DNA of 64,000 nucleotides from Paraburkholderia sp. Tr-20389 (GTDB taxonomy: Bacteria > Pseudomonadota > Gammaproteobacteria > Burkholderiales > Burkholderiaceae), in contig NZ_JAAGPD010000020.1 in the NCBI RefSeq assembly GCF_017104565.1, positions 1 through 64,000 of the forward strand. Direction: 5' to 3'. A program made the translations under genes and the position numbers. Below are positions 1 through 64,000 of this stretch, piece after piece. How positions within the stretch are numbered: position 1 is the stretch's first letter; each line of letters begins with the position of its first letter. The notes beneath the pieces were generated by a model. The model was not told where the DNA came from and made no database searches. It saw nothing but the letters and a program-made list of their open reading frames with translations.

Positions 1-1031
1 CGGGCATGCGCATCGTCGAGATGGTGTGGGAAGACTTGAAGCCGTCGGACATCCTCACGGAGAAATCGATCGATAACGCCGTGACGACCTGCCTCGCGCT
101 GTCGGGATCGACGAATGCGATCGTGCATATGATCGCGTTGGCGCGTCGCGCGGGCATCCAGTTGACGCTCGATCGCTACGATTCGATTTCGCGCCGCACG
201 CCGGTCCTCGCGAATATCCGGCCGACGGGCACGTTTCTGATGGAAGACTTCTATTACGCGGGCGGCCTGCCGGCGATGCTCGCGGAACTGGGCGATCTGA
301 TCGACCGCTCGCAGAAGACCGTGAATGGCAAGACCCTCGGCGAGAACCTCGAAGGCGCGCAGATTTTCAACGACGACGTGATTCGCCGCCGCAGCAATCC
401 GCTGATGCCGGACAACGGTCTTGCCGTGCTACGCGGCAACATCGCGCCCGATGGCGCAGTGATCAAGCCGGGCGCCGCCGAACCGCATCTGCTGGTGCAC
501 ACCGGCCGCGCGGTGGTGTTCAGCGACTACAACGACATGGCCGCGCGCATCGACAGCGACGACCTCGACATCGACGAAACCTGCGTGATCGTGCTGCAGC
601 ATGCGGGGCCCGTCGGCGCGCCGGGCATGCCCGAATGGGGCCAGTTGCCGATCCCGCAAAAGCTGCTGAAAAAGGGCGTGCGCGACATGCTGCGTATTTC
701 CGATGCGCGCATGAGCGGCACGAGCTACGGCGCATGCGTGTTGCACGTGGCGCCGGAATCGTTCATCGGCGGGCCGTTTGCGCTGGTGCGCGACGGCGAC
801 ATGATCGAGCTCGATGTGCCGCAGCGCAGGCTGAACGTGCTGGTATCGGATGAAGAACTCGCGCGGCGCAAAGCCGAGTGGGTCGCGCCCGCGCCGCGAT
901 TCACGCGCGGCTACGGCGCGATGCATCAGGTGCATGTGCTGCAGGCCGACAAGGGCTGTGACTTCGATTTCCTGCAACGCGACGGCGCGAGCGGTGCGAG
1001 CGCTTCGACAGGCGAGCCGGAAATCCACTGA
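1..1031 (+). CDS. IlvD/Edd family dehydratase, C-terminal part
   Basis: Enzymes of this family remove water from sugar acids or dihydroxy acids to give 2-keto acids, using an iron-sulphur cluster. The reading frame is open to the window edge (codons from base 3), so the N-terminus is missing; about 340 residues of a protein that is usually near 570 are visible. Counting from the ATG at base 6, GSTNAIVH lies at residues 34-41 and the family signature ISDARMSGTSYGACVLH at about 230. The C-terminal style resembles sugar-acid (arabinonate-type) dehydratases more than biosynthetic IlvD, but the substrate cannot be fixed from this part. It converges on the short-chain dehydrogenase downstream. Confidence 0.9.
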   Translation, partial: GMRIVEMVWEDLKPSDILTEKSIDNAVTTCLALSGSTNAIVHMIALARRAGIQLTLDRYDSISRRTPVLANIRPTGTFLMEDFYYAGGLPAMLAELGDLIDRSQKTVNGKTLGENLEGAQIFNDDVIRRRSNPLMPDNGLAVLRGNIAPDGAVIKPGAAEPHLLVHTGRAVVFSDYNDMAARIDSDDLDIDETCVIVLQHAGPVGAPGMPEWGQLPIPQKLLKKGVRDMLRISDARMSGTSYGACVLHVAPESFIGGPFALVRDGDMIELDVPQRRLNVLVSDEELARRKAEWVAPAPRFTRGYGAMHQVHVLQADKGCDFDFLQRDGASGASASTGEPEIH

Positions 1032-1049
1032 TAGAGATGAAAGCTAGCA

Positions 1050-1076
1050 GCGAGCGCATCCGCAATGTGCGCTCGC
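1050..1076. terminator. hairpin between convergent genes
   Basis: GCGAGCGCA (1050-1058) pairs with TGCGCTCGC (1068-1076), a 9-bp stem with a 9-base loop between two convergent stop codons. Neither strand has a T-run after it, so it is a stop-point candidate rather than a classical intrinsic terminator. Confidence 0.35.
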
Positions 1077-1105
1077 CAACCGACATCAAGCATAGCGTCG
1101 ACTAG

Positions 1106-1711
1106 TCAGCTTCCGACGCGATACACACGCCCCGTCTGCGCGCCCTCGACGCTGCGCAAATAGGCCTGCGCTGCCTTCTTCGCATCGACGGGCTCGAAGC
1201 CGCGGAAGAACGGCGCATAGCTTTCCATCGATTCCGTCAGCACAGTCGGACTGATGACGTTGATGCGGATGCCGCGCGGCAGTTCGATCGCCGCGCCGCG
1301 CACGAAACCTTCGAGCGCCAGATTCACGGTGGTCGCGCTGACGCCCAGGCGGATCGGCTCGTCGGCGAGAATGCCGCTCGTCAGCGTGAACGAGCCGCCG
1401 TCGTTCACGTACTTCTGCGCGGCGAGTACGACATTGATCTGTCCCATCAGCTTGTCGCGCAGGCCGACCCAGAACTGCTCGACGGTCATCTCGGGCAACG
1501 GTCCGAAGTGAACCTTGCCTGTGGTGGTGACGACGCCGTCCACCTTGCCGATCGCTTCAAACAGCCGTTCGACACTCGCGGGATCCTTGCTGTCGACTTG
1601 ATGCGCACCGCGCGTCGCGCCGACTTCGATCACTTCATGCCGCGCCTTCAGTTCGGCGGCGACTGCCTTACCGAGCGTGCCTGTTGCACCGATCACGACG
1701 ATTCTGCTCAT
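1106..1711 (-). CDS. short-chain dehydrogenase (SDR), atypical, 201 aa
   Basis: A predicted NAD(P)-dependent oxidoreductase with a Rossmann fold. The dinucleotide-binding motif GATGTLG is at residues 8-14, TSG sits where the catalytic Ser normally lies, and the C-terminal half has the usual RINVISPTVL strand. The region where YxxxK is expected reads GVSATTVNLALEGF, so the catalytic Tyr and Lys are missing. At 201 residues it is also shorter than the usual 250. It may be a divergent reductase subfamily, or a binding or regulatory protein. It is a single gene transcribed toward the dehydratase. Confidence 0.85.
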   Translation of the reverse strand: MSRIVVIGATGTLGKAVAAELKARHEVIEVGATRGAHQVDSKDPASVERLFEAIGKVDGVVTTTGKVHFGPLPEMTVEQFWVGLRDKLMGQINVVLAAQKYVNDGGSFTLTSGILADEPIRLGVSATTVNLALEGFVRGAAIELPRGIRINVISPTVLTESMESYAPFFRGFEPVDAKKAAQAYLRSVEGAQTGRVYRVGS

Positions 1712-1890
1712 CTTCCGCTCCGTGGATGAAATTGCGCCGATTGTGCCGATCGTTTCAATCGGGAAAAAGATGTGCGCGCGACGAACTCATCAAACCGGCA
1801 GTTTCGAATCGCATGCACGTTCGCGCGATCGGGGGCAGGCTGACACGGCATGTGACGCGCCCTGAAAATGACGCGTCACATGACAAACAC

Positions 1891-2340
1891 TCACTTCACA
1901 CGTTCGAGTTCGATGATGCGCGTCGGGCGCTGATGGTTGAGCGCGTAATGCATACGGCCGCGCATCCGGTCGCCCGCTTCCGTACGCGGCTCGTGAAAGC
2001 GATCGTCGAAGTGCTCGACGACTTCGGGCGGAATCATGCCCTTATCGATCACGCGATAGCCGGGTTCCAGCGCAAGCAGCAGATGGTTTCCGCCGATGCG
2101 GCTGTCGAATCCCGCCAGTTCCGCATACGGATCGTCGGGAACGCTGTTGACCAGCGACGCGTTGCTCGTGGTGATTTCATCGGGGCCGATCGGCGCATGG
2201 CCCGCGATGCGCGCTGCTTCGTGGTTCTTGCTGTCGGTATCGACCGTGCTGTCGTGAGTGCGGTCGTTGTGCATTTCGGCACTGCGCGCGACGTCGGTTC
2301 CCGATTGCGTCGCCGGTACCTTGCGGGTGTTGAGGCTCAT
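1891..2340 (-). CDS. hypothetical protein, 149 aa
   Basis: Not recognised. The protein is hydrophilic, with no signal peptide or membrane segment. The first 60 residues are rich in Asp, His, Ser and Thr and look disordered; the second half (from about residue 70) is more ordered and ends in basic residues. The start at 2340 was chosen because AAGGAGG lies just upstream on the minus strand; the frame could be extended to 2388, but that reading has no ribosome-binding site. It is a single gene between the SDR and a 290-base noncoding stretch. Confidence 0.7.
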   Translation of the reverse strand: MSLNTRKVPATQSGTDVARSAEMHNDRTHDSTVDTDSKNHEAARIAGHAPIGPDEITTSNASLVNSVPDDPYAELAGFDSRIGGNHLLLALEPGYRVIDKGMIPPEVVEHFDDRFHEPRTEAGDRMRGRMHYALNHQRPTRIIELERVK

Positions 2341-2628
2341 TTTGACGCCCTCCTTTGGCTCGTGCGTTAAAGCATAAGATAGGAGCAAAAGTTGTTCCGC
2401 GTGAGCGCCCGATCACCTTGCGAAGCGTGCGTGACGGCGCTTCGCGCTACCGGAAAATTTTTACGATTTTTTTTGGTGGACGCTCTTTTCCTACAGAGTA
2501 TGATTCTGGTTCGAGTGCAGCAAGACCACATAACAGCATGACCACGGCGGTCTCGTCGGTTGCTTCGATACACGGCATCCCACTCGCAAAAAAGGACCAT
2601 CTATGAGGCAGTCAGGGGCGGGTGACTC

Positions 2629-2862
2629 ATGCACGTTGATGCTGCATTCACACATCGTGGCTACTTGCTGAACTGCGCGCCGGCGCGTTCAGGCGATGGA
2701 ACTTGGCAACCGTATGTCGTCGTCTCGCGCTCCAGCGACGGCGAACTGGTCGCCAACCGCTTCTTCCCCACTGATCTCCGCTTCACCGACGAAGCCGCTG
2801 CTATCGCGCATGCTCGCGACTGGGCAGTCCGCTGGATCGACGCAAGCAGTATGACCGTGTAG
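2629..2862 (+). CDS. small conserved-type hypothetical protein, 77 aa
   Basis: Not recognised by family. The 77-residue soluble protein has alternating strand-like segments and a final helix with Ala and Trp (HARDWAVRWID), suggesting a small alpha/beta fold of the kind common in Burkholderia-group genomes. Codon use matches neighbouring genes. The start at 2629 has only a weak purine-rich stretch upstream. A better ribosome-binding site (AAAGGACC) precedes an out-of-frame ATG at 2603 that opens a 22-codon ORF overlapping this start, so the start is uncertain. Confidence 0.6.
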   Translation: MHVDAAFTHRGYLLNCAPARSGDGTWQPYVVVSRSSDGELVANRFFPTDLRFTDEAAAIAHARDWAVRWIDASSMTV

Positions 2863-3022
2863 CACGTCGTTTGCTACGCACTGCCGCGCATGCGGCGGCC
2901 TCGTCTGCATGAGCCATTCCTTATGCAAATCGCACAGAGGCGCGGCGGCGCGCGGCGAAACGCGGTAATCTCTGGGGACAATTCACTATCGTTGCGCTTC
3001 AGGCGCGATCGCCGTCCTCGCC

Positions 3023-3955
3023 ATGTCAAACGTTTCTTCCCACAACTGGGGCCTCGAACAGATCGTCGCCGAATTGCGCGCATCGCGTGAAGAGCTCCAT
3101 CGCACGCGTCATCCGCGCGGCATTCGCGAACTGCCTTCGCGCGACGGCGTGATCAACATCGTCGCCGGACTGCGCGCCGCGCTTTTCCCGACGCACTACG
3201 GCGCGCCCGATCTGACCGACGAGAGCGTCGACTACTACGTGGGCCACACGCTCGAAAGCACGCTGCGTCTGCTCGCTGAACAGATTCGCCGCGCGCTGCG
3301 CTTCTTGCCCGAGCATGCGGAGACGTCGGAAGCGGAATTGAGCACGCGCGCATTCGACGTCGCGCGCGAGTTCGGCAAGCAGTTGCCGGGCATACGCGCC
3401 ATGCTGGTCAGCGACATTCAGGCCGCGTATGTCGGCGATCCGGCTGCGCAGCACATTACGGAGATCCTGCTCTGCTATCCGGGTGTGTGGGCGATGACGC
3501 ATCATCGGCTCGCGCATGCGCTGCATCGGCTCGGCGTACCGCTGCTCGCGCGCTTCATCAACGAGATCGCGCATTCGGCGACGGGCATCGACATTCACCC
3601 TGGCGCGCAGATCGGCCCGAGCTTCTTCATCGATCACGGTACGGGCGTGGTGATCGGCGAGACGGCCATCATCGGCGAACGCGTGCGCGTCTATCAGGCG
3701 GTGACGCTCGGCGCGAAGAGCTTTGCCGCGGACGACGACGGCACCCTCGTGAAGGGCAACGCGCGTCACCCGATCGTCGAGGACGACGTGGTGATCTACG
3801 CGGGTGCCACGATTCTGGGCCGCGTGACGATCGGGCGCGGCTCGGTGATCGGCGGCAACGTGTGGCTCACGCATAGCGTGCCGCCCGGCAGCAGCGTGTC
3901 GCAGGGCAAGATCCGCGAAGGCGAGCGCGGCCGTAACGACGACGGGCGGCGCTGA
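3023..3955 (+). CDS. epsC: serine O-acetyltransferase, EpsC-type
   Basis: Transfers acetyl from acetyl-CoA to L-serine, giving O-acetylserine, the precursor of cysteine. The first 170 residues are helical. From about residue 185 to 295 there is a left-handed beta-helix built from hexapeptide repeats, including DIHPGAQIGPSFFIDHGTG and GVVIGETAIIGERV, with the catalytic-type His in the DHGTG segment. At 310 residues it is longer than classical CysE (about 270) and matches the long EpsC type. It lies alone upstream of an AraC-type regulator on the same strand, with a 37-base gap. Confidence 0.9.
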   Translation: MSNVSSHNWGLEQIVAELRASREELHRTRHPRGIRELPSRDGVINIVAGLRAALFPTHYGAPDLTDESVDYYVGHTLESTLRLLAEQIRRALRFLPEHAETSEAELSTRAFDVAREFGKQLPGIRAMLVSDIQAAYVGDPAAQHITEILLCYPGVWAMTHHRLAHALHRLGVPLLARFINEIAHSATGIDIHPGAQIGPSFFIDHGTGVVIGETAIIGERVRVYQAVTLGAKSFAADDDGTLVKGNARHPIVEDDVVIYAGATILGRVTIGRGSVIGGNVWLTHSVPPGSSVSQGKIREGERGRNDDGRR

Positions 3956-3992
3956 TATGCGCGCGTCGCTTCTTCTGCGCTGACTGCGGGCG

Positions 3993-4820
3993 ATGAAGCC
4001 GCGCGGACGCGTCCAGATGCTGCGCTGTGCGCTCGACGGCGTCGAAGCGACGCTCGCGCACACGACTCACACGTTCGCGCGTCATTCTCACGATCGTTTC
4101 GGCATCGGTGTGGTCATTGCAGGCGGGCAGCGCTCGGCGAGTGGGCGCGGTCCCGTCGAAGCGCGCGCGACCGACGTCATCACCGTCAATCCCGGCGAAG
4201 TGCACGACGGCAGTCCGCTCGACGAACGAGGACGCGCGTGGCGGATGCTGTATTTCGAGCCGTCGCTGGTTACGGCGACGCTCGCCGAATGCGCGCGTGC
4301 GCCGCTGCGGCAAGTGGAATTAACGCGTCCGGTGCTGAACGATCCGCAATTGTCGATGTGTTTGACGCGGCTCTTCTCGATGGCTGTGCACGAGATCGAC
4401 GAGCACGTGTCTCCTGACAATCTCGCTTGCGAAGAAGCGCTGCTTGCGCTGTTTGCGCACGTTGGACGGCATTACGCGACGTTGGCGCAGCCCGGACGCG
4501 AGCGCAATGGTTCTGTTGCGCGCGCAAGGAGGCGCATCGACGACGATCCCGCGTCGGCATCGACGCTGGCCGATCTCGCTGCCGAAGCCGGCATGAGTCG
4601 CTTCCAGTTGTTGCGCAGCTTTGCGCATGAAGTCGGTTTGCCGCCGCATGCGTACCGGATGCAGCGCCGGGTCGCGCTGGCGCGCCAGTTGATCGCGCGC
4701 GGCACGCCGCTGGTGGACGCTGCGGTGTCGGCGGGTTTCTCCGATCAAAGCCATATGACGCGCGCGTTCGTGCGGCTTTTGGGCGTGACGCCTGCGGGGT
4801 ATGCGGTGGCTGTCCGCTGA
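3993..4820 (+). CDS. AraC family transcriptional regulator, 275 aa
   Basis: A DNA-binding regulator. Residues 1-150 form a cupin-like AraC ligand-binding domain (with FGIGVVIAG and NPGEVHDG). Residues 175-275 hold two helix-turn-helix units: LADLAAEAGMSRFQLLRSF, then DAAVSAGFSDQSHMTRAF followed by GVTPAGY. The next gene, 94 bases downstream on the same strand, is a DMT exporter. AraC-exporter pairs of this kind are often regulator and target, which is likely here but unproven. The effector is unknown. Confidence 0.9.
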   Translation: MKPRGRVQMLRCALDGVEATLAHTTHTFARHSHDRFGIGVVIAGGQRSASGRGPVEARATDVITVNPGEVHDGSPLDERGRAWRMLYFEPSLVTATLAECARAPLRQVELTRPVLNDPQLSMCLTRLFSMAVHEIDEHVSPDNLACEEALLALFAHVGRHYATLAQPGRERNGSVARARRRIDDDPASASTLADLAAEAGMSRFQLLRSFAHEVGLPPHAYRMQRRVALARQLIARGTPLVDAAVSAGFSDQSHMTRAFVRLLGVTPAGYAVAVR

Positions 4821-4914
4821 TCCATTCAGTTCGTCTCTCTGCAATAACGTTCAAGACCACGCATCGGCGCGAACCGTACGCTTGCCGCATCGTTCGAGAT
4901 GAGGAGGCGGCGGA

Positions 4915-5796
4915 ATGAACGCGCGTTACACCGGTTATGTTTTCTGCGCGCTGGCGATGATCGGCGTGGGCAGTACTGTGGTGGTCAGCAAGGGGATCGC
5001 AGGTGGCTTGCCGCCGTTCTCGGCGACCGCGTTGCGCTTTGCGATTGCGTTTCCGATATTTCTCGCGATGATGCGGGTGCTGAAGGTTCGGTGGCCGAAG
5101 CTCGACGCGCGCGATACGTTGTTGTTGATCGCGCAGGCGGGCGCGGGAAGCGTTGGCTATACGGTTTTTCTGATCGGCGGGATGCGGCTCGCGTCGGCGG
5201 CCGATGCGGGCGTGATTGCGGGAACGTTGCCGGCGGTGTCGGCTGTCTTTGCGATGCTCGCGCTTGGGGAGCGGCCGTCGGTGGCCGTCGTTGGTGCGAT
5301 TGCGCTCGCGACGCTGGGTGTGGTTGTTTGTACCGTGCGGGTAGATGCACCTTTCGGTGCGCATTCTTTTGTCGGAAACGCGCTCGTGTTTGCGGCGATT
5401 GTCTGCGAGGCGCTGTTTATTCTGCTGAATCGCAAGCTGCGTACGCCCGTTGCGGCGTTGCCGTTGTCGGCGCTGATGAGCGGGATCGGGTTGCTTGTTG
5501 CTGTTTTGCCTGCCTGTTTTTTCGAGCAGCCCTGGCGGTTGGCTGTGGATTCTGGGCTTGCTGGCGCAGTCGCCGGAGTCGTGTATTACGCGCTCGTGCC
5601 GACTGTGCTTGGATTCGTGCTGTGGTATGCGGGTTCGTCTCGCCTGAGCGGCGCGGAGGCCGGTGTTGTCACTGCTCTCGTGCCTGTGTCCGCTCTTGTG
5701 CTTGCTGTTGGCGTGTTGCGGGAGAATGTTAGCGGTGCGCAGATTTTCGGGGTCGCTTGTGTGTTGGGTGGGGTTTTTTTGTCTGCGACGCGGTGA
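4915..5796 (+). CDS. DMT superfamily (EamA) transporter
   Basis: An inner-membrane permease, probably a metabolite or amino-acid exporter. The 293 residues carry about ten hydrophobic helices arranged as two EamA repeats (roughly residues 5-140 and 150-290), the normal family length. The start at 4915 has a strong GAGGAGG ribosome-binding site. Its substrate cannot be read from the sequence. It lies directly upstream of giant palindrome copy A, which may end its transcript. Confidence 0.9.
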   Translation: MNARYTGYVFCALAMIGVGSTVVVSKGIAGGLPPFSATALRFAIAFPIFLAMMRVLKVRWPKLDARDTLLLIAQAGAGSVGYTVFLIGGMRLASAADAGVIAGTLPAVSAVFAMLALGERPSVAVVGAIALATLGVVVCTVRVDAPFGAHSFVGNALVFAAIVCEALFILLNRKLRTPVAALPLSALMSGIGLLVAVLPACFFEQPWRLAVDSGLAGAVAGVVYYALVPTVLGFVLWYAGSSRLSGAEAGVVTALVPVSALVLAVGVLRENVSGAQIFGVACVLGGVFLSATR

Positions 5797-5802
5797 TGCT
5801 TT

Positions 5803-6506
5803 TTTTTGCTGGCAAGCGCCTGTTTTTCGCTGGCATCCGCGATTTGCCTTCGTGCTTCATGCGTTGCCCCTGTGCGGGGCGGCACTTACTTTCTTTGCCG
5901 CCGCAAAGAAAGTAAGCAAAGAAAGCGGGCTAACCCCGCCAGTGCTAGTGATTGCCTGCGGGCCCCCAACAGTTCCTACGCTTCAAACGGCAACGCGTTT
6001 GTTTGTGCCCGTTGCCAGCGTGCTAACTGCACGCATCACCCGCTTCACACTCCCGCGCCACGGACCGCGTTACCTGAAGTCCACTGCCGCCCAGGTGGCA
6101 AACGGTGTGTAGGCCATCGCGACGGAAGTGCACCACTCCGGACTGAAAAGCGGGATCGGTGTCGTAAGAACGCTAACGCGTATGGTGCGACAACCTACAC
6201 ACAGTTTGCCACCTGGGCGGCGCAGACGATTCGCTGCGGCTGGCTGCGCTACGGGAGGTTGGAGTGGGTGATGCGTGCAGTTAGCACGCTGGCAACGGGC
6301 GGGAAATATGGCGTTGCCGTTCGAAGTGCGGGACCCGTTGGGGGCCCGCAGGCAGTCACAAGAATTGGCGGTGTTAGCCCGCTTTCTTTGCTTACTTTCT
6401 TTGCGGCGGCAAAGAAAGTAAGTGCCGCCCCGCACAGGGGCAACGCCTGAACACCGACATGAAATCGCGGATGCCAGCGAAAAAAAAACCGCCAGCAAAA
6501 AAACCA
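5803..6506. repeat. giant imperfect palindrome, copy A
   Basis: About 700 bases between two convergent genes. The left arm (about 5803-6113) is mirrored by the right arm (about 6194-6506) around an 80-base centre. Matched landmarks include TTTTTCGCTGGCATCCGCG (from 5823) with its complement ending at 6485; GCCCCTGTGCGGGGC near each end; GCCGCCCAGGTGGCAAAC (6086-6103) with its complement at 6204-6221; and GTGTGTAGG (6105) with CCTACACAC (6194). Each arm also holds its own 14-bp hairpin, CTTACTTTCTTTGC/GCAAAGAAAGTAAG, at 5885-5916 and 6391-6422. T-runs lie at the outer edges on both strands. ORFs inside are by-products of the symmetry. A related copy lies at 13925-14581. Confidence 0.9.
5885..5916. 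repeat. internal hairpin of palindrome A, left arm
   Basis: CTTACTTTCTTTGC (5885-5898), loop CGCC, then GCAAAGAAAGTAAG (5903-5916): a perfect 14-bp stem. The same stem is in the right arm at 6391-6422 with loop GGCG. Confidence 0.9.
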
Positions 6507-6540
6507 GAATGGCGACTAGCGTCGCAGACAAAAAAAACGA

Positions 6541-7170
6541 CTAAGTATTAGCCACACTAACCGCCGTAGGACTATTCACGATGGACAAAAACTCCCTGCG
6601 AGTAGAAGGATCCGACCTGAAAGTCCCGAGCATCCGGGAAGTCACCATCTCAACGCCCGCCTTATGCACGCCCCGCGTGGACATACACTGATGCGAAGCT
6701 TCGAGAATCACGCCAACGCCCTTGGGCTGCAATACTTCGTTGAGCGTATCGGCGATCTGCACGGTCATCTTCTCCTGAATCTGCAGCCGCTTGGCAAACG
6801 CATCAACAAGGCGAGCCAGCTTGGATATCCCCACCACCCGATGCTCGGGCAAATAAGCAACATGAGCCCGCCCAATGATCGGCACCATGTGATGCTCGCA
6901 GTAACTTTCGAAGCGAATATCCTTCAGCACGATCATTTCATCGTAACCATCCACCTCCGAAAACGTGCGCGCAAGAATGTCGCGCGGCTCCACGTTGTAG
7001 CCCGCGAAAAATTCTTCATACGCTCGCACAACACGCGCCGGCGTGTCGAGCAGCCCCTCGCGCTGAGGATTGTCGCCCGCCCAGCGCAGTAACGTGCGCA
7101 CGGCTTCTTCGGCTTCCTCGCGGGATGGCCTGCCGGGTGCGTCGGTGGGTGTTGTTTTCTTCGTCGTCAT
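6541..7170 (-). CDS. folE: GTP cyclohydrolase I
   Basis: Converts GTP to 7,8-dihydroneopterin triphosphate, the first step of folate and tetrahydrobiopterin synthesis. The 209-residue product has the FolE core, with the zinc ligands in CEHH (C91, H94) and HQC (C162), and the conserved [10 protein letters not shown] and STRGV segments. The start at 7170 is preferred because GGAGCGA lies upstream and the family N-terminus begins there; the frame can be read back to 7272 without a ribosome-binding site. The LysR gene upstream on the same strand ends 105 bases before it. The gene ends at the edge of palindrome A. Confidence 0.95.
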
Positions 7171-7275
7171 CCTTCGCTCCAGTTCCAGTAACACGCGCTT
7201 CGCATGTTGGGGCATTGTTCCATGTTTCCCGGCCCTACGCCCAACATGGATTTGCATCACATCCTGATGCAAGCG

Positions 7276-8199
7276 CTACTTCGGCCACTCATCCTTCGCG
7301 TCGTTGAACAGCTCGGCAACCACGCTACGAAGCCAGCCGGCACGCGGATCGTTATGAAACTTGCGATGCCAATGCTGCCTCAAGTCGAAGCGCGGCAACG
7401 GCAAAGGCGGTTCGACCAGCGTGATCGATGCATGTTCCGACACGTACGCAAAGCCGATCGCATGCGGCACGGTCGCGATCAGATCGGTGCGCGCAAGGAT
7501 GAACGGCAGGCTCATGAAGTGCGGCGTCTCGAGCACCGCGCGGCGCCGGATGCGTTTTTTCTCCAGATACTGTTCGAGCACTTCCTGGCTGCGTCCTTCG
7601 GCACGCACCACGGCATGCCCGAGTGCGATGAACTGTTCGAGCGTCAGCGGCGCGCCCGCAAGCGGATGGTCGCTGCGCATCAGGCAGATGAAGCGGTGCG
7701 TGAACAGACGCTGCTGAAAGAAGTTGTTGCCGGAAAGATCGGGAAAGTAACCGACGGCGAGATCGATATCGCCCGATTCCAGTCCACGCTCGACATGCGC
7801 AGGCGGCAACGACACCGAACGCAGGTTCGCATGCGGCGCGCGCTCGGCAAACAGCTGCAACAGACGCGGCAGAAAGACGATTTCGCCGACATCGGATAGC
7901 GCAAGTGAAAAGGTCTGCGTCGTGGTCGCGGGATCGAAGTCCTGCGATTCGAGCATGCCTTTCTCGATACGCGCGAGTGCTTCTCGCGCCGCGGGAATCA
8001 GCGCCAGCGCGCGCGGCGTCGGCTCCATGCCGCGCGACGTGCGCACGAACAGCGGGTCGTTGAAGTATTCGCGCAGACGGCCAAGCGCCGTGCTCACGCG
8101 CGGCTGGCTCACGCCGAGACGTTCGGCGGCGCGGCTCACGTTGCGCATGTCTTCGAGCGCGACAAGGTAGGGAATCAGGTTGAGATCGAGTTCGGCCAT
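7276..8199 (-). CDS. LysR family regulator, divergent from pobA
   Basis: A LysR-type activator/repressor. The N-terminal winged helix (residues 5-65) has SRAAERLGVSQPRVSTALGR, followed by a linker helix and an effector-binding domain (residues 90-300). The start at 8199 (MAELDLNL) fits the family; a second ATG at 8214 would add five residues. It is divergent from pobA across a 150-base spacer, the classical LysR arrangement, so control of pobA by 4-hydroxybenzoate or a related aromatic acid is a reasonable inference. Other bacteria use AraC- or IclR-type PobR for this job. Confidence 0.9.
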   Translation of the reverse strand: MAELDLNLIPYLVALEDMRNVSRAAERLGVSQPRVSTALGRLREYFNDPLFVRTSRGMEPTPRALALIPAAREALARIEKGMLESQDFDPATTTQTFSLALSDVGEIVFLPRLLQLFAERAPHANLRSVSLPPAHVERGLESGDIDLAVGYFPDLSGNNFFQQRLFTHRFICLMRSDHPLAGAPLTLEQFIALGHAVVRAEGRSQEVLEQYLEKKRIRRRAVLETPHFMSLPFILARTDLIATVPHAIGFAYVSEHASITLVEPPLPLPRFDLRQHWHRKFHNDPRAGWLRSVVAELFNDAKDEWPK

Positions 8200-8350
8200 G
8201 CTGGGGCGCGGCATTCAAGATGAACCGCACATTATCGACAAATCGTATATAACCTAACTTAAAAATGGCGATTTCGCATAGTCGGGAAAGCGCCGAGGGT
8301 CGCGTTTATAGAGGCGAACACTCGAACAAAAACGTTGGAGGCGACAAGCG

Positions 8351-9550
8351 ATGCGCACCCAAGTGTTGATCATCGGCGCCGGCCCCGCCGGCCTGCTGTT
8401 GTCGCATCTGCTGCGGCTCGCGGGCGTCGAATCGGTGGTGCTGGAGAGCCGCTCGCGCGAACACTGCGAGCACCGGATACGCGCAGGCGTGCTAGAGCAG
8501 GGCACCGTCGATACACTCAACGAAGCCGGCCTCGGCGCGCGAATGCAACGCGAAGGACTCGTGCATCACGGTATCGAACTGCTGTTCGACGGCAAGCGTC
8601 ATCGAATCGATCTGACGACGTTGACGGGCGGGCGCGCCATCACCGTGTACGGCCAGCATGAAGTGGTGCGCGACATGATCGCGTCCGCCGTCGAGCACCA
8701 ACAGGCGCTGCATTTCGATGTAGCCAATGTCGCACTGCACGATCTCGCGACGCACAGTCCGTGGGTCCAGTTCACGCACGATGGCGCAGTGCGGCGGATC
8801 CAATGCGACTACGTGGCGGGCTGCGACGGCTTCCACGGCATCGCACGCGAGTCGATCCCGCCCGACGCGCTGCAAACCTTCGAGCGCGTCTATCCCTACG
8901 CATGGCTCGGCATTCTGACGGACGCCGCGCCGAACTGCGACGAACTCGTCTACGCGCATCACACGCGCGGCTTCGCGCTCTTCAGCATGCGCTCCGCCGA
9001 CGTGACGCGTCTCTATCTGCAATGCCGTCCCGACGAAGATCTCTCGCAATGGCCCGACGAGCGCATCTGGACCGAGCTTCACGCGCGTTTCGAGAACGAC
9101 GACGGCTGGCTGCCCGCAATCGGCGACATCACGCAGAAAGGCGTGACGCCGATGCGCAGCTTCGTGTGCGAGCCGATGCAATACGGCCGCCTCTTCCTGG
9201 CCGGCGACGCCGCGCACATCGTGCCGCCGACAGGCGCGAAAGGCATGAATCTGGCCGTCGCCGACGTGCGCGTGCTGTCGCAGGCGCTCGCCGCGCACTA
9301 CCGCGAAGGCCGCGACGATCAGCTCGACACGTATTCGGCGACTTGCCTCGAGCGCGTCTGGCGCGCCGAGCATTTCTCGTACTTCATGACGAACATGCTG
9401 CATCCGTCGCTCGACGATTCGCCTTTCGTCGAACGTCTGAAGCTCTCGGAACTGCGCTACGTGACGAGTTCGGATGCAGCGTCGCGAATGCTGGCAGAGA
9501 ATTACGTGGGGCTGCCGTTTCGCGATCGAGCCGAAAGCGCGGCGCAGTAG
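8351..9550 (+). CDS. pobA: 4-hydroxybenzoate 3-monooxygenase
   Basis: A flavoprotein that hydroxylates 4-hydroxybenzoate to protocatechuate with NADPH and oxygen. The 399 residues show the FAD motif GAGPAG (9-14), the second FAD/NADPH motif CDG (158-160) and the GD motif (285-286). Residues lining the active site of the well-studied Pseudomonas enzyme are at the same numbers: Tyr201, Ser212, Arg214, Arg220, Pro293 and Tyr385. That is strong evidence for the exact reaction. A GGAGG lies upstream of the start. It feeds the pca genes that follow and is divergent from a LysR regulator. Confidence 0.97.
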   Translation: MRTQVLIIGAGPAGLLLSHLLRLAGVESVVLESRSREHCEHRIRAGVLEQGTVDTLNEAGLGARMQREGLVHHGIELLFDGKRHRIDLTTLTGGRAITVYGQHEVVRDMIASAVEHQQALHFDVANVALHDLATHSPWVQFTHDGAVRRIQCDYVAGCDGFHGIARESIPPDALQTFERVYPYAWLGILTDAAPNCDELVYAHHTRGFALFSMRSADVTRLYLQCRPDEDLSQWPDERIWTELHARFENDDGWLPAIGDITQKGVTPMRSFVCEPMQYGRLFLAGDAAHIVPPTGAKGMNLAVADVRVLSQALAAHYREGRDDQLDTYSATCLERVWRAEHFSYFMTNMLHPSLDDSPFVERLKLSELRYVTSSDAASRMLAENYVGLPFRDRAESAAQ

Positions 9551-9572
9551 GGCAAACCACGAATCCGTTGCC

Positions 9573-9602
9573 TTGACAAGAGATGCGGACGCAAACCATA
9601 AT
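9573..9602 (+). promoter_or_regulatory. probable sigma-70 promoter of the pca operon
   Basis: TTGACA (9573-9578), an 18-base spacer and CATAAT (9597-9602) match the sigma-70 consensus at 11 of 12 positions. The predicted transcript starts near 9609, about 220 bases before pcaI. Confidence 0.6.
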
Positions 9603-9612
9603 GCGCCGGTAC

Positions 9613-9646
9613 GTTCGCTAAACGAAACTGTGTTCGCATTAAGAAC
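9613..9646 (+). promoter_or_regulatory. tandem palindromes below the pca promoter, candidate operator
   Basis: TTCG-CTAAA-CGAA (9614-9626) and GTTC-N7-GAAC (9632-9646) lie just after the predicted transcription start. Short GTTCG/CGAAC-type palindromes are typical of IclR-family sites such as those of PcaR. No IclR gene is in the window, so the regulator would be encoded elsewhere. Confidence 0.4.
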
Positions 9647-9831
9647 TTTTCGGAGTTCAACGACGGCACGGAAGCGGGCGGCGAACCCAACACATGCGGC
9701 CTGCGGCAGGTCTGCATGCCGTCAGCAGGACCATGAAGGAACAAGCGGACGTGGAGACCGTCCGGTGCGCATCCGCCGTTGAAGCGGCGGGTCGTGCGGC
9801 GCGGAACGACGCGTTCCAGAGGATATTCGAC

Positions 9832-10533
9832 ATGATCAACAAGATTTTCGAGTCACTCCAGTCGGCAGTCGCCGACGTGCATGACGGCGCGACCGTCATG
9901 ATCGGCGGCTTCGGCACGGCGGGCATGCCGTCCGAACTGATCGACGCGCTCATCGAGCAGGGCGCCAAAGAACTGACCATCGTCAACAACAACGCCGGCA
10001 ACGGCGACGTGGGCCTCGCGGCGCTGCTGAAGGCGAAGCGCGTGCGCAAGATCATCTGCTCGTTCCCGCGCCAGACGGACTCGTACGTGTTCGACGCGCT
10101 CTATCGCGCCGGCGAAATCGAACTGGAACTTGTGCCGCAGGGCAATCTGGCCGAGCGCATCCGCGCGGCGGGCGCCGGTATCGGCGGCTTCTTCACGCCG
10201 ACGGGTTACGGCACGAAGCTCGCGGAAGGCAAGGAAACGCGCGAGATCGACGGCAAGCATTACGTGCTGGAAGCGCCGCTGCACGCCGATTTCGCGCTCA
10301 TCAAGGCGTACAAGGGCGACCGCTGGGGCAACCTGGTGTATCGCAAGACGGCGCGCAATTTCGGCCCGATCATGGCGAGCGCCGCGAAGACGGCCATCGT
10401 GCAGGTGTCGGAAGTGGTGCCGCTCGGCGCGCTCGACCCCGAAGTGATCGTGACGCCGGGCATTTTCGTGCAGCGCGTCGTCGAAGTGCCGCAAGCGGCG
10501 CATCAAACGCAACGCCCCGAACAAGCCGCCTGA
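9832..10533 (+). CDS. pcaI: 3-oxoadipate CoA-transferase subunit A
   Basis: The alpha subunit of the succinyl-CoA:3-oxoadipate CoA-transferase, which activates 3-oxoadipate in the beta-ketoadipate pathway. The 233-residue product is of normal length and carries the glycine-rich CoA-transferase motif GGFGTAGMP near residue 25 and GGFFTPTGYGT near residue 120. The start at 9832 follows AGAGGAT; the frame can be read back to 9694 but without family homology. The stop is 11 bases before pcaJ, so the two subunits are translated from one message. Confidence 0.95.
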   Translation: MINKIFESLQSAVADVHDGATVMIGGFGTAGMPSELIDALIEQGAKELTIVNNNAGNGDVGLAALLKAKRVRKIICSFPRQTDSYVFDALYRAGEIELELVPQGNLAERIRAAGAGIGGFFTPTGYGTKLAEGKETREIDGKHYVLEAPLHADFALIKAYKGDRWGNLVYRKTARNFGPIMASAAKTAIVQVSEVVPLGALDPEVIVTPGIFVQRVVEVPQAAHQTQRPEQAA

Positions 10534-10544
10534 AGGAGACCGAC

Positions 10545-11204
10545 ATGAAACGACTGACCCGCGATGAAATGGCGAAGCGCGTCGCGCAGGACATTCCTGA
10601 AGGCGCCTATGTGAACCTCGGCATCGGCGTGCCGACGCTGGTGGCGAATCACCTCGACGCGAACAAGGAAATCTTCCTGCACAGCGAGAATGGTTTGCTC
10701 GGCATGGGCCCGGCGCCCGCGAAAGGCGAGGAAGACGACGAACTGATCAATGCCGGCAAGCAGCACGTCACGCTGCTGACGGGCGGCGCGTTCTTCCATC
10801 ACTCGGATTCGTTCGCGATGATGCGCGGCGGCCACCTCGACTACTGCGTGCTCGGCGCATTTCAGGTGTCGGCGACGGGCGACCTGGCGAACTGGCACAC
10901 GGGCGCACCGGACGCGATTCCTGCTGTCGGCGGCGCGATGGATCTGGCCATCGGCGCGAAGCAGGTGTTCGTGATGATGGAGCATCTGACGAAGCAGGGC
11001 GAAAGCAAGATCGTCTCCGCGTGCTCGTATCCGGTGACGGGGGTCGGCTGCGTGGACCGCATCTATACGGACCTCGCGATGATCGACGTGACGAAGGACG
11101 GCCTCGTCGTGCGCGAGATCTTCTCGGATATCGACTTCGCGGAACTGGAAAAGCTGACGGGCGTCGCGCTGATCGACGGCACGCAGCAGGCTCGCGCAGC
11201 CTGA
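10545..11204 (+). CDS. pcaJ: 3-oxoadipate CoA-transferase subunit B
   Basis: The beta subunit partner of PcaI. The 219 residues include the SENG motif (residues 47-50) whose Glu48 is the expected covalent CoA-ester residue in this transferase family, followed by LLGMGP. AAGGAG precedes the ATG. The gene ends before a GC-rich hairpin and a 137-base gap to pcaB. Confidence 0.95.
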   Translation: MKRLTRDEMAKRVAQDIPEGAYVNLGIGVPTLVANHLDANKEIFLHSENGLLGMGPAPAKGEEDDELINAGKQHVTLLTGGAFFHHSDSFAMMRGGHLDYCVLGAFQVSATGDLANWHTGAPDAIPAVGGAMDLAIGAKQVFVMMEHLTKQGESKIVSACSYPVTGVGCVDRIYTDLAMIDVTKDGLVVREIFSDIDFAELEKLTGVALIDGTQQARAA

Positions 11205-11230
11205 GGCTTGCACGGGCTTGAATCGCGATG

Positions 11231-11291
11231 CGCGCGCAAATGCGCGCGTGACCTCGCCGCGGCGTTCGGCGACAATGAAACCGAACGCCGC
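11231..11291 (+). terminator. two hairpins between pcaJ and pcaB
   Basis: CGCGCGCA/TGCGCGCG (11231-11248) is followed by GCGGCGTTCGG (11259-11269) pairing with CCGAACGCCGC (11281-11291), an 11-bp stem. No T-run follows. The structures could attenuate transcription or stabilise the 3' end of the pcaIJ message. Confidence 0.4.
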
Positions 11292-11341
11292 GCGCTTTCT
11301 GGCGCGAACTTAACGCGCATTCATCCAACGCACTGAACATC

Positions 11342-12706
11342 ATGCTAGAAGCTAGCGCCCGCTTGACTGGCCTGATCTGCGGCACGCAGCCCATGAACGA
11401 CATCTGGTCGCCGCGCGCGACGCTGCAACGGATGCTCGACGTCGAAGCGGCGCTCGCCCGGGCCTCGGCGGCACATGGCGTGATTCCGCAGTCGGCCGTC
11501 GCCGCGATCGAAGCGACCTGCCACGCGGACAAACTCGACGCCGACGCACTCGCACGCGACGCCGCGCTCGGCGGCAATCTCGCGATTCCCCTCGTCAAAC
11601 AGCTGACTGCGCGCGTCAAGGACGCCGATGCGCAAGCGTCGAAGTTCGTCCATTGGGGCGCGACGAGTCAGGACATCATCGATACCGCGACCGTGCTGCA
11701 ACTGCGCGACACGTTCGATCTGCTCGACGGCGCACTGGCGTCGACGTGCGATGCCATCGCCGCGCTCGCGCAACGGCATCGTGCAACGCCGATGATCGGC
11801 CGCACGTGGCTGCAGCAGGCGCTGCCCATCACGCTCGGTCTGAAGTTCGCGCAATGGCTCGATGCGTTGCTGCGTCATCGCGAGCGGTTAGACGCGCTGC
11901 GCGAACGCGCGCTCGTGCTGCAATTCGGCGGCGCGGCGGGCACGCTCGCGAGCCTGCGCGACAAGGGCGGCGTGGTGGCCGAAGCGCTCGCGCAGGAACT
12001 GAAGCTGCAATTGCCCGCTGTGCCGTGGCACACGCAGCGTGACCGCATCGCCGAAGCGGCCTCGTTTTTCGGCATGCTGATCGGCACGCTCGGCAAGATC
12101 GCGCGCGATATCTCGCTGCAAATGCAGACCGAACTTGGCGAACTTGGCGAACCGGTTGCCGCAGGCAAGGGCGGTTCGTCGACGATGCCGCACAAACGCA
12201 ACCCGGTCGGCTGCGCGGCCGTGCTGACGGCGGCGACGCGCGCACCCGGTCTCGTCGCGACGGTGTTCGCGGGGATGGTGCAGGAGCACGAACGCGCGCT
12301 CGGCGGATGGCAGGCCGAGTGGGATTCGCTGCCCGATCTCGCGCGTCTCGCGGGCGGCGCGCTCGCGAATATCGAGCAGATCGCGAAGGGCCTCGAAGTG
12401 AATGTCGAGCGGCTCGCTGCGAATCTCGACGTCACGCATGGTCTGATTCTCGGCGAAGCGGTGATGCTCGCGCTTGGCGACAAGATCGGGCGGATGGACG
12501 CGCATCATCTCGTCGAGCATGCGTCGAAAGAGGCCGTGAAAAGTGGCAAGACACTATTCGACGTGCTGGCCGCCGATGCATCCGTCACTCAACATCTGCC
12601 TGTCGAGCAACTGAAGCGGCTGCTCGATCCGGCCCATTATGTCGGCAGCGCGCATGCCTTCGTGGATGCCGTGCTGGCTCTTCATACCGCGCGCAAGAAC
12701 GCGTGA
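11342..12706 (+). CDS. pcaB: 3-carboxy-cis,cis-muconate cycloisomerase
   Basis: Cyclises 3-carboxymuconate, the product of protocatechuate ring cleavage, to 4-carboxymuconolactone. It belongs to the fumarase/aspartase superfamily: the signature GSSTMPHKRNP starts at residue 278, and GATSQDIIDTA lies near residue 105. The length of 454 is normal. Together with pcaD and pcaC it forms the ordered middle of the protocatechuate branch. The ring-cleaving dioxygenase genes pcaGH that would supply its substrate are not in this window. Confidence 0.95.
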   Translation: MLEASARLTGLICGTQPMNDIWSPRATLQRMLDVEAALARASAAHGVIPQSAVAAIEATCHADKLDADALARDAALGGNLAIPLVKQLTARVKDADAQASKFVHWGATSQDIIDTATVLQLRDTFDLLDGALASTCDAIAALAQRHRATPMIGRTWLQQALPITLGLKFAQWLDALLRHRERLDALRERALVLQFGGAAGTLASLRDKGGVVAEALAQELKLQLPAVPWHTQRDRIAEAASFFGMLIGTLGKIARDISLQMQTELGELGEPVAAGKGGSSTMPHKRNPVGCAAVLTAATRAPGLVATVFAGMVQEHERALGGWQAEWDSLPDLARLAGGALANIEQIAKGLEVNVERLAANLDVTHGLILGEAVMLALGDKIGRMDAHHLVEHASKEAVKSGKTLFDVLAADASVTQHLPVEQLKRLLDPAHYVGSAHAFVDAVLALHTARKNA

Positions 12707-12727
12707 ACCAACATCAGGAGTAAAGGA

Positions 12728-13519
12728 ATGCCTTACGCCGCAGTCAATGGCATCGAGCTTCACTACCGGATCGACGGCGACCGTCATGGCAATGCGCCGT
12801 GGCTCGTGCTGTCGAATTCGCTCGGCACGGATCTGTCGATGTGGACGCCGCAAGTCGCGGAATTCGCGAAGCATTTCCGCGTGCTGCGTTACGACACGCG
12901 TGGCCACGGTCATTCGGAAGCGCCGAAGGGACCGTATTCGATCGAACAGCTGACGGGCGACGTGATCGGTCTGCTCGACACGTTGAAGATTTCGCGCGCG
13001 AATTTTTGCGGCATCTCGATGGGCGGGCTGACGGGCATCGGGCTCGCGGCGCGCTACGCGGACCGTATCGATCGCGTCGTGCTGTGCAATACGGCGGCGC
13101 GCATCGGCTCGCCGGAAGTGTGGGTGCCGCGCGCGGCGCGGGCGCGTACGGAAGGCATGCTGACGTTGTCGGATGCTGTGCTGCCGCGCTGGTTCACGGC
13201 GGAGTTCATCGCACGCGAGCCGCTCGTGTTCAACTATGTGCGCGATGTTTTCGTGCACACCGACAAGGAAGGTTACGCGCTGAACTGTGAAGCGATCAAC
13301 GCGACGGATCTGCGGCCGGAGGCGCCTGGTATCAAGGCGCAGGCGCTGGTGATCTCCGGCACGCACGATCTTGCTGCGACGCCTGCGCAAGGGCGCGAAC
13401 TGGCCGCCGCGATTCCGGGCGCGCGTTATGTCGAACTGGATGCATCGCATATCTCGAACATCGAGGTGGCGGATACGTTCACGAAGACGGTGGTCGATTT
13501 CCTGAAGGGGCAGCGATGA
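12728..13519 (+). CDS. pcaD: 3-oxoadipate enol-lactonase
   Basis: An alpha/beta hydrolase that opens 3-oxoadipate enol-lactone to 3-oxoadipate. The nucleophile elbow GISMGG puts the catalytic Ser at residue 97, with Asp214 (GTHD) and His241 (ASHIS) completing the triad. The length of 263 is normal. AGGAG lies before the start. The stop overlaps the pcaC start by four bases (ATGA), which indicates translational coupling. Confidence 0.95.
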   Translation: MPYAAVNGIELHYRIDGDRHGNAPWLVLSNSLGTDLSMWTPQVAEFAKHFRVLRYDTRGHGHSEAPKGPYSIEQLTGDVIGLLDTLKISRANFCGISMGGLTGIGLAARYADRIDRVVLCNTAARIGSPEVWVPRAARARTEGMLTLSDAVLPRWFTAEFIAREPLVFNYVRDVFVHTDKEGYALNCEAINATDLRPEAPGIKAQALVISGTHDLAATPAQGRELAAAIPGARYVELDASHISNIEVADTFTKTVVDFLKGQR

Positions 13520-13908
13520 ACGACGATCAACGATATGAAGCGGGCATGAAGGTGCGCCGCGCGGTGCTGGGCGATGCGCATGTGGATCGTTCGCTGGAGA
13601 ACCGCACCGAGGTTACCGAGGAGTTTCAGAATTTCATCACGCGGTATGCGTGGGGCGAGATCTGGACGCGAGAAGGGTTGCCGCGGCATACGCGGAGTCT
13701 TTTGACCATTGCGATGATGGTCGCGCTCAATCGCGGCGAGGAGCTTGCGCTGCATCTCCGCGCTGCGCGGAATAATGGGGTTACTCGCGAGCAGGTTAAA
13801 GAGGTTTTGCTGCAGACTGCTGTTTATTGCGGTGTGCCCGCGGCTAATTCTGCTTTTCATCTCGCTGATAAGATTTTTAAAGAGCAAGACGAGGCTGCGG
13901 GCGCCTGA
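13516..13908 (+). CDS. pcaC: 4-carboxymuconolactone decarboxylase
   Basis: Removes CO2 from 4-carboxymuconolactone, giving the enol-lactone used by PcaD. The 130-residue single-domain protein has the AhpD/CMD fold, with the conserved WTREGLPRHTRSLLTIAMM helix and an HLRAARNNGV segment. It overlaps pcaD by four bases and is the last pca gene. The final codons become AT-richer (tttttaaagag) as the gene runs into palindrome copy B. Confidence 0.95.
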   Translation: MNDDQRYEAGMKVRRAVLGDAHVDRSLENRTEVTEEFQNFITRYAWGEIWTREGLPRHTRSLLTIAMMVALNRGEELALHLRAARNNGVTREQVKEVLLQTAVYCGVPAANSAFHLADKIFKEQDEAAGA

Positions 13909-13924
13909 GGGTTTGCGCTGTTTT

Positions 13925-14581
13925 AGCGCTGGCATCCGCGCTGTGTCTCTGGTTTGCTAGCGTTGCCCCTGTGCGGGGCGGCACCTACTTTTCTTTGCAG
14001 CGGCAAAGAAAAGTAGGCAAAAGAAAGCCGCTCACACCGCCAATTCTTGTTCCTGCCTGCGGGCCCCCGACGGGTCCCGCACTCCACGCGGCATCGAGCT
14101 AATCCATCCTCGTTGCCAGCGTTCTTCGATTCGCATCCCCCACTTCACATTCCTGCGTCACGGCCTGCGTTACCAGACGTTCACCGCCGCCCAGGTGGCA
14201 AACTATGTATTGGCTGTCGCGACGTCAACGCACCACTCCGGACTGACAAACGGGATCGGTGTCGTAGGATCGCAAACGCATGCGGCGCGACAACCTACAC
14301 ACAGTTTGCCACCTGGGCGGCGCAAACCATTCGCTGTCGCTGGCTGCGCTACGGATGAATGGAGTGGGTGATGCGCCTGTTCACGGCGTTGGCAACGGGC
14401 GGAAAAAAGCGTGTTGCCGTTTGGAGTGCGGGACCGGCTGGGGGCCCGCAGGCAATGACTAGCACTGGCGGTGTTAGCCCGCTTTCTTTGCTTACTTTCT
14501 TTGCGGCGGCAAAGAAAGTGAGTGCCGCCCCGCACAGGGGCAACGCCTGAACCACGAAGGCATAACGCGGATGCCGGCGCA
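13925..14581. repeat. giant imperfect palindrome, copy B
   Basis: A second copy, in the same orientation as copy A, between pcaC and the liv operon. The outer ends are AGCGCTGGCATCCGCG (13925) and CGCGGATGCC (14566-14575). GCCGCCCAGGTGGCAAAC (14186-14203) mirrors 14304-14321, and the centre (CACCACTCCGGACTGA, GGGATCGGTGTCGTA) is nearly the same as in copy A. The left-arm hairpin is CCTACTTTTCTTTGC/GCAAAGAAAAGTAGG (13984-14017). The right-arm hairpin keeps the copy-A form with one A-to-G change (14491-14522). The two arms match each other less well than in copy A. Confidence 0.9.
13984..14017. repeat. internal hairpin of palindrome B, left arm, with compensatory changes
   Basis: A 15-bp stem with loop AGCG. 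Against the copy A stem, CTTAC/GTAAG has become CCTAC/GTAGG, and an extra T:A pair is inserted. Both sides have changed together, so pairing is kept. Confidence 0.85.
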
Positions 14582-14680
14582 GCAGAACCCGCAGACCAAA
14601 AAAACCACCTGCACACCACCAACATTTCGGGTATACCTGCACCCCATCAACAACCAACCCCAAGCGCCGCAGGCAAAAAA

Positions 14681-16582
14681 ATGCTCCCCAACCTGCTAGT
14701 CCAACTGCTCAACGGACTCGCCGACGCCTCGGCGCTTTTCCTCGTCGCGGCGGGGCTGTCGCTGATCTTCGGCGTCACCCGCATCGTCAACTTCGGGCAC
14801 GGTTCGTTCTACATGCTAGGCGTCTATGTCGCCTACACCATCACGAGCCGCTTCGGCGCAACGACAACGGGCTTCTGGCTCTCGGTGATAGCCTCCGCGC
14901 TGACGATAGGAGCCCTCGGCGCACTCGTCGAATTCATCGTGCTACGCCGCATCTACAAGGCGCCCGAACTCTTCCACCTGCTGGCAACCTTCGCCCTCGT
15001 ACTCATCTTCCGCGACGCCACACTCGCGATCTGGGGCCCGCAAGACCTGTTCGGCCCGCGCGCCCCGCACCTCGCAGGTGCAATCGAACTGCTCGGCCAT
15101 CAACTTCCGACCTACGACATCGCCCTCATCATCATCGGCCCGCTCGTGCTGCTCGCGCTCTGGTACGCACTGACACAAACCCGCTGGGGCACGCTGGTCC
15201 GCGCAGCGACACAGGACCGTGAGATGCTCGGCGCCCTCGGCATCAATCAGGCGTGGCTCTTCACGGGCGTGTTCTTCGTCGGCGCGTTTCTCGCGGGATT
15301 GGGCGGCGCGCTGCAAGGGCCGCGCATGTCAGCGAATCTTTCGCTCGATCTCGAGACCATCGGTAACGCGTTCGTCGTCGTCGTGGTCGGCGGGATGGGC
15401 TCGATTCCCGGCGCATTCATCGCGGCGCTGCTGATCGCGGAGATCAAGGCGCTGTGCATCGGCATCGGACACGTGTCGCTGTTCGGCATCGACCTGTCGC
15501 TGAGCCGCTTCACGCTCGTCGCGGAGTTCGTCGTGATGGCTATCGTGCTCGTCGTGCGGCCGTGGGGTCTGCTCGGACGTCCCACATCGGCCGTGCGCGC
15601 GGCCACCGCGCCCGAAGCACCATTGAAGCCCGCAGGCAAACCGCTCAAAGTGCTTGCCGCCTGCGTGCTCGCCATGCTCATCGCCGCGCCGCTTGCGGCG
15701 AACGCGTTTCCCTATATGCCCGTGCTGTTCGTCGAAATCCTGATCGCCGTTCTGTTTGCCGCGAGCCTGCACTTCATCATGGGACCGGGCGGCATGCACT
15801 CCTTCGGTCACGCCGCGTACTTTGGCCTCGGCGCATACGGCGCAGCGCTCTTTCTGAAAGTGCTCGATCTGCCGATGGAAGCAGCGCTCGTGCTCGGCCC
15901 TCTGCTCGCCGTGCTTGGCGCGCTGGTGTTCGGCTCGTTCTGCGTGCGGCTGTCAGGCGTGTACCTGGCGATGCTGACGCTCGCGTTCGCACAGATCGTG
16001 TGGTCGGTCGTGTATCAGTGGGACGACGTGACGGGCGGCAGCAACGGCATTCTCGGTTTGTGGCCGTCGAACTGGCTGTCGTCGCCCATTGCGTACTACT
16101 ACCTGACGTTGGCGTGCGCGGTGCTCGGCGTGTGGCTGTTGCGTCGCATGCTGTTCTCGCCGCTCGGCTACGCGATGCGCGCGTCGCGCGATTCGGCGTT
16201 GCGCGCGGAAGCAATCGGCATCGATACGAAGCGCGTGCAGTGGGCCGCATTCGTGATCGCGTCGCTGTTCTGCGGACTCGCAGGCTCGCTGTACGCGTTC
16301 TCGAAAGGCACGATCTCGCCGGAAGTGATCAGCGTGAGCCGTTCCGTCGACGGTCTCGTGATGGTGCTGCTCGGCGGCATCCAGACCTTGACGGGGCCCG
16401 TCGCGGGCGCAGCGCTGTTCACGTGGCTGCAGGACGCCGTCGCGCGGCAGACGGACTACTGGCAGGCGCTGCTCGGCGCCGCGATCCTGCTACTGGTGAT
16501 CGCGTTTCCGCAGGGTATCGTCGGCTTCGTGCGCGAGCGTTTCGAGCGTGATGACACCCGCGCAGAACGAGGCCTGCAATGA
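14681..16582 (+). CDS. fused LivH-LivM branched-chain-type ABC permease
   Basis: The inner-membrane permease of a high-affinity amino-acid or aromatic-acid importer. Residues 1-300 match LivH (FGVTRIVNFGHGSFYMLG, then VVVGGMGSIPGAF), and residues 310-633 match LivM (GMHSFGHAAYFGLGAYGAAL and VLLGGIQTLTGPVAGA). These are normally two proteins; here one 633-residue chain carries both. The ATG at 14681 begins the LivH homology; the frame continues back into palindrome B without homology. The stop overlaps livG by four bases. The position next to pob/pca suggests uptake of a hydroxybenzoate, which is inference. Confidence 0.93.
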   Translation: MLPNLLVQLLNGLADASALFLVAAGLSLIFGVTRIVNFGHGSFYMLGVYVAYTITSRFGATTTGFWLSVIASALTIGALGALVEFIVLRRIYKAPELFHLLATFALVLIFRDATLAIWGPQDLFGPRAPHLAGAIELLGHQLPTYDIALIIIGPLVLLALWYALTQTRWGTLVRAATQDREMLGALGINQAWLFTGVFFVGAFLAGLGGALQGPRMSANLSLDLETIGNAFVVVVVGGMGSIPGAFIAALLIAEIKALCIGIGHVSLFGIDLSLSRFTLVAEFVVMAIVLVVRPWGLLGRPTSAVRAATAPEAPLKPAGKPLKVLAACVLAMLIAAPLAANAFPYMPVLFVEILIAVLFAASLHFIMGPGGMHSFGHAAYFGLGAYGAALFLKVLDLPMEAALVLGPLLAVLGALVFGSFCVRLSGVYLAMLTLAFAQIVWSVVYQWDDVTGGSNGILGLWPSNWLSSPIAYYYLTLACAVLGVWLLRRMLFSPLGYAMRASRDSALRAEAIGIDTKRVQWAAFVIASLFCGLAGSLYAFSKGTISPEVISVSRSVDGLVMVLLGGIQTLTGPVAGAALFTWLQDAVARQTDYWQALLGAAILLLVIAFPQGIVGFVRERFERDDTRAERGLQ

Positions 16583-17376
16583 GCCTGCTGCGCGTATCGA
16601 ATCTGTCGATGTCGTTCGGCGGCGTCAAAGCCGTCGACGACGTGTCGTTCGACGTGAACCCCGGCGAACTCCTCGCGCTGATCGGCCCGAACGGCGCCGG
16701 CAAATCGACGTGCTTCAACATCGTCAACGGACAACTGCGTCCCACGCGCGGCTCCGTGATGCTCGACGGACACGAACTCGTCGGCATGCGTCCGCGCGAT
16801 ATCTGGCGGCGCGGCGTCGGCCGCACGTTTCAGGTCGCGGCGACTTTCAACTCGATGACCGTGCTGGAGAACGTGCAGATGGCGCTCGTCTCGCGCGAAA
16901 AGCGGCTGTACGGTTTGTGGAAACGTGCCGCATCGCACTTCGAGGATGAAGCGTTCGCGCTGCTCGATCAGGTCGGCATGGCGACGCACGCGCAGCGCGC
17001 TTGCAGTGTGCTCGCGTATGGCGATGTGAAGCGGGTCGAAATGGCCGTCGCGCTCGCGAACCGTCCGAAGCTGCTGTTGATGGACGAGCCGACGGCGGGT
17101 ATGGCGCCGCAGGAGCGCAGCAACCTGATGGCGCTGACGAAGCGCCTTGCCGTCGAACGCCACATCGGCGTGTTGTTCACCGAGCACAGCATGGACGTCG
17201 TGTTCGCGAGTGCGGACCGGATGATCGTGCTCGCGCGCGGCAAGCTGATCGCGCAAGGCGACGCGGACACGATACGCAACGATGCGAACGTGCAAGCCGT
17301 CTACTTCGGCACGGGCAAGACATTCCAGCCGCACGCGACGTTATCGCGTGAAAGCCGCGCGGGGTCACTCGAATGA
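16579..17376 (+). CDS. livG: branched-chain-type ABC transporter ATPase LivG
   Basis: The first of the two nucleotide-binding subunits that power the fused permease. Walker A is GPNGAGKST (36-44) and Walker B is LLLMDEPTAGM. The ABC signature is degenerate (LAYGDVKRVEMA), as is common in LivG. The 265 residues are a normal length. It overlaps the permease stop and the livF start by four bases on each side, so the block is tightly co-translated. Confidence 0.95.
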   Translation: MSLLRVSNLSMSFGGVKAVDDVSFDVNPGELLALIGPNGAGKSTCFNIVNGQLRPTRGSVMLDGHELVGMRPRDIWRRGVGRTFQVAATFNSMTVLENVQMALVSREKRLYGLWKRAASHFEDEAFALLDQVGMATHAQRACSVLAYGDVKRVEMAVALANRPKLLLMDEPTAGMAPQERSNLMALTKRLAVERHIGVLFTEHSMDVVFASADRMIVLARGKLIAQGDADTIRNDANVQAVYFGTGKTFQPHATLSRESRAGSLE

Positions 17377-18086
17377 ACGCACCGATGCTGCAACTCGAAC
17401 GCCTGAACGCGTACTACGGGCGCGCCCACATCCTCTTCGACGTGAGTCTCGAAGTAAGGCGCGGCGAAGTGGTCGCGCTGATGGGCCGCAATGGCGCGGG
17501 CAAATCGACGACGATGAAGTCGATCATGGGCCTTATGCCGCGCCGCGAAGGCGCGATCCATTTCAATGGCGCGGACATCTCCATGCTGCCGCCGCATCGC
17601 ATCGCGCGCATGGGTTTGGGCTACGTGCCCGAAGACCGCCGCGTGTTTGCGGGACTCACGGTGATGGAAAATCTCCACACCGGCCGCCAGCCGCCGCGTG
17701 CAGGCGCGCCGTCGTGGACGCCGGAGAAACTCTTCAAACTGTTCCCGAATCTCGGCGAAATGCCGAAGCGTCCCGGCGGCCAGATGAGCGGCGGCGAGCA
17801 GCAGATGCTCACCGTGTCGCGCACGCTGATGGGCAATCCATATCTGGTGCTGCTCGACGAGCCGTCCGAAGGCGTCGCGCCCGTGATCGTCGAACAGATG
17901 GCGAACATGATTCTCGAACTGAAGCGCGAGGGTCTGTCCATTCTGCTGTCCGAGCAGAACCTGCATTTCGCCGAACTGGTCAGTGACCGCGCGTACGTGC
18001 TCGAAAAAGGCCAGATCCGTTTCAGCGGCACGATGCGCGAACTCGCGCAAGACGATGTCGTCCGGCGCGCGCACCTGGGCGTTTAA
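17373..18086 (+). CDS. livF: branched-chain-type ABC transporter ATPase LivF
   Basis: The second ATPase subunit. Walker A is GRNGAGKST, the signature MSGGEQQML and Walker B LVLLDEPSEGV; the length is 237 residues. A gap of 124 bases separates it from the binding-protein gene, which has its own GGAG site, so the binding protein may be made at a different level. Confidence 0.95.
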   Translation: MNAPMLQLERLNAYYGRAHILFDVSLEVRRGEVVALMGRNGAGKSTTMKSIMGLMPRREGAIHFNGADISMLPPHRIARMGLGYVPEDRRVFAGLTVMENLHTGRQPPRAGAPSWTPEKLFKLFPNLGEMPKRPGGQMSGGEQQMLTVSRTLMGNPYLVLLDEPSEGVAPVIVEQMANMILELKREGLSILLSEQNLHFAELVSDRAYVLEKGQIRFSGTMRELAQDDVVRRAHLGV

Positions 18087-18210
18087 TGGTCTGCGGCAGC
18101 ACGAGCGCATGCCACGCTTCCAGGTGCACGCGCAAAACTCCGGTACGATGCAGCACCGTCCGGCGGCCCGCGCCGCTGCACCAATCAACCGACAATAAAC
18201 GGAGTGACGC

Positions 18211-19431
18211 ATGACCTCGCGCGCAGCATGGACTTCCCGCATCGCCGCTACGCTGGCGGTTTCCCTCGGTGTGTCGCTCGCGGCGCCCGGCGCATCCGCG
18301 CAGCAGACCATCAAGATCGGCGAAATCAACAGCTACAAGGCACAGCCCGCTTTTCTCGTGCCTTACAAGAACGGCTGGAATCTCGCGCTCGATCAGGTGA
18401 ACGGGGCGGGCGGCGTGCTCGGCAAGAAGCTCGAAGTGGTGTCGCGCGACGATAACGCGAACCCCGGCGACACGATCCGCGTCGCGCAGGAGCTGATCGC
18501 GCGTGAGCAGGTGCAGTTGCTGTTCGGTGGCTATCTGTCGAATACGGGACTCGCGCTGACGGACTTCGCGAAGCAGAAGCGCATGTTCTTCCTCGCCGCG
18601 GAGCCGCTTACCGACAAGATCGTCTGGGCCGACGGCAACAAGTACACGTACCGTTTGCGTCCTTCCACCTACATGCAGGTGGCGATGCTCGTGCCCGAAG
18701 CGGCGAAGCTGAAGAAGAAGCGCTGGGCGCTCGTGTATCCGAACTATGAATACGGCCAGTCGGCGGTTGCGACGTTCAAGAGACTGCTGAAGGCTGCGCA
18801 GCCCGACGTCGAGTTCGTTACCGAACAGGCGACGCCGCTCGGCAACCTCGACGCGGGCGCGACCGTGCAGGCGCTCGCCGACGCGAAGCCCGACGCGATC
18901 TTCAACGTGCTGTTCAGCGCGGACCTCGGCAAGTTCGTCCGCGAAGGGAATACGCGCGGCCTCTTCAAGGACCGCAGCGTGGTTTCGCTGCTCACGGGCG
19001 AGCCCGATTATCTCGACACGCTCGGCGCGGAAGCGCCCGTCGGCTGGATCGTGACGGGCTACCCGTGGTATTCCGTCGATACGCCCGCGAACAAGAAGTT
19101 CGTCGCGGACTATCAGGCGAAGTATCACGACTATCCGCGTCTCGGATCGGTGGTCGGCTATTCGGCGCTGATGTCGATTGCGAACGGCATCAAGAAGGCC
19201 GGTTCGACCGATCCCGACAAGCTGGCGGCCGCGTTCAAGGGCCTGAATGTCGATACGCCGTTCGGGCCGATCACCTATCGCCCGCAGGACAACCAGTCGA
19301 CGATGGGTGCATTCGTCGGCGTCACCGCGTTGAAAGACGGCAAGGGCGTGATGACGTCGTATCGCTATATCGACGGTGCAAGCGTGCAGCCGTCCGACGC
19401 CGAAGTGAAGAAGCTGCGTCCCGCAGAGTAA
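18211..19431 (+). CDS. periplasmic substrate-binding protein of the Liv-type transporter
   Basis: Captures the transporter's substrate in the periplasm. Residues 1-30 form a Sec signal peptide ending ASA, with QQTIKIGEIN starting the mature chain. The rest is a type I periplasmic binding fold (Peripla_BP_6) with DQVNGAGGVLGKKLEVVSRDD near residues 60-80. The 406-residue length fits. This type binds branched-chain amino acids, amides or aromatic acids; the ligand is not readable. It is the last gene of the operon and is followed by a terminator. Confidence 0.93.
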   Translation: MTSRAAWTSRIAATLAVSLGVSLAAPGASAQQTIKIGEINSYKAQPAFLVPYKNGWNLALDQVNGAGGVLGKKLEVVSRDDNANPGDTIRVAQELIAREQVQLLFGGYLSNTGLALTDFAKQKRMFFLAAEPLTDKIVWADGNKYTYRLRPSTYMQVAMLVPEAAKLKKKRWALVYPNYEYGQSAVATFKRLLKAAQPDVEFVTEQATPLGNLDAGATVQALADAKPDAIFNVLFSADLGKFVREGNTRGLFKDRSVVSLLTGEPDYLDTLGAEAPVGWIVTGYPWYSVDTPANKKFVADYQAKYHDYPRLGSVVGYSALMSIANGIKKAGSTDPDKLAAAFKGLNVDTPFGPITYRPQDNQSTMGAFVGVTALKDGKGVMTSYRYIDGASVQPSDAEVKKLRPAE

Positions 19432-19454
19432 GCGGCGCGCGCCGCAGTCGAACG

Positions 19455-19485
19455 AAAGGCCAGCCAGCGCGGCTGGCCTTTTTTC
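19455..19485 (+). terminator. intrinsic terminator of the liv operon
   Basis: AAGGCCAGCC and GGCTGGCCTT form a stem (19456-19480) followed by a run of six T on the plus strand, 25 bases after the binding-protein stop. Confidence 0.85.
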
Positions 19486-19500
19486 ATCGCGTGTGCCGCG

Positions 19501-19752
19501 TCATTCCTCGGCGTCGTGTTCGGCCACGAAGTGCCGCAGATAGGCGAGCACGGCTGCCTCCGCTGCGCGATGGTCGGCGCAGCTTTTCGAGCCGGCGTTT
19601 TCTTCGTCGCCGAAGAGCGTCGATGGCGCGTCATGCACGTCCACTTCCTGACCTTCGCGGAAGATGCGGATCTCGTGTATCGCTTCCGCGTACTCCGCGA
19701 CCCAGTGTATGCCTTCGATATGCGCGCCTGCCCTGACTGTCGGTGTGTTCAT
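19501..19752 (-). CDS. hypothetical protein, 83 aa
   Basis: Not recognised. The small acidic protein has a beta-rich first half (AGAHIEGIHWVAEYAEAIHEIRIF is split over residues 6-29) and a helix with RAAEAAVLAYLRHFVAEH at the C-terminus. The start at 19752 is supported by AGGGAGA seven bases upstream; an extension of the frame to 19908 is unsupported. It has no partner gene on its strand. Confidence 0.65.
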   Translation of the reverse strand: MNTPTVRAGAHIEGIHWVAEYAEAIHEIRIFREGQEVDVHDAPSTLFGDEENAGSKSCADHRAAEAAVLAYLRHFVAEHDAEE

Positions 19753-19922
19753 GAAGCGTCTCCCTTTCCATGCAAGGTCGCTGGATGGTGGCCTGATCGC
19801 TCGCCCTTCCCGTAAACCATAGACGCTATGCGCGCATCGCGCAGCCTCTGTTGCGTCAGGCGCGGGACGCGGCACGGCCGTTGCTGCGCTACGGAGGCCA
19901 ACAGTCATACGGGAGCACTGTC

Positions 19923-20504
19923 ATGCCGGATAAAGCAACGATGAAGCGTGCCGCCGCCGATAAGCGTGCCGGCAAGTCGCCGGGCACCCAGGCCGGCGAG
20001 TTCGTGAAGGAAGAGATCGATCACGTGCGCGAAGGCAAGCACGGCGTCAGATCCGCGAAGCAGGCGATTGCGATCGGTCTGTCGAAGGCGCGCCGTGCGG
20101 GGGTCGCGTTGAAGCAGCCGAAGGCAGGGACGACGAGCGCCGGCACGCGCAAGAAGGCCGCTGCCGATTCGGCTGCGGGCCAGCATAAGTCGCCTGCCGC
20201 GAAGCGCACGGCGGCGAAGAAGGCTGTCGCGAAGACGACGGGCAAGAAGACAGCGGCGCGCAAGCCGAGCAGCGAAACGACGGCGAAGCGCTCGCGTGTT
20301 TCCGAGGCCGTGCTGAAACGCGAAAGCGGACGCGGCGCATCGAAGGAAGCGCTGTCGAAGCAGACGAAGACGGCCGCCGCGAAGCGTCCGGCTGCAAGCC
20401 GCTCGGCGGCAGCGAAAAAGGCGGCTGCGACGAAGGGCGCGGCGGCCCGCTCGACTGCTGCGAAGAAGGCTGCGCATACGCGGGCTGCGCGCACGCATCA
20501 CTAG
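19923..20504 (+). CDS. Lys/Ala-rich histone-like protein with a DUF6496-type N-terminus
   Basis: Probably a DNA- or RNA-binding architectural protein. Residues 1-60 are an ordered segment (KRAGKSPGTQAGEFVKEEI, then GKHGVRSAKQAIAIGLSKA) seen in DUF6496 proteins. Residues 65-193 are a low-complexity tail of repeated AAKK/AAK units resembling AlgP or the tail of histone H1. The net charge is strongly positive and there is no signal peptide. The ATG at 19923 starts the conserved segment. Expression may respond to growth phase, as for AlgP, but no sequence evidence is visible. Confidence 0.8.
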   Translation: MPDKATMKRAAADKRAGKSPGTQAGEFVKEEIDHVREGKHGVRSAKQAIAIGLSKARRAGVALKQPKAGTTSAGTRKKAAADSAAGQHKSPAAKRTAAKKAVAKTTGKKTAARKPSSETTAKRSRVSEAVLKRESGRGASKEALSKQTKTAAAKRPAASRSAAAKKAAATKGAAARSTAAKKAAHTRAARTHH

Positions 20505-20536
20505 CCATCAGCAGGAACAGGCGGAAACGAGCAGGC

Positions 20537-20576
20537 AAAAAAACGCCGCTGCGCACGGTATCGCGCGCAGCGGCGT
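20537..20576 (-). terminator. intrinsic terminator of the aminotransferase gene
   Basis: CGCCGCTGCGC (20544-20554) pairs with GCGCAGCGGCG (20565-20575). On the minus strand a run of seven T follows (A-run at 20537-20543). It lies 16 bases after the aminotransferase stop. Confidence 0.8.
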
Positions 20577-20591
20577 GTGATGCGAACTGCT

Positions 20592-21920
20592 TTACTGAAT
20601 CGAAGCCAGCGCGTTGCGCACCGTCTGGAAGACGTGTTCGATCTGCGCTTCGTCGATGATCAGCGGCGGCGAGAACGCCAGGATGTCGCCCGTGAAGCGG
20701 ATCAGCACGCCTGCCTCGAAGCACTTGACGAACGCCTCGTACGCGCGTGCGCCGGGCGCGCCGTCACGCGGCTCCAGTTCGACGCCCGCGACCATGCCGA
20801 GATTGCGGACGTCCTTCACGTGCTTCGCATCGCGCAGCGCGTGAGCGGCGGCCTCGAACTTCGGCGCGAGTTGTGCCGCGCGTTCGAACAGACCTTCGCT
20901 GCGATACAGGTCGAGCGTCGCGACGCACGCGGCAGCCGCGAGCGGGTGTGCCGAGTATGTGTAGCCGTGGAACAGCTCGATCGCGCCCTGTGCGCCCGCG
21001 TTGACGATCGTGTCGTGCACCGTGCGGCTCGCGGCGACAGCGCCCATCGGCACAGCGGCGTTGTTGATCGCCTTCGCCATCGTCAGCAGATCGGGCTTCA
21101 CGCCGAAGTATTCGCTGGCCGTGGCTGCGCCGAGTCGGCCGAAACCCGTGATCACTTCGTCGAAAATCAGCAGGATGCCGTGCTTCGTGCAGATGTCACG
21201 CAGCTTCTGCAGGTAGCCTTGCGGCGGAATCAGCACGCCCGTCGAGCCTGCGACGGGTTCGACGATCACGGCCGCGATCGTCGATGCGTCGTGCAGCGTG
21301 ACGATGCGCTCGAGTTCGTCGGCGAGATGCGCGCCCCAGGCCGGTTGGCCCTTCGAGAACGCGTTCTGTTCGAGATTGTGCGTGTGCGGCAGATGATCGA
21401 CGGCGGGCAGCAGGCCGCCCGAGAACGTCTTGCGGTTCGGCGCGATGCCGCCGACCGAAATGCCGCCGAAGCCGACGCCGTGATAGCCGCGCTCGCGGCC
21501 GATCAGACGCGTGCGTTGACCTTCGCCGCGCGCACGGTGATAGGCGAGCGCGATCTTCAGCGCGGTGTCGACCGATTCCGAACCCGAATTGGTGAAGAAC
21601 ACTCGGTCGAGCCCTTCAGGCATCAACTCCGCGACCTTCGCCGCCGCTTCGAACGCGAGCGGGTGGCCCATCTGGAACGTCGGCGCGAAGTCGAGCGTCG
21701 CGGCCTGCTTCTGGATCGCGGCGACGATCTCGTCGCGGCCGTGGCCCGCGTTCACGCACCACAGGCCCGCACACGCGTCGAGCACGTCGCGCCCGTCGGT
21801 CGAGCGGTAGTACATGCCTTTCGCCGATTCCAGCAGGCGCGGTGCGGCCTTGAACTGACGGTTGGCGGTGAACGGCATCCAGAAGTTCGACAGATCGTCG
21901 ATCACGGGGCGCGAAGTCAT
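20592..21920 (-). CDS. class III omega-amino acid:pyruvate aminotransferase
   Basis: A PLP enzyme that moves the terminal amino group of an omega-amino acid such as beta-alanine, or of a diamine, to a keto acid, usually pyruvate. Family marks are LFDE-type Asp254 (IFDEVITGFGRLGA), the PLP lysine at about residue 283 (TMAKAINN) and SGSESVDTALK near 112-122. The length of 442 is normal. It is divergent from a MocR regulator with a shared 155-base control region, an arrangement typical of a MocR and its target. The exact amine substrate is not readable. Confidence 0.92.
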   Translation of the reverse strand: MTSRPVIDDLSNFWMPFTANRQFKAAPRLLESAKGMYYRSTDGRDVLDACAGLWCVNAGHGRDEIVAAIQKQAATLDFAPTFQMGHPLAFEAAAKVAELMPEGLDRVFFTNSGSESVDTALKIALAYHRARGEGQRTRLIGRERGYHGVGFGGISVGGIAPNRKTFSGGLLPAVDHLPHTHNLEQNAFSKGQPAWGAHLADELERIVTLHDASTIAAVIVEPVAGSTGVLIPPQGYLQKLRDICTKHGILLIFDEVITGFGRLGAATASEYFGVKPDLLTMAKAINNAAVPMGAVAASRTVHDTIVNAGAQGAIELFHGYTYSAHPLAAAACVATLDLYRSEGLFERAAQLAPKFEAAAHALRDAKHVKDVRNLGMVAGVELEPRDGAPGARAYEAFVKCFEAGVLIRFTGDILAFSPPLIIDEAQIEHVFQTVRNALASIQ

Positions 21921-21979
21921 GGGTTTCTCCTCGATTGGGTAGCGAAACTGTAGCGTCCGAGGTTAAATGACGGACATAA

Positions 21980-22035
21980 ACAGTTGCGTCACTGCGCTGC
22001 TAACTGTGCTGGTCGAATTGCATCAACTGTGCTGG
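21980..22035. promoter_or_regulatory. direct repeats in the aminotransferase/MocR control region
   Basis: AACTGTGCTGG occurs at 22002-22012 and again at 22025-22035, 23 bases apart (about two helical turns). An inverted half, ACAGTT, lies at 21980-21985. Paired direct repeats plus an inverted half-site fit the dimeric binding mode of MocR/GabR regulators. Confidence 0.6.
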
Positions 22036-22075
22036 CATTGGCCGGGCATCGCCAGCTTCCTCCGGATGAACCCGC

Positions 22076-23485
22076 ATGATCGAACTCGAACTGGACCGTG
22101 ACCGCCGTGCCGCACCGACGCTCGTCGAGCAGGTCGTGCAAGGCTTCGCGCATGCAATCGACCGCCAGACGCTGCGCGCCGGCGCATTGTTGCCGTCCGT
22201 CCGGCAGCTGGCGCAGTCGCACTCGCTGAGCACGTTCACTGTGACGGAGGCGTACAGCCGGCTTGTATCGATGGGACTCGTGACCGCGCGGCGCGGTTCC
22301 GGCTATCGCGTTGCGCCGCGTGCGCGGACCTCGAATGCGAGCATCGTTGACTGGCAACCGCCCAGTCTCACCGCGACGTGGCTGCTGTCCGACGTGTTCG
22401 CCGACCACTCCGTGCCGATCAAGGCGGGCGGCGGCTGGCTGCCGAGCGAGTGGATCAACGAAACGGGCATGCAGCACGCGTTTCGCGCGATGAGCCGGGT
22501 GCCAGCCGTGCGTCTCGGCGACTATGGACATCCGTATGGCTTCGCGCCGCTGCGCGCGAAGATCGCCGAGCAGATGGACGGGCGCGGTTTGCCCGTCGAT
22601 GTGTCGAACGTGCTGTTGACGCAGGGCGCGACTCAGGCGCTCGACCTGATCGTGCGCACGCTGCTGCGCGCGGGCGATACGGTAGTCGTCGAAGATCCGG
22701 GCTACTGCAATCTGCTGCAGATCCTCAAGCTCGCGGGCCTGACCGTGATCGGCGTGCCGCGCACGCCGGCGGGCATGGATACCGACGTGCTCGAGAAAAT
22801 CGTCGATGAGCATCGGCCCAAGGCCATTTTCGTCAACACGACGTTGCAGAACCCGACGGGCGCGACCTACGCGATGGCGTCGGCGTTCCGGCTGCTGCAG
22901 ATTGCCGAGCGCAACCGCATGTGGGTGATCGAGGACGACGTGAGCCGCGAACTCGCGTTGCCCGGCGCGCCGATGTTCGCGGCGATGGAGGGCTTGCGGC
23001 GCGTGCTGTACATCAGCGGTTTCTCGAAAACGGTGACGCCCGCGTTGCGCTGCGGCTATGTGGTCGCTGAACGTGACGTGTTGCGCGAACTGGCGCGTAC
23101 GAAGATGGCGGTGGGGCTGACTTCGTCGGAGGCGATCGAGCGGATCGTCGACAAGGTGCTGCACGAAGGGCGCTATGCGCGGCACGTCGAGCAGGTCAAC
23201 GACTGGCTGCGCGCCGCGCATGCCGTCGTCGAGGAGCGGCTGGATGCGCTCGGGCTCGAAGCGTTTCACCGGCCGCGCGCCGGCTTGTTCCTGCTTGCAC
23301 GTTTGCCCATTGCGCCCGAGCGCGCGGGCGAGATCGCGACGGCGGCGCTGGCGGACGGCATCTGGCTCGCGCCGGGCTCCTATTTCCGTCCCGACGATGC
23401 GCCGAGCGCATGGTTCCGCTTCAATGTCCCGCATTCGACGGACGATGCGCTGTGGCGCTTCATCGAACGGGTGGGACGCGGCTGA
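22076..23485 (+). CDS. MocR/PdxR family regulator (GntR HTH fused to an aminotransferase fold)
   Basis: A PLP-dependent transcription factor. Residues 1-75 are a GntR winged helix (LPSVRQLAQSHSLSTFTVTEA, RRGSGYRV). Residues 100-469 are a fold-type I aminotransferase domain with the PLP lysine at about residue 318 (SGFSKTVTPALR) and the conserved NPTGATYA segment. Such proteins usually sense PLP and an amino compound and control a divergent aminotransferase, exactly the arrangement here. It is 469 residues long. Confidence 0.93.
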   Translation: MIELELDRDRRAAPTLVEQVVQGFAHAIDRQTLRAGALLPSVRQLAQSHSLSTFTVTEAYSRLVSMGLVTARRGSGYRVAPRARTSNASIVDWQPPSLTATWLLSDVFADHSVPIKAGGGWLPSEWINETGMQHAFRAMSRVPAVRLGDYGHPYGFAPLRAKIAEQMDGRGLPVDVSNVLLTQGATQALDLIVRTLLRAGDTVVVEDPGYCNLLQILKLAGLTVIGVPRTPAGMDTDVLEKIVDEHRPKAIFVNTTLQNPTGATYAMASAFRLLQIAERNRMWVIEDDVSRELALPGAPMFAAMEGLRRVLYISGFSKTVTPALRCGYVVAERDVLRELARTKMAVGLTSSEAIERIVDKVLHEGRYARHVEQVNDWLRAAHAVVEERLDALGLEAFHRPRAGLFLLARLPIAPERAGEIATAALADGIWLAPGSYFRPDDAPSAWFRFNVPHSTDDALWRFIERVGRG

Positions 23486-23506
23486 GCGTGTGCGATGCCG
23501 CGGGTC

Positions 23507-23698
23507 TCACGGCCTCGCGAGCGCGTCGATCAGTTCGGAGATGTTTTCCGCACCGACGTTGTCCTCCAGCAGCCCGATGAAGACGCGGCTGTACAGCTGA
23601 TCCCGCTGGAGTTCGGGAAGGTCGGTGCGGGCGTTGGCAATCGCTTCCGCCGCGCGATGCGCGGAGCTGACGATGCGTTGTGCAAGTTTCTTTTCCAT
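23507..23698 (-). CDS. small hypothetical protein, 63 aa
   Basis: Not recognised. The short, mostly helical protein has a basic start (MEKKLAQRIV) and an acidic C-terminal half. There is no signal peptide or membrane segment. The ATG at 23698 is preferred, although no clear ribosome-binding site precedes it; a TTG at 23719 is the only upstream alternative. Codon use is like that of real genes nearby, but its short length leaves doubt. Confidence 0.5.
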   Translation of the reverse strand: MEKKLAQRIVSSAHRAAEAIANARTDLPELQRDQLYSRVFIGLLEDNVGAENISELIDALARP

Positions 23699-23825
23699 AC
23701 GATTCGCTAACGACCGCAAGCCGAAAAGCTTGAGCCGTTCTCCCTGAATTCGAGCATTCGTTCGTTCCGCTTCGGATTTCGATCGAAGCGGGGCGCCGAA
23801 TGCCTTTTGTCGTGTTATGTCCGCA

Positions 23826-25346
23826 TCACGCGACCAGCGCCTTCGTTACCGACGGCGCACGGCTCGCGCGGCTGCGTTCTTTCGCGTCGTACATCACGCG
23901 ATCGGCGGCTTTCACCAGATCGGCCGCGCGCTCGCCCGGTTGCAGCACCGCAATGCCGAGACTCGCGCAGACGCGGTACGCATGGCCGTGCACGGTGACG
24001 GGCGATTCGAGCGCCGCCGTGATCGCTTCTGCGATGATCCGCGCCGACGCCTCGCCATCCGCGCTGACGACCAGAAACTCGTCGCCGCCCAGCCGTCCCG
24101 TCTGCGCGCGCCCCTGCGCGACATCCCTCAGGCGCCGGGCGATCTCGGCAAGAATCGTGTCGCCGAGGTGGTGGCCGAACGTATCGTTGAGTTCCTTGAA
24201 GCGGTCGAGGTCGACGAAGATCGCCGCGACTCGGCCGACGGCATCCGGCGCGGCGACGGCTTCGTCGAGCAGATCCATGATGCAGCCGCGATTCGACAGG
24301 CCCGTGAGCCGGTCCGTATGCGCGAGCCGATGCAACTGTTCCCTGCCTTTGAGCAGCTTCAGGATCAGCGCGGCGATCCACGTCGACAGCCCGACGAGAA
24401 TCAGCGAAATCACGCTCGCCATCGTCACGTAGACGCGGCGCATCTTGTAGTAATCGTCCAGCGCTTCGGCGAGCGACAGGCCGGCCATCACCGTGAGCCC
24501 GTAGCGCTTGACCTCGCGGGTCGCGACGATGCGCTCCACATGATCGATCGGATCGACGAACAGTTCGTCGTTCATGTGCGGATCGATGTAGCGCGTGGGC
24601 AAGGTGTCGCCCGTGCGGCTCGGCGCATCGCCCGCGCGGCGCGACAGCATCGAGCCGCGGCCCGACAGCACCGCAATCATCCCGTGATCGCCGAGCGCGG
24701 CGCTCGTGTAGAAGCCATCCGTGAGCCACGCGGGATTCTCCGACACGATTACGACGCCGCCGAAGCTGCCGTCCGGGCGGTTGATGCGCCGTGTCACCTG
24801 GATCGACCACTGCCGCGAAATCCGCCCGACCAGCGGGTCGCTGACGAAGAGACCCACGTCGGCGCGCTCGCGATGCACGCGGAAGTGCTTGCGGTCGCTG
24901 AGATCGATCGAGCCGGTAAACGGAATCGTCGACGCGATCACGTGACCGTCCGCGCCCGCGAGCGTCACTTGCAGCGCTGTGTCCGCCGTAATGAGGCCGT
25001 ATGCCTGGTATTTCTTGAGATCGAACGTATCGGGCGAAGTCTCGTAGCCGTATTTGACGAGCAGCGCGATCGCGTCGACGTCGTGAATCGTTTTCAGCGT
25101 GTGGGTGTCGAGTGCGCTCGCCACCGTGCGGGCCGCGACGTGCGCGTCGTGCAGGACGGATGCTTTCTCGATGCGCAGACGCATCAGGATCGTGACCCAC
25201 AGCACGGCGAGAATCAGCACCGTCAGCGCCGGCAGCAGAATGAATGCGCGGTGCGGCGCATTGCCGGGGCCGCGCGGCTGCAAGCGCTTGAGAAATGCGC
25301 GAAGTCTGCCTGTTTGCGATCTTGCTGCGGGCGCGGTGTTCATCAC
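23826..25346 (-). CDS. membrane diguanylate cyclase with a periplasmic Cache-type sensor
   Basis: Makes cyclic di-GMP from two GTP. A first membrane helix (about 33-55) precedes a periplasmic Cache-like sensor region (60-290), then a second helix (305-325) and a GGDEF domain (345-500) with intact GGDEF preceded by AQTGRL. The allosteric inhibitory I-site RxxD expected nine to six residues before GG is absent (Q-G-R-A there), so product inhibition may be lost. A second diguanylate cyclase follows on the same strand after 215 bases. The signal sensed is unknown. Confidence 0.9.
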   Translation of the reverse strand: MMNTAPAARSQTGRLRAFLKRLQPRGPGNAPHRAFILLPALTVLILAVLWVTILMRLRIEKASVLHDAHVAARTVASALDTHTLKTIHDVDAIALLVKYGYETSPDTFDLKKYQAYGLITADTALQVTLAGADGHVIASTIPFTGSIDLSDRKHFRVHRERADVGLFVSDPLVGRISRQWSIQVTRRINRPDGSFGGVVIVSENPAWLTDGFYTSAALGDHGMIAVLSGRGSMLSRRAGDAPSRTGDTLPTRYIDPHMNDELFVDPIDHVERIVATREVKRYGLTVMAGLSLAEALDDYYKMRRVYVTMASVISLILVGLSTWIAALILKLLKGREQLHRLAHTDRLTGLSNRGCIMDLLDEAVAAPDAVGRVAAIFVDLDRFKELNDTFGHHLGDTILAEIARRLRDVAQGRAQTGRLGGDEFLVVSADGEASARIIAEAITAALESPVTVHGHAYRVCASLGIAVLQPGERAADLVKAADRVMYDAKERSRASRAPSVTKALVA

Positions 25347-25561
25347 TGGCTGTTGGCTGTCGCCTGATGCACTTCAACTCGACCGTTCATAAAAGACAGC
25401 GCGCATGCTGCCGCCGCCGTCACCTTGCTGCACCCTTATAACGGCAGCGCAGGCCGGAAGTTGATTGCCATTTTCAGTTTCAAACGAAAGAGCACAGACG
25501 TGCTGCTGCAGCGCGATTTAGCGCCTGAGTCGACCGGGTGGAAACGGTTTTTGCGTGCGAA

Positions 25562-26692
25562 TCATGCGGGCGGGATCGGCGGAGATTGTGAAACGGGCGG
25601 GATGGCGAATGCATAGCCGTTTTTGCCGTGGCGCTTCACTTCGTACATTGCGCCGTCGGCGGCGGCGACCAGCAGCCGGTGATCGGGGACGCGGTCGGGA
25701 TACGTGGCAATGCCGACGCTCGCGCGTACCAGTCCGAGGCCCATTCGCGCATCGGTGTCGCCGACGCAGTTCATCAGCCGCGTGGCGATGCCCACGAGTT
25801 CCGCGTCGCCGCCGTATCCCGACACGAGCGCCGCGAATTCGTCGCCGCCCATCCGCGCGACCAGATCGCTGGGGCGCAACGACTGACGGAAGCGCTGGGC
25901 GAGCGCGACCAGGAACTCGTCGCCGACGCCGTGGCCCAGCGTGTCGTTGACCTGCTTGAAGCCGTCGAGGTCGATATAGAGCAGCGCGCAAGGCTCGGGC
26001 GCCGGCCCGACAGCGATCCCGTCGAGCCGCGCGAGCAGTTGCTGCCGATTCGGCAGGCCCGTCATCGCGTCATGCTGTGCCGCGTGCTGGAACCGATGCG
26101 TGAGCCCGGTGAGCTGCCGATGCCGCCGCGCGAACACGACGAGCGCCGCGAGCAGCGCGCCCGTCACCACGACGGTCAGCACCGCCAGCACGCTTGCGAC
26201 GCGCAGCGTACGGCGGTGTACATCGGTGCTGATCGCGTCGCGGCGGGTGCGCCAGTAGTCGGCTGTGGCGTCGAGCGACTGCTGCAGTTCGTCGAGGCTC
26301 TTCGCCGTGGCATCGGCCTGCGGCAGACGCGGCGCGGGAACAGGACTCGAGCCGATCAGCGCATCGAGTTCGGTAATGCGCGTGTCGAGTTCGTCGAGCG
26401 CCTGGCGATACCGTTTGTCGATGCCGCTCGACGCTGTATCCGAAGGCCGTTTCGACAGCGGGATGCGCTTCAGCAGGCTCGCGGAATCGAGCGCGTTATC
26501 GGCGCGCGCGACGGCCTCCAGCACGAGCGATGCGTACTGCTGCTGAAAGTGATCGGAGTAGAGCGCGCGCACCTGCACCGCGATATACAGCAGGCCGGCG
26601 ACGAGACACGCCAGGGCGATCGCGCCGACCGCGATCGGCTGCGGGCGCCATCGCGGGCTGGCTGGGCGGATCGGCGTGACGGTTCGCTTCAC
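25562..26692 (-). CDS. membrane diguanylate cyclase with intact I-site
   Basis: Cyclic di-GMP synthase. Membrane helices at about 20-42 and 165-187 enclose a short helical periplasmic domain (45-160). The cytoplasmic GGDEF domain (200-365) has GGDEF and, directly before it, RPSD at the I-site position, so feedback control by the product is expected, unlike the neighbouring cyclase. The length is 376 residues. It is downstream of, and on the same strand as, the single-pass membrane protein at 26703, with a 10-base gap, so the two are probably co-transcribed. Confidence 0.9.
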   Translation of the reverse strand: MKRTVTPIRPASPRWRPQPIAVGAIALACLVAGLLYIAVQVRALYSDHFQQQYASLVLEAVARADNALDSASLLKRIPLSKRPSDTASSGIDKRYRQALDELDTRITELDALIGSSPVPAPRLPQADATAKSLDELQQSLDATADYWRTRRDAISTDVHRRTLRVASVLAVLTVVVTGALLAALVVFARRHRQLTGLTHRFQHAAQHDAMTGLPNRQQLLARLDGIAVGPAPEPCALLYIDLDGFKQVNDTLGHGVGDEFLVALAQRFRQSLRPSDLVARMGGDEFAALVSGYGGDAELVGIATRLMNCVGDTDARMGLGLVRASVGIATYPDRVPDHRLLVAAADGAMYEVKRHGKNGYAFAIPPVSQSPPIPPA

Positions 26693-26702
26693 GCCGAGAG
26701 GT

Positions 26703-27335
26703 TTAGGGATGCGAATACGGATCGGCGTTGGGATCGCGGGGACGGCCGTGATAGCCGACTTTGCGGAACATCGCGGTCAGCCGCGATACGAACGTTTCCT
26801 TCGGCTTCGTGCGTTGCGCGTGGTGGTTCGCGCTGCCCGGCTGCTTGCCCTTGTCGGCGCGGGCGGCTGCGGAATTGGGCCCTGGCGCGGCGCGCGCGCC
26901 TTGCGGCGAGTCGTCGGCAACGTCGGCGTCGGTGTCGTCGTCGGCTGCCTGTGCTGCGGCGAGCAGGCTGCTGTCAGTCGATGACGTGGGCTTCTGCGCA
27001 GGATCGGCTGGTATCACGCGGCCCGACACGGCACTCGTCGGCACGGCGGCATGATTGGGAATGTTCAGGTCGGCGGCGGCGCTGGTGGCCATGGTCGGCA
27101 GCGGGCGCCGGGCCGACTGCATGGCCTCGGCATACGCCACCTGATCGCGGCTGAACCAGATCACATAGGCGGCCGTGCCCATCACGCCGACGGCCAGACC
27201 CATCGCCGAGATAAGGCAAATCTGCACCCAGTTGTAATGACGTGCCTGCTGATCGTCGCTTTCGGGTAGAAACGCGCTGTCGTAATGCTGCTGCCGGCGG
27301 CCGCGCGCGCGCTCCGGCGAATCCTGTGCGTCCAT
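26703..27335 (-). CDS. single-pass membrane protein of unknown function, 210 aa
   Basis: Not recognised. Residues 1-35 are hydrophilic, one membrane helix follows at about 37-61 (with LISAMGLAVGVMGTAAYVIW), and the rest is a Pro/Ala/Asp-rich low-complexity stretch ending in a basic segment. The topology resembles a tethered regulator or periplasmic spacer protein. It ends 10 bases before the GGDEF gene, so a role with that cyclase is possible. Confidence 0.65.
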   Translation of the reverse strand: MDAQDSPERARGRRQQHYDSAFLPESDDQQARHYNWVQICLISAMGLAVGVMGTAAYVIWFSRDQVAYAEAMQSARRPLPTMATSAAADLNIPNHAAVPTSAVSGRVIPADPAQKPTSSTDSSLLAAAQAADDDTDADVADDSPQGARAAPGPNSAAARADKGKQPGSANHHAQRTKPKETFVSRLTAMFRKVGYHGRPRDPNADPYSHP

Positions 27336-27651
27336 GTGTGCAACGCCTCCGACCCTTGCGGTCTGCGCTTGTCAATGGCGGGACCGGCGCGACGCGTGCG
27401 CACCGGTGAAATCTGCTCGGGGATAACCGTGGTCTTGGAGCAATTATCAAGCCCGGGAGGCGTCGAGAGCCGGCCGATATGCCGGTTGGGGACAGCGCGG
27501 AGCCCGCTCGCGAGGACAGGGTTATATCGTCCTCATTCTACTGGTAAAACCCGAAACGGGCGGTGGCGGAAAACAGACGTTCGAAGCGTTTGGCGCGTGC
27601 GGAAGGTGGTTAAAAAACGGGGCCTGGAGAGAAAAACTCCAGGCCGCCGCA
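27336..27651. other. noncoding stretch, 316 bases
   Basis: Lies upstream of the single-pass membrane protein gene and downstream of the LysE gene, both on the minus strand. The lysE-side terminator (27610-27645) is the only clear signal; no gene is seen in the rest, which should hold the promoter for the membrane-protein gene. Confidence 0.6.
27610..27645 (-). terminator. intrinsic terminator of the LysE gene
   Basis: GGCCTGGAG (27621-27629) pairs with CTCCAGGCC (27637-27645). Read on the minus strand, a TTTTTT run follows. The hairpin starts 7 bases after the LysE stop. Confidence 0.85.
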
Positions 27652-28272
27652 TCATGCGAACAGACGCAACACGATCGGATAAAGCGTCGCGACGAGCATC
27701 AGCGCCATCGCGATGTTGAACGTGCGCAACCACAGGGGGTTCGACAATGCGCGGCGCATCGCCGTGCCGAACGCGGCCCACAGACAGATGCACGGCAAGC
27801 CGATCACATAGAACACCAGCGCCATAAACAACGCATTGGTGCCGTAGTCGGCGCTCAGATGAATGGTCGTCGCGGCCGTCAGCACCATCATCCAGGCCTT
27901 CGGGTTGATCCATTGGAACGCGATGGCTTCGTGAAAGCGCATCGGCCGGCGCTCGCCGCTTTTCACCTGCATTTCGCCCGACGTGCCGATCTTCCACGCG
28001 AGATACAGCAGATACGCGACGCTCAGCACTTCGAGCACCGTGTACAGCACTTCGAAACGGCGGAACGCTTCGCCGAGTCCGAAACCCACCGACAGCATCA
28101 GCAGCACGACGCCCGCGCTGATCCCGAGAATATGCGGCAGCGTGCGGCGAAAGCCGAAGTTGACGCCCGATGCGAGCAGCATCGTGTTGTTCGGTCCGGG
28201 TGTGATGGTCGTGACGAGTGCGAACAGGATGCCGGCGGGCAGGGCGCTGGCGCTCAGGGTGTCGAGGGTCAT
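27652..28272 (-). CDS. LysE/RhtB family amino-acid exporter
   Basis: An inner-membrane exporter of amino acids or related compounds. The 206 residues hold about six hydrophobic segments, with the family marks TITPGPNNTMLLASG near residue 25 and FQWINPKAWMM near 120. The start at 28272 has CGGAG upstream and matches the family N-terminus; an extension of the frame to 28566 is spurious. It is divergent from the SulP gene across about 170 bases. The substrate is unknown. Confidence 0.9.
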   Translation of the reverse strand: MTLDTLSASALPAGILFALVTTITPGPNNTMLLASGVNFGFRRTLPHILGISAGVVLLMLSVGFGLGEAFRRFEVLYTVLEVLSVAYLLYLAWKIGTSGEMQVKSGERRPMRFHEAIAFQWINPKAWMMVLTAATTIHLSADYGTNALFMALVFYVIGLPCICLWAAFGTAMRRALSNPLWLRTFNIAMALMLVATLYPIVLRLFA

Positions 28273-28444
28273 GGACGGCTCCGCAAAGTGATTCGAGATT
28301 TGCGATAGTGTAACGAGCGAAGCCAGTACAGTACCTGTACAGATGGTTTGATGATTTCCGGTACGGAGTGGAGCGGCGGGATGCCTTGCCAGAGCGTGGA
28401 GATTCAGGGCAGGATGCACGCACAGACCTTCACCGCACCCGAGC

Positions 28445-30160
28445 ATGCAACATTCAAACGAAAAGTCCGCCCCACGCCTGAGCCTGTTGAAGGGCGTCCT
28501 TCCGATCAATCGCGCGACGGCCTGGCGGGACGTGTTCTCCGGCGTCTCGCTCGCATCGATGGACATACCGCAGGTGCTGGGCTATGCACGCATTGCCGGC
28601 ATGCCTGCCGTGACGGGCCTATACACCGTCTTTCTGCCGCTCATAGCGTTCGCGTTCTTCGGTGCGTCGCGGCACCTCGTGGTCGCGGCCGACTCGGCCA
28701 CGGCGACGATCTTCGCCAGCCGCGCTTCGCAGATCGCGCCGATGGGCAGCGCCGAGTACGTCGCGCTGGCGGGCATGGTCGCGTTGCTGACGGCTGCGCT
28801 GCTGCTGCTCGCGCGCGTCTTCAAGCTGGGCTTCCTCGCCGATTTTCTGTCGCGCACGGTGCTGGTCGGCTTCCTGACGGGGGTGGGCATCCAGGTGTCG
28901 ATCGCGATGCTCGGCGACATGTTCGGCATGACCGTGCCGTATCCGTCGTCGCGCAGTCTCGCGCAACTGGCGTATGTCGTCAGTCACGTCTCGCATGCGC
29001 ATCTGCCGACGCTCGCCATCACCGCGCTCGTGGTCGGCGCGATTCTCGTCAGCAAACGCTTTCTGCCGCGCGTGCCGACACCGCTCGTCGCGGTGGCGGG
29101 CAGCATCGCCGCGAGCAAGGCATTCGACTTCGCCACGCACGGCATCACCGTGCTCGGGCCGATCAGCGGCGGTCTGCCGCCGCTGGCTTTGCCGGCTGTC
29201 ACGTGGCAGCAGTTTCTCGATCTCGTGCCCGTGGCGGCATCGTGCTTCGTGATGATCATCGCGCAAAGCGCCGCCGCCGCGCGCGTGTTCGCGCAGCAGT
29301 ACCACGAGGAAGTCGACACCAACGCCGACATCCTCGGGCTGGCAGCGGCCAATGCTGCCGCGGCGTTCAGCGGCACGTTCGTCGTCAACGGCAGTCCGAC
29401 GCAGACTGCGATGGCCGAGCGCGCCGGCACGCGCAGCCAGCTCGGACAACTCGCGTTCGCTGTGGTCGTGGTGGTGGTGCTGCTGTTTCTGAGTTCGTAT
29501 CTGCAATACCTGCCGCATTGCGTGCTCGCTGCGATCGTCTTCACGATCGCAATCGGGCTGATCAACGTGCCGAGCCTCGCGGCGATCCGCGCCGAAAGTC
29601 CCGGCGAGTTCATACTGGCGCTCATCACGGCGGCGGCCGTCGTGATGGTGGGCGTCGAGCACGGCATCCTGCTTGCCGTCGCGCTGTCGCTGCTGCGGCA
29701 CGTGCGTCACAGCTACCGTCCGCATACGATGGTGCTGGAGCCGTCGTCGGCCAGCGGCAAATGGCAGCCGGTACCCGCGATTCCGGGCATCATGACCGCG
29801 CCGGGCCTCATCGTGTATCGCTTCGGTTCCGACCTGTTCTTCGCCAACGATCATTTCTTCTGCGGGGAAATCATCGAGCTGGTCGATGCGGCTTCCGGCG
29901 ATTTGCATTCGCTCGTCGTCGATGCAGGCGCGATCACCGCGCTCGACTATTCGGCGGCGCGCACGTTGAGCGATCTGATTTCGGATCTGCAGGCGCGCAA
30001 GGTCGCCGTCATTTTCGGGCGAGTGAATCCTTATCTGCGCGCCGACATGGACCGTCATGGCATCACGCAGGTCATCGGCGCCGAGAACATCTTCGAGACG
30101 CTGCATGAAGCGCTCGCGGCGGCGGGCATCAGTCCGCCGCACGAGGTCAACGCGATTTAG
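28445..30160 (+). CDS. SulP family anion transporter with STAS domain
   Basis: A membrane transporter for sulphate, bicarbonate, dicarboxylate or similar anions. Residues 20-425 hold the multi-helix transport domain, with the SulP signature near residues 40-60 (SLASMDIPQVLGYARIAGMP). Residues 440-560 are a cytoplasmic STAS domain (VVDAGAITALDYSAARTL). The length of 571 is normal. It has no dedicated partner gene, and the anion cannot be assigned from sequence. Confidence 0.92.
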   Translation: MQHSNEKSAPRLSLLKGVLPINRATAWRDVFSGVSLASMDIPQVLGYARIAGMPAVTGLYTVFLPLIAFAFFGASRHLVVAADSATATIFASRASQIAPMGSAEYVALAGMVALLTAALLLLARVFKLGFLADFLSRTVLVGFLTGVGIQVSIAMLGDMFGMTVPYPSSRSLAQLAYVVSHVSHAHLPTLAITALVVGAILVSKRFLPRVPTPLVAVAGSIAASKAFDFATHGITVLGPISGGLPPLALPAVTWQQFLDLVPVAASCFVMIIAQSAAAARVFAQQYHEEVDTNADILGLAAANAAAAFSGTFVVNGSPTQTAMAERAGTRSQLGQLAFAVVVVVVLLFLSSYLQYLPHCVLAAIVFTIAIGLINVPSLAAIRAESPGEFILALITAAAVVMVGVEHGILLAVALSLLRHVRHSYRPHTMVLEPSSASGKWQPVPAIPGIMTAPGLIVYRFGSDLFFANDHFFCGEIIELVDAASGDLHSLVVDAGAITALDYSAARTLSDLISDLQARKVAVIFGRVNPYLRADMDRHGITQVIGAENIFETLHEALAAAGISPPHEVNAI

Positions 30161-30410
30161 ACATCCACCTGGCTTATCGCTTACCCTGGATTGCTGTCGA
30201 CGTTCAGCATGACGAGCCCTGCGCATGCTGCGCCGCACGCCTGGCACATCGCGTGGTGCCGGCGCTTCGCGGCGCCTCCCAATCCCCTTCCACATACGCA
30301 TCCGCAGCATAGGGCAAGTCCCTAAGCGCATTTGACCCGCGCATTTAGCCCTGCATTACCACGTCGCAAGTCGCGCTCCTACACTCAGCATCACACGGAG
30401 GAGGGACGAC

Positions 30411-30809
30411 ATGGCCAAGCTGATACACACGATGATCCGCATTCAGGATCTGGACCGTTCGCTGAAGTTCTATCGGAACGCGTTCGGACTCGAGCCTTCG
30501 CATCGGCTCGACTTCCCTGACTTCTCGCTCGTCTACCTGCGCAACGACGAGTCCGACAACGAGATCGAACTCACCTGGAACAAGGGACGCGAAGACGCGT
30601 ACTCGCATGGCGACGGCTACGGTCACGTTGCGTTTGTCGTCGACGACGTGAAGCGCGAGCGTGAGCGTCTCACCGAGCTAGGCATGACGCCGAACGACGT
30701 GCGCGAATTCCACAACGACGACGGCGCGCTGCTCGCGCGTTACTTCTTCATTCTCGATCCCGACGGCTACAAGATCGAAGTGCTCGAACGCCACGGACAT
30801 TATCAATAG
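30411..30809 (+). CDS. gloA: lactoylglutathione lyase (glyoxalase I)
   Basis: Converts the hemithioacetal of methylglyoxal and glutathione to S-lactoylglutathione, removing a toxic glycolytic by-product. The 132-residue VOC-fold protein has all four expected metal ligands, H6, E53, H72 and E123, at spacing close to the nickel-dependent E. coli enzyme, plus NDESDNEIELTWN. AGGAGG precedes the start. The next gene follows after 55 bases on the same strand, but the functions do not suggest one operon. Confidence 0.93.
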   Translation: MAKLIHTMIRIQDLDRSLKFYRNAFGLEPSHRLDFPDFSLVYLRNDESDNEIELTWNKGREDAYSHGDGYGHVAFVVDDVKRERERLTELGMTPNDVREFHNDDGALLARYFFILDPDGYKIEVLERHGHYQ

Positions 30810-30864
30810 AAAGCCGCGCAAGACGTGGTTTCACCCCACAACACAATCATGCAAGGAGACAGGC

Positions 30865-31485
30865 ATGAGTCACAGAGTGATTCACATCGAAGCGGAGTCT
30901 GCCGCACATGCCCATGAGCATCATGCACCCGCACCCCGATCGCTGAGCCGCCGCGAGTGGCTGAAGGGCACCGGCGTGTTGATCGGCACGCTTGCGTTTC
31001 CGTCGATACTCGCGTCGCTCGCGCCGAGCCGCGTATGGGCGGTCGAGATGCAAGCGCTCGATACGCACCAGGGTGCCGTGCTGCTGGCGTTCGTCAAACA
31101 GCAGTATCCGCACAAGACACTCGACGATGCCGTCTACGCACTCGTCGTCAAGGATCTCGATGCGAAGGCGCAAAAAGATCCCGCCGTGCGCCAGCAACTC
31201 GCGGACGGCGTGAAGCAACTGGATGCAAAGGGCGGCTCCGACTGGACCAAACGCTCGTCCGCCGATCAGGCGCGCGATGTCGCCGCGATGGACGGCACGC
31301 CGTTCTTCAAGACCGTGCGCACGACGGCCATCGTCTCGCTATACAGCAACGACATGGCGTACGCGCACTTCGGCTACGGCGCGGCGCAAGGCGACGGCGG
31401 CTATCTGAACAAAGGCTTCAACGACCTCGTCTGGCTGCCGAATCCGCCCGCCGTCGCAAGCGGCCCGATCCCCACCGACAGCTGA
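30865..31485 (+). CDS. Tat-exported small (gamma) subunit of a GMC dehydrogenase
   Basis: Chaperone-like small subunit of a periplasmic FAD dehydrogenase (gluconate 2-dehydrogenase subunit 3 family). A Tat signal is visible: SRREWLKG with Arg29-Arg30, then a hydrophobic stretch ending near residue 55. The partner flavoprotein has no signal of its own, so it is probably carried through the Tat pore with this subunit, as in Burkholderia FAD-glucose dehydrogenase. AAGGAG precedes the ATG, and the flavoprotein gene begins 17 bases downstream. Confidence 0.88.
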   Translation: MSHRVIHIEAESAAHAHEHHAPAPRSLSRREWLKGTGVLIGTLAFPSILASLAPSRVWAVEMQALDTHQGAVLLAFVKQQYPHKTLDDAVYALVVKDLDAKAQKDPAVRQQLADGVKQLDAKGGSDWTKRSSADQARDVAAMDGTPFFKTVRTTAIVSLYSNDMAYAHFGYGAAQGDGGYLNKGFNDLVWLPNPPAVASGPIPTDS

Positions 31486-31501
31486 GCCACGGAGACCTGA
31501 C

Positions 31502-33085
31502 ATGGACGACAACAACAAGGTGCACTTCTCGCACAACGATGCGCGCGCCGTGGTGATCATCGGATCGGGCGCGGGCGGCGGCACATTGGCGAACGAACTC
31601 GCGCAAAAGGGCATCGACGTGATCGTGCTCGAGGCGGGCAAGCTGCATACGCAAGGCGATTTCACCACCGACGAGTGGGGTTCGTTCTCGATGCTCTCCT
31701 GGCTCGACAAGCGCACGACGTCAGGCACGTGGCGCATCGCCACCGACTTCCCGAATCTGCCGGCATGGATCTGCAAGACGGTCGGCGGCACGACGACGCA
31801 CTGGGCTGGCGCGAGCCTGCGTTTTCAGCCGCATGAGTTCAAGGCGAAAACGCATTACGGCGAGATCAAGGATGCGAACCTGCTCGACTGGCCCGTCACG
31901 AGCGACGAAATGGCGCCGTGGTACGACCGCGCCGAAAAGAAAATGGGCGTCACGCGCACGAATGGTTTGCCCGGCCTGCCCGGCAACAACAACTTCAAGG
32001 TGATGTACAACGGCGCGACGAAGGTCGGCTACAAGGAATGCAACACCGGGCACATGGCGACCAACAGCATCGTGCGCGACGACCGCGCGCATTGCTTCCA
32101 GCGTGGCTTTTGCTTCCAGGGCTGCCGCACGGGCGCGAAATGGTCGACGCTGTACACCGAGATTCCGCGCGCGCAGGCCACGGGTCACATGGAGCTTCGC
32201 ACGCAGGCGCAGGTCGTGAAAATCGAAACGGATGCGAAGGGCAAGGCGAGCGCCGTGGTCTACTACGACGCCGACGGCAAGCTGCAACGCCAGAAGGCGC
32301 GCATCGTCGCAGTGGCGGGCAATGCGATCGAAACGCCGCGCCTGCTGCTCAATTCACATTCGAGCCGCTTCCCCGATGGACTCGCCAATTCGTCGGGACA
32401 GGTAGGGCGCAACTACATGCGTCACACCACGGGTTCCGTCTACGCCGTGTTCAACGACAAGGTCGACATGTACAAGGGCACGACGATGGCGGGCATCATC
32501 GAAGACGAAGCGCGTTTCGATACGTCGCGTGGTTTCGCGGGCGGCTATCACATGGAGACGGTGTCGCTCGGCCTGCCTTTCTATGCGGCGTTCCTGAATC
32601 CCGGCGCATGGGGCTCCGACTTCACGCAGGCAATGGATTCCTATCCGTACACGGCGGGCATGTGGATCGTCGGCGAGGACATGCCGCGCGAGACGAACCG
32701 CATCACGCTGAATACGGACGTGAAGGATCAGTACGGCTTGCCCGTGCCCAACGTGCATTTCGACGATCACCCGAACGACGAAGCGATGCGCGAACACGGC
32801 TTCAAGCAGGGCAGTGCGGTGTATCAGGCGGCGGGCGCGAAGACCGTGTATCGCGTGCCGCCCTATCCGTCGACGCACAACCTCGGCACCGCGCGCATGA
32901 GCGCGCGAGCGCAGGACGGCGTGTGCAACAAGTTCGGCCAGACGCATGACGTGCCGAACCTGTTCATCTCCGACGGCAGCCAGTTCACGACGGGCGCGGC
33001 GGAAAACCCGACGCTGACCATCGTGACGCTCGCGATCCGTCAGGCCGACTACATCGCAAACCAGATGAACAGGCGCACAATCTGA
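31502..33085 (+). CDS. GMC flavoprotein (alpha) subunit, FAD-glucose-dehydrogenase-like
   Basis: Oxidises a sugar or polyol with FAD. The Rossmann motif GSGAGGG is at residues 21-27, and the GMC C-terminal region has the catalytic-type THNLGTARM and NPTLTIV. A cysteine set C198-X5-C204-X3-C208 matches the spacing that binds a 3Fe-4S cluster in the FAD-glucose dehydrogenase of Burkholderia cepacia (C212/C218/C222), so intramolecular electron transfer is likely. No multihaem cytochrome c (beta subunit) gene follows; the next gene is a ribbon-helix-helix protein. The exact sugar is not readable. Confidence 0.9.
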   Translation: MDDNNKVHFSHNDARAVVIIGSGAGGGTLANELAQKGIDVIVLEAGKLHTQGDFTTDEWGSFSMLSWLDKRTTSGTWRIATDFPNLPAWICKTVGGTTTHWAGASLRFQPHEFKAKTHYGEIKDANLLDWPVTSDEMAPWYDRAEKKMGVTRTNGLPGLPGNNNFKVMYNGATKVGYKECNTGHMATNSIVRDDRAHCFQRGFCFQGCRTGAKWSTLYTEIPRAQATGHMELRTQAQVVKIETDAKGKASAVVYYDADGKLQRQKARIVAVAGNAIETPRLLLNSHSSRFPDGLANSSGQVGRNYMRHTTGSVYAVFNDKVDMYKGTTMAGIIEDEARFDTSRGFAGGYHMETVSLGLPFYAAFLNPGAWGSDFTQAMDSYPYTAGMWIVGEDMPRETNRITLNTDVKDQYGLPVPNVHFDDHPNDEAMREHGFKQGSAVYQAAGAKTVYRVPPYPSTHNLGTARMSARAQDGVCNKFGQTHDVPNLFISDGSQFTTGAAENPTLTIVTLAIRQADYIANQMNRRTI

Positions 33086-33153
33086 TCCAAACGCGTGAAT
33101 GAGTGCGGCGCGCGCCATGCGCGCCACACTCATATGACAAATGGAGACAAGCC

Positions 33154-33489
33154 ATGTGCAACGTGTACGTCAACGCGGACCCGATCCTGTATGAATCGCG
33201 CACGCGCTCGCTACGCATCCACGGCGTGATCACGACCGTGCGGCTGGAGAATCTCTTCTGGGACGTGCTGCATGAAATCGCGTCGCGCGAGAACATGACG
33301 ACCACGCAATTCGCCGTGAAGCTCTACGACGAACTCATCACACTGCGCGGCGAAGTGCCCAGCAATTTCGCGTCGTTCCTGCGCGTGTGCTGCTTGCGTT
33401 ATCTGTCGATCGTCGCGGGCAAAAGCGAGTTAGCCAGCGCGCCTGTGCCCGTGCCCGAACCGAAACCGCGCGTGTTGAAGACAGTCTGA
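33154..33489 (+). CDS. ribbon-helix-helix domain protein, 111 aa
   Basis: A small DNA-binding-type protein. Residues 20-85 match the RHH_4 fold: a strand (ITTVRLENLFW) followed by two helices (VLHEIASRENMT, SFLRVCCLRYL). The C-terminus is a Pro-rich tail. The start at 33154 follows GGAGACAAG. It comes 68 bases after the dehydrogenase gene on the same strand, so it may regulate that pair. Confidence 0.8.
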   Translation: MCNVYVNADPILYESRTRSLRIHGVITTVRLENLFWDVLHEIASRENMTTTQFAVKLYDELITLRGEVPSNFASFLRVCCLRYLSIVAGKSELASAPVPVPEPKPRVLKTV

Positions 33490-33497
33490 CGACGGCT

Positions 33498-34550
33498 TTA
33501 TCGCGAGTGCGTGCGGAACGACTCGCCGCCCAGGCCCGCGCGATCGACGGCAACGATACGGTTGCGGCCGTTGTCTTTGGCCTGATAAAGCTGCGCGTCG
33601 ATCAGATTGATGAACGCAGTCGTGTCCATCTTGCCGTCCGGCACGATCGTGCCGACACCGTAGCTCGCCGTCACGCGCTGATGATGCGGCGAACGCACAT
33701 GCGCGATCGCCTCGGCGTCGATCAGATCGCGGCAGCGCTCGGCCATTTTGACAGCGGAGTCCGCATCCGTATCGGGCAGCACGAGCACGAACTCTTCGCC
33801 GCCGAAGCGCCCGAGAAAGTCGTCGGCGCGCGCGGCTTTCGCGAGTACGCCCGCCACGCGCTTCAGGCATTCGTCGCCCTGAACGTGGCCGTAGTAATCG
33901 TTGTAGGCCTTGAAGAAGTCGATGTCGATCATGATCAGCGACAGCGGCTTGCCGCGCGTTTCACCAGCCGCCCACTCGCGCTGCATCACGGCGTCGAACA
34001 TGCGGCGGTTGCCCGTGCCCGTCAGCCCGTCCTTGAACGACAGTTCTTCGAGTTCTTTCTGGAGACGCGCGAGCTTTTCTTCCGTGCGCTTGCGTTCGCT
34101 GATGTCGAACATGAAGCCGATCAGCGAATCGACACCGCCATCCGGTTTGCGCACCACATGCACCACGTCGCGCAGCCAGACGTAGCCGCCGTCCTTCGTC
34201 AGCGCGCGATAGTCGGCTTCGTGATCGGTGCCCGCCTGCGATTGCGCGACGCAAAATTCGACCACCTTCTGACGATCGTCGGGATGCATACGTTCGGCCC
34301 AGTCGTTGACCGTCTTCCATGACGAGGGCGCCCAGCCGAGCAGTGCTTCGATCTGCGGGCCGATGTAGGTGAACGCCATCGTCGCCCAGTCGATCTTCCA
34401 CGGAATCGCCTTCGTCGATTCGAGCAGCGTGCGATAGACCGCGCTGTCGTGTTCGAGGCGCTCGCCTTCGGCTCGCATGGCGGCGTTCGAGTCGTCGTGC
34501 CGCAGGAACGCGGCGCCGAGCATGTCTTGCGTGTCGTCGATGTTCTTCAT
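33498..34550 (-). CDS. cytosolic PAS-GGDEF diguanylate cyclase
   Basis: Cyclic di-GMP synthase without membrane segments. Residues 40-155 form a PAS/PAC sensor (WKIDWATMAFTYIGPQIEALL, DGGYVWLRDVVHVV), then a short coiled linker and a GGDEF domain (170-340) with GGEEF and RADD at the I-site position, so it should be feedback-inhibited. The start at 34550 (MKNIDD) is preferred over 34604. It converges on the ribbon-helix-helix gene. It is the third GGDEF protein within 11 kb. Confidence 0.9.
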   Translation of the reverse strand: MKNIDDTQDMLGAAFLRHDDSNAAMRAEGERLEHDSAVYRTLLESTKAIPWKIDWATMAFTYIGPQIEALLGWAPSSWKTVNDWAERMHPDDRQKVVEFCVAQSQAGTDHEADYRALTKDGGYVWLRDVVHVVRKPDGGVDSLIGFMFDISERKRTEEKLARLQKELEELSFKDGLTGTGNRRMFDAVMQREWAAGETRGKPLSLIMIDIDFFKAYNDYYGHVQGDECLKRVAGVLAKAARADDFLGRFGGEEFVLVLPDTDADSAVKMAERCRDLIDAEAIAHVRSPHHQRVTASYGVGTIVPDGKMDTTAFINLIDAQLYQAKDNGRNRIVAVDRAGLGGESFRTHSR

Positions 34551-34674
34551 GTTCGCTTTGTGTTGATCTCGTACCCGCTTCGTATCACGTCGGCACAACG
34601 GCACGGCAACGCGCGCGCTTGATCGGCTGAAACCCGGACGGTCAATTCTACCGATGCGCCGCGGCCGCCAATTT

Positions 34675-35583
34675 TCACGCGTCGCGCGCGAGCCAGGCCT
34701 TGAACGTGTCGATCAGCGCGCGGACTTTGGGCGGCGTGTGCTGCGTCGGCGGAAATACGGCCTGGATGCCCGCCGGTTCCGTCGACCATTCAGGCAACAG
34801 GCGCACGAGGCGCCCGGCGGCGATATCGGCGCGAATTGAAAAATCAGTCAGCAGGCCGAGGCCGCCGCCCGCGAGCGTCGCCGCCCGCGCGGCTTCCGCC
34901 GTGTTCACGAGAAATGCGTTCTCGCAGCGCACGCTGTCGGCGCTGCCGTCTGTGTGGCGCAGATCGAGTGTCTGCGGGCGCGGCAGGACCGTCAGGGCGA
35001 CAAAAGGCATCGCGGGCAGATCGGCGGGTGTGTGTAGCTCACCCCAGGTCTCGACGAAGCCGGGGCTCGCGACGACCCATTTCTCGAAGCTGCCGAGCTT
35101 CACCGCGCGATAGTTCGAATCGGCGAGACGCCCGAGCCGGATCGCGACGTCGATGCCGTCCGCGATCAGATCGACGAGATGATCGCTGCACAGCAGTTCG
35201 ATATCGAGCCGCGGATGCGCGCGGCGCAATTCGACCAGCACGGGCGCGACGACGAGCGTGCCGTAGTCGATCGGGCAACTGACGCGCAGCGTGCCGCGCA
35301 CGGGCGCTTCCTCGCCGCCGATTTCCGCGAGCGCTTCCTCCGCGGCGCGCAGGATCTTCACGCTCGCGTCGTAGAACGCGCGGCCCGCTTCCGTCACGCC
35401 GAGGCGCCGCGTCGTGCGCACCAGCAGGCTCGCGCCGACTTCCGCTTCGAGGCGCTGCATGTGCGTGCTGACCATCGTCTTCGCGAGCCCGAGCTTCGCT
35501 GCCGCCGCCGTCAGCGAGCCGGCTTCGACCACGGCGACGAAGACGGACAGCCGGTTCAGGTTCACGTCGCGCACGTCGGCCAT
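34675..35583 (-). CDS. LysR family transcriptional regulator, 302 aa
   Basis: An N-terminal winged helix (GSLTAAAAKLGLAKTMVSTHMQRLE, near residues 17-41 and given here in two runs: GSLTAAAAKLG and LAKTMVSTHMQRLE) precedes an effector domain with the PDLRHTDG-like region of the GcvA/CrgA type. It is divergent from the glutathione transferase gene across 120 bases, so that gene and possibly the oxidoreductase behind it are its likely targets. The effector is unknown. Confidence 0.9.
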   Translation of the reverse strand: MADVRDVNLNRLSVFVAVVEAGSLTAAAAKLGLAKTMVSTHMQRLEAEVGASLLVRTTRRLGVTEAGRAFYDASVKILRAAEEALAEIGGEEAPVRGTLRVSCPIDYGTLVVAPVLVELRRAHPRLDIELLCSDHLVDLIADGIDVAIRLGRLADSNYRAVKLGSFEKWVVASPGFVETWGELHTPADLPAMPFVALTVLPRPQTLDLRHTDGSADSVRCENAFLVNTAEAARAATLAGGGLGLLTDFSIRADIAAGRLVRLLPEWSTEPAGIQAVFPPTQHTPPKVRALIDTFKAWLARDA

Positions 35584-35703
35584 GTCGATTGTCCACTTTC
35601 AGATGATTGTGTTTTCAAGGTTATCAGTCTTCTGCGGCGGAGCGGTGCGCTTTAACCTGATGTCAATCCCCATTGTCCAACTTGACCGAACACGGAGCAC
35701 CGA

Positions 35704-36345
35704 ATGCCCGCAACCAAGCCTGCTCAGCCGATCCGCCTGTACACGACCCTGCTGTCGGGGCATGGGCATCGCGTGAAGCTGTTTCTGACCTTGCTCGATC
35801 TGCCGTTCGAAGTGGTCGAACTCGACATGCGCGCCGGCGACAACCGCAAGCCCGAGTATCTGGCGCTGAATCCGTTCGGCCAGGTGCCGACGATCCAGGA
35901 CGGCGACGTGACGCTGTTCGATTCGAACGCGATTCTGGTGTACCTCGCGAGCCGCTATGGCGACGCGTCGTGGCTGCCCTCCGATCCGCCCGGTGCAGCG
36001 GCCGTGCAACGCTGGCTGTCGTTGGCGGCGGGGCAGATCGCGTACGGTCCGTGCGCGGCGCGGCTGGTCACGGTATTCGGCGCGCCGCTGCATCACGAAA
36101 CGGCGAAGGGCATCGCTGTGAAGCTGTTCGACGTGATCGAGCGGGAACTCGCGACGAAGCCGTTCGCGGCGGGCGATCACGTCACGATCGCCGACATCGC
36201 CGCTCACACGTATATCGCGCACGCGCCGGAAGGCGGCGTGTCGCTGGAGCCTTACCCGAACATTCGCGCGTGGCTGCGCCGCGTGGAAGCACTGCCGCGT
36301 TTCATCGCGATGCCGTCGACGAAAGCGGGGTTGCTCGCTGGATAA
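35704..36345 (+). CDS. glutathione S-transferase family protein
   Basis: Conjugates or reduces electrophilic compounds with glutathione. The 213 residues have an N-terminal thioredoxin fold (10-85) with the cis-Pro segment FGQVPTIQDG and the glutathione-binding DSNAI, then an all-helical C-terminal domain with the conserved DHVTIADIAAHTY. It is upstream of the fused oxidoreductase, 57 bases apart, suggesting a joint role in detoxification. Confidence 0.92.
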   Translation: MPATKPAQPIRLYTTLLSGHGHRVKLFLTLLDLPFEVVELDMRAGDNRKPEYLALNPFGQVPTIQDGDVTLFDSNAILVYLASRYGDASWLPSDPPGAAAVQRWLSLAAGQIAYGPCAARLVTVFGAPLHHETAKGIAVKLFDVIERELATKPFAAGDHVTIADIAAHTYIAHAPEGGVSLEPYPNIRAWLRRVEALPRFIAMPSTKAGLLAG

Positions 36346-36402
36346 GCGACGCGCGGTACTTGTCGGCGCGGCGCGCCGGCGTTTTGCCAGCAGGAGCGTG
36401 AC

Positions 36403-38451
36403 ATGTCCGATTTCATCCCTCTGAACAGTTGGGGTCTCGACACCTCGCCGTTTCACGCCGACGAACTCGCCGCGCAGCGGCTGGCAGGCGTGGACCGTCA
36501 GGCGGATTCGGCGGGCCGGCGCGGCATCCGGCGCTACATGCCGGATCAGCATCGCGAGTTCTACGCGCAGCAGCCGTTCATGGTGTTCGGCGGCGTCGAT
36601 GCGAGCGGACAGCCGTGGGCGACGATCCGCACGGGCAAGCCGGGCTTCGTATCGTCGCCGGATGCGCGCACGCTGCGCATTCAAGGCGGCGCGCTGCCCG
36701 GCGATCCTCTTGGCGGACGTTGGCAGACGGGCGCGATGATCGGCGGCCTCGGAATCCAGCCGCATACGCGGCGGCGCAACCGCATCAACGGCGTCGTGAC
36801 GGCAGTGGACGGCGATGCCGTCATGCTCGAAGTGAACCAGAGCTTCGGCAACTGCGCAAAGTACATTCAGGGCCGCGTGCCGACTTTCATCGAACGCACC
36901 GAAAGCGGCACGCCTTACGTGCAAGACATCTCGACGCAACTGAGCGATGCGGACCGTGCGCTGCTCGCACACGCCGATACGTTCTACATTGCCAGCGCAA
37001 ACACGACGGACGACGCGGGCCTGGCGCGCGGCGTCGACGTGTCGCATCGCGGCGGCGCGCCCGGCTTCGTGCGCGTCGACGATGCAGCCACGTTCACCAC
37101 GCCCGACTTCAGCGGCAACAAGTTCTTCAATACGATCGGCAATCTGCTGCACGATCCGCGCGCGGGCTTGCTGTTCATCGACTTTGTCAGCGGCGATCTG
37201 CTCTATCTCGCGGTGCGCGCGGAGATCGTCTGGCAAGGTCCGGAACTGGCCGCGTTCGAAGGCGCCGAACGGCTGATGCGCTTTCATGTGCAGGAAGTGC
37301 GGCGCAGCAAGGGTGTGCTGCCGTTTCGCTGGTCCGATGTCGACTATGCGCCGCAATTCGCGGCGGTTATGCGTGAGAAAGCGCGTGAGACCGCGGCCGT
37401 ATCGCCGTGGCGCAAGCTGAAGGTCGCGGCCGTCGTCGAGGAAACGCCGTCGGTTCGTTCGTTCTATTTCGAATCCGTAGATAGCGCGCCGTTGCCCGCG
37501 TATCAGCCAGGTCAGTATCTGCCCATTCGTGTGCCCGTCGAAGGGCGCGATGCACCGTTGACGCGCACGTACACGCTTTCCGCTGCGCACGATCCGCATC
37601 ATTACCGGATCAGCGTGAAGCGCGAGGGTATCGCGTCGAACTGGCTGCACGACCATCTGGCAGCGGGGATGGAGATCGACGCGATGGCGCCGCGCGGCGC
37701 ATTCGTGTACGACGCGGATAGCACGCGTCCCGCCGTGTTCATTTCCGCAGGAATCGGCATCACGCCGATGATCGCAATGCTGGATCACGCGCTGAATGCG
37801 CGAGCGGGCAGCGAGGCTCAGGCGAAGCATCTGCATTTTTTCCACGGCGCGCGCAGCGATCGCGAGCGGCCGTTCAGCGCGCATCTGAAGGACGTGGCGG
37901 CGCGTGAGGCGTCGGTATCGGTGCATCTGTTCGATAGCGCGGCGGGCGAACCAGTCGACGGCATCGAAAAAGGACGCGTGGACCTCGCCGTGCTGAAGCG
38001 CACTTTGCCATTCGACGACTACGACTTCTATCTGTGCGGCCCCGAGCAGTTCATGCGCGACCTGTACGAAGGACTGAGGGCACTGAATGTCGCCGACGAA
38101 CGCATCCGCTTCGAGGCGTTCGGGCCGGCCAGTGTGAAGCGCGCAGCACGACCGGCCGTTGAAGAAAAAGCCGAAGCGGGCGGCGCGCAGGTGACGTTCG
38201 CGCGATCGCAACGCACGGTGCAATGGCTGCCGAAGCATGGCAGTCTGCTCGAACTCGCCGAGAAGAACGGCATCGACGCGCAATCGAGCTGCCGCTCAGG
38301 CATGTGCGGCACCTGCTCGACGAAGGTGCTGTCGGGTCAGGTCGCGTACGACGGCGAAGTGGAAGCAGAAGTCGAACGGGGTTGCGCGCTGATCTGCATG
38401 GCGCGTCCCGTCGTCGAAGGAGAGACGACGGCGTTGACGCTGGATCTGTGA
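36403..38451 (+). CDS. PNPOx-FNR-ferredoxin fusion oxidoreductase
   Basis: A 682-residue three-module electron-transfer protein. Residues 40-250 match the split-barrel FMN fold of pyridoxamine-phosphate-oxidase-like proteins. Residues 340-560 are a ferredoxin-NADP reductase unit (FAD motif RTYTLSAAHD, NAD part SAGIGITPMIA). Residues 590-682 are a plant-type 2Fe-2S domain with C630, C635, C638 and C665. Electrons probably run NAD(P)H to FAD to Fe-S to FMN. The ATG at 36403 has AGGAG upstream. The substrate is unknown; the neighbouring GST hints at xenobiotics. Confidence 0.9.
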   Translation: MSDFIPLNSWGLDTSPFHADELAAQRLAGVDRQADSAGRRGIRRYMPDQHREFYAQQPFMVFGGVDASGQPWATIRTGKPGFVSSPDARTLRIQGGALPGDPLGGRWQTGAMIGGLGIQPHTRRRNRINGVVTAVDGDAVMLEVNQSFGNCAKYIQGRVPTFIERTESGTPYVQDISTQLSDADRALLAHADTFYIASANTTDDAGLARGVDVSHRGGAPGFVRVDDAATFTTPDFSGNKFFNTIGNLLHDPRAGLLFIDFVSGDLLYLAVRAEIVWQGPELAAFEGAERLMRFHVQEVRRSKGVLPFRWSDVDYAPQFAAVMREKARETAAVSPWRKLKVAAVVEETPSVRSFYFESVDSAPLPAYQPGQYLPIRVPVEGRDAPLTRTYTLSAAHDPHHYRISVKREGIASNWLHDHLAAGMEIDAMAPRGAFVYDADSTRPAVFISAGIGITPMIAMLDHALNARAGSEAQAKHLHFFHGARSDRERPFSAHLKDVAAREASVSVHLFDSAAGEPVDGIEKGRVDLAVLKRTLPFDDYDFYLCGPEQFMRDLYEGLRALNVADERIRFEAFGPASVKRAARPAVEEKAEAGGAQVTFARSQRTVQWLPKHGSLLELAEKNGIDAQSSCRSGMCGTCSTKVLSGQVAYDGEVEAEVERGCALICMARPVVEGETTALTLDL

Positions 38452-38471
38452 ATACGCGCCTTCACTTCACA

Positions 38472-38834
38472 TCACTTGCCCGCGCCTGTCGAAGGCATGC
38501 ACGTGAGTACGAGGGAACTGCCGTTGCCCGCTTCGCCGCTCAGCATCGCGCGATGCGTGTCGCGGTGATCGCACGACCATTCCGCTGTGAAGTCGCGTGC
38601 GCACGATGCGCGTTGCGTTCGATCGAGGCTCGCCTTCACGATATAGCGGCAGGTCGCGCGGTCGTTGCAGTGTGCGGCGAGGTCGCGTGTGGAATTACCC
38701 GATGCCGCGCCGCAATTGGCGCCGTACGTGGCTGATTCGATCCGTATGCGCTGCGTTTGTCCGGCCGTGCCGGCGATGGGAGCGAGTGCACTGCCAATCG
38801 CAATGCACGTGAGCAGGCCGAGTCCTCGTTTCAT
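38472..38834 (-). CDS. Cys-rich secreted protein, possibly SUEL-lectin-like
   Basis: Residues 1-28 look like a signal peptide. The mature chain of about 90 residues has six cysteines, enough for three disulphides. The pattern IESATYGANCG, HCNDRATCRYIV and DFTAEWSC resembles the galactose/rhamnose-binding SUEL lectin fold, but this is a visual comparison. The start at 38834 follows GGGAGA. It is the last gene of the DUF4142-cupredoxin-sigma operon, 13 bases after the sigma factor, and could be a target or a sensor for that sigma factor. Confidence 0.7.
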   Translation of the reverse strand: MKRGLGLLTCIAIGSALAPIAGTAGQTQRIRIESATYGANCGAASGNSTRDLAAHCNDRATCRYIVKASLDRTQRASCARDFTAEWSCDHRDTHRAMLSGEAGNGSSLVLTCMPSTGAGK

Positions 38835-38847
38835 GATGTTTCTCCCA

Positions 38848-39552
38848 CTATGTGCCGCGCAATCGTGCGAGCACTGCTGCGACGATGCGATCGCACCGCG
38901 CGCCGCCGAATTCGAACAACTCCGGACCCAGCTTGTCGACTTCATCGGCCAGCGCGTCGCGCAACAACAGTTTCGCTCTGAAATGACGGCTGCGCACAGT
39001 GGCTTCGGGAATATCGAGGCATTGCGCGGTTTCTTCGACACTCATTTCTTCGACGGAGCGCAGCACGAACACTGTGCGAAAACCCGTCGGCAATGCGTCG
39101 AGTTTTCGTTCGAGCAGTGCGCGAATTTCCGCGCGCGCTGCCGCCTGATCGGGCGCGTTGTCGTCGTGGGCGTGCGTCGCGTGCATGTGGGAAGACATCT
39201 GCTCGTCGTCCGGACAATCGTGCAGCATGGGAATCACATTCTGGCGCCGCGCTTCGCGACGCATCCTCGCGAAACATTCGTTCAACACGAGCCGCGATAG
39301 CCACGTGAACAACTTTGCATCGCCGCGAAACTGCGAGATGGATTTGAACGCGTTCAGATACGCGTCCTGCAACGCGTCTTCCGCTTCGGCGTCGTTGCGC
39401 AGTGTGGCGCGCGCGAGGCGATAGAGACGCCGGTTGTGGCGGCGCATCAGCAGTTCGAATGCCGTTCGATCGCCTGTTGCGATGCGCTGTGCGATCTCCA
39501 GATCGTCAACGGCGCAGGGTGTCGTCGATACGTCGGCCAGCGTGCCGGTCAT
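38848..39552 (-). CDS. ECF-type RNA polymerase sigma factor
   Basis: Directs RNA polymerase to alternative promoters. Sigma region 2 (residues 20-90: AEDALQDAYLNAF, LFTWLSRLVLNECF) and region 4 (155-205: SVEETAQCLDIPEATVRSR) are both present; the 234-residue protein has no region 1 or 3. AGAGGGAG directly precedes the ATG at 39552, which is preferred. An in-frame ATG at 39588 overlaps the upstream cupredoxin stop (TGATG) and would add 12 residues. No anti-sigma gene is adjacent. Confidence 0.9.
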   Translation of the reverse strand: MTGTLADVSTTPCAVDDLEIAQRIATGDRTAFELLMRRHNRRLYRLARATLRNDAEAEDALQDAYLNAFKSISQFRGDAKLFTWLSRLVLNECFARMRREARRQNVIPMLHDCPDDEQMSSHMHATHAHDDNAPDQAAARAEIRALLERKLDALPTGFRTVFVLRSVEEMSVEETAQCLDIPEATVRSRHFRAKLLLRDALADEVDKLGPELFEFGGARCDRIVAAVLARLRGT

Positions 39553-39587
39553 CGTCTCCCTCTTCATGTCACCTTGCGCGCTTGCCA

Positions 39588-39899
39588 TCAGCGCGCCGGT
39601 TGTACGGTCAGTGTGCCATGCATCGTCGGATGAAAGATGCAGCGATAGGTATAGCGGCCAGGCGTGCCCGCGCGATAACGCCATGATGCGCCGGCCGCGA
39701 TGCTCCGCGAGTCGAAGCCCTGGGTGTCGCTGCTGGCCGTATGCGCGACGAGATCTTTGTTGACCCACACGATCTCGTCACCGCGATGCACGGTCAGTGT
39801 GGGCGGATCGAAGCGCATCTGTTCGATCGTCACGACATAAGTGTTCGCAAACGCAGGCGACGCGACGGCGCACAAGGCCAATGCGCACACGCGCTTCAT
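39588..39899 (-). CDS. periplasmic cupredoxin
   Basis: A small type I copper protein for periplasmic electron transfer or copper handling. Residues 1-18 are a signal peptide. The copper ligands are H53, C87, H90 and M93, within HTASSDTQG and YRCIFHPTMHG, the plastocyanin/pseudoazurin pattern. The length of 103 is typical. It overlaps the DUF4142 gene stop by four bases, so translation is coupled. Confidence 0.9.
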   Translation of the reverse strand: MKRVCALALCAVASPAFANTYVVTIEQMRFDPPTLTVHRGDEIVWVNKDLVAHTASSDTQGFDSRSIAAGASWRYRAGTPGRYTYRCIFHPTMHGTLTVQPAR

Positions 39900-40426
39900 T
39901 GCGCGTGCGGCAACGAGGCCTGCACCATCTTCGCGTGTTCCAGATGCGCGACGAACGCGGGGCGCACCTTGACCAGCAGCGCTTTCAGGTCGGCATTTTG
40001 CGCGGCTGGAATCAGCGTTTTGTCGAGCGCGTCGATCACATTCTGGTGATAGGTCACTTCATGATCGATATAGGCGCGGTCGAACTTCGCCCCTTGCATC
40101 GGCTTCAGGTTCGCGATGTTCGCTTCGCCGCCCTGTTTGAGGCTGTCGCTGGTCGGATTCGGTTCGGGCTTCACGCCGAGCTTGTTCACGAGATCGACAG
40201 CCGCCTTGTTGACGCCCGTGTGGTCCTTGACCATCTGTTGCGCGAACGCCTTCACATCCTTCGAATGCGTTTTCGATTCGGCGAGCTTGCCCGCGTCGAT
40301 ATCGGCCTGATTGGCGGCGACGACGATGGCCGCGATCTGTGGGTCCGTGGGGCCCGAGCCTTGTGCCCAGGCAGGTGCGCCCGCAAATGCGAGCGCGGCA
40401 AGCAACAACCAGAGTGCGGATTTCAT
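39896..40426 (-). CDS. DUF4142 periplasmic protein
   Basis: A secreted four-helix ferritin-like protein of unknown function. Residues 1-22 are a signal peptide (ending WAQ). The body has the DUF4142 marks KAFAQQMVKDHTGVN and IDHEVTYHQNVID, with paired His residues that could bind metal. It is the first gene of the four-gene minus-strand operon that ends at 38472. In other bacteria DUF4142 proteins often accompany stress-response genes. Confidence 0.85.
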   Translation of the reverse strand: MKSALWLLLAALAFAGAPAWAQGSGPTDPQIAAIVVAANQADIDAGKLAESKTHSKDVKAFAQQMVKDHTGVNKAAVDLVNKLGVKPEPNPTSDSLKQGGEANIANLKPMQGAKFDRAYIDHEVTYHQNVIDALDKTLIPAAQNADLKALLVKVRPAFVAHLEHAKMVQASLPHAQ

Positions 40427-40566
40427 CTGAGCCTCCTCGACGGGCGATGCGCCTGCCGGTCTTTACGAAGGGCAGGCTTGCGACGTTTCGAGGAGTTAGA
40501 TGTCACGAGCCGGAAGGCTGTTCCGGCTCGCGTTCGACGGTGTTTTTCGTCGAGAGATAAGAGGTA

Positions 40567-42384
40567 TCAGCCGTGCGTGCGCGTCGGCGTCTTGCGCACG
40601 GGCTCGAACTGTTTCTTGTCCGCCGCAAAGCTCAGGCGCCGAAAGCGCTCGCGCTTGTGCTCTTCCTCGAAGTGCGCGACGGAAGTCTTCACGAGATCGC
40701 TGCGCGAGACGACGCCGAGCAGTTGCATCGAATCGCGATCGACCACCACGGGCAGACGTTCGAGATCATGCACGGCAAGACGCGTCGCGATGAGACGGCA
40801 GGTTTCGTCAGGCAGCGCGACGACCAGCGGATGATCTTTCATCACATCGGCGAGCGATGTGTCGAGCGTATGCTGCGTTGCGCCGTCGCGCACGGCGTCG
40901 AGCGTCGCGCGGTCGACGAGGCCGAGCACCGCGCCGTTCTCTCGCACGACGGGATACGCGCGGCGCTTCTGCGTGGCGCCGAAGTACGACACGAGCGCAT
41001 CGCGCACGCTGAGCGCGCCGTCGATCGAATCGACCTTTTGCGTCATCACTTCATCCACGTAATGACGTTCGAGCGGATCGACACCGTACTCGCGATAGAT
41101 GTGATAACCGCGCCGTGCGATCTTCTCCGTCATGATCGAGCGTTTCATCACGACGGTGGCGAAGCCGTGTGCGACGAGCGTCGCGGCGAGCAGCGGCAAT
41201 AGCGCGTTGGCGTCGTGCGTGAGGCCGAAGGCGAACACGATGGCCGTGAGCGGTGCGCCAAGCGTCGCGCCGAGCGTCGCGGCCATGCATACGAGCGGCC
41301 ACAGCGCGGGTTCGTTGCCGGGCAGCACGTGGCCGAGCACGGTGCCGAGACCTGCGCCGAGCATCAGTAGCGGCGCGAGCACACCGCCCGACGTGCCGGA
41401 GCCGAGCGCGATCACCCAGATCACCGCTTTTACGACCAGAATCGCCACGGCCACCTGCAACGCGATGTGCTGATGCAGCAGATCTCCGATCACGTCATAG
41501 CCGACGCCGAGCGCGCGCGGCTCGATGAATCCGCCGATGCCCACGGCGAGACCGCCGATAGCGGGCCACCACATCCAGTGCAGCGGCAGCTTGTGAAACA
41601 GGTCTTCCGTCTTGTAGAGGGCCGCCGACAAGCCGGACGCGAGCGCGCCCGACAACAGCCCCGCGATCACGCACGAGACCAGCGAAATGGCCGTGGGCGC
41701 CGCGGTTTGCAGCGGAAACAGCGCTTCCGTGCCGAAGAAGATCGCGCGTGCGAAACCGGCGACGGCACATGCGAGCGCGACGGGCAGGAAGCTGCGCGGC
41801 CGCCATTCGAACAGCAGCAGTTCGACGGCGAGCAGCACGGCCGCGACGGGTGTGCCGAACACGGCCGTCATGCCCGCAGCGGCGCCCGCGACGAGCAGCG
41901 TCTTGCGTTCCGCCGACGTCACGTGCACGCACTGCGCGATCAGCGAGCCGAGCGCGCCGCCCGTCATGATGATCGGGCCTTCCGCGCCGAACGGGCCGCC
42001 GCTGCCGATCACGATGCCCGACGACAACGGCTTGAGCACGGCGACCTTCGGCGACATGCGGCTCTTACCGAAAAGAATCGCTTCGATGGCTTCAGGAATG
42101 CCGTGTCCGCGGATCTTTTCCGAGCCGAAGCGCGCCATCATCCCCACGATCAACCCGCCGATCACGGGAATCACGATCACCCACACGCCGAGCGTATTCC
42201 CCGCAGGCGAGCGGTCGGCGAACGAAAAGCTGCCGAAGAAAAACAGGTTCGTGAACAGATGAATCAGGCTCAACAGCACGAATGCCGCGATCGTGCTGAG
42301 AAAGCCGATGCCTGCCGCCAGCGCGGAAATGCCTGGCAAGCGCGAGTTGCTGGAAAAGTCCCGCTTGTGAGAGTTGTCGCTCAT
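40567..42384 (-). CDS. ClC family chloride channel/antiporter with CBS domains
   Basis: Moves chloride, probably in exchange for protons, across the inner membrane. The selectivity motifs GHGIP, GAEGP and GGVLAP are present; the Glu in GAEGP is the gating residue of the H+/Cl- antiporters, which favours exchanger over channel. Residues 1-430 are the transport domain. A CBS pair (460-580) at the C-terminus may bind nucleotides. The length is 605 from the ATG at 42384; the longer frame to 42666 runs back across the MarR gene and is rejected. Confidence 0.92.
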   Translation of the reverse strand: MSDNSHKRDFSSNSRLPGISALAAGIGFLSTIAAFVLLSLIHLFTNLFFFGSFSFADRSPAGNTLGVWVIVIPVIGGLIVGMMARFGSEKIRGHGIPEAIEAILFGKSRMSPKVAVLKPLSSGIVIGSGGPFGAEGPIIMTGGALGSLIAQCVHVTSAERKTLLVAGAAAGMTAVFGTPVAAVLLAVELLLFEWRPRSFLPVALACAVAGFARAIFFGTEALFPLQTAAPTAISLVSCVIAGLLSGALASGLSAALYKTEDLFHKLPLHWMWWPAIGGLAVGIGGFIEPRALGVGYDVIGDLLHQHIALQVAVAILVVKAVIWVIALGSGTSGGVLAPLLMLGAGLGTVLGHVLPGNEPALWPLVCMAATLGATLGAPLTAIVFAFGLTHDANALLPLLAATLVAHGFATVVMKRSIMTEKIARRGYHIYREYGVDPLERHYVDEVMTQKVDSIDGALSVRDALVSYFGATQKRRAYPVVRENGAVLGLVDRATLDAVRDGATQHTLDTSLADVMKDHPLVVALPDETCRLIATRLAVHDLERLPVVVDRDSMQLLGVVSRSDLVKTSVAHFEEEHKRERFRRLSFAADKKQFEPVRKTPTRTHG

Positions 42385-42422
42385 GGATGCTGTGCTGCCT
42401 TGAAGCCGGAATGAATGGTGGA

Positions 42423-42851
42423 TCAGAGGTCGATCTGCGGAATGGTGAACGCGCCCTTGAGCGAGCGCAGTTCCGCGCGATGCAGTTCCGCGAGCCGCGC
42501 GAGCACTTTTTCTCCGGCCTTCAACAGATGCACCTCCACCTGGCGTCGATCGGTCTCGCTGACCTTGCGCTTGACCAGTTCGAGCGCTTCGCAACGCGAC
42601 ACCAGCGCAACCACGCCGTGATGCTGCGCCTGCAGGCGTTCCGCCAGTTCGCCGATGGTTGCCCACTCGCGATCCGGATAGCCCTTGATATGCAGCAGCA
42701 ACAGATATTGCAGCGGCGTGATGCCTTCGCCCTGTGCAGCCTGTTCGGAGAAGCGTTCGAAGCGCCGCATCTGATAGCGAAACTCCGATAGCTGTTCGTA
42801 GTCCGCTTTATTCAATGAGCGTGTGAGAACTTTCATGTCGATTGGGCGCAT
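42423..42851 (-). CDS. MarR family regulator upstream of the ClC gene
   Basis: A dimeric winged-helix regulator of 142 residues. The recognition region is ATIGELAERLQAQHHGVVALVSR, here split over residues 63-85 (ATIGELAERL and QAQHHGVVALVSR), and the wing follows with SETDRRQVEVHL. A second ATG at 42836 is also possible. The stop lies 38 bases before the ClC start on the same strand, so the two are probably one operon. A palindrome just upstream (42871-42887) is a likely self-binding site. Confidence 0.88.
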   Translation of the reverse strand: MRPIDMKVLTRSLNKADYEQLSEFRYQMRRFERFSEQAAQGEGITPLQYLLLLHIKGYPDREWATIGELAERLQAQHHGVVALVSRCEALELVKRKVSETDRRQVEVHLLKAGEKVLARLAELHRAELRSLKGAFTIPQIDL

Positions 42852-42870
42852 GAGAAGGGAAGCAAAAAAT

Positions 42871-42887
42871 ATATCACAAAATGATAC
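42871..42887. promoter_or_regulatory. MarR-type operator candidate
   Basis: TATCA (42872-42876), spacer CAAAA, TGATA (42882-42886): a perfect inverted repeat in an AT-rich stretch 20 bases upstream of the MarR start, extendable outward with one mismatch. Size and placement fit MarR autoregulation. Confidence 0.55.
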
Positions 42888-42965
42888 ATTCGGCGATGCG
42901 AGTGCATCGCCGTCGAAAAATTCGGTACTGTCGAGTCAGCGCCGCTGCGCGTCGCTTTGCATCTG

Positions 42966-44138
42966 TCAGGCGGCAGCGGGGCGCTGCTGCGCCTGGGCCT
43001 GCATCTGGCTTTGCCGGTAGAGGCCCTCGATCAGATCGGACTGCGTGATGATGCCGACCAGCCGGTCGTGCGTGTCGATCACGGGGATGTGATGGTGACC
43101 GTCGTCGGCGAAGAACGGCACCAGTTCGACGATCGGCGTGCCCGTCGCGACAGTGCGCACGTGCGTCGTCATCACGCCGCTGACGAGCCGGCCGCGATTT
43201 TCGTCGCGCTTGAAGAGACGCGCCGACAGCGCTTCCATCAGACGAAGGTCGGCGCTTTTCGGCTTGCTGGTCAGATCGGCGCGCGTCAGGATGCCCACCA
43301 CGTGCTGACGCTTGTCGACGACGGGCAGCGCCTTGATCGAGTGGCGCTGCAGCAGGTCGGCGGCGGCGCGCAAGGTCGTTTCGGGCGCGACACTGACGAC
43401 GGGCGTCGACATCACGTCGCGGCACGCCAGTTCGCTGAACGTGCGTGCGTAGGCCTGCATCTGCGTTTCGCGGAACAGGGTTTCGAGGTCTTCGGGATCG
43501 ATGTCGAGCAGTTCGCCACGGCGGTTCAGCACGGCTTCGAGGTCGGCGCGCGTGACACTGTTGCCCGATGCGGGCACTTGCGGCGCGGACGGTGCAGCGC
43601 GGGTCGCGTGCGGATAACGGTGACCCGTCACCGCGTGATAGACGAGCGCCGCGCCCAGCAGCGCCGCCGACTGGATCAGGATCGGCTCCAGCACGAAACG
43701 AAAGCCGAGCGCATGGATGGCCGGGCCGCCGAGCACGGCCGTCAGCGCGACGGCGCCTGACGGCGGGTGCACGCAGCGCAGCGCGAACATCGCGGCGATC
43801 GCCACGCCCACGGCGAGAGCCGCAGCGGCGACCGGGTCGGAGATCAGCATCGCACAGGCCACGCCGACCGTCGCCGACACCAGATTTCCTCCGATGATCG
43901 ACCACGGCTGCGCCAGCGGACTCGCGGGCACGCCGAACAGCAGCACGGCCGACGCGCCCATCGGCGCGACCAGCATCGGAATGTTCGCGGCCGGCCCGAG
44001 CAGCAGGTGCATGCTGCCGCCCGTGAAGGCAATGCCGATCAGCGCGCCGAGTGCGGAGCGCATGCGCTCGGGCCATTTGACGTTCATCGCGGCAGGATAA
44101 AAACGCGCCAGCCACTGGAAAAAGGGGGAGCGGGTCAA
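42966..44138 (-). CDS. HPP family membrane protein with CBS pair
   Basis: The N-terminal 170 residues hold four membrane helices with the family signature HPPSGA at 124-129; the C-terminal 220 residues are a tandem CBS pair (THVRTVATGTPI, RLVGIITQSDLI). Some HPP-domain proteins act in nitrite or anion transport, while others are unassigned. The length is 390 residues. The stop lies about 115 bases upstream of the MarR start, on the same strand. Confidence 0.88.
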   Translation of the reverse strand: MTRSPFFQWLARFYPAAMNVKWPERMRSALGALIGIAFTGGSMHLLLGPAANIPMLVAPMGASAVLLFGVPASPLAQPWSIIGGNLVSATVGVACAMLISDPVAAAALAVGVAIAAMFALRCVHPPSGAVALTAVLGGPAIHALGFRFVLEPILIQSAALLGAALVYHAVTGHRYPHATRAAPSAPQVPASGNSVTRADLEAVLNRRGELLDIDPEDLETLFRETQMQAYARTFSELACRDVMSTPVVSVAPETTLRAAADLLQRHSIKALPVVDKRQHVVGILTRADLTSKPKSADLRLMEALSARLFKRDENRGRLVSGVMTTHVRTVATGTPIVELVPFFADDGHHHIPVIDTHDRLVGIITQSDLIEGLYRQSQMQAQAQQRPAAA

Positions 44139-44482
44139 GATGTCGTTCTGTAATAGGAATAGGAAACGGGCAGGCGTACGTTAAGGGAAAAGCTGTCAGA
44201 AAGGAAACAACTTGTCGTCATGGATATATGCCAACGTGATATAAATCCGCCGCGATGACCGGCTGGCGAGGCTTGGCGCAGCCCTGAAAATGCAGGGAAA
44301 ACCCGTACTAACCGTAAGGTTGCACTGCATCACGACGTGATATGAATTGGGGCGGAAAGAGGGTTCTCCGGCTTTTTCTGCTCGCTGGCGCATTGCCGCA
44401 TTAACGGGCATGATCGTGAGGTGTGCCTGCTCCAAACCCTTAGCGGCACATACCCCCTCACCGACGCGCCAGGAGATCAAGC
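44139..44482. other. noncoding stretch with a repeated 13-mer, 344 bases
   Basis: Lies between the HPP gene and the phasin gene, which diverge. ACGTGATATAAAT (44234-44246) and ACGTGATATGAAT (44335-44347) differ in one base, 101 bases apart. ATCACGACGTGAT (44329-44341) is an overlapping palindrome. No ORF is supported. Confidence 0.6.
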
Positions 44483-44902
44483 ATGGAACCCTTTGACGCC
44501 GCCAACCCGTTCGCCGAATTCAACAAGCTGTTCGAACAGTTCAAACTGCCCGGATTCGACGTGCCGGCCGTGATGGAAGCGCGTCGCAAGGACGTCGAAG
44601 CGCTGATCGCCGCCAATCAGACAGCCGTGCAGGGCATGCAGGCACTTGCGCAAAAACAGGCCGACATGCTGCGCGCGACGCTCGGCGAACTACAGGAAGC
44701 CGTGCAGAAGCAGGCGGCGTCGGGCGGCATGCCGTCGGCGCAAACGGCCGAACTCGTCCAGCAGACGCTGCACAAGGCACTCGCGGACATGCAGCAGCTC
44801 ACGCAGGCCGCTTATCGCACGCAGGCCGATTCGTATGCGGTCATTGCAAAGCGCGTCGAAGAGAACGTCGAAGAGCTGAAGACGCTGCTGCAGAAGAAGT
44901 AA
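44483..44902 (+). CDS. phasin family protein
   Basis: A small amphipathic coiled-coil protein that coats polyhydroxyalkanoate granules or acts in related stress roles. The 139 residues are almost wholly helical, with the phasin start (PFAEFNKLFEQFKLPGFD) and heptad-rich helices at 30-75 and 80-135. AGGAG precedes the ATG. No PHA synthesis gene is adjacent; the thiolase at 58743 is 14 kb away. A GC palindrome (44929-44948) follows the stop. Confidence 0.88.
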   Translation: MEPFDAANPFAEFNKLFEQFKLPGFDVPAVMEARRKDVEALIAANQTAVQGMQALAQKQADMLRATLGELQEAVQKQAASGGMPSAQTAELVQQTLHKALADMQQLTQAAYRTQADSYAVIAKRVEENVEELKTLLQKK

Positions 44903-44953
44903 CGCGTTTTCGCATAAGGTCAGTTACGGCGGGCCGCGCGCGGCCCGTGTCGC

Positions 44954-46018
44954 TCACGTGCGCGTCGATGCCTGCGCGATCACGCGATGCACGAAGCGCA
45001 GCTTGTCGACAACGGGCGGCGCGAGCGTGAACGGATAGCCATCGGGCATGCCGAGACTGCGGTTCAGGCTGTTCAGCGCATCCGTGAGCGGATACCAGCG
45101 TTTCATCAGATTATCGAAGCTCGCCTCCTCGACGGGCGTCTGGTCCGTCAGACGCGGCTCGTTCGGTGCGGGCGGCAAGAGCGCGAGCCCGTATGCCGTC
45201 GACGTATCGAGTACGTCGACGATCAGCAGATAGTGCGCCCAGGTTTCGGACCAGTCTTCCCACGGATGCATCGTCGCGTACGCGCTGATGCAGCGTGTGT
45301 CCCAGTCGCCGGGCGCGCCGTCGCGGTAGTAGGCGTCGAGCGCTTCGCCATAGTCGGCCTGTTCGTCGCCGAAGCGCTCGCGAAACGGCTTCAGCCAGTG
45401 CGTGCCCGCAATCAGTTTTTCGAAGTAGTAGTGCCCGGACTCGTGACGAAAGTGCCCTAGCAGCGTTCGATACGGCTCGCGCATGTCGGTGCGTACTTTC
45501 TCGCGGTGGGCGTCATCGGCTTCGGCGACGTTCAGCGTGATGCGGCCGTTGTCGTGGCCCGTCATCACCGGGGCGGCGGGGTCGACGTTTTCGAGGAAAT
45601 CGAATTCGAGGCCGTTGTCAGGATCGGCGTGGCGCGACTCGATGGTGAGGCCGAGCGCATCGAGCGTGTAGAGCAGCCGCCGCTTTGCCGTCTCTAGCCG
45701 GTACCAGTACAGCCGGTTGTTCGGATCGGTCAGGTTCGGAATGGTGTGCGTGAGACGGCACGAGCGGCATAGCGTCTCGGTGTCGTCGGCGGGCAGCATC
45801 CAGTTGCAGACGTTTTCGACCGCGTAGTTGTGGCATTGACGGTACAGCTTGCCTTCGGCGGCGGGATGCAGGCTGCGCCACTGGCCTTCGTCCGCCGCTT
45901 CGAACGCACTGATCTCGCGCAGCTCCGGCACATAGCCGAGCAGCGCTTCACAGCGCTCGCACAACACGTTCTCGAAGAACACACGCTGGTCGCATCGGTT
46001 GCAATGGAAGGCTTTCAT
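44954..46018 (-). CDS. zinc-ribbon metallopeptidase-like protein
   Basis: A predicted zinc-dependent peptidase. The N-terminus has a zinc ribbon (C6, C9, C20, C23) and a second Cys set at C62, C71, C84 and C87. The catalytic-type HESGH is at 192-196, within GHFRHESGHYYF. The length is 354 from the ATG at 46018, which begins MKAFHCNRC; a start at 46078 would add 20 residues before the ribbon. It is divergent from the amidoligase cluster at 46365 across 346 bases. Peptidases of this kind are seen near such clusters, but a shared role is inference. Confidence 0.85.
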   Translation of the reverse strand: MKAFHCNRCDQRVFFENVLCERCEALLGYVPELREISAFEAADEGQWRSLHPAAEGKLYRQCHNYAVENVCNWMLPADDTETLCRSCRLTHTIPNLTDPNNRLYWYRLETAKRRLLYTLDALGLTIESRHADPDNGLEFDFLENVDPAAPVMTGHDNGRITLNVAEADDAHREKVRTDMREPYRTLLGHFRHESGHYYFEKLIAGTHWLKPFRERFGDEQADYGEALDAYYRDGAPGDWDTRCISAYATMHPWEDWSETWAHYLLIVDVLDTSTAYGLALLPPAPNEPRLTDQTPVEEASFDNLMKRWYPLTDALNSLNRSLGMPDGYPFTLAPPVVDKLRFVHRVIAQASTRT

Positions 46019-46364
46019 CGCTCGAACCTGTTTGTGTCGTGCCGTTGAAGGAGGTGCAAAGCGCTCGCGTTCCCGCAATCTTCATGCCGCTCCGCTATAA
46101 CGTCGCTGGTCGTGCTCACCTATCGTGCTCATATTCGTGCGCGATCGGAGCCGCGCATGCGCTGCTGATGCGCTGTTTTGGTGCGTGCGGGCCGTCGAGC
46201 GACAACGCTGATCGAATTGAAGCAGCATGCCGTCCCGACATGACAACGCGATAGATGCACATGCCGCACCAGCAGTACTTTCAGCCTCAACGGCATAAAG
46301 CTTGCTTTTCGCGGCTGCCCCCGCGGTTAATCCGTTATCGGCCTTTTCTGTCCAGGAGTCCGGA
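46019..46364. other. divergent control region with short direct repeats, 346 bases
   Basis: TCGTGCTCA at 46110-46118 and 46123-46131, then TCGTGC at 46135-46140, lie 12-13 bases apart between the metallopeptidase and the amidoligase gene. They could be an operator. No gene is seen. Confidence 0.5.
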
Positions 46365-49300
46365 GTGTCCATACGCGTCGCGCTGAACCATGTCACGCAT
46401 TACCGGTATGACCGTCTCGTCGGATTGTCGCCGCAGGTCGTGCGGCTTCGCCCGGCGCCGCATTGCCGCACGCCGATCCTGTCGTACTCGATGCGCGTCG
46501 AGCCGGAGCAGCACTTCATCAACTGGCAGCAGGACGCGTTCGCGAACTATCAGGCGCGGCTCGTGTTTCCCGAGCGCACGCCGGAGTTCAAGATCACGGT
46601 CGATCTCGTCGCGGAGATGGCCGTCTACAACCCGTTCGACTTCTTTCTCGAACCGTCCGCCGAGCAGTTCCCGTTCGAATACGCGCCCGAACTTGCGGCG
46701 GAACTCGCGCCGTATCTCGTCAGGCGCGCGATGACGCCGCGTTTCGCGGAGTTTGTCGCGAGCATCGACCGCTCGCCGCGCCGCACGACCGATTTCCTCG
46801 TCGATCTGAACCAGCGGCTGCAACACGAAATCCGCTATCTGATCCGCATGGAGCCGGGCGTGCAGACGCCGGAGGAAACGCTCGTCAACGCGTCGGGCTC
46901 GTGCCGCGATTCGGGCTGGCTGCTGGTCGAAACGCTGCGCCAGCTCGGACTGGCGGCGCGCTTCGTGTCCGGTTACCTGCTGCAGCTGGCGCCCGACACG
47001 AAGTCGCTCGATGGCCCCAGTGGCACCGAATACGATTTCACCGATCTGCACGCGTGGTGCGAAGTGTTTCTTCCGGGCGCGGGCTGGATCGGCTTCGACC
47101 CGACTTCGGGTCTGCTCGCGGGCGAAGGTCATATTCCCGTCGCGTGTTCGCCGGAGCCGGGCAGCGCCGCGCCGATCTCGGGCGCCGTCGACGAATCCGA
47201 AGTCGAGTTCGCACACGCGATGTCGATCACGCGCGTGCTCGAATCGCCGCGTGTCACCAAGCCCTATACGGAAGCCGCGTGGGACCGCGTGCTGACGATG
47301 GGCGCGCAGGTGGACAGCCAGCTCGACGCGCTGGACGTGCGCCTGACGATGGGCGGCGAGCCGACGTTCGTCTCCGTGCGCGACCGCGACGCCGCCGAAT
47401 GGAACACCGACGCGCTCGGCCCGACCAAGCGCGGTTATGCCGTCGCGCTGATGGACAAGCTGCGCGCGTACTACGGCGCGAACGGTTTTCTGCATATCGG
47501 CCAGGGCAAGTGGTATCCGGGCGAGCAATTGCCGCGCTGGGCGCTGTCGCTGTATTGGCGCGCGGACGGCGAGCCGTGCTGGCGCGATCCCACGCTGTTC
47601 GCGGACGAGCGCACGCCCGGCAGCTATACATCCGACGATGCGCGCCGCTTCCTCAGCGCGCTCGCGGGCAAGCTGTCCGTCGACAGCCAGTATGTGCAGG
47701 CGGGCTTCGAGGACACGTGGTACTACCTGTGGCGCGAGCGGCGTCTGCCCGTCAACGTCGATCCTTTCGATTCCCGCCTCGACGACGAAATGGAGCGCGT
47801 GCGCCTGCGCCGCGTGTTCGACGCGGGGCTATCGGGCGCGACAGGTTACGTGCTGCCGATTGCGCGTTCGGATAGCGGCCCCGGCTGGACGAGCAGCGCG
47901 TGGTTCTTCCGCGACGAACGCATGTATCTGATTCCCGGCGACTCGCCGATGGGCTATCGCCTGCCGCTTGATTCGCTGCCGTGGGTCTCGAAGGCCGATT
48001 ATCCGTATCAGCACGCGCACGATCCGTTCGCGGAATCCGTGCCGCTGCGTACGGCGGCGCAATTGCGGATGCAATACGACGGCGCTTCATATGACACGCG
48101 CGCCGGTGACGGCGTCGGCGGCGCACGCGGAACGGGTGCAGGCATTGGCAAAGGCTTGGGCACTCAGCCGCAAGACCGCGTCCCCGAGCGCGGCGAATCG
48201 GCGGCGTCGGTGATCCGCACCGCGTTGTGCGTCGAAGCGCGCAATCCGGCGCGCGCCGCGGGCCCGAAGGTCGAAGCGGATGCGATCGGCGATGGCCGCG
48301 CGCTGCTGCACGTCTTCATGCCGCCGCTGACCGAACTCGACGATTATCTCGACCTGCTGGCCGCCGTCGAAGCCACAGCTGCCGAATTGAACATGCAAGT
48401 CGTGATCGAAGGCTATCCGCCGCCGCGCGATCCGCGCCTGAATATGCTGCAGGTGACGCCGGATCCGGGCGTGATCGAAGTGAACATTCATCCGGCGAAG
48501 AACTGGAACCAGCTCGTCGATCACACCGAGTTCCTGTACAACGCCGCACACGAGTCGTATCTGAGCACCGAGAAGTTCATGCTCGACGGCCGTCACGCGG
48601 GCACGGGCGGCGGCAATCACTTCGTGCTCGGCGGCGCGACGCCTGCCGACAGTCCGTTCCTGCGCCGTCCCGATCTGCTCGCGAGTCTGGTTGCGTACTG
48701 GCACAACCATCCGTCGCTGTCGTATCTGTTTTCGGGGCTGTTCATCGGACCGACGAGTCAGGCGCCGCGCGTCGACGAAGCGCGCAACGACCAGGTCTAC
48801 GAACTCGAACTCGCGTTCGCGGAATTGCAACGTCAAGTCGATCTGCTCGGCGGCCAGAACGGTGCGCAGGTGCCGCCGTGGATGATCGACCGTGCGCTGC
48901 GTAACATCCTGATCGACGTGACGGGCAACACGCACCGCGCCGAGTTCTGTATCGACAAGCTCTATTCGCCCGATGGCCCGACAGGACGTCTAGGCCTGCT
49001 CGAACTGCGCGGCTTCGAAATGCCGCCGCACGCGCGCATGAGTCTCGTGCAGCAGCTGCTGCTGCGTGCGCTCGTCGCGGCCTTCTGGAAGGCGCCATAC
49101 ACGACGCGCCTCACGCGCTGGGGCACGGAGTTGCACGACCGCTTCCTGCTCGGCACGTTCGTGCAGATGGATTTCGACGACGTACTGGCCGATCTGCGCG
49201 ATGCGGGCTTCGCGTTCGAGACCGAATGGTTCGCGCCGCATTTCGCGTTCCGCTTCCCGGCCATCGGCGAGATGCACGCGAACGGGCTGTCGCTCGCGAT

Positions 49301-49793
49301 CACCGGCGCGCTCGAACCGTGGCACGTGATGGGCGAGGAGGGTTCGGCGGGCGGCACGGTGCGTTATGTGGATTCGTCGGTGGAGCGGCTCGAAGTGAAG
49401 GTGCTGGGGCTGAACGACAACCGCCATCGCGTGAGCGTCAACGGCGTCACCTTGCCGCTGCAGCCGACGGGCCGCGTCAGCGAGTTCGTCGCGGGCGTGC
49501 GCTTCCGCGCATGGGCGCAGTCGTCGTCGCTGCATCCTACGATAGGTGTGCATGCGCCGCTGACGTTCGATGTCGTCGATATGTGGACGGGCCGCTCGAT
49601 CGGCGGATGCCAGTATCATGTCGCTCATCCGGGCGGACGGAACTACCAGACGTTCCCGGTGAATGCGTACGAAGCGGAAAGCCGGCGTCGCGCGCGCTTC
49701 TTCACGACGGGCCACACACCGGGCCAGTTGGCGGTGGAAGCGGCGCCGCGCAGTCAGGAGTTTCCGTTCACGCTGGATTTGCGGCACTGGTGA
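46365..49793 (+). CDS. transglutaminase-DUF2126 amidoligase fusion, 1142 aa
   Basis: The first gene of a three-gene cluster. Residues 1-300 hold the transglutaminase N-domain and a Cys-His-Asp core (C180, H229, D245). The rest is DUF2126, predicted in published sequence analysis to be a glutamine-synthetase-fold amidoligase; marks include MGGEPTF, GQGKWYPGEQLPRWAL, GVIEVNIHPAKNW and GTGGGNHFVLGG. Such enzymes join amino to carboxyl groups with ATP. The start is GTG at 46365, with CAGGAG upstream. An ATP-grasp gene starts 50 bases after the stop. The product is unknown. Confidence 0.88.
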   Translation: MSIRVALNHVTHYRYDRLVGLSPQVVRLRPAPHCRTPILSYSMRVEPEQHFINWQQDAFANYQARLVFPERTPEFKITVDLVAEMAVYNPFDFFLEPSAEQFPFEYAPELAAELAPYLVRRAMTPRFAEFVASIDRSPRRTTDFLVDLNQRLQHEIRYLIRMEPGVQTPEETLVNASGSCRDSGWLLVETLRQLGLAARFVSGYLLQLAPDTKSLDGPSGTEYDFTDLHAWCEVFLPGAGWIGFDPTSGLLAGEGHIPVACSPEPGSAAPISGAVDESEVEFAHAMSITRVLESPRVTKPYTEAAWDRVLTMGAQVDSQLDALDVRLTMGGEPTFVSVRDRDAAEWNTDALGPTKRGYAVALMDKLRAYYGANGFLHIGQGKWYPGEQLPRWALSLYWRADGEPCWRDPTLFADERTPGSYTSDDARRFLSALAGKLSVDSQYVQAGFEDTWYYLWRERRLPVNVDPFDSRLDDEMERVRLRRVFDAGLSGATGYVLPIARSDSGPGWTSSAWFFRDERMYLIPGDSPMGYRLPLDSLPWVSKADYPYQHAHDPFAESVPLRTAAQLRMQYDGASYDTRAGDGVGGARGTGAGIGKGLGTQPQDRVPERGESAASVIRTALCVEARNPARAAGPKVEADAIGDGRALLHVFMPPLTELDDYLDLLAAVEATAAELNMQVVIEGYPPPRDPRLNMLQVTPDPGVIEVNIHPAKNWNQLVDHTEFLYNAAHESYLSTEKFMLDGRHAGTGGGNHFVLGGATPADSPFLRRPDLLASLVAYWHNHPSLSYLFSGLFIGPTSQAPRVDEARNDQVYELELAFAELQRQVDLLGGQNGAQVPPWMIDRALRNILIDVTGNTHRAEFCIDKLYSPDGPTGRLGLLELRGFEMPPHARMSLVQQLLLRALVAAFWKAPYTTRLTRWGTELHDRFLLGTFVQMDFDDVLADLRDAGFAFETEWFAPHFAFRFPAIGEMHANGLSLAITGALEPWHVMGEEGSAGGTVRYVDSSVERLEVKVLGLNDNRHRVSVNGVTLPLQPTGRVSEFVAGVRFRAWAQSSSLHPTIGVHAPLTFDVVDMWTGRSIGGCQYHVAHPGGRNYQTFPVNAYEAESRRRARFFTTGHTPGQLAVEAAPRSQEFPFTLDLRHW

Positions 49794-49842
49794 GCCGCTG
49801 CTGCAAACGCAAAACCCATAACGACAGATTCGCGACGACATC

Positions 49843-52455
49843 TTGGCCTTTCAATCGACCTTTCCGTTCGAAGCGGCAGCAGGCCATCCGGACGCGCTGG
49901 CGCTGCTGCGCACGCTGCCCATGCTGGACGTGCGCGAAGGCCACTGGGACGAACTGCGCGATGCATCGGGCCTGCTGCGCGAGCCGTGGCGGCGCTTTTT
50001 CGAACTGCTCGGCGAGGACGGCATCGCGGCTCTGGAGGCGGGGCGGGCGTCCATCGCGCAGCAGGTGCGCGACAACGACATCACGTACAACGTCTACGCG
50101 GACAAGGGCGAACCGCGTCCGTGGGCGCTCGACCTGCTGCCGTTCATCATCGATGAAGAGGAATGGGCGCAGATCGAGCGCGGCGTGAAGCAGCGCGCGA
50201 AGCTGCTGAATGCGATCGTCGCCGATGTATACGGGCCGCAGAAGCTGCTGCTGCACAGCAAGCTGCCGCCTGCGCTGGTGTTCGGGCATCCCGGTTATCT
50301 GCGCGCGGTAAACGGCTTCGTGCCGCAGGGCGGCCAGTTCCTGCAGGTAGTCGGCGTGGATCTCGCACGCGCACCGGACGGCGCATGGACGGTCGTGTCG
50401 CATCGCACCGAAGTGCCGTCGGGGCTTGGTTACGCGCTCGAAAACCGCATGATCGTATCGAACGTATTCGCCGATGCGTTTCGCGAGATGCGCGTGAGCC
50501 GGCTCGCGCCGACCTTCTCTACGCTGATCGCGACGCTCGCGGAATGGGCGCGCGCGACGATGCGCGACGGCAACACCGACAGTGCGCCGCATATCGCGCT
50601 GCTCACGCCGGGCCCGTTCGCGGAGACCTATTTCGAGCATGCATTTCTCGCGCGCTATCTGGGCGTGACGCTCGTCGAAGGCAAAGACCTGACGGTGCGC
50701 AATGACATGCTGTATCTGAAGACGCTCACGGGGCTGGAGCGCGTGCACGTCGTGCTGCGGCGTCTCGACGACGCGTTTTGCGATCCCGTCGAATTGCGCG
50801 CCGATTCGACGATCGGCGTGCCCGGCCTGTTGCAGGTGATGCGCGCGGGCAATGTGATCGTATCGAACGTGCCCGGGTCGGGCTTTCTCGAATCGCCCGC
50901 GATGCACGGCTTTTTGCCGGGTATCGCGCAAACGCTGCTGAACGAGCCGCTGCTGCTGAACGGCGTGTCGACATGGTGGTGCGGCGAAGATGCCGCGCGC
51001 GAGCATGCGTTCGCGAACATGGAAGAAGCGTTTCTGCAACCGACGTGGCCTGCGCGCACGCCCGACGGGCCGCCCGGCATCGCGCACGGCGCGCAGCGGC
51101 TCGACGGGTGGCAGAGCCGCATCGAGCGCGCGCCCGACGCGTTCACGATCCAGCAGCCGTTGCCGTATTCGTGCACGCCGCGCTATGAAGACGGCACGCT
51201 CGGCAACCGGCCGTCCGTGCTGCGCGTGATCGCCGTCGCCGATGCGAACGGCGACTGGCACGTGCTGCCAGGCGCCTTCACGCGTCTCGCGGGGGAACGG
51301 CAGTCGTCGGTATCGATGCAGTTCGGCGGCAGCAGCGTCGACACGTGGGTGCTGTCGAGCCATCCGAATTCGACGTTCACGCTGTTGCCGTCGCCGCTCG
51401 AACCCGCCGATCTCGCGCGCAAGCACCGCACGGTGTCGAGCCGCGCCGCGGAGAACCTGTTCTGGAGCGGCCGCTACGGCGAGCGCGCGGAAAACAACGT
51501 GCGGCTGTTGCGGCTGATACTCGGATCGCTGGAAAGCAACGGCGCGGACACGATGTTCGCGACGCTCGCTGAACTCGCGCTGCAATTCGGTCTCGTGCAG
51601 CCGGGCGATATCGTCGCCGGGCAATCGCTGCAGGCATTTGAACGCACGCTGGTCGCGAATCTGCACGAAAACACGGGTGCTTACAGCATCGGGCAGAATC
51701 TCGCGAGCCAGGCGCGCGCGAGCGGCGAGATACGCGGGCGGCTTTCGAACGATCACTGGCGCATCACGCTCGCGGCGCGCAACGACTTCCGCGATGCCCT
51801 GCACGACCTGACACCGGCTGCGGCCGTTTCGTCGAAGGCGTCGTCGCGCGGTAAGGCGCGCTATAACCGCGTGTCGTTGATGAACGCGCTCGAACATCTC
51901 GCCACGCAACTGGCGGCGATCAGCGGCGCGCAAGGCGACCGCATGACGCGCGACGAAGCGTGGCGCCTGATGTTCGCGGGCCGCCATATCGAGCGCGTGT
52001 GGGCGATGACGTCGATACTGCGCGTCGTCGCGATGCAGCGTCAGCTCGCAACGCCCGCTGCATTCGATCTGCTGCTGCAACTGTTCGACAGCACGCTGAC
52101 GTATCGGTCGCTGTATCCGGGACGTCTCGAAGTGCCTGCGCTGATCGATCTGCTCGTCATCGAACCGACCAATCCGCGCGGGCTATACGGCGTGTACATG
52201 CGGCTACGCGCGAAGCTCGACGACATTTCGCGGGCGGCGGGCGGCACGCGGCATCGTCCGTTCAGCGACATGTTGCCTTCCGCGGCCATGCTGCCGTCGC
52301 TCGAACAGCTATGTACGACGGATGGCGAAGGCATGTATGCGGAACTGATCTCGCTGTGCGACCGCCTCGCGATGAGCGTGACGGCGGCCGCCAACGAAAT
52401 CAGCGCGCGCTATTTCAGCCATGCGAAGACGCTCGCGGCGCAGGTGTCGTCATGA
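49843..52455 (+). CDS. circularly permuted ATP-grasp with alpha-E domain, 870 aa
   Basis: Residues 1-500 match the CP_ATPgrasp_2 family (ADVYGPQKLL, VPSGLGYALENRMIVSN, TLTGLERVHVVLRR), predicted to form peptide or amide bonds. Residues 525-870 are an alpha-E domain (AAENLFWSGRYGERAEN), a helical partner domain of unknown chemistry. The start is a TTG at 49843; no ATG or GTG fits, because an in-frame stop lies just upstream at 49819. Start confidence is low. It overlaps the transglutaminase gene downstream by four bases. Confidence 0.88.
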   Translation: MAFQSTFPFEAAAGHPDALALLRTLPMLDVREGHWDELRDASGLLREPWRRFFELLGEDGIAALEAGRASIAQQVRDNDITYNVYADKGEPRPWALDLLPFIIDEEEWAQIERGVKQRAKLLNAIVADVYGPQKLLLHSKLPPALVFGHPGYLRAVNGFVPQGGQFLQVVGVDLARAPDGAWTVVSHRTEVPSGLGYALENRMIVSNVFADAFREMRVSRLAPTFSTLIATLAEWARATMRDGNTDSAPHIALLTPGPFAETYFEHAFLARYLGVTLVEGKDLTVRNDMLYLKTLTGLERVHVVLRRLDDAFCDPVELRADSTIGVPGLLQVMRAGNVIVSNVPGSGFLESPAMHGFLPGIAQTLLNEPLLLNGVSTWWCGEDAAREHAFANMEEAFLQPTWPARTPDGPPGIAHGAQRLDGWQSRIERAPDAFTIQQPLPYSCTPRYEDGTLGNRPSVLRVIAVADANGDWHVLPGAFTRLAGERQSSVSMQFGGSSVDTWVLSSHPNSTFTLLPSPLEPADLARKHRTVSSRAAENLFWSGRYGERAENNVRLLRLILGSLESNGADTMFATLAELALQFGLVQPGDIVAGQSLQAFERTLVANLHENTGAYSIGQNLASQARASGEIRGRLSNDHWRITLAARNDFRDALHDLTPAAAVSSKASSRGKARYNRVSLMNALEHLATQLAAISGAQGDRMTRDEAWRLMFAGRHIERVWAMTSILRVVAMQRQLATPAAFDLLLQLFDSTLTYRSLYPGRLEVPALIDLLVIEPTNPRGLYGVYMRLRAKLDDISRAAGGTRHRPFSDMLPSAAMLPSLEQLCTTDGEGMYAELISLCDRLAMSVTAAANEISARYFSHAKTLAAQVSS

Positions 52456-53342
52456 AGGACGCGCAGACGCTGCTGTCCGTGTCGCATCGCACGACCTATC
52501 ACTATTCGACACTCGTCGAAACCGCGCAGCATCTCGCGACCATTCGACCGCTGGCGTGTGCGTGGCAGCGCGTGGTCGCGCATACCGAGCGCATCGAGCC
52601 GTCGCCTTCGTATCTGCACAGCCGCATCGATGCATTCGGCAACGACGTGCTGTATTTCGCGCTCGACGCGCCGCACGAGCGTCTGCAAATGGTCAGCGAA
52701 ACGACGGTGCAACTCACGCCGCGCTGGACCGATCTCGATCCCGATGCGACGCCCGCATGGGAAGAGGTCGCGGATTCGCTGCGGTTTCGCGCGGGCGGCG
52801 CGTGTCATCCGCAGGTCGAGTTCTGTTTTGCGTCGCCGAATATCGCGCTCAAGCCTGCATTGCGCGATTACGCGCTGCGCAGCTTTCGGCCGGGCATGCC
52901 GATCGTCGCGGGCGCGATTGATCTGATGCACCGCATTCACGCGGATTTCGACTACAAGCCGTCCGCGACGATGTTCGATACGCCCGCCGAACGCGCGTTC
53001 GATATGAAGAGCGGCGTCTGCCAGGACTTCGCGCAGGTGATGATCGGCTGTCTGCGCGCACTCGGCTTGCCTGCGCGCTACGTCAGTGGCTACCTGCGCA
53101 ACGATCCGCCGCCGGGCCAGCCGCGTCTGATCGGCGCGGACGCGTCGCATGCGTGGGTATCGGTGCATTGCCCGCAAAGCGGCTGGATCGACCTGGATCC
53201 TACTAACGACGTCCTCGCCGACATGGATCACGTGACGCTGGCAATCGGCCGCGACTACAGCGACGTCTCGCTGCTGCGCGGCATGATTCTTGGCGGCGGC
53301 GCGCATCGCGTCGACGTTGCCGTCAGTGTGTTGGCGCTATGA
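52452..53342 (+). CDS. transglutaminase family protein, 296 aa
   Basis: The third gene of the cluster. A transglutaminase/cysteine-protease fold with C190 (SGVCQDF), H233 (ADASHAW) and D249 (WIDLDPTN) as a complete catalytic triad; residues 1-100 form the family's beta-rich N-domain. No signal peptide is visible. Coupled translation with the ATP-grasp gene (ATGA overlap) suggests one complex or pathway. The enzyme may cleave, transfer or cyclise the peptide made by the two ligases. Confidence 0.9.
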   Translation: MKDAQTLLSVSHRTTYHYSTLVETAQHLATIRPLACAWQRVVAHTERIEPSPSYLHSRIDAFGNDVLYFALDAPHERLQMVSETTVQLTPRWTDLDPDATPAWEEVADSLRFRAGGACHPQVEFCFASPNIALKPALRDYALRSFRPGMPIVAGAIDLMHRIHADFDYKPSATMFDTPAERAFDMKSGVCQDFAQVMIGCLRALGLPARYVSGYLRNDPPPGQPRLIGADASHAWVSVHCPQSGWIDLDPTNDVLADMDHVTLAIGRDYSDVSLLRGMILGGGAHRVDVAVSVLAL

Positions 53343-53379
53343 GCAACAATGAATTTCACGTGGCGTGCCGCAGTGCGAT

Positions 53380-53408
53380 TTGACAGCGTGCATACGCACA
53401 TATAGACT
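53380..53408 (+). promoter_or_regulatory. promoter and operator of the first MarR gene
   Basis: TTGACA (53380-53385) is followed by GTGCATACGCAC (53388-53399) and TAGACT (53403-53408, spacer 17) or TATAGA (53401-53406, spacer 15). The near-palindrome fills the spacer, so bound protein would block RNA polymerase. The predicted transcript starts at about 53413-53416, at the ATG, so the message would be leaderless. Confidence 0.6.
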
Positions 53409-53415
53409 TCCTTCC

Positions 53416-53841
53416 ATGAGCAAGCCCATTTCCCACGACGATTGCAACTGCTTCGCGCTGCGCCAGGCGGCGCGGTACGTGACGCAGATCTACGAGCGCC
53501 ATCTGGGCGAGGTCGGCCTGACGGCAGCCCAGTTCACCATCGTCGCCAAGCTCGCGCGCAAGCCGGGTCTGACCATGGTAGAACTGGCGGACTCGATGGT
53601 GATGGAGCGCACCACGCTCGTGCGTGCGCTCAAGCCGTTGCAGCGGGATGGTCTTGTCATCAGCGAATCGTCTGAGCACGACGGGCGTACTTATCAGTTC
53701 AGCCTGTCGAAGGCGGGCAAGCAAACGTTCGAGCAGGCTGCGCTTGCGTGGCGCGCCGCACAGGAAGAATTCGAAAGCAAGTTCGGACGCAGTCGCGCAA
53801 AAGCATTGCGCGCCGAACTGTTCAATCTGACGTCGTCGTAA
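53416..53841 (+). CDS. MarR family regulator, first of a tandem pair
   Basis: A 141-residue winged-helix regulator. The recognition helix region is MVELADSMVMERTTLVRAL, followed by the wing (SSEHDGRTYQFSL); an N-terminal HDDCNCFALRQAARYV segment is shared with its neighbour. The two genes are clearly paralogous and are followed by an efflux operon. GTGCATACGCAC lies 17 bases before the ATG. No ribosome-binding site is seen, which agrees with a leaderless message. It probably represses itself and the pump until an inducer, perhaps a phenolic drug-like compound, binds. Confidence 0.9.
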   Translation: MSKPISHDDCNCFALRQAARYVTQIYERHLGEVGLTAAQFTIVAKLARKPGLTMVELADSMVMERTTLVRALKPLQRDGLVISESSEHDGRTYQFSLSKAGKQTFEQAALAWRAAQEEFESKFGRSRAKALRAELFNLTSS

Positions 53842-53895
53842 ATCACGAGTGTTGTGTGCGCTGCAAATCAAGCGCGCTAAACCCGATTCAATGGT

Positions 53896-53907
53896 GTGCA
53901 TATGCAC
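53896..53907. promoter_or_regulatory. operator palindrome of the second MarR gene
   Basis: GTGCATATGCAC is a perfect 12-base palindrome and the strongest of three related sites (also 53388 and 54405). It contains an in-frame GTG and ATG, which argues that the true start is further on. Confidence 0.65.
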
Positions 53908-53934
53908 GTAGAGACCGGAACGAAAGAGATACAG

Positions 53935-54345
53935 GTGTCGCCCGAAGACGATTGCTTTGCGATCCGACAGGCGGCGCGCTATGTGACTCAGGTTTACGAC
54001 CGTCACCTTGGCCAAGTGGGCCTCAAGACCACGCAGTTTTCGATCATGTGCCGGCTGCTTCGCCGCAAGTGGATGACGATGAAGGAACTCGCGGACTCGA
54101 TGGTGATGGAACGCACCACGCTGGTCCGCGCGATCCAGCCATTGCAGCGCGACGGCCTGGTTTTCACCGAAGCATCGCGCAGCAATCGCCGTGTGTTGAC
54201 CGTGATGCTGACGACAGCGGGCGAAGAGCGCTTGAAAACGGCACGCGAGCATTGGTACGCGGCGCAGAGTGAATTCGAGGAGCGTTTCGGATCGCAGCGT
54301 GCAGCCCGGCTGCGCGACGAACTGTTCGACATGACCAGGCGGTAA
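53935..54345 (+). CDS. MarR family regulator, second of a tandem pair
   Basis: A paralogue of the previous gene, sharing CFAIRQAARYVTQVYDRHLG and MKELADSMVMERTTLVRA. The GTG at 53935 was chosen because it gives 136 residues aligning with the 141-residue paralogue, has a purine-rich AAAGAGAT before it, and keeps the operator outside the gene. An ATG at 53902 would lie inside the palindrome and add 11 residues. Two paralogous repressors may form heterodimers or respond to different inducers of the same pump. Confidence 0.85.
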   Translation: MSPEDDCFAIRQAARYVTQVYDRHLGQVGLKTTQFSIMCRLLRRKWMTMKELADSMVMERTTLVRAIQPLQRDGLVFTEASRSNRRVLTVMLTTAGEERLKTAREHWYAAQSEFEERFGSQRAARLRDELFDMTRR

Positions 54346-54404
54346 CGAGAGATTTCGAGGCACCAAGGCGGGCGCATTCGAGCGCTTTTTTTCAACGTTT
54401 CCAA

Positions 54405-54416
54405 GTGCATACGCAC
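54405..54416. promoter_or_regulatory. operator of the efflux operon
   Basis: GTGCATACGCAC, the same sequence as at 53388-53399, lies 14 bases before the membrane fusion protein start. Its position suggests direct MarR repression of the pump. Confidence 0.6.
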
Positions 54417-54430
54417 ACGCAATCACAGCC

Positions 54431-55558
54431 ATGTCTACTACTCCTTCCATCGCTCCGCCGGCCGTCGCCGGCGCCGCGAAACAGACGCGCAGAACTCCGT
54501 GGATGCTTCTGGCGGTGATCTCGGTGGTCGTCGTGATCGCAGCCGCCACGTCGTACTGGTTTTTCGTAGGGCGCTTTGTCGAGACTACCGACGACGCCTA
54601 CGTCGGCGGCGATGTCACCGTGCTGGCGCCGAAAGTGAATGGCTTCGTCAGCGATGTGCTGGTGCAGGACAACCAGTACGTGAAAGCGGGCCAGGTGCTG
54701 ATCCGTCTCGATGCACGCGATTACGATGCGCGTCTCGCGCAGGCGAACGCGGAAGTTGCGAGCGCGGAAGCGGCCGTGACCGAACTCGAAGCGAAGAAGT
54801 CGCTGCAACTCGCGACGATCAACGAGCAGGGCGCCGAAGTGCGCGCGTCGAATGCGGAGCTTACGCGCAGCGCGTCGGATTCGGTGCGTTATCGCCAGCT
54901 GGTGAAGGACGATGCCGTGTCGAACCAGGTCGTCGAGCGCGCCGACGCCGATCTCGCGAAAGCGCATGCCTCGGTGGATCGCAGCAGCGCCGCATTGACG
55001 GCCGCGCAGCGTCAACTCGCCGTGCTTGATGCACAGATCAACGATTCGCACGCCCGCGTCGCAACGGCTGTGGCGGCCCAGCGTGTCGCCGCGCTGAACG
55101 TCGAGTACACGACGATCCGCGCGCCGATCGATGGTTATGTCGGCAATCGCACGGCGCGTGTCGGCGTGCTCGCGAACGTCGGCGTGTCGCTGCTGACGGT
55201 CGTGCCCGCGAGCGGTCTGTGGATCGACGCGAACTTCAAGGAAGATCAGCTGAAGAAGATGAAAGTCGGCGACACCGTCGACATCGATCTGGACGCATCG
55301 AGCCGCCGCATCGAAGGCGTGGTCGAGAGCCTCGCGCCGGCGACGGGCGCGACCTTCAGCTTGCTGCCCGCCGAGAACGCCACCGGCAACTTCACGAAGA
55401 TCGTCCAGCGTGTGCCCGTCCGCGTACGTCTTGCCGTGCCGCAGGACATGCAGGGCGTGCTGCGTCCGGGTTTGTCGGCGACCGTGAAAGTCCATCTGCG
55501 CGGCGAGCATGACGCACCTTCCGAGGCGGCCCGCGACACGGCCCGCTCGGCTTCGTAA
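54431..55558 (+). CDS. EmrA/HlyD-type membrane fusion protein
   Basis: The periplasmic adaptor of a tripartite drug pump. One membrane helix (24-46) is followed by a lipoyl-like half (TTDDAYVGGDVTVLAPKVNG), a coiled-coil hairpin (about 95-215) and the second half with IRAPIDGYVGNRTARVG. The length of 375 is normal for EmrA. The MFS partner starts 21 bases downstream. Regulation is by the MarR pair upstream. Confidence 0.93.
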   Translation: MSTTPSIAPPAVAGAAKQTRRTPWMLLAVISVVVVIAAATSYWFFVGRFVETTDDAYVGGDVTVLAPKVNGFVSDVLVQDNQYVKAGQVLIRLDARDYDARLAQANAEVASAEAAVTELEAKKSLQLATINEQGAEVRASNAELTRSASDSVRYRQLVKDDAVSNQVVERADADLAKAHASVDRSSAALTAAQRQLAVLDAQINDSHARVATAVAAQRVAALNVEYTTIRAPIDGYVGNRTARVGVLANVGVSLLTVVPASGLWIDANFKEDQLKKMKVGDTVDIDLDASSRRIEGVVESLAPATGATFSLLPAENATGNFTKIVQRVPVRVRLAVPQDMQGVLRPGLSATVKVHLRGEHDAPSEAARDTARSAS

Positions 55559-55579
55559 TCGAAGGACGCCGCGAACATC

Positions 55580-57160
55580 ATGAGCAAGACGACTTCCGCT
55601 CCCATGAATCCGGCCGATCTGCCGACCGGCACCAAAGTCTTCGCGTTCTCGTTGCTGTGCCTCGGCTTCTTCATGGCGACGCTCGATATCCAGATCGTGG
55701 CGTCGTCACTGAAGGATATCGGCGGCGGCCTGTCGGCGAGTCAGGACGAACTCTCCTGGGTGCAGACCGCGTATCTGATTGCCGAGATCATGGTGATCCC
55801 GATGTCGGGCTGGCTCACGCGCGTATTCTCGACGCGCTGGGTGTTCGCAGCCTCCGCGCTCGGCTTCACGGTGACCAGCATGCTGTGCGGGCTCGCGTGG
55901 GACATCAACTCGATGATCCTGTTTCGCGGCCTGCAAGGCGCCGCCGGCGCTGCGATGATCCCCACCGTGTTCACGACGGCGTTCATGCTGTTCCCCGGCA
56001 AGCAGCGCATTCTCGCGGCTACGACGATCGGCGCGCTCGCGTCGCTCGCGCCGACCATCGGCCCCGTGATCGGCGGCTGGATCACCGATCAATGGTCGTG
56101 GCACTGGTTGTTCTATCTGAATCTCGTGCCGGGCGTGCTGGTGACGGTGCTGGTGCCGCGCTACGTCAACGTCGACCATGCCGATATTTCGCTGCTCAAG
56201 ACGGGCGACTATCTCGGCATTCTGCTGATGTCGGGCTTTCTCGGCTGCCTCGAATATGTGCTCGAAGAAGGCCCGCGCAAGAACTGGTTCGGCGACGAAG
56301 TCATCCTGTTCTGTGCATGGATTTGCGGCATCTGCGGCTTCCTGTTTCTCGTGCATGCATTCACCGCGAAAGAGCCGATCGTCGATCTGCGCGCGCTCGC
56401 GATCCGTAACTTCGGCATCGGCAGTCTGTTGTCGTTCATCACGGGCATTGGCCTGTTCTGCACGGTGTTTCTGACGCCCGTGTTCCTGTCGCGTGTGCGT
56501 GGTTTCGATTCGCTGCAGATCGGTATCGCGCTGCTGTCGGTGGGCTGTGCGCAACTCGTCGCGCTGACTGCGTATTCGTTCCTCGCACGCCGGGTCGATA
56601 TGCGTCTGCTGATGGTGTTCGGCCTGATCTGCTTCGGCGTCGGCTGCTATCTGTATGTGCCGCTGACCAACCAATGGGGCTGGCACGAACTGCTGATTCC
56701 GCAGGTGCTGCGCGGCGTCGGCCAGCAGTTCTGCGTGCCGCCCATCGTGACGATGGCGCTCGGTTCGCTGCCGCCTTCGCGGCTCAAGTCCGCGAGCGGC
56801 CTGTTCAATCTGATGCGTAACCTGGGCGGCGCAATCGGTATCGCCGTGTGCAGCACGATGCTCAACGACCGCCTGAACCTCCATTACGAACGCCTCGACG
56901 AACACGTGACGGCCGGCCGCCCCGTGATCGAAGCGATGCTGCACAACCAGGCCGCACATTTCGCAGCGGTCGGCGGGGATGTGCTCAACGGTGCGTCGGC
57001 GGGCCTTGCATCGCTGCATGCGCTGGTGATGCGCGAAGCGCTCGTGCTGACCTTCTCCGATACGTTCCTCGCGGTCTCGCTGTGTTTCGCGGTGGGACTC
57101 TTCAGCGTGCTGTTTTCGCGGCCTTTCGGCAATACCGCGCCGCCGCCCGACGCGCACTGA
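55580..57160 (+). CDS. EmrB-type MFS drug transporter (DHA2, 14 TM)
   Basis: The proton-driven inner-membrane pump of the tripartite system. The 526 residues hold about 14 hydrophobic helices, with the family motifs LDIQIVASSLKDIGGGL and WVQTAYLIAEIMVIPMSGWL near the N-terminus. The outer-membrane lipoprotein gene begins 46 bases later. Substrates are typically hydrophobic antibiotics, phenols or uncouplers. Confidence 0.94.
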   Translation: MSKTTSAPMNPADLPTGTKVFAFSLLCLGFFMATLDIQIVASSLKDIGGGLSASQDELSWVQTAYLIAEIMVIPMSGWLTRVFSTRWVFAASALGFTVTSMLCGLAWDINSMILFRGLQGAAGAAMIPTVFTTAFMLFPGKQRILAATTIGALASLAPTIGPVIGGWITDQWSWHWLFYLNLVPGVLVTVLVPRYVNVDHADISLLKTGDYLGILLMSGFLGCLEYVLEEGPRKNWFGDEVILFCAWICGICGFLFLVHAFTAKEPIVDLRALAIRNFGIGSLLSFITGIGLFCTVFLTPVFLSRVRGFDSLQIGIALLSVGCAQLVALTAYSFLARRVDMRLLMVFGLICFGVGCYLYVPLTNQWGWHELLIPQVLRGVGQQFCVPPIVTMALGSLPPSRLKSASGLFNLMRNLGGAIGIAVCSTMLNDRLNLHYERLDEHVTAGRPVIEAMLHNQAAHFAAVGGDVLNGASAGLASLHALVMREALVLTFSDTFLAVSLCFAVGLFSVLFSRPFGNTAPPPDAH

Positions 57161-57206
57161 CATGCGTGCGAACAGATCAACCATTCCGATGACTGGAAGC
57201 CTTGAC

Positions 57207-58661
57207 ATGAAATCGATCGTAGCCAGAGCGCTCGCCGTTGCCGCCGCCATGACGCTCGCGGCCTGTGCCGTGCAGCCCGAGACGCACGCGGATCTGCCTC
57301 AGACGGTGAAGACCGTCGCCCCTGACGCGTGGAGCGTCGACGCGCCGAAAGACACGGTGGACGCCGACCAGTGGTGGTCGCAATTCGGCGACCCGACGAT
57401 GCACAAGCTCGTCGATCTCGTGCTCAACGACAATCTCGACGTCAAAGCAGCAGTCGAACGCGTGAAGCAGGCACAGGACGTCACAAAGCAGCAGCGCGCC
57501 GCGCTGTCGCCGCAACTCGATGCGGGCGCGACGGCCGCGTATGAAAGGCAGAACACGCCGCCGCCGCTCGGCTATGTGAAGCAGGCTGGCGCCGGCTTGA
57601 CGGCTTCGTGGCAACCCGACGTATTCGGCGGCGAACGTCTTGCGGTGCTCGCAGCGCAGGCACAGGCGACGGGCCGTCAATCGGCGCTGAACGAATTGCG
57701 GCTCGCACTGGCCGCGAATACGGCAGCGGCATATATCGACTTGCGCTGGGCGCAGACGCAACTGCAGATCGTCAACGACAACGAGGAGATTCGTGCACGC
57801 GCGCTAAAGCTCACGCAACAGCGCCTGAAATACGGGCTCTCCACGCAGCTCGACGTCGCGCGTGCGCAGAACCAGTTGCAGGACCTGCAAGCGCAGATTC
57901 CGAAGATCAACTCGAACATCCAGCACGACATGAGTCTGATTGCGGTGTACTCGGGACGCACGCCGGAAAGCGTCGACAGCCTGTTGCTGAGCGACGCGCA
58001 TCCGATTCCCGTGCCGTCGCAAAGCGTGCCGCTCACACTGCCTTCCGAAGCACTGCTGCGCCGCCCTGATGTGCGCACTGCTTACGCCACGGTCGAGCAG
58101 CGCGCGGCCGAAGTGGGCGTCGCGCGAGCGGACCGTTATCCGAAGTTCAATCTGAGCCTGAGCGACGGCATTCTCGCGTCATCGTACCTCGGCATGCCGA
58201 CGCTGACGGACAACCTCTTCAGCGCGGCGTTGAATGCCACGGCGCCGATCTTCAATGCGGGCCGCATCACCGCGCATATCGAAGAAAACGAAAGCCGCAT
58301 GCGCGAATCGCAGTTGAACCTGCAGCAGACGATGCTCAACGCGCTGAAGGATATCGAGGACACGCGCAGCGATCTCGTCAACGGCGACGCGCAGGTCGCG
58401 AAGCTCGCAGGCGCGCTCGATGCATCGGGGCATGCACTACGTCTTTCGACCGAACTGTACAAGGGCGGCGCGTCGAGCTTCCTCGATGTGCTCGATGCGC
58501 AGGAAGCGTATCTGCGCGATTCGGAGTCGTTGAATCAGGCGAAGCGCGAGCATGCGCAAGCGGCCGTCGCGCTGTATCGCTCGCTCGGCGGCGGCTGGGA
58601 TGCCCCTGCTGCGAGCGATGTCGCGAAGACGAAGCCGTCGACGGATGTCGCCGCGAACTGA
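57207..58661 (+). CDS. NodT/OprM-type outer-membrane efflux lipoprotein
   Basis: Outer-membrane exit channel of the pump. The lipobox LAAC puts the lipidated Cys at residue 20. The body is two helical-barrel repeats with the TolC-type segments (LVLNDNLDVKAAVERVKQ, GGASSFLDVLDAQEAYL). The ATG at 57207 begins the signal peptide and follows GGAAG; a start at 57162 would add 15 residues. The length is 484. With EmrA and EmrB it completes an inner-to-outer-membrane pump. Confidence 0.93.
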   Translation: MKSIVARALAVAAAMTLAACAVQPETHADLPQTVKTVAPDAWSVDAPKDTVDADQWWSQFGDPTMHKLVDLVLNDNLDVKAAVERVKQAQDVTKQQRAALSPQLDAGATAAYERQNTPPPLGYVKQAGAGLTASWQPDVFGGERLAVLAAQAQATGRQSALNELRLALAANTAAAYIDLRWAQTQLQIVNDNEEIRARALKLTQQRLKYGLSTQLDVARAQNQLQDLQAQIPKINSNIQHDMSLIAVYSGRTPESVDSLLLSDAHPIPVPSQSVPLTLPSEALLRRPDVRTAYATVEQRAAEVGVARADRYPKFNLSLSDGILASSYLGMPTLTDNLFSAALNATAPIFNAGRITAHIEENESRMRESQLNLQQTMLNALKDIEDTRSDLVNGDAQVAKLAGALDASGHALRLSTELYKGGASSFLDVLDAQEAYLRDSESLNQAKREHAQAAVALYRSLGGGWDAPAASDVAKTKPSTDVAAN

Positions 58662-58742
58662 GAGCGCCGAAGACCACTGAAGCTGAATCAAGCGCCTTGC
58701 TGATGCGAGGCGTCTACGTGATCCTTAACCAGAGGAATAGCG

Positions 58743-59927
58743 ATGAAAGCACGCGATATTGTGATTGCCCACCCCGTCCGTACGCCGATCGGCGCATTCG
58801 GCGGTTCATTGAAAGATGTGCCTGCCGTGCAACTCGGCGCGACGGCGGTGCGCGAAACGCTGCGGCGCAGCGGGCTCGATGCGACGACGTTGTCGTCGGT
58901 GGTGATGGGCAACGTCGTGCAGGCGGGCAACAAGATGAATCCCGCGCGGCAGGCGTCGATTGGCGGCGGTGTTCCTGTGTCGGTGCCTGCGTTGACCGTG
59001 AACCGCGTATGCGGATCGGGGGCGCAGGCGATCGTGTCGGCCGCACAGGAGATCGCGCTAGGGCTCGGCGATGTGGCCGTTGCGGGCGGCATGGAGAACA
59101 TGGACCGCGCGCCATATCTGCTCGAAAGCGGCCGCTGGGGCAACCGCATGGGCAACGCGCAGGTGCATGACAGCATGTTGCGCGACGGCCTCGTCGATGC
59201 GTTTTCGAACGAGCACTCGGGCTGGCACACGGAAGACCTCGTGAGCAAGGCCGAGCTGACGCGCGCCGCTCAGGACGAATGGGCCGCTCGTTCGCAGCAG
59301 CGCTTCGTTGCCGCGCAGGAGCGAGGCGCATTCGATGCGGAACTGGTCGCCGTCGAAATCGCTGCCCGCAAGGGCACTGTGCAGTTCGCGCGCGACGAGC
59401 AGCCGCGTCCCGACACGACCATCGAAACGCTCGCGAAGCTGCGGCCCGCATTCCGTTCCGACGGCACGATCACGGCGGGCAATGCGCCCGGCCTGAACAG
59501 CGGTGCCGCGGCGATGATCGTCGCGGGGCGCGACTACGCTGAGGCGCAGGGCATCGAAGCGTCGGCGCGTCTCGCGGCATTCGGGATTGCCGCCGTCGAG
59601 CCGGGCATGTTCGGCATCGGGCCTGTGCCTGCCGTGCAGATTGCGCTCGAACGCGCGGGCTGGAAACTCAGCGATGTCGAACGTGTCGAGATCAACGAGG
59701 CCTTCGCCGCTGTGCCGCTCGCCGTTGCGCAGAAGCTCGGGCTCGCGCACGACATCATCAATGTGGAAGGCGGCGCGATCGCGCATGGTCATCCTATCGG
59801 CGCGACGGGCGCGATTCTCACGACGCGTCTGATCCATTCGATGCGCCGCGATGGTCTGAAGCGCGGCATCGTGACGTTGTGCATCGGCGGCGGGCAGGGC
59901 ATTGCGCTCGCACTCGAAATCCTCTAA
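58743..59927 (+). CDS. acetyl-CoA C-acetyltransferase (thiolase)
   Basis: Joins or splits acyl-CoA units. The catalytic set is C90 (NRVCGSG), H350 (HGHPIGATG) and C380 (CIGGGQG), with the family length of 394. It could serve acetoacetyl-CoA synthesis for PHA or ketone metabolism, or the last beta-ketoadipate step (PcaF), which is missing from the pca block; sequence style favours a general thiolase. It stands apart from the efflux operon (81-base gap) and is followed by a hairpin at 59946-59990. Confidence 0.9.
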   Translation: MKARDIVIAHPVRTPIGAFGGSLKDVPAVQLGATAVRETLRRSGLDATTLSSVVMGNVVQAGNKMNPARQASIGGGVPVSVPALTVNRVCGSGAQAIVSAAQEIALGLGDVAVAGGMENMDRAPYLLESGRWGNRMGNAQVHDSMLRDGLVDAFSNEHSGWHTEDLVSKAELTRAAQDEWAARSQQRFVAAQERGAFDAELVAVEIAARKGTVQFARDEQPRPDTTIETLAKLRPAFRSDGTITAGNAPGLNSGAAAMIVAGRDYAEAQGIEASARLAAFGIAAVEPGMFGIGPVPAVQIALERAGWKLSDVERVEINEAFAAVPLAVAQKLGLAHDIINVEGGAIAHGHPIGATGAILTTRLIHSMRRDGLKRGIVTLCIGGGQGIALALEIL

Positions 59928-59945
59928 CGCGTCTTTCACCTCACT

Positions 59946-59990
59946 GACGCAGCCCGCAGCGGGATCTGCAAGCCCACTGCGGGCAGCGTC
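59946..59990 (+). terminator. hairpin after the thiolase gene
   Basis: GACGC-A-GCCCGCAG pairs with CTGCGGGC-A-GCGTC, a 13-bp stem with one A-A mismatch and a 17-base loop. It starts 18 bases after the stop. No T-run follows, so it is a possible Rho-linked or RNA-stabilising end. Confidence 0.5.
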
Positions 59991-60055
59991 GATTTACGAC
60001 ATACTGCGGCGCACGGGTGCAGCGTGCGCCATGCAAACAGACCAAAGGAGCAGCA

Positions 60056-60994
60056 ATGCGAATTCTCGTAGTGGGCGCAGGTGCGACGGGCGGATACTTC
60101 GGCGGGCGTCTGGCTCAAGCGGGGCGCGACGTGACGTTTCTCGTGCGCGAGAAGCGCGCTGAAGAACTGCAACGCTCGGGGCTCGTCATCAGGAGTCCGC
60201 GCGGCGACCTGACTTTGCGTGACGTGAAGACGGTGCTCGCGTCGCGGATCACGCAGCCCTACGATCTCGTGTTGCTGAGCTGCAAGGCGTACAACCTCGA
60301 CGACGCCATCGAATCGTTCGCACCCGCTGTCGGTGAAACGACGATGATCCTTCCCATGCTGAACGGCATGCGCCATATCGACGTGCTCAGGCAGCGCTTC
60401 GGCGAGTCGAAGGTGCTGGGCGGGCAGTGCGTGATTGCCGCGACGCTCAATCGCGAGCGCGAAATCGTGCATCTGAACGACATGCATTCGATCGGCTTCG
60501 GCGAATTGAATGGCGGCATCAGCCAGCGCGTGCGCAACGTGGCCTCGGCATTCGACGGCGCGGGTTTCGATTCGGCGGCGTCGGAGGACATCCTCCAGCA
60601 GATGTGGGAGAAGTGGGTGTTCCTCGCGACGCTCGCAGCCAGCACGTCGCTGCATCGGGCCGCTATCGGCGACATTCTGAAGACGCCGGACGGACGCCGC
60701 GTGATCGAGGGCATTCTCGGCGAGTGCAAGGCAGTCGCCGCGTTGAACGGCTATCCGATCGGCGACGCATCCGACGCGCGTGCACAGACCATTCTGTTTG
60801 CGGAAGGCTCGCCGCTGACGGCTTCGATGCTGCGCGATATCGAAGGGCAATCGCGGATCGAGGCGGATCATATCGTCGGCGATCTGATTGCGCGCGGCGG
60901 CGACGCGCAGAAGGACGGGGCGCTGACGTTGCTGCGCATCGCGTACAGCCATCTGAAAGCCTACGAGGCGCGGCAGGCGCGGCAGTCTGCCTGA
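60056..60994 (+). CDS. panE: 2-dehydropantoate 2-reductase family protein
   Basis: An NADPH-dependent reductase making pantoate for coenzyme A, or a paralogue acting on a related keto acid. The Rossmann motif GAGATG is at residues 7-12, the catalytic Lys lies in LLSCKAYN, and a helical C-terminal domain (180-312) has WVFLATLAASTSLHR. The ATG at 60056 with AAAGGAG upstream begins the motif; a reading from 60017 lacks one. Several such paralogues are common in this bacterial group, so the symbol is tentative. Confidence 0.85.
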   Translation: MRILVVGAGATGGYFGGRLAQAGRDVTFLVREKRAEELQRSGLVIRSPRGDLTLRDVKTVLASRITQPYDLVLLSCKAYNLDDAIESFAPAVGETTMILPMLNGMRHIDVLRQRFGESKVLGGQCVIAATLNREREIVHLNDMHSIGFGELNGGISQRVRNVASAFDGAGFDSAASEDILQQMWEKWVFLATLAASTSLHRAAIGDILKTPDGRRVIEGILGECKAVAALNGYPIGDASDARAQTILFAEGSPLTASMLRDIEGQSRIEADHIVGDLIARGGDAQKDGALTLLRIAYSHLKAYEARQARQSA

Positions 60995-61064
60995 TCGCAC
61001 GGACGCGTCGGGATGCGAAAAAGCTGAAGTAGAATCGACGGCACGGACTCACACGAGGTGAACC

Positions 61065-61364
61065 ATGCCCATGCCCCAAGGATCGGTGCCGGCGCTTTGC
61101 GCGGCATCCGCGACGATGTTCTCGCTCGGCATCATCTTTCTCGGCTACTGGGGCTTGCAGGAAGGCGGCGACTGGACGCTCGCCGACAAGTTCGTCGCGG
61201 GGTTCGCGATCATCGGCTTTGCGTTTCTCGGGCTCGTGCCGTGGATGGCGACGAGTCCCGTTGCCGTCGACGAGAACGATTCGAAGGTACGTTTCGCACG
61301 ATGGATGTTTTTGGTCGGTGTGATTTCGGTGTGGCTGGCGATCGTGGTGTCGGTGATATTTTGA
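61065..61364 (+). CDS. small membrane protein, 99 aa
   Basis: Not recognised. It holds three hydrophobic segments (about 10-31, 41-58 and 78-98) around a short acidic loop (VDENDSKVRF). It converges on the porin gene, with a hairpin region between. It may be a small membrane component of unknown partner. Confidence 0.7.
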   Translation: MPMPQGSVPALCAASATMFSLGIIFLGYWGLQEGGDWTLADKFVAGFAIIGFAFLGLVPWMATSPVAVDENDSKVRFARWMFLVGVISVWLAIVVSVIF

Positions 61365-61375
61365 GCGTCGTCGAA

Positions 61376-61416
61376 CAACGGACAGCGCCTGCGAACGTTC
61401 TTCCGTTGGCAGGCGC
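61376..61416. terminator. possible pseudoknot between convergent genes
   Basis: CAACGGA (61376-61382) can pair with TCCGTTG (61402-61408), and GCGCCTGC (61385-61392), which lies in that loop, can pair with GCAGGCGC (61409-61416). The two stems interlock in H-type pseudoknot order. They lie between the stops of a plus-strand and a minus-strand gene. Confidence 0.4.
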
Positions 61417-61434
61417 GGAATCCGCAAAGTCCGC

Positions 61435-62952
61435 TTAGAACACCTTCACCGGCACATTCACAACCAGACGGTACTCCATGTTGTCCGGGTCCGAGTAGTG
61501 CGACGTCGACTTGTGATACATCGCGATGAACGTGATCTTCGTATCCTTGAAGCGGCCGCTTTGCAGCGTATAGCTCGGAATAAAGCCGATTTCGTGGTGC
61601 GTGCCGTGCACATACTCGCCGTTTCGCGTGTACGGTCCGATTGCACCTGACGCCGCGCCCGCCGATGCATCCGCACCCCAGCCCGTCACGCCCCACAGCA
61701 TCGCTTTGAAGCCGGGCAGACCTGCATATTTGCCGTCGAACGTATAACGCAGCTGGAACGACTTTTCGTGCGGTGCGTTGTAGTCGACGTCCATCGAGTT
61801 CACGAGATAGATACCGTTGGTCTCGTTCACATAATCGAAGAACTGGTCGCCGAGAATCTGCTGATAACCGAGCAGCACCTGATGCGGACCATGCTGTGCC
61901 GACAGTGACAGGCTATATGCATTGTTGTCGATATGACCTTGCAGCGCGGAACCCGTCTGGTGCGTCGAATAGATGTTCGCGAGGCCGGCCCACTTGACCG
62001 TGTTCACATCGCCGATCGAATGCGAGACCGCGGCGTAGAACTGATTCCACACGTTTTCAGCTTGATCGGCGTACAGCGTGACGGTGCCGTTGGGCGAGTA
62101 GTCCCAGTTGCCGCCGAAGTAGGACAGGCGCTTGATCGTCACGCCGCCGTAGGACGACGTCAGGTCGGTCAGGTACGTGTGGCCGCGCGCGTTGACTTTC
62201 GAAAAGCTGCCTGCCTCGAGCGTGACGTTGTGGATGTCGTTGCTCACGGCCGACACACCGAGGAAGGTCGGCGGCAGCGAACGGTTGTCGTGCGGTTCCA
62301 TGAACGGGTTGTTATCGACCGTCTGCAAGCCGTATTTGACGACTGTTTCGGAGATGCGCGCCTTGATGTCGTACATGCCCGGATACGCCCATGCGAGCTG
62401 ATCGGAGCCGCCGCCGCCTTTCTCGACGTGCACCATGTTGCCCGCGCCGTTGCCGCCGTCGAGCTTGAGCGCTGCGAACAGCGACGCATCGAAACCGAGG
62501 CCGACTAGCCCTTGCGTATAGCCCGATTCGAAGTTCGCCTGCATGCCCTGCACCCACGCGTGACGATGTGGGCCGCCTTCGTTATCGAACACGTCGGCGT
62601 AATTGCGGAACAGCAGGTTCAGATGGCTGTCGGCGACCAGACCTTTGCTTTTCGCCTGGCTCGACAACTGCTCGGGCGGTGTCACGGACTGATCGGCTTC
62701 GGCGTTCACGAGCGCGTTGTTGGTTTCCGGCTGCACTTCCGTGGTATTCGGCGTGTGTTTCAGCTTCGGCTTGGCCGGCGTTGCCGGTGTTGCCGGCGAT
62801 GCAGGTGCTGCCTGTGCCACAGCCGCGCTGGCGGCTGTGGCGGGTGCCGCTGTGTCGTCCGCAAACGCGGCGGTTGCGATCGTCAGCGCGGGCAGGCTGA
62901 CCGCCAGCAACGCGAGTTTCGATGCTCCTGATGTGGATCGTTGGGTTGTCAT
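61435..62952 (-). CDS. OprD family outer-membrane porin
   Basis: A substrate-specific beta-barrel channel for small acids, amino acids or peptides. Residues 1-31 are a signal peptide ending AFA, and a Pro/Ala-rich linker follows (35-65). The barrel region (80-505) has alternating hydrophobic strands and ends with the aromatic residue F, as outer-membrane proteins do (VPVKVF). The length of 505 includes the extra linker. An oligopeptide ABC ATPase lies upstream on the same strand, so a link to peptide uptake is possible. Confidence 0.9.
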   Translation of the reverse strand: MTTQRSTSGASKLALLAVSLPALTIATAAFADDTAAPATAASAAVAQAAPASPATPATPAKPKLKHTPNTTEVQPETNNALVNAEADQSVTPPEQLSSQAKSKGLVADSHLNLLFRNYADVFDNEGGPHRHAWVQGMQANFESGYTQGLVGLGFDASLFAALKLDGGNGAGNMVHVEKGGGGSDQLAWAYPGMYDIKARISETVVKYGLQTVDNNPFMEPHDNRSLPPTFLGVSAVSNDIHNVTLEAGSFSKVNARGHTYLTDLTSSYGGVTIKRLSYFGGNWDYSPNGTVTLYADQAENVWNQFYAAVSHSIGDVNTVKWAGLANIYSTHQTGSALQGHIDNNAYSLSLSAQHGPHQVLLGYQQILGDQFFDYVNETNGIYLVNSMDVDYNAPHEKSFQLRYTFDGKYAGLPGFKAMLWGVTGWGADASAGAASGAIGPYTRNGEYVHGTHHEIGFIPSYTLQSGRFKDTKITFIAMYHKSTSHYSDPDNMEYRLVVNVPVKVF

Positions 62953-63106
62953 TGCTATTCCGTTCTTCTAGTTGATGAAACAGTGGCGCGGCGGTCGGCC
63001 GTGTCACGCTTTCTCGCCCGTTCCCGATGTCGCGCGAACGAACGCCTCCCTCGGCGCAGCGGCTAGCTGCGTCGCGGAAAATAGGGCGTGTGAAGCTAAA
63101 TGGATG

Positions 63107-64000
63107 TCAGGTCATGACGGCACGTATGCAGGCGACCTGCGTGTGGCCGGGACCCGCCGCCGTTGCGGCGGGACGCTCGTTCGCACAGGCGTCGATTGCA
63201 TCCGGGCAGCGCGTGCGAAATGCGCAGCCCGAAGGCGGCTTCAGCGGCGACGGAATCTCGCCGCGCAACAACACGTGTTCGCGCGCGCGCTCCGCGATGG
63301 GATCGGGCAGCGGTACGGCGGACAGCAGCGCCCGCGTGTACGGATGCTTCGGCTCGCGGTACACGTCGCGCTTGTCGCCGAACTCCATCACGCGGCCCAG
63401 GTACATCACGAGCACGCGCTGGCTGATCGCCTTCACGACGGCGAGATCGTGCGCGACGAACAGCAGCGACAGCGACAACTCGCGTTGCAGATCGCGCAGC
63501 AGATTGACGATCTGCGCCTGAATGGACACGTCGAGCGCCGACACGGGCTCGTCGCAGATCACGAGTTGCGGCTCGCCGATCAGCGCACGCGCGATGCCCA
63601 CGCGCTGACACTGGCCGCCCGAAAACTCGTGCGGATAACGCCGCAAGTGATGATTCGACAGGCCGACGCGTTCGAGCATCGTGCGTACGCGCACACGCGT
63701 TTCTTCGCGGCCGAGTTGCGGCTGATGTGTCTTCAGCGGCTCCGCGACGATCTGCTCGATGGTCATGCGCGGATCGAGCGACGCGAGCGGGTCCTGGAAA
63801 ATCATCTGCACGTCGCGGCGAATCTGCGTGGTGTCGCGCTTCGCAACGCTTGCGACCGTTTCTTTCCCTTTCCACTGCACGCTGCCCGACGTCACGGGCG
63901 CAAGGCCAATGATCGCGCGTGCGAGTGTCGACTTGCCGCAGCCGGACTCGCCGACGAGGCCGACGGTCTCGCCGCGGCGCACATCGAACGACACGCCGTC
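63107..64000 (-). CDS. oligopeptide/dipeptide ABC transporter ATPase (OppF/DppF), 5' end outside window
   Basis: The ATP-binding subunit of a peptide importer. The frame is open to the window edge, so the N-terminus is missing; the GTG at 63994 is inside the gene (DGVSFDVRRGE precedes and spans it). The signature motifs are Walker A GESGCGKST, FSGGQCQRVGIARAL and Walker B LVICDEPVSALD. The C-terminal Cys-rich tail CAFRTRCPDAIDAC is the oligopeptide transporter extension. Partner permeases should lie beyond 64000. Confidence 0.93.
   Translation of the reverse strand, partial: DGVSFDVRRGETVGLVGESGCGKSTLARAIIGLAPVTSGSVQWKGKETVASVAKRDTTQIRRDVQMIFQDPLASLDPRMTIEQIVAEPLKTHQPQLGREETRVRVRTMLERVGLSNHHLRRYPHEFSGGQCQRVGIARALIGEPQLVICDEPVSALDVSIQAQIVNLLRDLQRELSLSLLFVAHDLAVVKAISQRVLVMYLGRVMEFGDKRDVYREPKHPYTRALLSAVPLPDPIAERAREHVLLRGEIPSPLKPPSGCAFRTRCPDAIDACANERPAATAAGPGHTQVACIRAVMT

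What the first reader, a model, noticed from the sequence alone, without database searches (positions are those of the whole stretch)
5803..14581. Two giant palindromes with nested hairpins that show compensatory base changes
Each element is about 650-700 bases, almost entirely self-complementary around an 80-120-base centre, and holds separate 14-15-bp hairpins in each arm. Seen directly: copies at 5803-6506 and 13925-14581 are in the same orientation and share a near-identical centre. In the left-arm hairpin, CTTAC/GTAAG (copy A) is CCTAC/GTAGG (copy B) with an extra T:A pair, while the copy B right arm has a G that could pair as a wobble. Paired changes point to selection for pairing in RNA or single-stranded DNA. 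Both copies sit at gene-block borders. Similar short-hairpin repeats are known as common in Burkholderia-group genomes, but I know of no function for this whole element.
Basis: partly seen in the sequence, partly recalled or inferred. Interest (0 to 1): 0.75.

Follow-up and report, generated by a model that had tools for sequence, protein, structure and literature searches.

The report
Giant palindromes that swap their insides
This bacterial genome carries more than a hundred long, mirror-image, non-coding DNA repeats parked mostly behind genes; they keep their places between related species but appear to keep exchanging and flipping their inner sequence with one another, which explains their mirror symmetry better than selection for a folded RNA does.

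Summary
Both palindromes are real. They belong to a family of about 125 copies in this Paraburkholderia genome (103 read here), about 660 bp each, non-coding, mostly at gene 3' ends. Each is two inverted ~82-bp hairpin modules, conserved across the genus and recognisable in other Burkholderiales, around a lineage-specific palindromic interior.

Mirrored two-sided changes are significant between lineages (0/500 shuffles). Among the 103 copies of one genome they are absent outside a short spacer (24,562 Watson-Crick cells observed, 24,542 expected), and G-U pairs are not favoured. Compensatory selection for RNA pairing is therefore not the best reading.

The copies behave like a recombining population. 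Linkage between sites falls from r2 0.26 to background within about 130 bp. Mirrored columns share allele spectra. Copies cluster by genome although 23 of 30 sites are shared with a relative; there element similarity equals that of random pairs and orientation is 12 same, 11 inverted, while end-hairpin type is remembered. Turnover is visible between strains with 99% identical flanks.

Best explanation: position-stable, MITE/REPIN-like palindromic repeats homogenised and flipped by ectopic gene conversion, which maintains the palindrome. Any host function is unproven. New variant of a known kind.

The parts
5803..6506 (+). Element A, quasi-palindrome; core 5823-6484
5774..5791 (+). Outer left end of A (T-tract + GTCTGCGACGC), overlapping the 3' end of the EamA gene
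   Evidence: I3, 100% complementary to 6519-6536; related outer motif at 118 of 206 ends
6519..6536 (+). Outer right end of A (GCGTCGCAGAC + A-tract)
5828..5841 (+). Left core terminal repeat CGCTGGCATCCGCG of A
6466..6479 (+). Right core terminal repeat CGCGGATGCCAGCG of A
5861..5941 (+). Left ~82-bp end module of A (small hairpins), the genus-wide conserved part
6366..6446 (-). Right end module of A, inverted
5885..5916 (+). 14-bp hairpin, type 1, left end of A
   Evidence: 118 of 198 parsed ends are this variant
6391..6422 (+). 14-bp hairpin, type 1, right end of A
6086..6221 (+). Central block of A: inverted GCCGCCCAGGTGGCAAAC... arms (35 nt, 89%) around an asymmetric, conserved centre
13925..14581 (+). 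Element B, quasi-palindrome
13927..13940 (+). Left core terminal repeat of B
14566..14579 (+). Right core terminal repeat of B (one mismatch)
13960..14042 (+). Left end module of B (type 2 hairpin)
14466..14546 (-). Right end module of B (type 1, CTCAC variant)
13984..14017 (+). 15-bp type 2 hairpin of B
14491..14522 (+). 14-bp hairpin of B, 93% paired
14185..14322 (+). Central block of B (40-nt inverted arms, 88%)

Best explanation
The elements are members of a dispersed, non-coding, quasi-palindromic repeat family of the MITE/REPIN style: two inverted ~82-bp hairpin modules around a palindromic interior, sitting mostly behind genes. Shown as a pattern: positions are shared between species, while the elements cluster by genome, carry no ortholog signal at about 10% flank divergence, and have random orientation. 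Inferred mechanism: homologous (RecA-type) ectopic gene conversion between copies, with tracts of tens to about a hundred base pairs, pairing through the shared end modules and arms. Because the ends are inverted repeats, a donor can pair in either orientation, so left and right arms form one common allele pool. That pooling keeps the family palindromic and makes both arms drift together between lineages, without compensatory selection on an RNA. Separately, the end modules look held by purifying selection, to judge from their conservation across species, for a purpose not known here.
For: Linkage among 103 copies: r2 0.264 at 1-3 nt, 0.022 at 64-128 nt, 0.014 beyond (shuffled 0.013); four-gamete fraction 0.64 rising to 0.98. 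The decline recurs in G307 and in three P. caribensis replicons. Mirrored columns: heterozygosity correlation 0.817; minor-allele overlap 0.808 against 0.47 for same-base controls; yet mirrored r2 is 0.015 outside the spacer. Of 30 G307 copies, 23 sit at sites also filled in my 103 copies (22 with both flanks matching, 1 with one), 12 same and 11 inverted. These pairs are 82.9% identical, non-orthologous pairs 82.8%; median rank of the ortholog 48 of 103. The nearest neighbour is from the same genome for 30 of 30 and 103 of 103; 2 label changes on the tree against 27 shuffled. End-hairpin type agrees at 33 of 43 orthologous ends (permuted mean 60%, p=0.005; 24 of 43 if orientation is reversed), so ends stay while insides change. 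Time series among the copies fetched: flanks 99.2% -> elements 93.5% (non-ortholog 88.4%), 1 of 17 inverted; flanks 95.2% -> 86.5% (85.9%), 4 of 14 inverted; flanks 95.4% -> 86.2% (85.3%), 2 of 11 inverted; flanks ~90% -> no signal, 11 of 23 inverted. Non-coding: 1-nt indels dominate (84 deletions, 254 insertions), no Pfam or NCBIfam hit.
Against: No recombination event was observed directly, and RecA dependence is untested. Differences between strain orthologs have variance/mean above 1 in 17 of 17 pairs (1.5-5.7), but conserved modules cause part of that; blocks identical to another copy of the same genome explain at most about half of the differences (14 of 25, 18 of 34, 12 of 23) and none in 5 of 17 pairs, so exact donors are mostly not identified. 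Between the closest strains turnover is only partial: the ortholog is still the closest copy at 8 of 17 sites and 16 of 17 keep orientation. In the smaller sets long-range r2 (0.054-0.060) stays somewhat above the unlinked level (0.034-0.048). G307 loci are the 30 best matches to copy A, not a random sample. G000 is a draft of 129 contigs (the linkage result recurs in genomes of few contigs). Re-insertion at the same sites is not strictly excluded. Longest open frames are longer than in shuffled copies (127 and 132 against 106 codons).
Confidence: 0.74

Rival explanations
1. One reading: the palindrome is a structured RNA or single-stranded DNA kept folded by compensatory selection.
For: Two-sided changes between lineages exceed shuffles; end hairpins are very conserved; RF02421 Bp1_684, a B. 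pseudomallei sRNA candidate tested by RT-PCR, matches the outer arms at 30-34 bits, below its cut-off of 44.
Against: No covariation among 103 copies outside a short spacer, mirrored r2 at background, G-U not favoured (285 against 328 expected; A-C 185 against 230). No Rfam match at gathering score in the window.
Confidence: 0.1
2. Actively transposing MITE or REPIN moved in trans by a transposase; shared sites arise by repeated insertion into preferred targets.
For: High copy number, inverted hairpin ends; site A is filled in 4 related genomes and empty between the same neighbours in 13 of the 30 loci read.
Against: Sites are shared between species (23 of 30) and strains (17, of 23 and 22 copies fetched); end types and flanks beyond ~40 nt keep ortholog memory; no target duplication was recognised by eye; no gene call inside any of 102 assessed copies. 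A transposase gene elsewhere in the genome was not sought.
Confidence: 0.12
3. Bidirectional 3'-end element: terminates or insulates transcription, or protects mRNA 3' ends, for the genes on both sides.
For: Convergent 51, tandem 46, divergent 5 of 102 assessed copies, against 23, 87, 32 of 142 control gaps of 50 nt or more (Fisher 2e-8 for convergent, 1e-4 for divergent). In two distant relatives read by eye (G368, G065) the site-B gene has an ordinary hairpin + T7 terminator instead.
Against: Hairpin + U-run signals are commoner reading outward (186 of 206) than inward (114 of 206), the wrong way for ending flanking genes. C-rich inward arms, as Rho sites need, are not consistent in the 12 other-lineage loci looked at. 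3' ends are also simply where insertions do least harm. Not exclusive of the best explanation.
Confidence: 0.25
4. Arm-to-arm correction inside each copy (hairpin template switching) keeps the palindrome.
For: Covariation in the outer spacer (columns 88-106 with 692-710); copy-specific mirrored bits in other species; collapsed palindrome at site B in G344.
Against: Across the rest of the arms mirrored sites are unlinked.
Confidence: 0.15

Closest known systems
REPINs (REP doublets forming hairpins; PMC3116915, passages including the abstract seen)
   Same: Dispersed extragenic units made of two conserved short palindromes in inverted orientation around a spacer; non-coding; many copies.
   Different: Far longer (about 660 bp) and itself one long palindrome; the end hairpin is AT-rich with a repeated CTTTCTTTGC; a RAYT link was not tested here; copies are site-stable and recombine.
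R0/R2 MITE-like intergenic repeats of Pseudomonas fluorescens SBW25 (PMC2718517, passages seen)
   Same: Intergenic, hairpin-forming inverted repeats around a variable core, unevenly spread ('repeat deserts').
   Different: Those are 89 and 110 bp and their inverted repeats are identical to those flanking resident insertion sequences; a parent element was not sought here.
Human Y-chromosome palindromes, e.g. P6 (PMC3723533, abstract and outline seen)
   Same: Palindromes whose arms are kept alike by gene conversion, with occasional inversion.
   Different: Arm-to-arm conversion at one locus with kilobase tracts and rare inversion; here over 100 short dispersed copies exchange with each other and inversion is common.
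Rfam RF02421 Bp1_684 (PMC3521395, passages seen)
   Same: Shares the GCCGCCCCGCNCAGGGGCNACGC outer hairpin.
   Different: Below the family cut-off; little beyond that stretch aligns well.

Membership tests
REPIN | two REP-like palindromes in inverted orientation around a spacer | tested here: met
   135 of 177 modules in 109 loci have an inverted partner within 900 bp; 27 of the other 42 lie near a locus edge
REPIN | associated RAYT transposase gene in the genome | not tested
REPIN | short unit (the R0/R2 repeats that map to REPINs are 89 and 110 bp) | tested here: not met
   matched stretches are about 650-675 aligned bp in 97 of 103 copies, shorter (523-635) in 6
REPIN | evidence of excision of the unit | tested here: inconclusive
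   only sites A and B were read closely; no clean excision seen, a collapsed palindrome at site B in G344
MITE | terminal inverted repeats, non-coding, many copies | tested here: met
MITE | target-site duplication and a matching transposase-bearing parent | tested here: inconclusive
   no duplication recognised in flanks by eye; a parent element was not sought
Structured RNA family | two-sided changes beyond shuffles between lineages | tested here: met
   (the shuffles do not keep relatedness)
Structured RNA family | covariation among copies in one genome and tolerance of G-U on the transcribed strand | tested here: not met
Rfam Bp1_684 | score at or above the gathering cut-off (44 bits) | tested here: not met
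   30.2-34.0 bits
Intrinsic terminator | GC hairpin followed by U-run facing the flanking gene | tested here: inconclusive
   114 of 206 inward against 186 of 206 outward

The most novel reading that the evidence does not exclude
The end hairpins are recombination sites of a dedicated system: the interior is a cassette that a host or element-linked enzyme exchanges between, and inverts within, fixed docking sites behind genes, so that over a hundred copies form an intragenomic 'sexual population'.
Probability: 0.12. Interest if true: 0.88.

Novelty: new variant of a known kind. Interest (0 to 1): 0.63.

Why it matters
A bacterium carries over a hundred long quasi-palindromes, sequences usually thought unstable in bacteria (recalled), and distant sites in them are in near linkage equilibrium across the copies of one genome. 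That makes a natural assay for ectopic gene conversion and inversion rates. It also warns that significant covariation between lineages can come from recombination of inverted arms, not RNA folding: the same structure passes a covariation test across species and fails it among copies in one genome.

Tried and rejected
Protein coding: frames of 214 and 153 aa cross copy A and longest open frames exceed shuffled copies (127 and 132 against 106 codons), but 1-nt indels dominate, no clear 3-base rhythm is seen and Pfam and NCBIfam give nothing. Phage origin: no match in 50,697 phage records. E. coli: none. Insertion into terminators: hairpins upstream of the outer T-run are no commoner than in the control (12 of 66 against 14 of 65). 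Rho-type C-rich arms: 102 and 103 of 103 own copies have C>G reading inward, but the 12 other-lineage loci do not agree. Vertical descent with a burst just before speciation: clustering by genome and random orientation do not fit. A notebook entry calling the site-B element of G373 inverted was wrong; at site B the seven other full-length copies match G000 best in its own orientation.

Rows dropped and biases: 8 of 206 ends could not be parsed, and parsing required parts of the hairpin itself, so more divergent ends would be missed; 1 of 103 copies had no assessable neighbours, and the simple gene caller misread folE beside copy A (it counted A as tandem); one weak flank match (65.8%) was left out of the 23 pairs; G307 copies are the 30 best matches of 40 scored out of 183 candidates; P. 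caribensis copies are those fetched with at least 450 aligned bases (23, 22 and 24), not all copies. Core length was projected from the query ends; six copies gave shorter matches.

Literature: the listings of searches of the open PMC library, judged by titles and abstract openings, show no paper that describes this family; subscription papers are not held.
Full report
What is there. They belong to a family: a 704-base query found 40 full-length copies, the number the tool scored of 148 candidates; the half-centre 18-mer with up to 3 mismatches occurs 127 times forward and 125 reverse against 8 and 4 for the reversed control, so about 125 elements, each giving one hit per strand; a strict asymmetric centre finds 81. 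I read 103 distinct copies. Projected core length is 657-667 bp; six of the 103 matched over a shorter stretch, 523-635 aligned bases. The family fills roughly 1% of the 9.0-Mb genome (125 x 0.66 kb, arithmetic).

Anatomy. Outside in: an outer variable zone, at 118 of 206 ends with the motif G[TC]CTGCG[AG]CG, often after a T-run; the core terminal repeat CGCTGGCATCCGCG; a short variable spacer; an ~82-bp end module with a GCCCC-TGTGC-GGGGC hairpin and a CTTACTTTCTTTGC-CGCC-GCAAAGAAAGTAAG hairpin; variable inner arms; and a centre with inverted GCCGCCCAGGTGGCAAAC. In the 198 of 206 ends that could be parsed the second hairpin has only four variants, with 118, 61, 10 and 9 ends. Its arm CTTTCTTTGC is repeated just outside the hairpin, so alternative pairing is possible (sequence).

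Distribution. Yet where I looked, the interior of several of those others is also a palindrome between inverted modules, with different sequence and different outer repeats. In 109 loci found by an end-module pattern, of which 80 were named in the output (Paraburkholderia, 'Burkholderia sp.' and one Caballeronia), 135 of 177 modules have an inverted partner within 900 bp. The hairpin part reaches 58 of 399 sampled genomes of the order, in 32 of 158 genera; in the loci read outside the genus it is mostly a solitary unit behind a structured-looking stretch. The lineage's own centre is restricted: 116+117 hits here, at most 6 on a strand in any of 298 other genomes sampled in the family. Phages: none. 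Plasmid collection: 15 records, 10 Paraburkholderia and 5 Caballeronia.

Position. Of 102 copies with assessable neighbours, 51 lie between convergent genes, 46 between tandem genes and 5 between divergent genes; 142 control gaps of 50 nt or more give 23, 87 and 32. Median distance to the next gene is about 98 bases. Site A is filled in G000, G344 (inverted), G351 (same ends, different interior) and G307 (left end damaged, left neighbour not seen); it is empty between the same neighbours in 13 of the 30 loci read; one genome (G310) has an element next to folE without that left neighbour, two have a single module, ten could not be judged. Site B holds full-length elements in 8 of 30 loci, own included; one is cut by a contig end, G344 has a collapsed palindrome, and two have remnants; the rest show none or could not be judged.

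Is the pairing selected? Between 16 lineages, yes by the usual measure: 87.8% of cells pair against 84.3% shuffled, 102 pairs show two-sided change against 69.1, covariation 0.181 against 0.123, 0 of 500 shuffles each. But in 103 copies of one genome 24,562 Watson-Crick cells are seen against 24,541.9 expected from independent columns; G-T cells are 2,164 against 2,150.7 and A-C cells 1,982 against 1,959.7, so no strand-specific G-U tolerance shows. Between lineages G-T (285 against 328) and A-C (185 against 230) are both depleted. Only a ~20-nt outer spacer shows pairing excess within the genome.

What keeps the mirror? Mirrored columns share allele spectra (heterozygosity correlation 0.817; minor-allele overlap 0.808 against 0.47) although mirrored sites are unlinked within copies. 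This is expected if left and right arms are one pool, shuffled between copies in both orientations. Linkage between sites in the 103 copies falls from r2 0.264 at 1-3 nt to 0.014 beyond 128 nt, the shuffled level being 0.013; G307 and three P. caribensis replicons show the same decline, to 0.054-0.060 against an unlinked level of 0.034-0.048 in these smaller sets.

Turnover at fixed sites. Of 30 G307 copies 23 are at sites filled in G000, with flanks about 90% identical, 12 in the same and 11 in inverted orientation. These pairs are 82.9% alike, non-orthologous pairs 82.8%; the copies cluster by genome. End-hairpin type (33 of 43, p=0.005) and flanks beyond about 40 bases still show the shared origin. 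Within P. caribensis, 17 shared sites with 99.2% flanks have 93.5% identical elements, and for 9 of 17 the closest fetched copy in the other strain is at a different site; at 95% flank identity the ortholog is closest in 1 of 14 and 1 of 11. So the sites look inherited and the contents replaced.

Mechanism and limits. Ectopic gene conversion through shared ends and arms explains homogenisation, short tracts, inversion and mirror maintenance together. It is inferred, not seen; donors could rarely be pinned down. What selects the end modules is unknown; a role at gene 3' ends is possible but the terminator-like signals point mostly the other way. A weak link to the sRNA family Bp1_684 concerns mainly the outer hairpin.

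Compared with the known. It resembles REPINs and MITEs in architecture and Y-chromosome palindromes in behaviour, but the combination of length, fixed sites and free recombination among dispersed copies is not one I found described (listings of searches).

Noticed in passing
L291-L300, L423-L432: A solitary unit, about 180 nt of structured-looking sequence with GAGC..CGCAGGG-like loops followed by TTTCTTTG[C/G]TTACTTTCTTTG-loop-CAAAGAAAGT, occurs in many of the Burkholderiales and class-mate loci read and, by the hairpin alone, in Pasteurella and Ilyobacter plasmid records. In five of these loci scanned against Rfam (L291, L294, L296, L299, L300) no family reached its cut-off.
   Followed up: partly
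G000 contig C19; G307 contig C5: Copies are sparse on some replicons or regions: 2 of 81 on the 991-kb contig C19 (8.9 expected) and 2 of 40 listed on G307 C5 (11 expected).
   Followed up: no
outer flanks of the 103 copies (e.g. window 5774-5827, 6485-6536): The 80 nt outside the core are strongly biased reading inward (A 7-8%, T 37-38%) although their sequence differs from copy to copy.
   Followed up: no
window 5774-5796: The last codons and stop of the EamA gene lie inside the outer end motif of element A; in G351 the gene ends differently, so the element may have supplied a new C-terminus.
   Followed up: partly
L204 1250-1360: At site B P. phymatum (G344) has a collapsed palindrome: two short spacer arms joined over one hairpin, as expected from palindrome-mediated deletion.
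   Followed up: no
window 53449-53667 and 53953-54171: A direct repeat of 219 bases, 72.6% identical, inside the window.
   Followed up: no
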